Source of the DNA: Spirochaetia bacterium
Lineage (GTDB): Bacteria > Spirochaetota > Spirochaetia > DAHUYW01
Length of the DNA stretch: 33,573 nucleotides
Assembly (NCBI GenBank): GCA_030041455.1
Contig: JASHNV010000115.1
Coordinates: 1-33,573 of the forward strand
Direction of reading: 5' to 3'
Shown here: positions 1 to 33,573 of the stretch, piece by piece
Layout of the letters: each line of letters opens with the position of its first letter
Numbering within the stretch: the stretch's first letter is position 1
Notes under the pieces: model-generated
What the model was told of the DNA's origin: nothing
What the model saw: the letters and a program-made list of their open reading frames with translations, nothing else
The model's database searches: none
Program-made: the position numbers and the translations under genes

Positions 1-2555
1 CTTCCGCTGTCTCCGTGGAAATACTCGTAGAACCAGATATAGTCGCGAAAGTGGGGATCGTCGCGCAGCTTCGGATACAGCCCATAGATCGGGCGCCTGC
101 CCTGCGCGTCCGGGAGAAAGAGCGCGGTGAGCCTGCGCGTGAGCTCCTCCGCCACCTCGAGGATCGTAAGGAAGGTACCGGAGCCGGTGGGGCACTCGAT
201 GGTGAAATCGTCGCCGTAGTAGTGATGGAAGCGCTGGAGCGCCTCGATGATGAGGTAGTTCACGGGCATCCAGACGGGGCCGCGCCAGTTCGAGTTGCCT
301 CCGAAGACGCCGGTTCGGGACTCTCCGGGCTCGTAGGCGACCGAGGTGGTCGTGCCGTCGGAGACGAAGGAGTAGGGCTCCTCGGCGTAGCGCCGGGAGA
401 GCGCCCTCACGCCGTGCTCGGAGAGGAACTCGGATTCGTCGAGCATGCGCCGCAGGAGCTCCTTCATGCGGTGGCCCCTGAGGAGCGACAGAAGCCGCCG
501 CTCGCCGACCCCGGGCACGTGCCAGCGCGACACGAGCTCGGCGAGGTCCGGCCGGTTGTCGAGGTACCACTGGAGCCGACGCTTGAAATCGGGGAAGCGA
601 TCGAGGAAGTCCGGCTCGAGGGTCTCGACCGCGAAGAGCGGGATGAGGCCGACCATGGACCGCAGCTTCATTGGCAGGATCTGGCCGTCGGGCAGGCTCA
701 CGACGTCGTAGTAGAAGCCGTCTTCCTCGTCCCAGAGCGCGATTCGCCGGCCGCCGATGTTCGACATCGATCGGGCGATCGCGAGAAAGTGCTCGAAAAA
801 CATGGTCGCGATGTCCTCGTAGGCGCGCTCGGTCTGGGCGAGCTCGAGCGCCATGCGCATGAGGTTCAGGCAGTACATCGCCATCCAGCTCGTCGCGTCG
901 GCCTGCCTCATGACCCCGCCGGTCGGAAGGGGAGCGCTTCGGTCGAAGACCCCGATGTTGTCCAGGCCGAGGAAACCGCCCTGGAACACGTTGAGATCCT
1001 CGGGGTCCTTGCGGTTCACCCACCAGCTGAAGTTGAGGAGAAGCTTGTGAAAGACCCGCTTGAGAAAGAACAGATCTCCGGCGCCTCCGCGCGCCTTGCG
1101 GTCGATCTGAAACACCCGCAAGGCCGCCCACGCGTGGACCGGCGGATTCACGTCGTCGAACGACCACTCGTAGGCCGGGAGTTGGCCGTTCGGGTGCATG
1201 TACCACTCGTGGGTGAGGAGGACGAGCTGGCGCTTCGCGAAGGCGGGGTCCACGAGAGCGAAGGCGATGCAGTGAAAGGCGAGATCCCAGGAGGCGTACC
1301 ACGGGTACTCCCAGGTGTCGGGCATCGAGACGACGTCGCTGTTGTCGAGATGGGTCCATCGGTGATTGCGGCCGCGAAGGCGATCGGCGGGCGGCTGAGG
1401 CTGTCCGGGGTCGCCTTCGAGCCAGTGGGAGACGTTGTAGTGATAGAACTGCTTCGACCACAGGAGCCCCGCCAGGGCCTGGCGCTGCACGCTGCGCCGC
1501 TCGGCGTCCGGTATGCCCGCCTGGAGCTCGCCGTAGAACGCGTCGGCGTCGGCCAAGCGCTCGGCGCGGATCTTCTCGAAGTCGGCGAAAGGCTCCCGGG
1601 CGTCCGACGCCGAGAGGCGCAGCCGCGCGACGGCCGACCGCCCCGCGGGAATCGTGAGATCGTAGTGGAGCGCGGCCTTCGTTCCGCTCATCGCCGGATT
1701 GACCGCGCCGTGGACTCCGCCCACGACGTAGTCGTTGATGCCGTCCTTGAAATAGCCCTCGCCGCCCACGCCGAAGAGCCGCCGGCCGTTCGTGTCGTTC
1801 TCGCAGAAAAGGAGCTCGGGGTCGCCGTCGGCGTACAGGAGGTAGCGTCCGAGCTCGCCGTGGACCGCCTCGACCACGCCCGCTTCGGGCGTCGACAGAC
1901 GCGGCCGCTCCCCCGCGTTCCGCCCCCACGACCAGGTGTTGCGAAACCAGATCTGCGGCAGGAGGTGCAGCCGATGCGCGTCGGGCCCACGGTTCCAGGC
2001 GGTAATCTCGACGAGGAGATCTTCGGGACCCGCCTTCGCGTACTCGACGAAGACGTCGAAGTACCGGTCCTCGTCGAAGACTCCGGTGTCGATGAGCTCG
2101 AACTCGAGGTCCGCTTTCGTGCGTCTGCGGTTCTCCTCCACGAGCCTCGCGTAGGGGTAGGCGGCCTGCGGATACTTGTAGAGCATCTTCATGTAGGAGT
2201 GGGTCGGCGTATTGTCGAGGTAGTAGTAGTGCTCCTTGACGTCCTCGCCGTGGTTGCCTTCGTTGCCGGTGAGGCCGAAGTACCGCTCCTTGAGAATGGG
2301 ATCGTGGCCGTTCCAGAGCGCGATCGCGAAGCACAGGCGCTGGTCGGCGTCGCAGACGCCCGCGATGCCGTCCTCGCCCCATCGATAGGCGCGGCTCCGC
2401 GCCGCGTCGTGCGGCAGGTATTCCCACGCGCTTCCCCCCGCGCTGTAGTCCTCGCGCACCGTGCCCCACTGCCGGCCGCTCACGTAGGGGCCCCAGAGCC
2501 GCCAGCGGCCCGTCCCGTCGCCGGTCTCGTCCAGTCGTCTCTTCTCCGCGTTCAC
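1..2555 (-). CDS. MGH1-like / GH63 family glucosidase (C-terminus beyond window)
   Basis: About 851 codons are visible and the gene is still open at the left edge, so the extreme C-terminus is missing. The protein begins with a GTG whose TGA overlap (GTGA) couples it to the debranching enzyme upstream. The N-terminal half reads as a beta-sandwich. The C-terminal half is an (alpha/alpha) barrel containing the segment [11 protein letters not shown], in which Asp424 is the candidate general acid of GH63-type enzymes. Near the end lies [17 protein letters not shown], a segment typical of the roughly 880-900 residue bacterial proteins annotated simply as 'glucosidase'. From family knowledge these are cytoplasmic glucosidases related to mannosylglycerate hydrolase and processing glucosidase I. 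Exact substrate is unknown. There is no signal peptide. The operon context (debranching enzyme, glucose dehydrogenase) suggests an intracellular alpha-glucoside or compatible solute as substrate; this is inference. Confidence 0.85.
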
Positions 2556-4576
2556 GCCTTCGCGCTCCCTTCGCGCCCGCCCGCCGCGCCGAGGACCTCA
2601 AGCTTCAGCCTGAGGAGCTCTCCGAGCGACCACGCCTGGAAGGGACAGCCCCGCAGCGTGTAGGGCGTCTCGGCGTCCGCGATCTCGGCGAGATGGCCGA
2701 TGCCGCCGCTTGAGAGGTTGCCGTTCTCGATCGGCGCCACGAAGCGCCGGTAGGCCTCGCTCTTCGCCTCAGGCGTATCGCCTCGCACCCGGACCCACGC
2801 CTCGACGAAGGCGCCGAGAAGCCAGGGCCACGCGGTGCCCTGGTGATAGGCGCCGTCGCGCTCGCGGGGGCCTCCCGCGTAGCGGCGCGCGTAGCCGGGC
2901 TCGAAGGGCGCGAGGGACCTCACGCCGTTCGGGGTGAGGAGGAAGCGCTCGCAGCTCTCGACCACGAGGCGCGCCCGCTCGCCTGAGAGGAGCGGCTCGG
3001 GGAGCCCGCCGACGGCGAAGATCTGGTTCGGGCGCACCGACGCGTCGACCTCGCCCGGGACGCCCCCGACGTCGACGACGTCGAACAGGCACTCTTTCTC
3101 CTCGTTCCAGAAACGCCGCTCGAAGGAGCCCCGACCCGCATCGAGAAGCGCCTTCCACTTCGTCGAGCGCGCCGCGCCGAGCGAGAGCGCGTTCAGCCAG
3201 AGCGCCTGGATCTCCACCGGCTTCCCGATCCGCGGGGTCACGACCCGGCCGTCCACCTTCGCGTCCATCCAGGTGAGCTGCACGCCCTCCTCACCCGCGC
3301 GGAGCAGACCGTCGTCCGGGTCCGCCGCGATGCCGTAGCGCGTTCCGGCGGCATAGCCCGAGAGGATCTCGTCGACGGCAAGCCAGACGAGCGCCTCCTC
3401 CGCGCCTTCAAGCGGCGCGCCGGTCCGATCGAGCCTTCCCATGAGCTCGACCGCCGCGACGACGTACCAGAGCGAGGCGTCGACCGAGTTGTACTCGGGC
3501 GACTGGGCCGCGTCGGGAAAGAAGTTCGGGAGCATGCCCCGGTCGACGAGGCCCGCCCATTGCGCGACGATGCTTTTCGCCTCGTCGTGCCGTCCGCCCG
3601 CCGTGCACAGTCCGCGCAGGGAAACGAAGGTGTCCCTGCCCCAGTCGGTGAACCAGGGGTAGCCCGCGATGATCGTGCTCCCCGCGCCGCGCCGGACGAG
3701 ATAGGCGTCGGCCGATCGGTGAAGGCTCGACGGGAAGTCGGCGCGGCGCGCCCGTTCCGCCGCGACGAGCCGTTCGCCGCATGCGGCGGCGGCGCCCTTT
3801 AGGACGCCGAGGTCGGACAGCGACGAGGCGACGATGAGGAAAGCCGCCCCCGAGGCGAGGCTCAAGCGGAAGACGCCGGGCGCGGCGAGATCCTCGATGA
3901 AATCGAGCCCCCGCTCGCGCTCCTCGTCGTAGAGGAACGACCGGTACCAGAAAGGCTCGTGGCGATAGGAGCCGTTCGAGAGGAAGACGATCTCGGGGAT
4001 CTCGCTGTAGGGGGCGAAGCGCACCCATTCGCCCTCGACGCGGGGATCGAATCGAAACGCAGGATTTTCGTGATGCGTCGCGTGGTAGTCGCGTCCCGAG
4101 AGGAACGGCCGGACCTCGACCCAGACGTCCGGCGCGGGCTCGACGAGGCTGAAGCGGATGACGGTGAGCGCGGCTCCCCGGACGGCGAAGAGCTCCTCGC
4201 GAATCCGGACCCCGTCCTCCGCGCGAAAGCGCCAGGTCGGCCAGGGGTCGAGGCCGAACGCCTCGATCCTCCGCGCGCCGTCGGGGGACACGACGTCCGG
4301 CGCGTAGTGCTGGGACGAAAGGGCGAAGGTCCCGCTTCGCGTCTCGATTTGGACGTCGAAGCCGTTCACGAGCGCGAGGCGGTCGGTCGGCGGGCGGGCC
4401 GCCGAGAGGAGCGCCGCGTGGTAGCGGCGCGTGCGCACGCCGCAGGCGGTGCCGGAGGCGTAGCCGCCGAGACCGTCGGCTTCGAGCCACTCCGCGAGCG
4501 GATCGAAGCTTCGGCCGTTCGGCGAGTCGTCGCCCAGGCGCGGGATCGACCGGCCGCCTGCGGGAAGCGGGACCAC
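2552..4576 (-). CDS. Glycogen debranching enzyme, amylo-alpha-1,6-glucosidase type
   Basis: The protein has 674 residues. The N-terminal GDE_N-type domain carries [11 protein letters not shown] near residue 35 followed by RTRRYHA. The C-terminal GDE_C (alpha/alpha)6 domain carries the signature [11 protein letters not shown] at about residues 303-315. Members hydrolyse the alpha-1,6-linked glucose left at glycogen or alpha-glucan branch points, releasing free glucose in the cytoplasm. Length fits the short bacterial/archaeal form that lacks a 4-alpha-glucanotransferase domain. The start is a GTG placed directly after the SDR stop codon (TGAGTG), and the stop overlaps the start of the next gene, so all three genes look translationally coupled. 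Free glucose would be the natural substrate of the SDR encoded upstream. There is no signal peptide and the family motifs look intact. Confidence 0.9.
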
Positions 4577-5440
4577 TCAGCCTCCCGTCGCGAAGCCGGG
4601 ATAGAGCGTCATGCCCCCATCGATGACTAGGCTGGTTCCGGTCACGTAGTCCGCGGCGTCGGAGGCGAGCCAGACCGCGGCGCGCCCGATGTCTTCCGGC
4701 TCTCCGATGCGGTTGTAGGGCACGAGGGTCATGAGCTTCTCGTAGGCCTCAGGCGAGCTCCAGACCTTCGTGTTGATCGGCGTGCGGATCGCGCCGGGGT
4801 CGATGCTGTTCACGCGGATGCGGAAGCGAGCCACCTCCTGCGCGATGCTTTTCATCATCATCATGATGCCGCCCTTCGAGGCGGCGTAGTTCACGTGGCC
4901 CGCCCACGGGATGATCTCGTGGACCGAGCTCATGCAGATGATCTTGCCCGCCGCGCAGGAGACCGCCTCCACCACGCCGCGGCGCTTGAACTCCCGGACC
5001 GCCTCGCGCGCGCAGAGAAACTGGCCGGTGAGGTTGATCCCGATCACGGTATTCCACTGATCGAGGGTCATCTGCTCGATCGGGGCGTCGCGCTGGAGAC
5101 CGGCGTTGTTCACGAGAATATCGATCGTGCCGAACTCCGCGATCATCTTTTGAAACATCGCGACGACCTGACTCTCGTTCGAGACGTCGGCCTTGTGCGC
5201 GTACGCCTTGGCGCCGCCCGAGCGGATCTCGCTCACGACGGCTTCGGCGGCTTCGTCTCCGGCGACGTAGTTGACCACCACGTCCGCCCCCGCTTTGCCG
5301 AGGGCGAGGGCGACGCTCCGTCCGATCCCGGAGTTCGCCCCCGTGACGAGAGCCTTCTGTCCGGAGAGCACCCGGTGGATGGGCGGATTGGGCATCACCA
5401 CCGCGGGAGCCTTCGTCGGCACGTTGCTTGTTGGACTCAT
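4577..5440 (-). CDS. SDR-family oxidoreductase, glucose 1-dehydrogenase type
   Basis: The protein has 287 residues in a classical SDR fold. The NAD(P)-binding TGANSGIG lies at residues 33-40 and NNAG at 111-114. The catalytic triad is Ser172, Tyr185 and Lys189 (YAASK). The segments MSSVHE..PW, YAASKGG and PGAI.TPIN, and the ending DGGMTLYPGF, closely match Bacillus glucose 1-dehydrogenases, which oxidise beta-D-glucose to gluconolactone. A proline-rich extension of about 25 residues precedes the Rossmann fold, as in some stress-related SDRs, so the substrate is probable rather than certain. The ATG at 5440 is preceded by only a weak purine tract. It is the first gene of the minus-strand operon with the debranching enzyme and the GH63-like glucosidase, and is divergent from the aquaporin with 67 bases between them. 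Confidence 0.85.
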   Translation of the reverse strand: MSPTSNVPTKAPAVVMPNPPIHRVLSGQKALVTGANSGIGRSVALALGKAGADVVVNYVAGDEAAEAVVSEIRSGGAKAYAHKADVSNESQVVAMFQKMIAEFGTIDILVNNAGLQRDAPIEQMTLDQWNTVIGINLTGQFLCAREAVREFKRRGVVEAVSCAAGKIICMSSVHEIIPWAGHVNYAASKGGIMMMMKSIAQEVARFRIRVNSIDPGAIRTPINTKVWSSPEAYEKLMTLVPYNRIGEPEDIGRAAVWLASDAADYVTGTSLVIDGGMTLYPGFATGG

Positions 5441-5507
5441 GGCTTCTTACATCCTCTTCCATTCGATGATAATCTCAATCCATCGCCAATGTACAGCCTG
5501 AGGCGCC

Positions 5508-6284
5508 ATGACAACGCATGAGTACCCCTTCTCGTACCTCCTCGCGGAGTTTCTCGGGACCGCGCTGTTGCTCGCGATCGGCCTCTCGGTGGTCATCCTC
5601 GCTTCGGGCGAGGGGAGTCCGATCGTGCGCTTCCTCCCGAGCGACGGCGCGAGGAGGATCATCGCGGGCTTTCTCTTCGGCACGACCGGCGCGCTCATCG
5701 CCTGCTCGCCGCTCGGCAAGACGAGCGGCGCCCATATCAATCCGATCGTGACCCTCGCCTTCCTCGTCGAGGGAAAGATGCGCGCGCGCCACGCCGCGGG
5801 CTACGTCGTCGCGCAGCTCGCCGGCTGCGTCGTCGGGTGCCTCCCCCTGTTCTTCTGGGGCCGCATGGGTCGGAGCGTTTCCTACGGCGCGACCGCCCCG
5901 GGACCGGACTATACGGCGTGGATCGCGCTCGGAGGCGAGGTCGTGACGACCTTCGCGCTCGTCATCCTGCTTCTCGTCTTCCTCGGCCACCGGAGGATTC
6001 GTTCCTTCACCCCGCTCCTCCTTCCCTTCCTCTACGCGGTCATGGTCTACCTCGAGGCGCCTCTCTCGGGGACCAGCACCAATCCGGCGAGGAGCCTCGG
6101 CCCGGCGCTCATCGCCTCCGATTGGCGCTCCTGGTGGGTGTACTGGGTCGGTCCGATCGCGGGCTCCCTCGCCGCCGTCGCCTTTCACCGGGGCACCTGG
6201 CTCAGGACGCTCGAGCTCGACGTCGCGAAGCTCTACCATTTCAAGCACGATCCCCTCGGCGTCTTTCGCTTCTCCGAGCGGTAG
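5508..6284 (+). CDS. MIP-family aquaporin / glycerol facilitator-like channel
   Basis: The protein has 258 residues with about six hydrophobic segments and the two half-helix loops of the MIP family. The first loop is SGAHINPI (Asn78-Pro79-Ile80). The second is GTSTNPARSLGP (Asn192-Pro193-Ala194-Arg195), whose arginine is the selectivity-filter residue. Such channels move water or small neutral solutes passively across the inner membrane. The third residue of the first NPA box is Ile instead of Ala, a substitution that may alter pore geometry. The C-terminal tail after the last membrane segment is cytoplasmic and contains the segment ELDVAKLYHFKHDPLG. The start at 5508 has TGAGG a few bases upstream. 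It is divergent from the SDR operon, so co-regulation from a shared 67-base control region is possible. Water versus polyol specificity cannot be read from the sequence. Confidence 0.88.
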   Translation: MTTHEYPFSYLLAEFLGTALLLAIGLSVVILASGEGSPIVRFLPSDGARRIIAGFLFGTTGALIACSPLGKTSGAHINPIVTLAFLVEGKMRARHAAGYVVAQLAGCVVGCLPLFFWGRMGRSVSYGATAPGPDYTAWIALGGEVVTTFALVILLLVFLGHRRIRSFTPLLLPFLYAVMVYLEAPLSGTSTNPARSLGPALIASDWRSWWVYWVGPIAGSLAAVAFHRGTWLRTLELDVAKLYHFKHDPLGVFRFSER

Positions 6285-6342
6285 GGCGGCCGCCTCGCGC
6301 TCGGTGTCGCGAAGAGGGCGGCGGCTTCCCGCCGACGTGCGG

Positions 6343-6348
6343 TATAAT
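6343..6348 (+). promoter_or_regulatory. Candidate -10 box (TATAAT) for the 66-aa protein / response regulator pair
   Basis: A perfect TATAAT stands in the short gap between the aquaporin gene and the small coding region. Transcription would start near 6355, leaving an 18-base leader that holds the GGGGAG ribosome site before the ATG at 6373. I see no good -35 hexamer at 16-18 bases, so the promoter may need an activator or an alternative sigma contact. Confidence 0.45.
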
Positions 6349-6372
6349 GGGGCAGGCACGGGGGAGCGGCGA

Positions 6373-6573
6373 ATGGCGCACGACGAGGAAACGCAGGAAC
6401 GACGGGCGAAGGCCGATCGGCTTCTCGACGAGATCGAGGGGGCATCGCCGGGCCGCCCGAGGATGCTCTCAGGCGACGGCTCCGTCCGGGTCGGCGCCGG
6501 GGGCCCCGGCGAGCTCTTCGAGCGCGCCGAGCGGATCGAGATCGCGGAGAATCCGCTCGAGGCGGCGCCGTGA
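6373..6573 (+). CDS. Small hypothetical protein (66 aa) coupled to the response regulator
   Basis: I do not recognise this protein. It is 66 residues, charged and without a membrane segment or signal peptide. The N-terminal half (MAHDEETQERRAKADRLLDEIEG) is predicted to be helical. The middle is glycine-rich, and the C-terminal end (ELFERAERIEIAENPLEAAP) is again probably helical. The ATG at 6373 is chosen over an upstream in-frame start because GGGGAG lies at good spacing before it and a TATAAT lies at 6343. Its TGA overlaps the GTG of the response regulator (GTGA), so the two are translationally coupled. That conserved-looking coupling is the only hint of function: it might be a partner or modulator of the regulator, which is inference. 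Confidence 0.6.
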   Translation: MAHDEETQERRAKADRLLDEIEGASPGRPRMLSGDGSVRVGAGGPGELFERAERIEIAENPLEAAP

Positions 6574-7271
6574 CCGCGTCCTCGGCCCTCGTGCTCGTCG
6601 TCGAAGACGACCCGGCGATCCAAAACTTCCTGAAGGCGTCGCTATCCACCCAGGGCTACCGCATCATCCAAGCGGGCCTCGGGAAGGAGGGGCTCGCCCT
6701 TGCCGCCTCGCACGTGCCGGACCTTGTCGTTCTTGACCTCGGCCTGCCCGACATCGACGGGCTCGCGTTCATCGCGGGCCTGCGCGCGTGGAGCCCGGCG
6801 CCGATCGTGGTCGTCTCGGCGCGGGGCAGGGAGCAGGAGAAGGTGGCGGCGCTCGACGCAGGGGCCGACGACTTCCTGACGAAGCCCTTCGGCGTCGGCG
6901 AGCTTCTCGCGCGCCTTCGCGCCGCGCTGCGCCGCGCGGTTGCCGCTCCTTCCGACGGCGGGGAGGCCGGACGCTACGAGGTCGGCGACCTCTCGGTCGA
7001 CCTCGATCTGAGACGGGTGACCTTGAGCGGCTCGGAGCTCCACCTCACCCCGATCGAGTATCGGCTTCTCGGGGTCCTCGTCCGGAATCCAGGCAAGGTT
7101 CTCACCCACAACTTCCTGCTCAAGGCGGTGTGGGGCCCGATGAACGCCGACCAGACGCAGTACCTTCGCGTCTACATGGCGAACTTGCGCCGCAAGATCG
7201 AGCGGGACCCGGCGCGGCCGCGCTACCTGCTCACCGAGCTCGGCGTGGGCTACCGCCTAGTGTCCGAGTAG
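6570..7271 (+). CDS. OmpR-family response regulator, KdpE-like
   Basis: The protein has 233 residues. The receiver domain (about 5-125) has the acidic pocket Glu12-Asp13-Asp14, the phospho-acceptor Asp56 in VVLDLGLPD, and Lys105 in FLTKPF. The DNA-binding winged helix (about 140-230) contains LTPIEYRLLGVL, NPGKVLTHNFLLKAVWGP and a C-terminal LRVYMANLRRKIE..PARPRYLLTELGVGYRL, which closely follows the KdpE pattern. KdpE of other bacteria controls the Kdp potassium pump together with the kinase KdpD. Neither KdpD nor KdpFABC is present in this window, so this is an orphan here and its targets are unknown. The start is GTG, overlapping the stop of the 66-residue gene. It converges with the RND pump gene, 17 bases apart, which does not imply that it controls that operon. 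Confidence 0.88.
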   Translation: MTASSALVLVVEDDPAIQNFLKASLSTQGYRIIQAGLGKEGLALAASHVPDLVVLDLGLPDIDGLAFIAGLRAWSPAPIVVVSARGREQEKVAALDAGADDFLTKPFGVGELLARLRAALRRAVAAPSDGGEAGRYEVGDLSVDLDLRRVTLSGSELHLTPIEYRLLGVLVRNPGKVLTHNFLLKAVWGPMNADQTQYLRVYMANLRRKIERDPARPRYLLTELGVGYRLVSE

Positions 7272-7288
7272 GGCGGCGATCAGGTCGC

Positions 7289-10200
7289 TCATTCCCCCGC
7301 GGCGCTCTCCTTCCTGGGGGCGCCCGCGCGCTTTCGCTCGAAGATGTAGAACGCCGCCGGGACGACGAAAAAGGTGAGGACCGCCGAGAAGATGATTCCC
7401 CCGAACATGACGACGCCGAGCCGTTGGCCGAACTCCGAGCCCTCGCCGTGCCCGAAGACGAGCGGGCCGGAGATCACGAGGACCGTGAGGGTGGTCATGA
7501 CGATGGGCCTGAAGCGGAGCCGCGCGGAGTCGATGAGCGCCTCGGCAAGCGGCATCTTCCCGATCCGCTCCACCACGAAGTCGAGGTACAGGATCGCGTT
7601 TTTCGCCGAGAGACCGATGAGGAGGAGGAGCCCGAGGACGCCGAACACGTCGAGTCCCCCGCCGATGACCGCGACGAAGAGGAGCGCCCCGATGATGGCG
7701 AGCGGCACCGGGAGGAGCAGGTAGACCGGGTAGCGCCAGGAGTTGAATTGCGCGGCCATCACGAGGTAAGCGAGGAAGACGGCAAGGAGGAACGCGAGGG
7801 GCCCGGCCGTCGAGAGTTGCTTGGCGAGCGCCGCCGGACCGAAGGAGGACCCCGGGCTCAACGCCACGCCGTCCTTGAGGAGCCCCGCGGAGGCGAGATC
7901 CCCCTCGAGGGTGGACTGCAGCGCGAGCGCCGGCGGCGCGCCCTTCTTGAGATCGATCGAGAGCGTCGCGGTGTAGAGGCGGTCGAAACGCGTGAGGGAG
8001 ACCGGCGTGCGGTTGACCTTCAGGGAGCCGAGCTGCCCGACCTCGACGATCGACTGGAGCGTCGGCGAGTAGACCGGGAGCGTGAGGAGCGACTGTCCGC
8101 CGCTCAGATAGGTGGGATCGATTTGAACCTCGATCGGATAGCTTAGCCCTCCGATCTCGGCGGTTCCCGCCTGGGTGCCCGAGGCGTAGGTCTGCAGCAC
8201 GTCCGCGACGGCGCTCGGGGTTATCCCGGTCCCCTCGATCCGCGCGTCGTCGGGAACGAAGTCGTTCTCCGTCGTCGCGTCGGAGAGGCTCGACACGACG
8301 TCCCGGACGTACGGGTTTCGCTCGATGGTGTGGACGATCTCGGCGTTGCGCGTCGCGAGGAGATCCTTGTTCGCGGAAACGATGTTGAGGGTGACCGCCG
8401 AGCCCTGGCCCTGAAAGCCTCCGCTCGCGCTCACGATGAGCTGCGCCGAGGGCTCGTCGGCGACGAGCCGGGTCATCGGCCCGCGGTAGTCGTCGATGAG
8501 GTCGTAGACGTTCCTTCGTCGGTCGATCGCCACGAGCTGCACGTCGATCGTCGCGTTTTGGGTCTGCGAGACGCCGGTCGTGAAGACGCCGGTGCTTCCG
8601 ACGACGGCCTGGACCGTCCTCACCTCCGGCCGGGCGAGGAGGAAGCGCTCGATCTTCGCGGTCTCCACGTTCGTGACCGAGAGGGGCGTTCCGGGGGCGA
8701 GGCTGAGGTTGATGACCATGGTCCCGTCGTCGCTCTGCGGAGCGAAGCTGAACGAGATCCTCGGGAAAAGGACCACCGCGAGGATCACGATCATGGCGAC
8801 CGAGCCGACGAGCACCCACGGTCCGTGGCGAAGCACCCGGCCGAGGGACCGGGCGTAGGCGTCGCGCAGGACCTCGAGGCCGGCCTCGGTCAGGCCGTGG
8901 AGCGTCGTCGTGAGCGCCTGGAGGAAGCCGAAGACGAGGCGGAGGAGATAGCGGCCGAGCCCGAGCGCGAGCGGGTAGAGAACGAGGAGAGGGAGGAGGA
9001 CCGGGTGCCGCGTCAGGGCGAGCGCGCCGAGCACGGCGAGCCCTAGGATCACGCCGAAGGCCTTCCTCCACGCCGAGAGCCCCCAACGGATCGATTCCCG
9101 GAAACGCGCGGCGTTCCGCCCGACGTCCGCCCACGTGAGATTTCCCGCGGGCTCGGGCGTATAGGCGAGCCTCACGGTGAGGAAGAGCACCGCCTCGAGG
9201 AGCGAGAAGGCGACCGCCGCCGCGAGGCCGAGCGCGAACTGCCTGAGAAAGAGGCCGACGATCCCCGGAAGGAAGCTGACCGGGATGAGAACCGAGAGGA
9301 GCGAGAGCGAAGCGGCGACGACCGCGCTGAAGACCTCGCTCGCGCCGCGCAGGACCGCCTCGGTGAGCTTGAATCCCATCGCGCGATAGCGGGCGACGTT
9401 CTCAGCGACGACGATCGAGTCGTCGACGACGATGCCGATCGCGACGATGAGGGCGAGGAGCGAGATGAGATTGAAGGTGAAGCCGAGGAGGTTGTAGAGG
9501 ACCGGCGCGGCCGACAGCGCGATCGGGATCGCGAGCACCACCGAAAGGACCGTGTTGAGCCTTCCGAGGAACAGCAGCACGATGAGCGACACCACGAGGG
9601 CGGTGACGGCGAGCTGGCGCACCGTAGCGGCTATGGTCGCGCGGATCGCGCCGGTCGAGTCGTCGCTCACGAGGATCCGGTAGCCGTCGGGGAGCTGGGT
9701 GCTCTGGAGGAGCGCGCGGACGCCCGCGACGACCGCCACCGAGTTCGCCCCGGTCGCCTTCTGCACCGAGACGAGCACGACGGGAACGCCGTTCACCCGG
9801 GCGATGTTGGTCGCCGCCGCTTCGTCGCGCACCGAGCCGACGTCGGCCACGGTGATGCCCCGCGTCGTGTCGACGACGATGCGGCTGATCTCGGCGACGT
9901 CGGCGGGCATCTTCTCGGTCGAGAAGCTCAAGGTGTCCCGGTTCACGACGATGGAGCCGATGGGCTGGTCGATCGCGGAGCTCTCGATCGCGGTCACGAC
10001 CTGCTGGGGATTGAGCCGGTAGTATTGCAGGAGGTTCGGATTGAGGAGCACCTCGAAGGTCCGAGCCGGCGCGCCGTCGGTCTGGACGTTCGCCACGCCG
10101 CCCACGCGCAGGAGCAGCGGCGTGAGGTTGTTCTGGACGTAGTCGGCGACGTCGGCGAGACTCCTCGTCCCGCCCGCAAGGCCGAACTGGATGATCGGAA

Positions 10201-10651
10201 TCGCCGAGGGATCGAACGTTTGCACGACGGGCGCCTGCGCGCCGCTCGGGAGCTTGCGCACTTCCGCCGACACCTGCGAGGCGACCTCGTTCGCGGCGCT
10301 GCTCTGGTTGACGCCGAGGTCGAAGGAGACGACGACCTGGCTCGTGCCGGTGAAGCTCGTGGAGTCGATCTCGGTGATTCCGTTCAGCGACGAGACCGCG
10401 TCCTCGATCTCCTGGGTGATCTGCTGGTCGATCACGCTCGGCGTCGCTCCGGGATAGGTGGTGGTGACGACGACGAAGGGGAAGTTGATCTGCGGAAACT
10501 GATCCACGCCGAGGCTCAGCGTGCTGATGAGGCCGAAGGCCACCACCGCGACGAACAGGCCTATCGCGAGGACGTACCGCGTGACCGAGAAGCGCACGAG
10601 CGGATTGATCCGGTCGAAGATCCTCGCCTCGAAGTCGCGGAGGGAGCTCAT
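7289..10651 (-). CDS. RND-family efflux pump, inner-membrane permease (HAE1 type)
   Basis: The protein has 1120 residues. The start is the ATG whose A-T-G-A overlaps the adaptor's stop. It has the duplicated RND architecture: one membrane helix, a large periplasmic loop, five helices, then the same again. TM4 carries the proton-relay pair Asp410-Asp411 in GIVVDDSIVVAENVARY, equivalent to AcrB Asp407/Asp408. TM10 has Lys1017 in GLSAKNAILYLDF, equivalent to AcrB Lys940. The first pair is displaced by about 3 residues relative to AcrB and the lysine by about 77, so some 75 extra residues lie between. They fall around residues 505-600, where two extra hydrophobic stretches are visible. The pump would drive proton-coupled export of drugs, detergents or lipids with the adaptor and TolC-like protein encoded upstream. 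Substrates are unknown. Confidence 0.92.
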   Translation of the reverse strand: MSSLRDFEARIFDRINPLVRFSVTRYVLAIGLFVAVVAFGLISTLSLGVDQFPQINFPFVVVTTTYPGATPSVIDQQITQEIEDAVSSLNGITEIDSTSFTGTSQVVVSFDLGVNQSSAANEVASQVSAEVRKLPSGAQAPVVQTFDPSAIPIIQFGLAGGTRSLADVADYVQNNLTPLLLRVGGVANVQTDGAPARTFEVLLNPNLLQYYRLNPQQVVTAIESSAIDQPIGSIVVNRDTLSFSTEKMPADVAEISRIVVDTTRGITVADVGSVRDEAAATNIARVNGVPVVLVSVQKATGANSVAVVAGVRALLQSTQLPDGYRILVSDDSTGAIRATIAATVRQLAVTALVVSLIVLLFLGRLNTVLSVVLAIPIALSAAPVLYNLLGFTFNLISLLALIVAIGIVVDDSIVVAENVARYRAMGFKLTEAVLRGASEVFSAVVAASLSLLSVLIPVSFLPGIVGLFLRQFALGLAAAVAFSLLEAVLFLTVRLAYTPEPAGNLTWADVGRNAARFRESIRWGLSAWRKAFGVILGLAVLGALALTRHPVLLPLLVLYPLALGLGRYLLRLVFGFLQALTTTLHGLTEAGLEVLRDAYARSLGRVLRHGPWVLVGSVAMIVILAVVLFPRISFSFAPQSDDGTMVINLSLAPGTPLSVTNVETAKIERFLLARPEVRTVQAVVGSTGVFTTGVSQTQNATIDVQLVAIDRRRNVYDLIDDYRGPMTRLVADEPSAQLIVSASGGFQGQGSAVTLNIVSANKDLLATRNAEIVHTIERNPYVRDVVSSLSDATTENDFVPDDARIEGTGITPSAVADVLQTYASGTQAGTAEIGGLSYPIEVQIDPTYLSGGQSLLTLPVYSPTLQSIVEVGQLGSLKVNRTPVSLTRFDRLYTATLSIDLKKGAPPALALQSTLEGDLASAGLLKDGVALSPGSSFGPAALAKQLSTAGPLAFLLAVFLAYLVMAAQFNSWRYPVYLLLPVPLAIIGALLFVAVIGGGLDVFGVLGLLLLIGLSAKNAILYLDFVVERIGKMPLAEALIDSARLRFRPIVMTTLTVLVISGPLVFGHGEGSEFGQRLGVVMFGGIIFSAVLTFFVVPAAFYIFERKRAGAPRKESAAGE

Positions 10652-11898
10652 GTGCCGCCCCGCGCCCGCACGGGCGATCCGTCGATGAGCCCGGCGGGCG
10701 GATTGACGACGAGGCTCGCCCCGCCGCCGATCCCGGAGACTGCGGCCTCGGTGCCGCTCTCCGCCATGATGGTGATCGGCGTCTGCCTCGCCGTGTCGTT
10801 CTCGATGAGATAGACGTAATTCGTGTTGTCGGTCGCCTCGATCGCCGCGATCGGAACGAGGACCCCGTAGGCGAGATCGACCGAATACTCGACGCCGCCG
10901 ACCGCGCCGTAGGGGAGGCTCTCGATCGCGGGACCCGAGGCGATGACCGGCACCGCGCCCGAAACGGGGGCGGCCGGGGACTGCGTCACGCGCAGAGGGT
11001 AGTCGGCGCCCCGGTAGGAGAAACGGACCTCGCTTCCGACGACGAGGCTCGCGGCGTCGCCGGGCGCGACGCTGAAGTCCACCTGCCGGTCTCGGCTTGC
11101 GAGCACGAAGGCGGGCCCGTCGGCGCCGATGAACTCGCCCATCTGGGCGGTGAGCGAGACGATCTGGCCCGCGAACGGCGCTCGAACCGAGGCGCCCCGA
11201 AGGTTGTACGCAGCCTCGTCGAGCTGCGCCTGCGCCTCGCCGACGGCGAGCTTCAGCCGCGCGATGTCTCGCGTGCCCGCCTTCCGGTTCTCGTCGAGCG
11301 CGGTATCCGCTGCCTGCAGGTTCGCCTTCGCCTGGTCGAGCTGGCTTTTCGCGCTCTCGAGGCTCGACTCGGTCGTTCCGCCGAGCTTGTAGAGGGCGGT
11401 TTGGGCTTGGTAGCTCCGCTCGGCGGCCGAGAGCGCGGCCTGCGCCGATTGCAGCTGGAGCGCAAGCTTCGGGTTCGCCTGGCTGCTCGAGTCCTCCTCC
11501 ATCTGGAGGTTGATCTGCGAGCTTTCGAGCGCGGCCCGTGCGTTGACGGCCGCGAGGCGGAGGAGCGTGTCGTCGAGCTCGATAACCTCCTCGCCCGCGT
11601 CCACCCAGTCGCCGGCCTTCTTGAGGGTACGGACGACGACGCCGCCAACCTCCGCCGCGACGCTGCTCTGGACGACCGGCTGGACCGTGCCGGCGGTCTG
11701 ATGTCGGACGTCGAGGGAGCCGAGCGACACGGTGACCGCCTGGACCGGGAGCGCGAGCGGCGCGTCGGCGCCCTTCGGCGTCGTGCCCTGCGCGGGCACG
11801 GTCTGCGCGCCGTGAGCGGGCGCTCCGGCGCCGCAGGCGCCGAGCAGGAGCGAAGCCGCCGCCGCGGCGGCGCACGCGAGGAGACCCTGATACTTCAT
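10648..11898 (-). CDS. RND efflux periplasmic adaptor (membrane fusion) lipoprotein
   Basis: The protein has 416 residues from the ATG at 11898, which is preceded by GAGG eight bases upstream. A GTG three codons earlier (11907) is an alternative. The N-terminus is a lipoprotein signal peptide with lipobox LGAC (Cys22 from the chosen start). Then come a biotinyl-lipoyl-like segment (SVAAEVGGVVV and GDWVDAGEEVIELDD), a long alpha-hairpin of heptad-rich sequence, the second half of the lipoyl domain (VRAPFAGQIVSL), and a beta-barrel. These proteins bridge the RND pump and the outer-membrane channel in the periplasm. The gene lies between the TolC-like and RND genes; its stop overlaps the RND start by four bases. 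Confidence 0.9.
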   Translation of the reverse strand: MKYQGLLACAAAAAASLLLGACGAGAPAHGAQTVPAQGTTPKGADAPLALPVQAVTVSLGSLDVRHQTAGTVQPVVQSSVAAEVGGVVVRTLKKAGDWVDAGEEVIELDDTLLRLAAVNARAALESSQINLQMEEDSSSQANPKLALQLQSAQAALSAAERSYQAQTALYKLGGTTESSLESAKSQLDQAKANLQAADTALDENRKAGTRDIARLKLAVGEAQAQLDEAAYNLRGASVRAPFAGQIVSLTAQMGEFIGADGPAFVLASRDRQVDFSVAPGDAASLVVGSEVRFSYRGADYPLRVTQSPAAPVSGAVPVIASGPAIESLPYGAVGGVEYSVDLAYGVLVPIAAIEATDNTNYVYLIENDTARQTPITIMAESGTEAAVSGIGGGASLVVNPPAGLIDGSPVRARGGT

Positions 11899-11908
11899 TC
11901 GCCTCACC

Positions 11909-13426
11909 TCACTCCCCCATGACGTTGAGCAGATCGAGGACCCCGAGCTGGGCGTTGCGCTCCGCCTGCGCGAGGTCCGACTGCGCGTTCGCGTTGTCCA
12001 CGGAAGCGTCCAGGAGGTCCTGGTTGGTCGCCGTGCCGTAGGTCACCTGCGACTCTTTCAGCTTGAAGAGAAGACCGAACTTCTCGGCCGCGAGCCGGGC
12101 GAGCTCCAGCCGCTCGAACTGGATCTGGACCGCGTCGTAGGCTTGTTCAATATCGGCCGCGATATTCCGCTCGACCTGCGCCTCCTGCAGCCGGTAGACT
12201 TCCTGCTGCTGGAGGTTCGCTTCGACCTTGCTCTTTGCCGCTCCGCCGTCGAGGATCGGCAGCGACAGGTCGACGCCGAGATTCGCGACTTCGGCGTTGT
12301 CGCCCTGGCCCTGCCAGTCGAGGAGGACGCTCGCGCCGCCGCTCACGGAAACCGTGGGAGTCTGCGCGCCGCGGACGAGGTCGAGATCGATGTCGGCGGA
12401 CTCCCTGCTGAGCTCGATCTCGCTCGCGTCGCTCCTGCGCTTGAGGCCTTCCGCGATCGCCTCCTCCACGCTCCCCACCGGCATCGCCGGCGGCGCCTCC
12501 TCCTTCACGAGGAATCGCGCGCCAGACGGGTAGCCCATGAGGTCGGCGAGCCTCACCCGCGCGATCTGGAAATCGTACACCGCGCTCTGGTAGTCGATGA
12601 CGGCGCTCCTCGCGTTGATCTCGGCGCTCTTCAGGTCGACCTCCGTCGCCTGTTTCAGCGCCGCGATGGCGCGGATCTGGTCGTAGACGTCGCGTTGCTG
12701 CTTGACGATCGTCTCCTTGACGTCGAGCGCGCGCTGCGCTCCGAGCATCGAGTAGAACGCCTGCTTCACCTTGTAGACGAGGTTGAGCCGCGAGGCCGCG
12801 GTCGAGAGCTTTTGACTCTCGAGGCCGAGCAGGCTCTTCTTCACCGCCGCGAGCCCGGTGCCTCCCGGGTAACCGTTCCAGATCGTTTGGTTGACGCTCA
12901 CGCTGAGGGAGCCGGTGTTGTCGTTGATGGTCGGAATGATTTCGCCGGGCAGATTCGGCAGGAGGCTAAAAAGCGACGACTGGCTCGCGATGGAGGGCAT
13001 GTAGGGGTTGGCCGTCACCGAAAGGCTCGTGAGGGGCCCGTTCACGGTGAGCCCGGCCTGCGGGCCGTCCCAGTTTCCGGCGCCGGAACCGGTCACCGAG
13101 GAGTGAAGCTCGTAGAGCGTCGGGTCCCCGAAAGTCCCGGAATCCCCGTAGCCGAGCGATCCGCTCACGGTCACGGCGTTCGTCGCCTCGGTCGCCTCGA
13201 ACTGCTCGGTCGCGACGTCGAGGTTGCCCTGGAGGATCTTGTTGTCCGGACCGTCGGCGAGCGCGGCCTCGATGCACGTCGATAGCGAGAGGACCTCGGG
13301 AGCCTGCGACGGGGCGCCGAGCGCCTTCGCGGACGGGATGAGGAGGACAGCGATCGAAACGAGCGCGGCCGGGGCGCGCGCGCAACGGATGCGCGAGCGC
13401 CCCGCGGGGGTTGCTCTGAGCGCCAT
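11909..13426 (-). CDS. TolC-like outer-membrane efflux protein
   Basis: The protein has 505 residues with an N-terminal Sec signal (hydrophobic core near residues 18-32, cleavage plausible at AKALGA). Two repeats of the outer-membrane efflux domain follow, each with long helical, alanine- and glutamine-rich segments such as AAKSKVEANLQQQEVYRLQEA, and the ending NAQSDLAQAERNAQLGVLDLLNVMG is typical of TolC-family proteins. It would form the trimeric outer-membrane exit duct, which implies a diderm envelope. AAGGA precedes the ATG at 13426 at good spacing. It is the first gene of the tolC-adaptor-RND operon, ending ten bases before the adaptor start. Confidence 0.88.
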   Translation of the reverse strand: MALRATPAGRSRIRCARAPAALVSIAVLLIPSAKALGAPSQAPEVLSLSTCIEAALADGPDNKILQGNLDVATEQFEATEATNAVTVSGSLGYGDSGTFGDPTLYELHSSVTGSGAGNWDGPQAGLTVNGPLTSLSVTANPYMPSIASQSSLFSLLPNLPGEIIPTINDNTGSLSVSVNQTIWNGYPGGTGLAAVKKSLLGLESQKLSTAASRLNLVYKVKQAFYSMLGAQRALDVKETIVKQQRDVYDQIRAIAALKQATEVDLKSAEINARSAVIDYQSAVYDFQIARVRLADLMGYPSGARFLVKEEAPPAMPVGSVEEAIAEGLKRRSDASEIELSRESADIDLDLVRGAQTPTVSVSGGASVLLDWQGQGDNAEVANLGVDLSLPILDGGAAKSKVEANLQQQEVYRLQEAQVERNIAADIEQAYDAVQIQFERLELARLAAEKFGLLFKLKESQVTYGTATNQDLLDASVDNANAQSDLAQAERNAQLGVLDLLNVMGE

Positions 13427-14130
13427 GACAGCTTCCTTATTTAACCTACGCGTCGAAGGCCTACCGCTGTCGCGGGAGCGCGCTCATCGGCGGTGTACCG
13501 CAGCGCCTTCCGGCGGCTCCCCGGACGACGATCGAGCGAGCTCGAGGCCTGTCGCGACGAACGGGACGAGGAAACCCGCGCCGGCGGGCGACCCGTTCCC
13601 ACCGACGGACCGGGCCGCCTCGCGCACGGTTCCCATGGCAGAGACGGTACGAAACGGATATAAACGAATCATAAACGGCGTCGCTCCTCGGGCCTTCTCG
13701 CGAGAGGTCGGCCTCCCGGAGTCGTTCTCAGGTCTCACCAAGAATAATAAAAAGCTCCGCGGAAATCAATATAATCAATAAGAAAATGAATGATATTTAT
13801 TTTCCTGTGTGTTCGCTAGAGATTATTCGCTCCTCGATGGACCTCAGGCGACCTGGGGATGGGTTCCACCAGGGATCCGCCTCGGCTCAGGCTGCACGGA
13901 CAGTACACGCGATCGCGTCCCGGCTTGAAGCGTCCCTCTTCCCCGCGCCCTCGACCTCGCCACGCATGCTCCGCGCCCGGCGCGAGCTGTCGCCTGAGGA
14001 GGCCTCCGCCACGCCGCCTCGGGCGCGCGGCGGCTCCGCGCGACCGAGCCAGGGAGGCCGCTCGACCGCGTTCCGCCGTAAGCCCTCCGGCCCATGAGTC
14101 CGGGGCCTTCGCGCTCCCCGCGGACCCGTG
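13427..14130. other. Gene-free spacer of about 0.7 kb with an AT-rich core
   Basis: No convincing gene is seen between the TolC-like gene and the FAM173-like gene. The open frames present are low-complexity or antisense. The segment from about 13650 to 13820 is markedly AT-rich for this genome and includes TATAAT at 13770-13775 on the plus strand, without a matching -35. It probably holds the promoter of the minus-strand efflux operon, but I cannot place that promoter. The part from 13840 to 14090 is GC-rich and featureless to me. Confidence 0.5.
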
Positions 14131-14158
14131 TTGACAACGCGGCGAGGCTCGGTACCAT
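14131..14158 (+). promoter_or_regulatory. Sigma70-type promoter, apparently leaderless, for the FAM173-like gene
   Basis: The -35 is TTGACA (14131-14136), followed after 16 bases by TACCAT (14153-14158). The gene's ATG is at 14165, six bases after the -10, exactly where transcription should begin. No ribosome-binding site lies in range; the nearest GAGG would be upstream of the transcript start. Confidence 0.65.
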
Positions 14159-14164
14159 CGTGGT

Positions 14165-14674
14165 ATGACGACGCTCCTTGTTCTCGCGATAGCGGGTCTC
14201 GCGTGCTACCTGCTTCTCGTGCTCTTCTCTCCGATGGGGCGGGGGGCGATCTACGAGCCGAGCGATCGGGCGCAGACCGCGCTCATCGCCGAGATGGCGC
14301 GAGTCGAGCCCGGCGACCTCGCGGCCGATCTCGGCTCGGGCGACGGAAGGGTCGTCATCGCGCTCGCGCGCGCCGGCGCTCAAGCGCACGGCTACGAGGT
14401 GAACCTCTACCTCGTGCTCCTTTCTCGACTCAACATTCGGCGGGCCGGGCTCGCGGGACGCGCCTTCATCCATTGGAAAAGCTTCTGGCGCGCGAGTTTC
14501 GAGGACTTTCAAGTGGTGACGACCTTCCAGGTCGGCGTCATCATGGCTCGCCTCGAGGCGAAGCTCGCCGGCGAGCTTGCCCCCGGCGCTCGCATTGTCT
14601 CCCATCACTGGCGGTTCCCGACGCTTCCGATCGTCGAGTACCGGCAGGACGTCTACCTGTACCGCCCGCGCTAG
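14165..14674 (+). CDS. Membrane-anchored class I SAM methyltransferase, FAM173/ATPSC-KMT-like
   Basis: The protein has 169 residues. An N-terminal hydrophobic segment (residues 3-21) anchors it in the membrane. Methyltransferase motif I is DLGSGDGRVVIALA (from Asp55), followed by GYEVN with the acidic residue Glu78 expected to bind the SAM ribose. The pattern DLGSGDGR, GYE.N, L..SR, LE.KL..EL..GARIVS, together with the short length and single N-terminal anchor, resembles the FAM173 family of lysine methyltransferases that in eukaryotes modify the ATP-synthase c-subunit and the ADP/ATP translocase. The bacterial substrate is unknown. The family's usual DLW-K element after motif I is altered here (KSFWRASF). 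The gene has its own promoter immediately before the ATG. Confidence 0.7.
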   Translation: MTTLLVLAIAGLACYLLLVLFSPMGRGAIYEPSDRAQTALIAEMARVEPGDLAADLGSGDGRVVIALARAGAQAHGYEVNLYLVLLSRLNIRRAGLAGRAFIHWKSFWRASFEDFQVVTTFQVGVIMARLEAKLAGELAPGARIVSHHWRFPTLPIVEYRQDVYLYRPR

Positions 14675-14701
14675 GCCTGGCCTTTCGCCGGGCGCCGACA
14701 C

Positions 14702-14729
14702 TTGATTTTTCCGGATGCTCGGCTATGAT
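14702..14729 (+). promoter_or_regulatory. Sigma70-type promoter, apparently leaderless, for the cyclase gene
   Basis: TTGATT (14702-14707) and TATGAT (14724-14729) are separated by 16 bases. Transcription would begin at about 14736, and the ATG is at 14738. There is no Shine-Dalgarno-like sequence upstream. The arrangement repeats that of the preceding gene. Confidence 0.65.
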
Positions 14730-14737
14730 TGCACGAC

Positions 14738-16852
14738 ATGCACCCCGAGGACTACCGGCTCGCGGCCATCATGTACAGCGACATAGAGGGCTTCGGTCGG
14801 ATGATGGAGCAGGAGGCGAGAAACGCGCTCGACCTGCTCGATTATCAGCACAGCCTCATCCGCGACCTCGCAGAAACCTCCAAGGGTCGGGTCATCAAGA
14901 CCGTCGGCGACGACACGCTCGTGGAGTTTCCCACGACGCTCGACGCGGTGAGCTGCGCGGTCGCGATCCAAGAGACCATCGCCGACTACAACGCGAGGAG
15001 CGGCAAGCCCCCGCTTCGGCTGCGGATCGGAATCCACCTCGGCGACATCCATTTCCTCGAGAACGACGCTCTCGGCGAGGGCATCAACGTGGCCTCCCGG
15101 CTTCAATCGATCGCCCGCCCCGGCTGCGTTTGCGTCTCCGAGGACGTGTACAACAACGTCGTCAACCGCTTTCACGGCGACTTTCGCAGGTTCGGCGTCG
15201 TGAAGGCGAAGAACGCGGACAAGGAGATCAACGCCTACGAGATCGGAACGCCAAGCTCCCCCGCCCAGTCGGGGCGCCCCGAGCGCGGAGAGCCCGAGCG
15301 AGAGTCCCGGGAGCCGAAGGCGTCGGCGGGCGAGGACGCCGAGTTCGACGAGCTCAAGGCGTTCGTCGTCCAGCAAATCAAACGCCTCGGCCGGCGGCTC
15401 TCGGTCGACCGGTTGAAAGCGATCTTTCCCAATCCCGGCCCGGACTTCGATCGCGAAGTCGAACGCCTCGCCGACATGGGCTTTCTCTCCCGGGGGGGCG
15501 ACGCTTCCGGGGAGGGGGAAGGCGCCGCGAGATCCGAAGGAAGACCGCACGACTGGTATCGAGGCTACGAGCGCATCGCCTGGGAGAAGGCGGCCTGGAA
15601 GGCGCAGAGGCACGCATTGCATCACGCCGAGCACGTCCGACGCCATCTCGAGCGCCACGGCTACCGCGGCGATCCGTCGGCGGGGGCCCATTGGGGCCGC
15701 CCGGCCACCTACGCCGAATACCGCACGCAGGTGATCGAGCATGCGAAGCGGGCGCAGGCCGGGCTTCTCGGCAACCTGATTCCCTTCTTCGCCGTGAACG
15801 GCTTCCTTTTCTTCATCAACCTCACCACCGGATTCGCCTTCCCGTGGTTTCTCTTTCCCCTCGGGGGCTGGAGCATCGGCGCCGTGAGCCACCTCGTGTC
15901 CGCCGCCAACCACAAGCGCGAGCGCGACGAGGTCGAGGCGCTGCCCGAGACGCTGAGCGACAAGGATTACGACGAGCTCTATAGGTACCATCACGCGCGC
16001 GCCGCGGCGCGAACCACCGCGGGTTCGCTCCTCGCGGTGTCGGTTTTTCTCGCGGTCATCAACGCGGTGGTCTCTCCCCACTACCCTTGGGCGCTCTTTC
16101 CCATCGGCGGCATGATGATCGCCGTCGTGAGCACCATGTCGTCCTACCTTGCGAAACGGGGAGGATTCCTCAAGCGGCTGAAGCGCCTCATGTCGGGGAC
16201 GACGAAGGCGGCGGGGGAGCGCATCGAAGGCGAGGAGGGAGACGAGGGACTCACGAAGCAGGCGCGCGCCCTCGCCGAGGCGATTCTCGCCCAGGCGAGG
16301 ACGCTCGGCGACGACAAGGCGCACGTCGTGGGGGACCTCAAACCCCTCCTCGACGCCTATATCTCCCAGATTCGGAAGCTTTCGCGGAGAAGCTCCGAGG
16401 TCGACGAGATCATGGCCGCGCTTCCGCGCGCCGAGCTCGAGCGCGACCTCAGCGTGCTGCGCTCGCGGCTTGGCTCCGCGGCGAGCGAGAAGCTGAAGAG
16501 CGAGTATCGTCGGTCGATCGAGCAGATCGAGCGCCAGAAGAGCTCCTTCGACGATCTCAAGGGTCAGAAGGAGCTGCTCGATCTCAGGATCGGGAGCTCG
16601 ATCAACTCGCTGAAGCAGATGCAGATCGACATGGCGCGCATGGCCGGGCTCGACTCGAGCGCCGACTCAGGCTCCTACGCCGGCTTTCGCAAGAAGACCG
16701 AGGAGCTCGCCGAGTACCTCCAGGACCTCGAGGCGGGCTACCGGGAGCTCGACGAGATGCCGGCGCTCGGCAAGAGGGAGCGGTTGGAGGCCGATCGGCT
16801 CCTCCAGGAGTTCAAGACGAACGAGGAGCGGCGAAAGAAGGGCGGCGCGTAG
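14738..16852 (+). CDS. Class III adenylate cyclase fused to two 2TM modules and a C-terminal coiled coil
   Basis: The protein has 704 residues. The N-terminal class III cyclase domain (about 1-170) is catalytically complete: metal-binding Asp15 (YSDIEGF) and Asp58 (KTVGDD), purine-recognising Lys54, and the transition-state pair Asn117 and Arg121 (GEGINVASR). The position that is usually Asp three residues before the Asn is Glu114. Lys54 favours ATP over GTP. A charged linker with a helical segment (about 205-250) follows. Next come two 2TM-type hairpins at about 345-387 and 426-471, each with a P-W-x-L-F-P-[IL]-G-G loop. A long heptad-rich C-terminal region (about 500-700) completes it. The product would be a membrane-tethered cAMP synthase with a cytosolic scaffold or sensor tail. 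ATG 14738 is preferred over an upstream TTG because of the promoter position. Confidence 0.85.
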   Translation: MHPEDYRLAAIMYSDIEGFGRMMEQEARNALDLLDYQHSLIRDLAETSKGRVIKTVGDDTLVEFPTTLDAVSCAVAIQETIADYNARSGKPPLRLRIGIHLGDIHFLENDALGEGINVASRLQSIARPGCVCVSEDVYNNVVNRFHGDFRRFGVVKAKNADKEINAYEIGTPSSPAQSGRPERGEPERESREPKASAGEDAEFDELKAFVVQQIKRLGRRLSVDRLKAIFPNPGPDFDREVERLADMGFLSRGGDASGEGEGAARSEGRPHDWYRGYERIAWEKAAWKAQRHALHHAEHVRRHLERHGYRGDPSAGAHWGRPATYAEYRTQVIEHAKRAQAGLLGNLIPFFAVNGFLFFINLTTGFAFPWFLFPLGGWSIGAVSHLVSAANHKRERDEVEALPETLSDKDYDELYRYHHARAAARTTAGSLLAVSVFLAVINAVVSPHYPWALFPIGGMMIAVVSTMSSYLAKRGGFLKRLKRLMSGTTKAAGERIEGEEGDEGLTKQARALAEAILAQARTLGDDKAHVVGDLKPLLDAYISQIRKLSRRSSEVDEIMAALPRAELERDLSVLRSRLGSAASEKLKSEYRRSIEQIERQKSSFDDLKGQKELLDLRIGSSINSLKQMQIDMARMAGLDSSADSGSYAGFRKKTEELAEYLQDLEAGYRELDEMPALGKRERLEADRLLQEFKTNEERRKKGGA

Positions 16853-16938
16853 AGGCGGCGGAAGCTTCCGTCAGGCTCGACGCCGCGTCGAGCGCATCGG
16901 TTGGGCATGTGCGATCGCGGCCTTCGGAGAGGGGTGGG

Positions 16939-17364
16939 ATGGGGTCTGCCGAGAAGAAGCGACGCAGGGAGGCCAACCGGGCTCTTGCGGGCTACTCCTT
17001 CGTTTTCAACGGGCAGCGGAGGCCGCTCAAGGCGAGCCGGGCGGCGTCCGACATGCTCTTGGAGTATGCCTCCCCGCTCGTCGAACCGGTCCGAAGCTGG
17101 ATGCTCGCGGTGGCAATCGCGGTCTTCTCGTGGAACGTCACGCTCATGGAGCCGCCCAACCGTCCGAAGCTCATCGACGAGTTGGTTTCCTCGCTTTTCG
17201 GCGGGAAACCGGGTCTCCAGACGAGAGTCCGAACGTACGTGGCGCACATGATCGAGCGCAAGCTCCGATTGTACCCCGACGAGCCGATCTACTTTGCCGT
17301 CGACGCTCTGAGCGCTCCTCCCGCCGAAGGGGAGGCGCCGAGCTCCGTGGTCGAGGGGAGCTGA
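16939..17364 (+). CDS. Hypothetical protein (141 aa)
   Basis: I do not recognise this protein. It has 141 residues, starting at the ATG preceded by GGAGAGG at good spacing. The N-terminus is strongly basic (EKKRRREANRA). One moderately hydrophobic stretch around WMLAVAIAVFSWNV is too polar-flanked to be certain as a membrane helix. The C-terminal third is acidic. The wording YASPLVEPVRSWMLAVAIAVFSWNVTLM is that of a folded, mostly helical protein. It lies 86 bases after the cyclase gene and may be co-transcribed with it. A strong hairpin follows at 17416. No function is assigned. Confidence 0.65.
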   Translation: MGSAEKKRRREANRALAGYSFVFNGQRRPLKASRAASDMLLEYASPLVEPVRSWMLAVAIAVFSWNVTLMEPPNRPKLIDELVSSLFGGKPGLQTRVRTYVAHMIERKLRLYPDEPIYFAVDALSAPPAEGEAPSSVVEGS

Positions 17365-17415
17365 CCCGCCCGTATCGCTTCGCCCGCCCCGGGCGCTCGC
17401 ATGCCGCCCGCGGAT

Positions 17416-17442
17416 GGGGGCCGCTCCGCCGGAGCGGCCCCC
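17416..17442. terminator. Strong GC hairpin after the 141-aa gene
   Basis: A perfect 12-base-pair stem (GGGGGCCGCTCC / GGAGCGGCCCCC) with loop GCC begins about 50 bases after the stop. No T-tract follows, so it is a hairpin-type terminator candidate or a transcript-end stabiliser rather than a classical intrinsic terminator. Confidence 0.55.
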
Positions 17443-17557
17443 CCGCTCGCGCCAGGCGGTCGAACCCATCGATTCCCGCCCTTCCGGCTCCGGTCGGCAC
17501 TTCATCATTCCATGCAAATCTGGTAGACTGCGGCGGCTCTCGTGAGCAACCGACCCC

Positions 17558-18775
17558 ATGAAGAAGCTAGAAATCGTACGGCAATGGATGGCTGAGGGGG
17601 TAATTCTCCATCCCCTCGAGCGCACCCCCAACAGCATCGACCTCATCAGGACGCTCGCGACGCTGTGCGGCTACAAGGAGTTCAAGGAGACGCACTGGGT
17701 GAAGTCCTTGAAGCGGGATCTCCTCGAAGGATACGCGCGCGGCCGGAAGCCCGAGCACTATCTTTTTGTTCTTGTCGACGGCATGGGGATGAATCTGTCG
17801 CCTCACTTTCCGGCCGGAGGCTTCTTCGAGTCGTGCTTCTCGCGCGAGCTCCGCGCGGTCTTCCCCTCCACGACGGCCTGCGCGGTCACCTCCCTCGTTA
17901 CCGGCGAGTGGCCGGGAACGCACGGTCTGACCGGCTGGTTCACCTACCTTCCCGACCGCCGCCGGACGATTCTCGTCCTTCCGTTCGTCGAGCGAATCAC
18001 GCAGGTCCCCCTCGAAAAGCTCGAGATCGGGATGTCCTCCGTGGTCTCCTCGAGGAGCCTCTTCTCGCAGCTCGAGTACGACACCGCGACCTTTCTCCCC
18101 CAGAACTTGAAGAAAGGGGAGTACAGCAAGTGGGCGCACGGGGATAGCGAGATGATCGGCTACCGGGGCGTCTCGAGCGGCTTTTCCGCGGTCGCCGATT
18201 ACCTTAACAAGAAGGGGAAGCCGACGTTTACCTTCTTCTACGTGCCCGACCTCGATACGGCCCAGCACGAGTCCGGGACCTCCGGATCGAAGGTGAAGAA
18301 GCTCGTCAAAGGCATAGACTCCCTGCTCATGGAGCTTCGGCGCTCTCTGCAGGGCGAAGTCCGGATCATCGTGAGCGCGGATCACGGGCTCGTCGACGTG
18401 CCGACGACCAGGCAGTTCGTCCTCGCCGACGGCGACCCCATGCTCAAGTACCTCGAAGTCCCGCCCTCAGGAGAGCCGGCGATGCCGGTCTTTCACGTGC
18501 GACCCGGCCAGGAGCGAAAGTTCGAGGAGTTCTTCAGCTCCTCCTACGGCGCGTTCATGGAGCTGCTCTCGGTGTCCGACGCGGAGGCGCTTGGCCTCTT
18601 CGGTTCCGACGGAATCTCGGTCACGATGCGCTCGCGCCTCGGCGACTTCATCGGGATCGCGGCCGAGCCGATGGTCTTTCTCTACGAGGCTCCCGGCCAG
18701 AAGCCGAGCGGCCTCGTGGCGTACCACGGCGGGCTGCAGCCGGAGGTCATGCGGGTGCCGCTCTTCCTCGCCTGA
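17558..18775 (+). CDS. Alkaline-phosphatase superfamily nucleotide pyrophosphatase/phosphodiesterase-like protein
   Basis: The protein has 405 residues with the full two-metal site of the superfamily: Asp74 (VDGMG), the nucleophile Thr105 (FPSTTA), Asp233 and His237 (DLDTAQH), Asp275-His276 (SADHG) and His390 (YHGG). The order and spacing match type I phosphodiesterase/nucleotide pyrophosphatase enzymes, which cleave phosphodiester or phosphonate bonds. There is no signal peptide, so unlike many relatives it seems cytoplasmic. Substrate is unknown. A TAGACT -10-like box lies at 17524-17529 but its -35 is poor, and no clear ribosome site precedes the ATG. The C-terminus ends soon after the last metal ligand (RVPLFLA). 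A hairpin directly follows the stop. Co-regulation with the upstream cyclase cannot be shown. Confidence 0.85.
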   Translation: MKKLEIVRQWMAEGVILHPLERTPNSIDLIRTLATLCGYKEFKETHWVKSLKRDLLEGYARGRKPEHYLFVLVDGMGMNLSPHFPAGGFFESCFSRELRAVFPSTTACAVTSLVTGEWPGTHGLTGWFTYLPDRRRTILVLPFVERITQVPLEKLEIGMSSVVSSRSLFSQLEYDTATFLPQNLKKGEYSKWAHGDSEMIGYRGVSSGFSAVADYLNKKGKPTFTFFYVPDLDTAQHESGTSGSKVKKLVKGIDSLLMELRRSLQGEVRIIVSADHGLVDVPTTRQFVLADGDPMLKYLEVPPSGEPAMPVFHVRPGQERKFEEFFSSSYGAFMELLSVSDAEALGLFGSDGISVTMRSRLGDFIGIAAEPMVFLYEAPGQKPSGLVAYHGGLQPEVMRVPLFLA

Positions 18776-18780
18776 ACAGC

Positions 18781-18798
18781 TTCCCGATCGCTCGGGAA
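18781..18798. terminator. Stem-loop just after the phosphodiesterase-like gene
   Basis: A 7-base-pair inverted repeat TTCCCGA / TCGGGAA with loop TCGC starts five bases after the stop codon. It is followed by AATAGGG, with no T-run, so termination is only probable. Confidence 0.45.
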
Positions 18799-18930
18799 AT
18801 AGGGTCGGCGCGACGGGACAGCGGAGCCGGATCCTGGGCGCTGGCCGATCCACGGGACGCAGGCGGACCCGTGACGCGGCGGAGTGAGAATGTCGCTTGC
18901 AAGGAGGCGCCGTCCGGCGGGGAGGGAGCG

Positions 18931-19686
18931 GTGACCGAGCGGTATGCCGTCACGACGATCGAGGAAAATCCCGCGCTTGCGACCGAGGTCGCTGAGGTCG
19001 TCCGGTCGGCTTGGCCGACCTTCATGCGGCTTGACGCGATCGCCGGCAAGTACTGGAGCGAGCTCGATCATGCCTTCCCGGAGCTCCAGATCGCCGTCAC
19101 GGACGCGCAGTCCGGCGAGGTCGTGGCTTCGGCACACGCGGTGCCCCTCTCATGGAACGCTCCGCTCGCCGACCTTCCGGAAAACGGATGGGACTGGGCG
19201 CTTGCGAAGGCATTCGGCGATCTCGAGGACGGATTGCCCCCGAATCTCGTGTGCGGACTTGAGGTCTCGATCGCTCAGGGCTGTCGCGGGAAGGGGCTCG
19301 GCGCTCTCGTCATGCAAACGATGAAAAGCGCGGCGAAAAATCGCCGCGCGGCCGGGCTCGTCGTGCCCGCGCGTCCGTCCCTGAAGAGCCGCTACCCGCT
19401 CGCCGCGATGGCATCCTACGTCCGGTGGCGGAACGCGGACGGCTTGCCGTTCGACCCGTGGCTCCGCGTCCACGCGCGGCAGAACGGGAGCATCGCCCAC
19501 GTTTGCGATCACGCGATGCGGATCGAGGGAACGGTCGCGCAGTGGGAAGAATGGACCGCCATGCGCTTCCCGGAGAGCGGCGACTACGTCGTTCCCGACG
19601 CGTTGGTTCCGGTCACGATCGACTGCGACTCCGACCGGGGTGTCTACGTCGAGCCAGGGGTTTGGGTGATCTACCCGAGCCCGTAG
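18931..19686 (+). CDS. GNAT-family N-acetyltransferase
   Basis: The protein has 251 residues from a GTG chosen because GGGGAGGGAG lies just upstream; a GTG 20 codons earlier has no such site. The acetyl-CoA pyrophosphate-binding element is QGCRGKGLGALVM (about 116-128), preceded by the beta-strand ending LEVSIA. The N-terminal segment has the usual helices around the substrate cleft. The roughly 100 residues after the motif are longer than a minimal GNAT domain and end in a beta-rich segment (YVEPGVWVIYPSP), so there may be an extra C-terminal subdomain. It presumably acetylates an amine on a small molecule or protein; nothing identifies the acceptor. It converges on the methyltransferase pseudogene. 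Confidence 0.75.
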   Translation: MTERYAVTTIEENPALATEVAEVVRSAWPTFMRLDAIAGKYWSELDHAFPELQIAVTDAQSGEVVASAHAVPLSWNAPLADLPENGWDWALAKAFGDLEDGLPPNLVCGLEVSIAQGCRGKGLGALVMQTMKSAAKNRRAAGLVVPARPSLKSRYPLAAMASYVRWRNADGLPFDPWLRVHARQNGSIAHVCDHAMRIEGTVAQWEEWTAMRFPESGDYVVPDALVPVTIDCDSDRGVYVEPGVWVIYPSP

Positions 19687-19738
19687 CGATCAAGGCGGAT
19701 CTCCGCGTTCGGAGGCCTGCTCCGGCGGGCTCTCAAGC

Positions 19739-20502
19739 TCACGGGTCAGGCGGGAGGCGGGCGATAGCGGCCGTCACCTCTTCGTGAACCATCTGGCGTC
19801 CGCCTGGCTGCTTCGGCGTCTTCCTTGGTGTAAGACTCCGAAGGCGGGAGATCCTCGCTTCCGGAGAACGAGAGCTCGCGATCGCTGCGAGGCGAGCGAG
19901 AGGCGCGCACGAAATCCGCAAGGTGCCCGCAGCGCAGGACGGGAGGAGATCTCGGTTTGTTCGAGGAGAGCGCTCGCCTCATGGATCCTTGCGAACGACC
20001 AGTTCGCGGAGATCGGCCTCCGCCCCGGCTTCAACGATTCGGGAAAACTTGCGAATGAAGGGATCGGATTGGCCGCGGATATTCCATACCAAGGCAACGC
20101 GTCCCCGTGGTCGAAGTATCCGATGGAACTCTTCGAACGCCTCGGAACTATGAAACCAATGGAACGCTGTCACCGCGTCCGAGCAAGCGTCCGGCGAACC
20201 GTTGCGTTCCGCCGTCGCGACGCAGACGACGACGTCCTTCGTCCGTTGAGCGTCCAACGCGGCGCGGATCGCGGCACTCGGTTCGACCGCCATGACGCTC
20301 CGTCCGGCGGACGCGCCAGCGGCCGTGACGAGATACCGGTGCCAGCCCCGACGTCCACGACGGTCATGCGGCCGAAGGCGAACTCCGAGCCCCTTGCGAT
20401 TTCAGCGGCTACGGAATGCGGATAATCCGGTCTGTACGTGCGGTAGTCTTCCGCGCGATTCGAGAATCGTTCTTCCGGCGCTTGAGCCATGGGGATTTCC
20501 AT
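19739..20502 (-). pseudogene. Frameshifted class I SAM-dependent methyltransferase
   Basis: Read from 20502, the first frame gives MAQAPEERFSNRAEDYRTYRP and the SAM motif VVDVGAGTGISSRPLA. One base is then missing near 20315 and the protein continues in another frame with VMAVEPSAAIRAAL, CVATAERNG, AVTAFHWF and FHRILRPRGRVALVWNIR, all typical of this methyltransferase family. That frame stops at 19981. The last 80 codons are spread over at least two more frames (LSFSGSEDL..SYT, then MVHEEVTAAIARLPPDP). The gene is therefore decayed by several frameshifts, unless sequencing errors are responsible. It sits at the left edge of the lower-GC region. The intact ancestor would have been about 255 residues; its substrate is unknown. 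Confidence 0.8.
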
Positions 20503-20867
20503 ACCATAAGGCCTCTTCAGTCAACCTCAGATCGCGAAGTTTCACAATACCGTATACCTTCTCGCCGGCCGCTTTCGGAGTAACAGCCGTTGAGAGACGA
20601 ATCGGAGCGAAAAGGCGAGGGCTGGAGCCCCCGGATAGAAGGCGGAACGGCGTCGAGCCCAGGTCGCCCCAGCGGGCTTAACCGCGGCTTTCGGCCGGCG
20701 CTACGCGGTGGCTGTCACCCGGTTCGGCAGGGCAGCGGTAACTCGAAGGATCGTCACCGCGACGACGGAGGCCATCGAGGCCGGAAGGCTGGAACGGGAC
20801 CGTTCCGGCGCCGCTCGCCGGAATCGCGCCGCGCGGCACAGTCCTGGCTTAATGCCCTTCTGTCGAG
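20503..20867. other. Spacer between methyltransferase pseudogene and regulator
   Basis: No gene is evident in these 365 bases. Short frames are present on both strands but have poor composition and no ribosome site. Downstream of the regulator's stop, the segment 20791-20823 contains two overlapping hairpins, annotated separately. The stretch near 20540-20560 contains ATACCGTATAC, an imperfect palindrome of unknown meaning. Confidence 0.4.
20791..20823 (-). terminator. Two overlapping, mutually exclusive hairpins after the regulator gene
   Basis: GGAACGG / CCGTTCC (20791-20806, two-base centre) overlaps TTCCGGCG / CGCCGGAA (20803-20823, five-base loop) by four bases, so only one can form in full at a time. 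They lie about 45-77 bases past the stop of the regulator gene. No T-tract follows on the minus strand. Confidence 0.45.
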
Positions 20868-22004
20868 TCACGGCGTCATCGGCTCCGCCTCCGCGATGCG
20901 AAGCGTGGTGCTGCGGGTCCGCAGCTCCGGCGCGAAGAGCACGCCCGTTACGGGAAGGGTGGGTTTTTCGATGCGGCTGACTAGCTGCCGGCAAGCATGG
21001 CGCGCCAATTCCAAGATGGGACTTCGCAACGTCGTAAGGGGCGGGTCGTTGTGGGCGGCGATCGCGATATCGTCGAATCCAACGATGCTGACCTCATCCG
21101 GAACCCGCTTCAGGCCTTGAAGCCCGCGTATGGCTCCTATCGCGACCGTGTCGTTCGGGCAGAAAATCGCGGTGAGATCCGGCGCTCGTTCGACGAGCTT
21201 GCGCGCCGCCGCCAAACCGTCCTCGGTGGTCCAACTGGGGACCGCCTCGACACGTTGGGGAATCAGCGGGATGTCGGAACCGGCAAGGGCTCGCCGGTAT
21301 CCTTCGAACCGGTCCCTTGCCGGCATGCTGTCCATGGGTCCTTGAATGCATCCGATGCGCCGATGTCCTAAATCTATGAGGTGTTTGACGGCTTTGTAGC
21401 TTCCGGCGACGTTGTCAATCGACACGGTGTCCAGATCCAAGCCCTGGTGATCGACGCTTGGGTTGATCAGCACAGTCGGCACGCCGAGTTCGAGTACGAT
21501 GCGAATAAACTCATTCGAACGCGCCTCCGCAAGAAGGATTCCGTCGACCTTTCCGTTCAAGTCGGCCACTGCGGACCTGTCCTCTTCGCTGCCTTCCAAC
21601 CGGCAGAACAGCAGATAGCTCTTGCCGCGCGACCGGAGCTCGTCCTGTATGCCTTCCATTACTTCCCAGTAGAAATAATCCTCCCGCAGATTCCATACCG
21701 GGTAGTGGTGCGCGCAGAGTAGAAACCCGATCGTACCGGTCCAGTTGCCGCTTTTGCGGTCCGTCAACTCCTTCGAGCGCACGAAGGTCCCGCTCCCCAC
21801 GGCACGCGTCACGTACCCCTTGTATTCGAGGTCAACAAGAGCGTTCCGAGCCGTTGTCCTACTCACACCGTAGGTCGCGCACAGCTCCCGTTCGGAAGGG
21901 ATGCGCTGGCCCGGCATGAGGTCGCCGGTTCTGATTTGACCGACGATGACGGCTTTCAGGTACTCTACCAGAGACTGTCCATCCCTCTTATCGATCGTTT
22001 CCAT
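20868..22004 (-). CDS. GntR-type HTH / LacI-type sugar-binding transcriptional regulator (AraR-like architecture)
   Basis: The protein has 378 residues. The start at 22004 is set by AAGGAGAAGTA directly before the ATG. An N-terminal GntR-type winged helix (about 10-78) contains GQRIPSERELCATYGVSRTTARNAL and the wing GSGTFV. The C-terminal part (about 90-378) is a periplasmic-binding-protein-like LacI effector domain with GVPTVLIN, IDLGHRRIGCIQGP, AIFCPNDTVAIGA and VSIVGFDD. This arrangement is that of B. subtilis AraR, which is released from DNA by a sugar. It is divergent from the sugar ABC operon and very likely represses it in the absence of the transported sugar or its breakdown product. 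The effector is unknown. Its own promoter overlaps similar sequence elements, so autoregulation is likely. Confidence 0.9.
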   Translation of the reverse strand: METIDKRDGQSLVEYLKAVIVGQIRTGDLMPGQRIPSERELCATYGVSRTTARNALVDLEYKGYVTRAVGSGTFVRSKELTDRKSGNWTGTIGFLLCAHHYPVWNLREDYFYWEVMEGIQDELRSRGKSYLLFCRLEGSEEDRSAVADLNGKVDGILLAEARSNEFIRIVLELGVPTVLINPSVDHQGLDLDTVSIDNVAGSYKAVKHLIDLGHRRIGCIQGPMDSMPARDRFEGYRRALAGSDIPLIPQRVEAVPSWTTEDGLAAARKLVERAPDLTAIFCPNDTVAIGAIRGLQGLKRVPDEVSIVGFDDIAIAAHNDPPLTTLRSPILELARHACRQLVSRIEKPTLPVTGVLFAPELRTRSTTLRIAEAEPMTP

Positions 22005-22026
22005 TACTTCTCCTTGATCGTGAGTG

Positions 22027-22055
22027 GATATAACCATTTTGAAGATCAATGTCAA
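22027..22055 (-). promoter_or_regulatory. Sigma70-type promoter of the regulator gene
   Basis: On the minus strand TTGACA (22055-22050) and TATATC (22032-22027) are 17 bases apart, giving a transcript start near 22020 and a short leader with the AAGGAG site. The right part reads ATGGTTATATCC, resembling ATGGTAATGTCC in the opposite promoter. Confidence 0.7.
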
Positions 22056-22216
22056 GTAGGGTAGTCGCGCAAGGACTTCATAAAGACTATTATGGCTCGC
22101 GCGATGCGGAATCGGACTCGCCGTTCGCTCTTTGGCGTGCTTCTTTGAACGTATGCCGTACATCGGCACGGAATTCGGCCGGACAGTTCTCCTCGGCAGA
22201 TATTGGATATTATCAC

Positions 22217-22245
22217 TTGACATATATGGTAATGTCCTTTAGACT
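22217..22245 (+). promoter_or_regulatory. Sigma70-type promoter of the sugar ABC operon with embedded palindrome
   Basis: TTGACA (22217-22222) and TAGACT (22240-22245) are 17 bases apart. Within the spacer lies the inverted repeat GACAT-N8-ATGTC (22219-22236), a likely operator for the divergent regulator, since binding there would occlude RNA polymerase. The transcript would start near 22252, leaving a 25-base leader with AGGAGG. Confidence 0.7.
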
Positions 22246-22276
22246 GGGTGCCGTAAGCTTTAGGAGGAAGCGTGCT

Positions 22277-23554
22277 ATGAAACCTACCGTCATCACAAGA
22301 CTTTTCCTGGTAGTCGCGATCACAGTCGGGCCGCTTTTGTGTGCTTACGCCGGCGGGAACTCCGAGGTCACATCGGCGAAGACAATAACGGTCGGCGCCG
22401 AGGCAGGGAGCCCGTACATGCAGTTCTTCAAGGATCTCGTCGTGAAGAACTTCACGCCTCAAACCGGAATCACGGTGAACTGGATCGACGTGCCGCACAA
22501 TGATATGCACCAGAAATTTCTGACCGAGGCTGCTTCCGGAGCGGGCGCAATCGACGTCTTCAATGCGGATCAACCCTGGGTACCGGAGTTTGCGGCGGCG
22601 GGTTACCTTGTCGACATGGACAAATACATCACTGCCGACGACAAGAACGATTTCCTGAAGATAGCGCTGGACACCGTCTCATACAACGGCAAGATCTACG
22701 GCCTACCCTACTTCATTCATGACTGCGTTCTTTACTATCGAACGGATTTGTTCAAACAGGCGGGCATCGCCTCGCCGCCGACCACCTGGTCCGATTACAT
22801 CGCCGACGCGCAGAAGCTCACTACCGGGGACGTCTATGGAACGATCGTCGAAGGCAAGCAGTCGGGTGCCGCTTCCGCCAAGTTTCTCGACATCGTGTAT
22901 CAGGCGGGCGGGAGAGTATTTGATGATCAAGGAAACGTCGCCATAGACGATTCGTGGATCGACGCGTTCAACCTCTATCTCGATTTGATCTACAAGTATA
23001 AGGTCGCGCCTCCGGGCTCACCCACCTTTGACAACGCCGATACGCACAACCTTCTCATTCAAGGAAAGCTAGCCATGGCCCCCGGGTGGCCGTACATGTT
23101 TTCAATGACGAGGGATCCAAAGATTTCCAAAGTCGTGGGACTCGTCGCAGTCGCCGAACAACCGGGCAAGGTCAAACAGACCGCTGCGGTGTTCTGCTGG
23201 GGATTCGGAATCAACAGCGCTTCCAAGGCGCAGGACGCCGCCGCGCGTTTCATCAAGTTTGCGACGAGCACCGATTCCATCTATGCCCTCGCGAAGACCT
23301 TCATTAACCCGGCAGTTCGAAAGTCGGCGCTCGAAAAGCTGAAGGCCGACCCTAGCGTCTCGGACGCGGATCGCAGCGTGATCGCGACGATGTCGAAAGC
23401 CGTCGACGACGGCAGGACCATTCCGATGATCCCGCAATGGCCGAAGATCGACGACAGGATTCAGTACGCGCTTTCGGCCGTTACCAGCCGGCAAATAACC
23501 CCCGAACAGGCCGTCGCGCAGCTCAAGGCCGATATCACAGATATAATGAAGTAG
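22277..23554 (+). CDS. Sugar ABC transporter substrate-binding protein (family 1)
   Basis: The protein has 425 residues. The ATG at 22277 follows AGGAGGAAG at good spacing. An N-terminal Sec signal (hydrophobic core about 9-22) ends at a probable AYA cleavage site, and the mature protein starts GGNSEV. The fold is that of extracellular solute-binding family 1: KFLTEAASGAGAIDVFNADQPWVPEFAAAG, then YFIHDCVLYYRTDLFKQAGI..PPTTWSD, and GKLAMAPGWPYMFSM. Such proteins capture mono- or oligosaccharides in the periplasm for a CUT1-type importer. Aromatic residues around QPWVPEF and PGWPYM are candidates for stacking on sugar rings. It is first in the operon with two permeases and a putative glycoside-active enzyme. 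A stem-loop follows the gene, which could favour high expression of the binding protein over the permeases. Confidence 0.9.
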   Translation: MKPTVITRLFLVVAITVGPLLCAYAGGNSEVTSAKTITVGAEAGSPYMQFFKDLVVKNFTPQTGITVNWIDVPHNDMHQKFLTEAASGAGAIDVFNADQPWVPEFAAAGYLVDMDKYITADDKNDFLKIALDTVSYNGKIYGLPYFIHDCVLYYRTDLFKQAGIASPPTTWSDYIADAQKLTTGDVYGTIVEGKQSGAASAKFLDIVYQAGGRVFDDQGNVAIDDSWIDAFNLYLDLIYKYKVAPPGSPTFDNADTHNLLIQGKLAMAPGWPYMFSMTRDPKISKVVGLVAVAEQPGKVKQTAAVFCWGFGINSASKAQDAAARFIKFATSTDSIYALAKTFINPAVRKSALEKLKADPSVSDADRSVIATMSKAVDDGRTIPMIPQWPKIDDRIQYALSAVTSRQITPEQAVAQLKADITDIMK

Positions 23555-23575
23555 CTTCCTTAGTCGAGGCCTAGC

Positions 23576-23606
23576 AGGTCTTCCCGTTCGAAACACGGGG
23601 AGACCT
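23576..23606 (+). promoter_or_regulatory. Intercistronic stem-loop between binding-protein and permease genes
   Basis: An 11-base-pair stem AGGTCTTCCCG / CGGGGAGACCT (one G-T wobble) with a nine-base loop sits 21 bases after the binding-protein stop. No T-run follows. This is the usual place for an RNA structure that stabilises the upstream message or attenuates reading into the permeases. Confidence 0.55.
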
Positions 23607-23635
23607 CGCCTCTTTCGTAGCGAGCCGAGCAGACC

Positions 23636-24472
23636 ATGACCAGTTTTCGGAAGATGTCAACCGCCGTCGCCGCCTATGTCGTCCTGTTCGCCGTCGTCTT
23701 TGTGGTTTTGGCCCCTCTCGCGTGGCTCTATCTGTCGTCCGTCAAGAACGGCGTGGAGATGTACAGCGTCCCCCCGACGATCGTTCCCCGACAGCCCACG
23801 GCCGACAATTACCGGCTCGTCTTCTCCGACCCGAGCTTCAGGAGCGGCTTCCTCAATAGCGTCATCGTGTCCTTTTCAAGCACGTTGGTCGGAATACTGC
23901 TGTCGTGTCCGGCGGCCTATGCGCTTTCGAGGTACCTGAAGCGCGGCGCGCCCTTCATACTGTTTTTCGTGCTCATAACGAGAATGTTTCCGCCGGTCAC
24001 CTTCAGCCTTCCATTCTTTCTCCTGTTGCAGCACTTTCATCTGATCAACACGAGGCTCGGACTTGCGGTCGTGTATCTGTCGTTTCAGATGCCGCTCGTA
24101 ATCTGGCTGCTCGACTCCTTCTTCCGGGAGGTTCCAATCGAAATTGAGGACGCCGGGCGGGTCGATGGACTCAGCCGTACTCAGATTCTGACGAGACTCG
24201 TGCTCCCATTGGCATTGCCCGGGCTCGCGGTTGCGACCATTTTCTCCTTCTTGCTCGCCTGGAACGAGTTCATCTACGCGCTCATCCTGACCAGGAGCAA
24301 TTCCGCTCAGACCATTCCCGTCGTGGTCTCGGGATGGATCAGCATTTTTCAGATTCTCTGGGGCAAGATGACGGCCGCCGCCGGGCTATACGTTCTTCCT
24401 GCGCTGGTTTTCATCTCCCTTGTGCAGAAGGGCATGCTCAGGGGTTTGATGCACGGCGCGGTCAAACAGTGA
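23636..24472 (+). CDS. Sugar ABC transporter permease, MalG-like
   Basis: The protein has 278 residues with six hydrophobic segments, beginning at about residues 12-34. The cytoplasmic EAA loop reads IEIEDAGRVDGLSRTQILTRLVLPLALPGLA, whose glycine and following helix contact the ATPase. The N-terminal pattern (LSSVKNGVEMY...PPTIVP...NYRLVF) is that of CUT1 MalG-type subunits. It pairs with the MalF-like subunit encoded next, but the order is reversed relative to the usual malF-malG arrangement. The ATG at 23636 has a weak ribosome site; an internal ATG at 23654 is possible. No ATPase gene is present in the window. Confidence 0.9.
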   Translation: MTSFRKMSTAVAAYVVLFAVVFVVLAPLAWLYLSSVKNGVEMYSVPPTIVPRQPTADNYRLVFSDPSFRSGFLNSVIVSFSSTLVGILLSCPAAYALSRYLKRGAPFILFFVLITRMFPPVTFSLPFFLLLQHFHLINTRLGLAVVYLSFQMPLVIWLLDSFFREVPIEIEDAGRVDGLSRTQILTRLVLPLALPGLAVATIFSFLLAWNEFIYALILTRSNSAQTIPVVVSGWISIFQILWGKMTAAAGLYVLPALVFISLVQKGMLRGLMHGAVKQ

Positions 24473-24481
24473 CGGTAACGT

Positions 24482-25354
24482 ATGAAGCTTCCAACGGTCA
24501 ATGATCGAAGCTATGGGCTGCTGCTCGCCGCCCCGGCGACCGTGGTTCTGTCGCTCATTGTCGTCTTTCCTCTCCTCTATTCGCTCTGTCTCAGTTTCGT
24601 CCGACTCAATCTGTTGGAACCCAAGATCCCGCTGCGCTTCGCCGGCTTCGCCAATTATCTATCCGTTCTCACCGACCCCAGGTTTCTCCAGGCGCTTCTT
24701 CACACGATCCTCTTCGTGCTGACTACGATGACCGTCGAGTTCGTGCTCGGTTTGGGGATCGCCTTCCTGCTTAATCGGCGGGGCATGCGGGGCGTGGGCA
24801 CGCTGCGAACGCTTCTCATCGTTCCCCTTATGGTGGCGCCGATCGTATCCGGTCTTCAGTGGCGGTGGATATTCTCTGACCAGTACGGAATCTTCAATCG
24901 CCTGCTGTCGTTCGTTCATCTCCGAGGACCGGTGTGGTTCGCCTCGCCGGTCACCGCGATGACCGCGATCGTCGTCGCCAACCTGTGGGTCGCTACCCCC
25001 TTCGATCTCCTGGTCCTGCTGGCGGGGCTTCAGGGACTGCCGGAGGAGCCCATCGAGTCGGCCATAGTCGACGGCGCCGGTTGGTTCAAGCGGCTATGGT
25101 ACGTGGTACTGCCGCTGTTGAGACCGGCGATCTTGGCGGTGTTGCTCATTCGTCTCGCCGACGCCGTTCGCATATTTGACATTGTGTACGTATTGACCGG
25201 CGGCGGACCGGGCGACAGTACCCAGGTGTTCAGCAGTTATATCTTCACGGTGAGCTTCAATAACCTCGACCTTTCTCGCGGCGCCGCGGGATCATTCATC
25301 ATGGTTCTGATCACCGCGGTCTCAAGTCTGATCATGGTCAGACGGTTCAGGTAG
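24482..25354 (+). CDS. Sugar ABC transporter permease, MalF/UgpA-like
   Basis: The protein has 290 residues with six membrane segments; the first is LLLAAPATVVLSLIVVFPLLYSL. The EAA loop reads EEPIESAIVDGAGWFKRLWYVVLPLLRPAI. The element VYVLTGGGPGDSTQVFSSYIF is characteristic of MalF/UgpA-type subunits. It starts nine bases after the MalG-like stop, so the two are co-transcribed. With the binding protein it would form a CUT1 importer for an unidentified sugar. A shared MsmX-like ATPase from elsewhere in the genome is presumably used. Confidence 0.9.
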   Translation: MKLPTVNDRSYGLLLAAPATVVLSLIVVFPLLYSLCLSFVRLNLLEPKIPLRFAGFANYLSVLTDPRFLQALLHTILFVLTTMTVEFVLGLGIAFLLNRRGMRGVGTLRTLLIVPLMVAPIVSGLQWRWIFSDQYGIFNRLLSFVHLRGPVWFASPVTAMTAIVVANLWVATPFDLLVLLAGLQGLPEEPIESAIVDGAGWFKRLWYVVLPLLRPAILAVLLIRLADAVRIFDIVYVLTGGGPGDSTQVFSSYIFTVSFNNLDLSRGAAGSFIMVLITAVSSLIMVRRFR

Positions 25355-25370
25355 TACCACGGGAGGAGAC

Positions 25371-27722
25371 ATGGCGGTGCAACTGGCATTCGCGGGCGAT
25401 CCAGCTTCGGGATTCGTCCCTCAAATTGCTCTTGGAGATACCGAGCGCTCGGACCGGCTGATGGAGCTGAACCCGCCGGTCCGCCTGGCTTTTCTTCGAG
25501 GCAATGATCCTTATTCGACCGAAAGCCGCAAGTACACGAGCGTAACGGAAAACGCCGTCGGCGCGATTTGCGCCGGTTCCGTTGAAGCGGCCGGAGGACT
25601 ATTCCTGATAAGCGACCGGTTCGTCCGCGCTTCAGCGTCCGACATCGTACTGACCCGCGAAGTGACAGTCGAGAGACCGGGAGACAATCAAGGCGTGCGC
25701 GTCGATCTGCTGCTGTCGACGCTTCGAGATTCGGGGGTGCTGCCTTACGAGCTTGAGTACTTCGCGGGAAGCGCCTTCTATCGGCACCTCGACGCCGACG
25801 GCGACGGGGTCCCGGACACCCACTCGACGTACAATGTAGCCTGGTGCGAGGACAAGCTGACGCTTCCGGCGGTCGCCGCGTACGACCCTCAAAAGGGCTA
25901 CTGCGTCGCCCTTTGCCGGGCCGATCTGCCGCGGGTTGACCGCACCATCATGCCCAACATCGATCGCGGGGAACGTTTCTTCGTCCAGGATACCGAAATA
26001 GGTTCGCTTGGGTTTGCCCCATGCCGCGGAGAACCTCGGCAGATGGCGTTGAGGGCTCACTACCCCGGCTTTGAGGGGCCCCAGAGCTTCTCGATCGACC
26101 GGTCGGGGAGCCCGTGGGGACGCTTTCGGGCCGCCGCGGCCGGCACGCGGATGACCGTTTCCTACCTCATCCGGCTGGAGCAGGCGGGTTCGTTCACCGA
26201 CGCGGTGTGGAGTCTTTACAAACGGCTTCTCGCCTACTACGGGACGGTTCCTCCACGGCTGGGCTACACCTTCGAAACGGCACATCGCGCGCGCATTCGA
26301 TTGGTCAACACCTTCTACAAGGAATGGACTCGGAAGAACGGCGCTCGCGGCGCGGCGTACATTCTGAATTTCCATCCGGAGGAAGGGAAAACGCTCTCCG
26401 AGGTCGTCGAGTACGGCTTCACGGGAAGAACGCTTACCAACGCGTATGCGAATCTACGATACGGCAAAGACTCAGGCGACGAAACCCTGTGCGAGCGAGC
26501 GCGAAAGATAGTGGATTTTTACGTTTCGGAAGTGGTTCAACCAAACGGCTTCGTTTACGGCGTGTACACGCTCGCCGACGATCAGTTCGTTCCGTGGTGG
26601 AGCGGAATTACGCTCCCGTGCGCCTTTTCGAAAAACAAGGAAGAGCTCGCCGTCCACCTCAGCCAGGAAATGGCCGACGAACTGTGGCCGCTTGCCTCGG
26701 AAATGCGCGGAAGCAAAGGAAATTTCACCCGTTCAATCTCCGAGTCCGCCTTCGGCCTCCTGCAGTGCTACGAAACGGAGCTGGCCGCCGGACGAGCGCC
26801 GGCACGCTGGCTGGAAACCGCGAAACGAATCGCGAGCTTCTTTCTCAAAGCTCAGAACCCGGATGGTTCGTGGTACCGGGCCGTCGACGTGGACGGGAAA
26901 CCGGTGAGGATGCCCGAGCATTGGTTCGGCAGAACCGAAGAGATGAGAAAGTCGGGAACCTACACGATACCCGTGTTTCTGCTCAAGCTGTACGAGCTCA
27001 CCAGCGAGCGCACCTATCTTCGCGCTGCAAGCGACGGAGCGCGGTTTCTGCGCGATACGTTCGGGAGGCACTCCTACTACTACGGGTCGCTCCTCGACGC
27101 TCCGCACGGAAACATGCTGAAGGGGATGGGCCCGATATTCGACAACACAACGCCGCTAGTCGCGATGGAGCTTCATCTGAAGCTCTACCAATTGACCTCG
27201 GCTATCGAGCATATGGATGCCGCCGTCGAGGCCTCCAAGATCGCGTGCACGTGGATCAATATCTGGAACGTGCCGTATCCGGAGGGGAGCACCCTAGGCC
27301 GATATGGGTTTCAGAGCACCGGCTTCAGCGCGGTGGATATTGCCGTCAGCTCTTTTCAGAACGACATGATGCCCCTGTATTGGGTGCGGGACTGGCTGAA
27401 GCTGGCGGAAATAACGCAGGACGAGACCTATTTTACGATAGCGAGAATCGTCCAATTCGGGGAAAATCAAATGCTTTCGACTGAAGGCGAAAGCTACGGC
27501 TTCGCCTTTCCAGGCGTACAGAACGAGGGCAGACACCTTTCGTGGTTTCTTGCGAAAGAATGGACGCGCCCCTTCGGATTCGGAAAACGCGGCAAAGGCG
27601 AAGAGAACAAGACCTACTACGGCTGGGTGGCGGCCGTTCCGCTAGCCGGGTACTACCGAGTGGTCGACGAGTACGGGACAATCGACTTCGATGCCATCTA
27701 CCGGAAAATCTTTCGGAAATGA
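25371..27722 (+). CDS. Putative carbohydrate-active enzyme with (alpha/alpha) barrel-like C-terminal domain; family unknown
   Basis: The protein has 783 residues and no signal peptide, so it should act in the cytoplasm on the imported sugar. GGGAGGAGAC precedes the ATG. The first 300 or so residues look beta-rich and hold a calcium-loop-like DADGDGVPD (Asp141, Asp143, Asp145). From about residue 305 the sequence is built of helical repeats with aromatic loops (FVPWWSGITLP, NPDGSWYRAVD, PEHWFGRTEEMRKSGTYTIPVFLLKLYELT, YYYGSLLDAP, GFQSTGFSAVDIAVSSFQNDMMPLYW), as in six-hairpin glycosidases and some polysaccharide lyases. I cannot assign a GH or PL family, and no catalytic pair is certain; acidic residues in the helical domain are candidates. 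It is the last gene of the regulator-controlled ABC operon. A hydrolase or lyase for the transported oligosaccharide is the simplest reading, which is inference. Confidence 0.7.
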   Translation: MAVQLAFAGDPASGFVPQIALGDTERSDRLMELNPPVRLAFLRGNDPYSTESRKYTSVTENAVGAICAGSVEAAGGLFLISDRFVRASASDIVLTREVTVERPGDNQGVRVDLLLSTLRDSGVLPYELEYFAGSAFYRHLDADGDGVPDTHSTYNVAWCEDKLTLPAVAAYDPQKGYCVALCRADLPRVDRTIMPNIDRGERFFVQDTEIGSLGFAPCRGEPRQMALRAHYPGFEGPQSFSIDRSGSPWGRFRAAAAGTRMTVSYLIRLEQAGSFTDAVWSLYKRLLAYYGTVPPRLGYTFETAHRARIRLVNTFYKEWTRKNGARGAAYILNFHPEEGKTLSEVVEYGFTGRTLTNAYANLRYGKDSGDETLCERARKIVDFYVSEVVQPNGFVYGVYTLADDQFVPWWSGITLPCAFSKNKEELAVHLSQEMADELWPLASEMRGSKGNFTRSISESAFGLLQCYETELAAGRAPARWLETAKRIASFFLKAQNPDGSWYRAVDVDGKPVRMPEHWFGRTEEMRKSGTYTIPVFLLKLYELTSERTYLRAASDGARFLRDTFGRHSYYYGSLLDAPHGNMLKGMGPIFDNTTPLVAMELHLKLYQLTSAIEHMDAAVEASKIACTWINIWNVPYPEGSTLGRYGFQSTGFSAVDIAVSSFQNDMMPLYWVRDWLKLAEITQDETYFTIARIVQFGENQMLSTEGESYGFAFPGVQNEGRHLSWFLAKEWTRPFGFGKRGKGEENKTYYGWVAAVPLAGYYRVVDEYGTIDFDAIYRKIFRK

Positions 27723-27748
27723 TGGCGCCGCCTGCCGGGTTAAATTTC

Positions 27749-27767
27749 CGATTTTCCCACAAAATCG
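27749..27767 (+). terminator. Stem-loop at the end of the sugar operon
   Basis: CGATTTT / AAAATCG with loop CCCAC begins 27 bases after the stop of the 783-residue gene. A short T-containing stretch (CTCGTTTG) follows a few bases later. It is a likely terminator of the ABC operon. Confidence 0.5.
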
Positions 27768-28137
27768 CCGGTCTCGTTTGCCGCCTCTTCGTCGACATGG
27801 AGAATGTATCGTGGTGCCCTTCGTCGTCCCTTTGATCTGGAAAGCGACACGGCACGCCTATTTGCCTGCGGTCCCGTCTCGTTTCCCGCCCATAGGAGGC
27901 ACGACCTGATTCGACGGGCTTTGGCGAACTTCGGAAATGGGTTCTGGCGAATGCCAGGAGGCCAACCTGGCAGGCGACGGCCCGAACGTTTTTCATCCGG
28001 GAAAGAACCCTATCGTATCCGCATCCCGGCTCATTTCCTCGACCTCATTTGGGGAACTCTCGTAGGGCTTTGCGTCGCGCCCTCAAGCGCGAACCTTGTA
28101 GCTTTATCGGAAGACCTCCCTTCCGGCAGGAGTTCCG
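27768..28137. other. Spacer without a recognisable gene
   Basis: Open frames of up to about 125 codons exist here, but none has a convincing start, ribosome site or composition. One 7-base-pair inverted repeat TGCCAGG / CCTGGCA (27952-27972, seven-base loop) is present. The stretch may be decayed coding sequence at the right side of the lower-GC island. Confidence 0.4.
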
Positions 28138-28254
28138 ATGAAATCGCGCATCGTGCCGGCGGCGACCGCGGATTCAATCCTTGAGAAAATCAAACGACTT
28201 TCTCAAGCTATCTCTGAGACGGAACACGAGCAACAAGAGGTGATCTGTCATTGA
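28138..28254 (+). CDS. Possible 38-aa small protein, or broken start of a slightly longer one
   Basis: CAGGAG lies five bases before the ATG. The peptide has natural composition: MKSRIVPAATADSILEKIK, then a glutamate- and glutamine-rich helix, ending VICH. If the frame is shifted by one base near its end, it continues as SVIETRERLFLRPRNLSDSA and a lysine-rich tail towards 28350, which also looks protein-like. It may therefore be an N-terminal piece of a frameshifted gene of about 70 codons. A perfect 9-base-pair inverted repeat (28180-28207) lies inside it. Nothing indicates function. Confidence 0.3.
   Translation: MKSRIVPAATADSILEKIKRLSQAISETEHEQQEVICH
28180..28207. repeat. Inverted repeat with 9-bp arms
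   Basis: CTTGAGAAA and TTTCTCAAG are separated by ten bases. The hairpin lies inside the small open frame at 28138. It is also about 140 bases beyond the stop of the minus-strand DNA polymerase gene, where it could act in transcript termination. Confidence 0.45.
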
Positions 28255-28348
28255 GACGCGTGAGCGGCTCTTCCTTCGGCCGAGGAACCTAAGCGATTCG
28301 GCGAAGCTCGTAAAGGAGGCCCTCGCCAAGAAGGCGGCTCCGCGAAGG

Positions 28349-30799
28349 CTAGAACAATCGAAGCTGGCCGTCCCGGTTGAAGAGCTCCTCGAGATCCATG
28401 TGAAGCACCTCCGAGAGCGTGCCGGCGATCGGACGGAGCTGCTTCTGGAGGTAGTGCTCGTAGTCGATCGGCGCGGTGCGGGCGTCGACAGGCTGCGGAC
28501 CCTCGGTCGTCCACACGTAGTTGATGAGGCCGAGCTGGTCCGTCGGGTCAAGCCTCAGGGCCGCCTTCACGTGCGCTGGCTGCGATCCCGAGTACTCGTC
28601 GACCGATTTCCTCAAGGCCTTCGTGTAGACGAGCTCCCGGTCCCGCCTGCCTGAGGTGATTTCGCGGATGTAGCCCCTCACAAAGTCGGCGATCTCCTCG
28701 GCCGTGCGGCGCTCGAAGACCCGCTCGATGAGAGCGAGCTGAAGCCCCTTCGCCGCCTGCGTCCAGTCCCGCCTCACCGCTTCCATCCCTTTCACCTCGA
28801 TCGTGAGGCGCTCCCCGGGCGCCCGCGATCCGCTCTCCCCGAGGAGCGCGCCCGCGTAGCCTTTCGCGCGGCCCGGTTGAGTCTCCCCGTCGCTTCGGTG
28901 GGCGAAGCCGCGGGGCGCCCGGAGCGGCGGAACGAAGAAACGGCTGTAGATCTTCTCGAACTGAAGCACGAGCTTGCTTTCCACGCCGTAGACCTCCGCG
29001 ACGTGGCGCGCGAGCTCGCGGTTGACGGTGTCGCAGAGCTCGCCTCCCTTCGCGCGCAGGCCGGCCGTGTCGTCGAGGTTGGATTGGACGAAGAGCGAGT
29101 CGGTGTCGCCGTAGAGTGTCCTGAAGCCCCGCGCTTCGAGGAAATCGCGGCACCAGTAGAGGATGTGGTGGCCGAAACCGGTGATCGAGCCTGCAATGTC
29201 CGATCCGGCGAAGCGGCAACCCGCGGCGCCCAGGACTCCATAGAAGGAATTGGAAAGAATTTTATAAATATGGGAGGCGACGGCGTCCCCGGACGCCTTC
29301 GCCTCCTCGCGCTTCGCGAAGAAGCGCTCGAGGAGGCGGGGGAGGATCGCTTCCTCCCGGCTGAAGCCGGCGCCGCCGGGAGCCCTGATGAGCTCCCCGG
29401 CGGCGTAATCGCCGGCTCGGTATTCGGGAACAAAGGTCACCGGATCGATGTTGAAGGTACGGATGATGGACGGGTAGAGGCTGCGAAAGTCGAACACGAA
29501 GACGTTGTCGAAGACGCCCGACATGGGGCTGATGATCGCTCCGCCGGGCGCCTCGTTGAGCGGAAGCGCGTCGACGCCCAGGGTAGGCGCGACGAGACCC
29601 CGCTCGTGCATCGCCTCGATGTAGATGAAGTCGAAGGCGGCGATGCTCGTCCACGCCCGGCTCAACGGGACGCCGATGAGCTCGCAGCGCTTCAGCGTGA
29701 GCTTCATCATGCCGGTCTTCGCGAGGATCTCCCGCGCAAGGCGGGCGTCCGCGAGGCAGTAGCCGCACAGCCTCTCGGGCTCCTCGCGGTACATCCGTTC
29801 GATCTCTTCAAGTTTCGCGCGGCCGCTCGGCGCCGCGATCTCCTTTCCGTACCCGAGCACCTCCTCGGCGACCGTCTGGAGGCTCTGGTCGAGGAAGCGC
29901 TGCGGAGCCGAGCGCATGATCCTGATCCCGTCGAGCGCCTGGCGGCCGGGAACGACGAGCGCGCTCGGCTTGCGGCCCGAGCCCGGGAGGTACTTCATCG
30001 GCTCGTCGCTCCGTCCGACCGTCGGGGCGATGCCGTGCGTTTCCATCCGCTTCAGGATCCTCGCGCAGTCGAAATCGATGACGTTCCAACCGGTGATCAG
30101 GTCCGGGTCGAGCTCGACGAGGCGCGCCTTGAACGCTTCAAGGAGCTCCGCCTCCGACGCGTAGCGCCGGATCGGCGTCGCGAGGTCGCCCTGCCCCCTG
30201 CCGTCCGGAGCGAAGAGGAGAACCTCCTCCGTGCCGACCTCGCCCGAGGGATCGACGAACGACAGCCCGACGGCGTAGATTTCCTCGCCGTACGGATTCG
30301 TCTCGATGTCGATCGAAAGGAGCGAGAGGCGCGGCTCCCATTCGCTCGGTCCGAGCTCCGGGTCGACGAACACCTTGTCGACCCGTTTCCCGGGCCGGGA
30401 GGCTCCGCGGATGGAGAGGGATCCGTGGATGTGCCGATCCATCAGGAAGGACTCCTGCGGTCGCATATCCGCCTCGTAGGTGCGAAGCCCGAGCGAGTCG
30501 AGGAGGCCCTGGGCGCGCGCGAGGCCGCCAGGCGTCGAAAAGCGCGCCTCGAAGCACGGCTCGCCGTCCATCGTCCGCATGCCGCTCGGCGCGAGGTCCG
30601 CGCCGAGCGGGAGCGCCCGCGCTCGGTCGCCTTCGGACTCTCGAATGAACAGCCTGGGTCGGGCGGACGTGACGATCGCGGCGAAGGTGTCGCCTGAGGC
30701 GAGGCGCCCGACAAGACAGATCTGGGTCGCCCCCCGAACGGTTCGGGTGAAGGAATGGACGATGAATCCTCTTTCTTCGGACGCTGCCGCGGCGGACAT
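28349..30799 (-). CDS. polB: DNA polymerase II (family B)
   Basis: The protein has 816 residues. The 3'-5' exonuclease has Exo I Asp164/Glu166 (SIDIET), Exo II with Asp244 (NVIDFD) and Exo III Tyr347...Asp351 (YCLAD). The polymerase core has Asp437 in DFRSLYPSII, Lys513...Tyr520-Gly521 (KILSNSFYG), and the catalytic YGDTDS with Asp565 and Asp567. The C-terminus ends QLRLF, the canonical sliding-clamp-binding motif found at the same place in E. coli Pol II. In E. coli, Pol II is a proofreading, damage-inducible polymerase for replication restart and lesion bypass. Length fits the family (about 780-800). The start lacks a clear ribosome site; a TACACT box lies 12 bases upstream of the ATG. It is divergent from the thioredoxin gene. 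Confidence 0.95.
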   Translation of the reverse strand: MSAAAASEERGFIVHSFTRTVRGATQICLVGRLASGDTFAAIVTSARPRLFIRESEGDRARALPLGADLAPSGMRTMDGEPCFEARFSTPGGLARAQGLLDSLGLRTYEADMRPQESFLMDRHIHGSLSIRGASRPGKRVDKVFVDPELGPSEWEPRLSLLSIDIETNPYGEEIYAVGLSFVDPSGEVGTEEVLLFAPDGRGQGDLATPIRRYASEAELLEAFKARLVELDPDLITGWNVIDFDCARILKRMETHGIAPTVGRSDEPMKYLPGSGRKPSALVVPGRQALDGIRIMRSAPQRFLDQSLQTVAEEVLGYGKEIAAPSGRAKLEEIERMYREEPERLCGYCLADARLAREILAKTGMMKLTLKRCELIGVPLSRAWTSIAAFDFIYIEAMHERGLVAPTLGVDALPLNEAPGGAIISPMSGVFDNVFVFDFRSLYPSIIRTFNIDPVTFVPEYRAGDYAAGELIRAPGGAGFSREEAILPRLLERFFAKREEAKASGDAVASHIYKILSNSFYGVLGAAGCRFAGSDIAGSITGFGHHILYWCRDFLEARGFRTLYGDTDSLFVQSNLDDTAGLRAKGGELCDTVNRELARHVAEVYGVESKLVLQFEKIYSRFFVPPLRAPRGFAHRSDGETQPGRAKGYAGALLGESGSRAPGERLTIEVKGMEAVRRDWTQAAKGLQLALIERVFERRTAEEIADFVRGYIREITSGRRDRELVYTKALRKSVDEYSGSQPAHVKAALRLDPTDQLGLINYVWTTEGPQPVDARTAPIDYEHYLQKQLRPIAGTLSEVLHMDLEELFNRDGQLRLF

Positions 30800-30868
30800 G
30801 ATGGCTCGGACAGTGTAGCACGTCGGTCGGTGTCGGAGGAGCCGCCCGAGGCGATCGAGAGCTGTCCC

Positions 30869-30897
30869 TTGATTTCCAGCAAGATATTGTTTATTAT
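30869..30897 (+). promoter_or_regulatory. Promoter of the thioredoxin gene
   Basis: TTGATT (30869-30874) and TATTAT (30892-30897) are 17 bases apart in an AT-rich stretch. A second candidate, TTGTTT (30888-30893) with TAATAT (30910-30915), overlaps it. Either gives a short leader carrying GGGGAGGG before the ATG. Confidence 0.6.
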
Positions 30898-30934
30898 ATA
30901 TTTAGCTTGTAATATTATTTACGGGGAGGGCGCC

Positions 30935-31303
30935 ATGAGCGAGAAGCTTTCCAAACAGACCTTCCAGGACAAGGTCTTCGATTTCGAGAAGAACAGCGAG
31001 TGGGTGTACAGCGGGGAGCTTCCCTGCGTGATCGATTTCTATGCCGATTGGTGTCCGCCGTGCAAGATGGTCGCCCCGATCATCGAGGAGCTCGCGACGG
31101 AGTACTCGGGAAAGGTGGCCTTCTATAAGGTAAACACCGACGAAGAGCAGGAGCTTGCGAGCATGTTCGGGATCCAGAGCATTCCGAGCCTCCTTTTTGT
31201 CCCCAAGAACGGGAAGCCGCAGATGTCCGTCGGCGCGCTGCCCAAGGAGAGCATGAAGAAGATCATCGAGAAGGAGTTGATCGGCGCGCAGCTGAGCGCG
31301 TGA
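30935..31303 (+). CDS. Thioredoxin-family protein with CPPC active site
   Basis: The protein has 122 residues, starting at the ATG preceded by GGGGAGGG. It has the thioredoxin fold: CVIDFYADWCPPCK (Cys40 and Cys43), the partner-binding cis-proline in QSIPSLLF, and the GxFG-type end of the domain altered. The active site is WCPPC instead of the usual WCGPC, which in related proteins shifts redox potential. A roughly 20-residue N-terminal extension precedes the first strand. It has no signal peptide, so it is a cytoplasmic disulfide reductase; the partner reductase is not nearby. It lies divergent from the DNA polymerase gene and converges on the beta-mannosidase gene with 19 bases between stops. 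Confidence 0.9.
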   Translation: MSEKLSKQTFQDKVFDFEKNSEWVYSGELPCVIDFYADWCPPCKMVAPIIEELATEYSGKVAFYKVNTDEEQELASMFGIQSIPSLLFVPKNGKPQMSVGALPKESMKKIIEKELIGAQLSA

Positions 31304-31322
31304 ACCGCCGCGCTTCCGGACG

Positions 31323-33573
31323 CTATCGATAGCTTCCCTGGAGGTGGTAGAGCCTCGCCTCGCCGCGAGTGGCTCCGGATTGCGAGCCGCTTCGCGGCAA
31401 GAACCGTACGACCTTCGCGCGGCCGGGGATGAGCGTAAAGCAGTTGTCGTCGAAACGGCCGGGCGTCGCCCCGGCGTCGAGCGCGACGTAGAACGCCGGC
31501 CGCTCCGCCGAGAGCTCCACGGTGAACGCCGTCCCGTCGGGCTCCCCTTCCGCCCCCCTGATCTCCATGCGAATCCCCGGGTCGAGGAGCTCGCATTCCT
31601 TCGGATAGGCGAGGAAGAGCTCGTTGTCGACCGCGAGGTCGCCCGAGTGAAAGCCGACCCGGAGAAAACGCTCCCGCGGCGCAAAGGAGAGCGTAGAAAG
31701 CTCGATGGACGCGAGCCGTGTCGCCGCCTCGGCCTTCAGCGTCGCCGCCTGCGTCTGGGATTCCTTCAGTGCGCCTGAGAAGGAGAGAAAGTCCAACGCG
31801 AAGCGCCCCCTGAGCGTCGTGGCGGTATCGTTGCACCCCCACACCTCGATCCGTCCGTCCACGACGAACGGACAGAGATGAACGGGTCGAAAGAAGCGCC
31901 GCGCGGCATAGTGCAGGAGCTTCCACTTCCCGCCGTACTCGATGGACGACCAGGAGGCGACCGGCCAGAGATCGTTCAGCTGCCAGTAGAGCGCGCCCAT
32001 GCAGTCGGGGCGGCGGCTTCGCCAGTACTCGACCGCCGTTCTCACCGCGAGCGCCTGCTGAACCTGGCTGAGGTAGAGAAAGTTCTCGATGCCCTCGGGA
32101 AAGCGAAAGTAGCGGCTTAAGCTTTCGATGATCACCGAGTTGCCGCGGGGATGGCGCTGGTGGTGCTCCATGACCGGGGAGGTCAGGTTCCTTTGCCCTG
32201 GGGGAACGAAGGAGTCCAGGGCGGCGACCGACGGAAAGGACTGGAAGCCGAACTCCGAGCAGAAGCGCGGCGTTACGTCGTAATAGGCGGTGAAGGGCCT
32301 TCCCTCGTGCCACACGCTCCAATAGTGCATGTCTCCCCGCGAGTCGTCGTGCCAGCCGTCGGAGTAGTCGCCGCGGCCCCCGGAAGGGGAGCTCGGCCAG
32401 AAGGTGCGCTCCGGATCGAGCGCTTCGACGGTGGCGCCGATCGTCCCCTCGTAGAGTCGGTCGTAGTCGACGAGGTAGCGGTCGCGATCCTTGCGCGTTT
32501 CGGGGTACAGGCCGAGGGCCCCGAGGTTCTCGTTGTTGCCGCACCACAGGGCGATCGAGGGATGGTCCTTCAGGCGCTTCACCTGGTGGACGACCTCGGC
32601 CCGGACGTTCGCGAGGAAGTCGGGGCTCGCCGGGTAGGTCGAGCAGGCGAACATGAAGTCCTGCCAGACAAGCAGGCCCTTCTCGTCGCACAATTCGTAG
32701 AACTCGTCGGCCTCGTACTGGCCGCCGCCCCATACACGGAGCATGTTCATGTTGGCGTCGACGGCGCTTTGCAGGAGCTCTTCGTAGGCTTCGCGGGTCT
32801 GGCGCGACGGCAGCGCGTCGGTCGGTATCCAATTCGCGCCCTTGCAGAAGAGGTCGCGGCCGTTCACTCGGAAGGTCATGCTGCGGCCGCGCTCGTCGTC
32901 GATCGCCGCCACTTCGAGCCTCCGAAACGCGATCCGCTTTCGCAGCTCGTCCTCCTCGGTGGACACCGTGAGCTCGTAGAGCGGCTGCTCGCCCGAGCCT
33001 GCCGGCCACCAGAGCTCGGGATTGTCGATCGGAAGCACGAGAGCGACCGCCTGCTCCCCCGGCTTCAGCACCACCTCCCGCTTCGCCGATTTCCCGCTGA
33101 GCGCCGCGACGATCGTCGCGGCCTGCTCGCGCCGCGCGACGATCTCCACGGTAACCTCCACCTCCCAGAGCCTGTCGCTCTTGCGCCGCTGGCGGGTGTG
33201 GACGTACTCGATGCGGTGGCTGCTCGAGGCGCCGAGATGGACCCGGCCGTACAGACCGCTCACCATGAGGCAAGGGCCCCAGTCCCAGCCGGAATGGCAT
33301 TGCACCTTCCGGATCAGGTTGCGGTGAGGCGACTGGACCGGGAACTCGTTGTGGGGGATCGGGTAGGGGAGCTTCTCGCTCTCGGCCTCGGCCTCCCGCT
33401 CCGGGGAGCTCAGGTGGACCTCGATGCGGTTCTCGCCTGAGCGCGCCGCGCCCGCGACATCGAAACGGCGCCGGACGAACATGTTTCGGCTCACGCCGAC
33501 GCTCTTGTCGTTGAGCCTCACTTCGGCGCAGGTGTCGATGCTCTCAAAGTGGAGAAAGAGGCACGCCTTCCTC
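31323..33573 (-). CDS. GH2 beta-mannosidase (N-terminus beyond window)
   Basis: About 749 codons are visible, open at the right edge; roughly the first 70-100 residues are missing compared with the usual 820-860. The N-terminal galactose-binding-like domain shows LFLHFESIDTCAEVRLND and HSGWDWGP. The TIM-barrel carries KGANWIPTDALP, NMNMLRVWGGGQYE and DFMFACSTYP. The acid/base Glu is in WCGNNEN (codon at 32529-32531) and the nucleophile Glu in FCSEFGFQS (codon at 32253-32255), both intact. YWQLNDLWP near the barrel's end is typical. It removes terminal beta-D-mannose from manno-oligosaccharides or N-glycan cores, in the cytoplasm if, as in most relatives, no signal peptide exists; the start is not visible. 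It converges with the thioredoxin gene. Confidence 0.92.
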   Translation of the reverse strand, partial: RKACLFLHFESIDTCAEVRLNDKSVGVSRNMFVRRRFDVAGAARSGENRIEVHLSSPEREAEAESEKLPYPIPHNEFPVQSPHRNLIRKVQCHSGWDWGPCLMVSGLYGRVHLGASSSHRIEYVHTRQRRKSDRLWEVEVTVEIVARREQAATIVAALSGKSAKREVVLKPGEQAVALVLPIDNPELWWPAGSGEQPLYELTVSTEEDELRKRIAFRRLEVAAIDDERGRSMTFRVNGRDLFCKGANWIPTDALPSRQTREAYEELLQSAVDANMNMLRVWGGGQYEADEFYELCDEKGLLVWQDFMFACSTYPASPDFLANVRAEVVHQVKRLKDHPSIALWCGNNENLGALGLYPETRKDRDRYLVDYDRLYEGTIGATVEALDPERTFWPSSPSGGRGDYSDGWHDDSRGDMHYWSVWHEGRPFTAYYDVTPRFCSEFGFQSFPSVAALDSFVPPGQRNLTSPVMEHHQRHPRGNSVIIESLSRYFRFPEGIENFLYLSQVQQALAVRTAVEYWRSRRPDCMGALYWQLNDLWPVASWSSIEYGGKWKLLHYAARRFFRPVHLCPFVVDGRIEVWGCNDTATTLRGRFALDFLSFSGALKESQTQAATLKAEAATRLASIELSTLSFAPRERFLRVGFHSGDLAVDNELFLAYPKECELLDPGIRMEIRGAEGEPDGTAFTVELSAERPAFYVALDAGATPGRFDDNCFTLIPGRAKVVRFLPRSGSQSGATRGEARLYHLQGSYR

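Follow-up and report, generated by a model that had tools for sequence, protein, structure and literature searches.

In excerpts of PMC9552081, the 2, 4 or 6 membrane helices of bacterial class III cyclases are described as N-terminal anchors, and it is argued that the membrane anchors of cyclases may act as receptors. The cyclase analysed here, encoded in a window of 33,573 nucleotides (i.e., the whole stretch of DNA under study) from a Spirochaetia bacterium, likewise has a membrane-attached catalytic domain, yet its anchor comes after that domain rather than before it. A different likeness is to the mycobacterial CHD+LuxR proteins Rv0386 and Rv2488c, in which a cyclase is joined to a DNA-binding-type domain; in both the cyclase is N-terminal, and neither is known to have 2TM hairpins or the tail found in the window protein. 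CHD+LuxR is a named mycobacterial cyclase sub-family in the excerpted part of PMC3466318. The window protein shares its catalytic fold and its Asp, Lys and Arg positions with Ma1120 of Mycobacterium avium and with PDB 3mr7 of Silicibacter pomeroyi, whereas the matched PDB chains of the two comprise only 171-210 aa and have no 2TM-2TM-tail part. It also matches the 2TM family PF13239 in two stretches, its tail and cyclase lying outside that model. As an enzyme, the window protein shows every class III feature that was checked, and its arrangement departs from the described N-terminal anchors. Our preferred reading, to which we give a probability of roughly 0.5, is that an adenylate cyclase has been fused ahead of a conserved spirochaetal 2TM-2TM-tail module, and that it would work as a membrane-held dimer, with its geometry set by the module and cAMP as its output.

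The gene lies at positions 14738-16852 of the forward strand and encodes 704 aa in a single open frame, from an ATG at 14738 to a stop at 16852. The frame is already open from a TTG at 14729, and the position of Met1 is occupied by Met in most aligned homologues. GC content at codon positions 1/2/3 is 0.66/0.44/0.875, and 22 aligned cyclase-bearing relatives are 29-53% identical to the window protein (22% for L080, a relative with a degraded cyclase). By its open frame, its third-position GC and its relatives, this is a real gene. An earlier note on this DNA had proposed that the cyclase comes first, followed by two 2TM hairpins and then a long coiled coil, and this order was borne out by a PF00211 match at residues 4-156, PF13239 matches in two stretches and a helical tail behind them. 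That domain list did overlook one element, a probable winged helix between the cyclase and the first hairpin. Structure prediction of the full-length protein was poor (pLDDT 57, pTM 0.30).

The same note took the inverted order to be unusual, and within its own genome (3.39 Mb in 199 contigs) it is indeed uncommon. The genome holds 14 PF00211 matches and ten cNMP_binding matches, and in all 13 other PF00211 matches the middle of the catalytic domain falls in the C-terminal half of the ORF (a contig end leaves three of these ORFs open). The order is not a one-off, however, and the architecture recurs across the class. Among the titles and abstracts listed by literature searches, in a library with few of the subscription journals, none describes a cyclase-2TM-2TM-tail architecture, so the listings give no sign that it is already characterised. 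A fifteenth cyclase-like fragment (L014, 253-1686, on G000:C99) is matched by the window protein and has no PF00211 match. A contig end cuts it within the catalytic domain, and the ~415 aa that follow have TolB_N/TPR matches below their cut-offs, so the window protein is not the sole cyclase of this genome with a catalytic domain that is not last. The two differ in what follows the cyclase, i.e., weak TolB/TPR matches in the fragment versus 2TM hairpins and a tail in the window protein; a cyclase followed by TolB-like/TPR sequence is also found in alphaproteobacterial kin. A whole-protein search found no tail similarity elsewhere in the genome, and the tail profile finds one match only. Elsewhere in the phylum, the ~3.6 Mb Spirochaetota genome G191 has a large cyclase set, with 44 PF00211 matches.

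The class III catalytic domain spans residues 1-175 (14738-15262, forward strand). Its PF00211 match scores 53.8 bits against a Pfam cut-off of 21.9, it matches PDB 3mr7 at E 2.4e-26 and Ma1120 at E 3e-12, and Foldseek likewise matched Ma1120/3mr7. The key residues are D15, K54, D58, D110, N117, S120 and R121, among them the two metal-binding Asp (D15, D58) and the transition-state Asn and Arg (N117, R121) of class III enzymes; the set listed in the earlier note as complete (Asp15, Lys54, Asp58, Asn117, Arg121) is all present in the alignment. According to excerpts of PMC4215837, K101, D157 and A167 are named mutant sites of Ma1120, the K and D being treated as ATP-specifying. Wild-type Ma1120 and its guanylate-type K101E/D157G/A167Y chain 5d0g differ at three positions, counted within the aligned stretch, and these changed sites align with Lys54, Asp110 and Ser120 of the window protein, which thus correspond to Lys101, Asp157 and Ala167. 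The purine-selecting sites hold Lys and Asp (K54, D110), as in adenylate rather than guanylate cyclases, and since this canonical pair is present, ATP is the predicted substrate. The same alignment rules out Glu114, which had been put forward as a replacement for the adenine-selecting Asp: the proposal looked at the wrong position, the selecting Asp being present as Asp110. Glu114 itself lies three residues before Asn117, at a site with either Glu or Asp in those cyclase-bearing relatives that were displayed.

Among full-length relatives, median pairwise identity is 57.7% in the cyclase, 34.2 and 28.2% in the hairpins and 34.8% in the tail, and the cyclase domain appears to be under strong constraint where present. 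The closest relative, from the same genus (L083, 4889-7081), has Gln at the position of Arg121 and keeps the other five key residues; its cyclase may be inactive or altered and, because it is the closest relative, near kin of the window protein may perhaps be inactive too.

Behind the cyclase, a domain at residues ~203-256 (15344-15505, forward strand) is aligned in 20 relatives. Its profile, compared with the PDB, has the winged helix of PdhR (5kvr) as best match at E 2.4e-4, with other winged-helix regulators matched at E 0.006 and weaker; the predicted model is of low confidence there. These profile matches point to a probable winged-helix domain. The duplicated 2TM modules claimed earlier were confirmed by PF13239, which matches in two stretches, the first at residues 340-389, with 50.3 bits against a gathering score of 24.8. 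By hydropathy the hairpins lie roughly at residues 343-389 and 426-472, and with their flanks they occupy residues ~325-400 (15710-15937) and ~410-480 (15965-16177), both on the forward strand. A sub-threshold DUF6320 match lies over residues 417-480. Each hairpin turns within about six residues, none of them charged. The stretch before the first hairpin contains 3 Lys/Arg and 2 Asp/Glu, the loop between the hairpins 7 Lys/Arg and 9 Asp/Glu, and residues 471-490, after the second hairpin, 7 Lys/Arg and no Asp/Glu. The uncharged turns and the basic stretch after the second hairpin fit a topology with both ends inside, and we infer that both ends of the protein are cytoplasmic.

The tail (residues 505-672; 16250-16753, forward strand) can be aligned across 31 relatives, the consensus lying around LKQMQIDMAR (625-634). 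The earlier note had described it as a long, heptad-rich coiled coil with no recognised enzymatic domain. The region after the hairpins has no Pfam or NCBIfam match at E<=1. Hydrophobic autocorrelation over residues 505-672 is weak both at lag 7 (equalled in 249 of 2000 shuffles) and at lag 4 (631 of 2000), and only at lag 3 is it clear (21 of 2000), and a structure prediction from three sequences yields five helices (mean pLDDT 81, pTM 0.65). Because the lag-7 periodicity is weak, "heptad-rich coiled coil" is a poor description of this region; judged by its alignment, the tail is an unnamed conserved domain without a covering Pfam model. Against solved structures, the best matches of the tail profile were YopN-type chains, at E 0.043 and 0.1, and Foldseek returned no structure at E<=0.001. 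VIA-align ranked BAR-type chains high, though with middling Z (8.7-10.8), among unrelated bundles and within the tool's stated helical-bundle background, and the net charge of the tail is -1 to -12 in 31 of the 31 members counted, which counts against a basic BAR membrane face. None of these matches is clear, and we claim no homology of the tail to YopN, BAR or other bundles. The tail also occurs behind other membrane regions, i.e., several hydrophobic stretches forming a multi-helix membrane region without a 2TM-model match in L172 (3452-4507) and one short hydrophobic region in L090 (9182-10018), and thus appears portable.

Searched as a whole, the protein was matched at E<=1e-15 in 42 of 392 sampled Spirochaetota genomes, in some of them in the catalytic domain only. 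The tail profile gave 31 matches in 29 of these 392 genomes and 67 matches in 63 of 394 genomes of the class, two samples that overlap. A search for the architecture had been suggested in the earlier note, and cyclase-2TM-2TM-tail genes do recur across the class; the cyclase is, however, often missing from them. A tree of the membrane-tail part has 70 rows, of which 3 have lost their front at a contig end. The other 67, tail genes with an uncut front, comprise 38 with a cyclase, 3 with a wrecked one (L080, L168, L174) and 26 with no cyclase match, where absence was called by alignment and BLAST in the earlier loci and by a purpose-built model (E<=1e-3, ORFs >=100 aa) in 42 later loci; several of the loci end at contig ends. 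The models for classifying tail genes were built from the first set of relatives. One gene scored as cyclase-less, L165, has ~240 aa before its hairpins that resemble a very worn cyclase, without a model match; in L153, L162, L164 and L166 the sequence ahead of the module is long but resembles a spurious upstream frame of GC-rich DNA, and no domains were read from it. All six residues (D15, K54, D58, D110, N117, R121) are kept in 28 of the 38 cyclase-bearing genes, 3 lack Asn117 only, and the other 7 are without a metal Asp, the Lys or the Arg. Ma1120 naturally has Ala at the Asn117 position and is active, as stated in excerpts of PMC4215837, and by this analogy the three cyclases without Asn117 may still work.

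Many tail genes have either no cyclase or a damaged one, so that the family seems to be built on its membrane part and not on the enzyme: the 2TM-2TM-tail module looks like a conserved unit and the cyclase like an optional front end, dispensable, it seems, in some lineages. What the earlier note called a coiled coil is a conserved domain, which in 26 of the 67 genes comes without a cyclase match. The 70-row tree requires no fewer than 10 changes in cyclase presence if the contig-cut rows are ignored, and its starred branches alone force 8 if those rows are scored as cyclase-lacking; this tree is a quick one with an arbitrary root (so that the direction of change is unproven), 24 of its 67 inner forks are open and several branches are long. 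Six loci were left out of it, i.e., L149 (158 aa), L152 (on a contig shared with L024), L085 and L082 (too short), L084 and L125. Presence is also more clustered than chance would give (12 changes, where shuffled labels average 23.2 and 0 of 500 shuffles come as low), indicating that it has been inherited over clades as well as changed. On a 31-row tree scored as intact versus lost, the 7-8 changes are the same as with shuffled labels (mean 7.9), which weakens the story of loss.

Individual genes add detail. The 508-aa cyclase-less gene of genome G264 (L076) and the gene of G195 with its intact cyclase (L059) form one family, grouped at full support. Both have beside them a divergent gene from the same cluster, and the cluster members scanned, in L054 and L076, are by their Pfam domains what we take to be radA-like. 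Because of this grouping and shared neighbour, the cyclase of the G264 gene was likely lost in place. In L140 and L141 the winged helix and the membrane-tail module are kept and there is no cyclase. No other ORF beside the cyclase-less genes L076, L081, L024 and L090 matched as a second cyclase at 1e-8, and among the 42 later loci one was found in L178 only, which has its own cyclase. The genomes with a damaged or missing version (G001, G264, G381, G363, G372, G355) keep 2 to 14 PF00211 matches each. In G372, a contig end cuts through a gene whose cyclase is degraded (L124, 1-1494), and a tail part lies near the end of another contig (L082, 9017-9745), adjoining an ORF unlike the cyclase-2TM-tail family; the two appear to be parts of one gene, possibly interrupted by an inserted element.

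In 41 loci, none longer than 20 kb (L054-L093, L024), the neighbour that recurred most often was a MerR/PTS-EIIA protein (11 loci), followed by an RNB nuclease (9); a MatE transporter, an SDF symporter and an unidentified protein recurred in 7 loci each and the radA-like gene in 5, these clusters having been identified from one or two scanned members each. The sets differ between families and no neighbour is common to the 41 loci, which led us to reject a dedicated operon or partner gene. In L076 a receiver-domain gene (8658-9059) overlaps the 3' end of the cyclase-less gene (9056-10582) by four bases, and in L059 a 138-aa gene likewise follows the cyclase-bearing gene. Next downstream of the cyclase gene in the window is a 141-aa ORF (16939-17364, forward strand) without a Pfam match at E<=0.05, and positions 17558-18775 hold a gene for a PF01663 phosphodiesterase/nucleotide pyrophosphatase. 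An RND-pump ORF on the reverse strand (7289-11875) is listed with 1528 aa, and ~400 low-complexity, out-of-frame-looking residues precede a plausible start (MSSLRDFEARIF...), so that the pump is probably of ordinary length; upstream of it, on the same strand, is an outer membrane efflux protein gene (11909-13426). A mobile origin was also considered and rejected, as the tail of the relative L023 has no plasmid match and its whole protein no viral match.

Under our preferred reading, two short hairpins would sit in the membrane with both ends of the protein in the cytoplasm, and the two subunits of a homodimer would bring Asp15/Asp58 and Lys54/Asp110 from one chain together with Asn117/Arg121 from the other to turn ATP into cAMP. 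The membrane module and tail would hold the dimer at the membrane and alter its geometry on a cue or through a partner; we place the cue in the membrane or the cytoplasm because there is no extracytoplasmic domain to bind a ligand from outside. The cAMP would then act through the cNMP-binding proteins of the genome. In sum, this would make the window protein an adenylate cyclase that works as a homodimer and is anchored, and probably also regulated, by what lies C-terminal to the enzyme.

It is possible, though we doubt it, that the membrane module and tail are a plain anchor and dimer clamp, which would leave the cyclase constitutive, placed at the membrane and sensing nothing. The lack of a periplasmic domain and the short hairpin turns would agree with this, as would the lower conservation of hairpins and tail compared with the cyclase. 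There is no need for an inert anchor to be retained where the cyclase has gone, however, yet the 26 genes without a match and the 3 wrecks have it, and throughout the class the tail has retained a specific motif. These same 29 genes, the seven relatives without a metal Asp, the Lys or the Arg, and the Gln of the same-genus relative could instead mean that the protein serves as a scaffold and that its cyclase domain is turning into a pseudo-enzyme, cAMP synthesis being incidental in the lineage of the window. We consider this unlikely, as the window protein and 28 of the 38 relatives keep all six residues and the cyclase is the best conserved part of full-length relatives. More speculative by far is the idea that the 2TM-2TM-tail part senses the state of the membrane (curvature, tension or lipid packing) in a way found in these bacteria alone, an elongated, BAR-like helical tail lying along the inner face and reporting through the fused front domain; were it true, cAMP would signal the shape of the cell or stress in its envelope. 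That the protein belongs to a Pycsar-type (pyrimidine cyclase) anti-phage defence system is highly improbable, for although the PADLOC PycC model matches residues 7-167 at E 7.3e-8, that match covers the shared catalytic fold only, the purine-selecting Lys/Asp pair is present, the seven window neighbours scanned (the PF01663 gene among them) include no recognised cyclic-nucleotide effector, the small downstream ORF matches no Pfam family, and the plasmid and viral searches with a relative's tail and whole protein, respectively, were empty.

To return to the adenylate cyclase with its C-terminal module, membrane cyclases usually read "sensor first, enzyme last", and here the order is reversed, in an architecture that is spread over a class of spirochaetes and has no outside-facing domain. 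As many lineages keep the module without complete catalysis, it probably also serves a purpose in its own right, for instance as a scaffold or a sensor. This retention of the module without a complete enzyme is the part most worth following. Where the enzyme is missing or damaged and the module is kept, nature has run an experiment, and matched relatives with and without catalysis would show both what the module does by itself and how a C-terminal anchor controls a cyclase.
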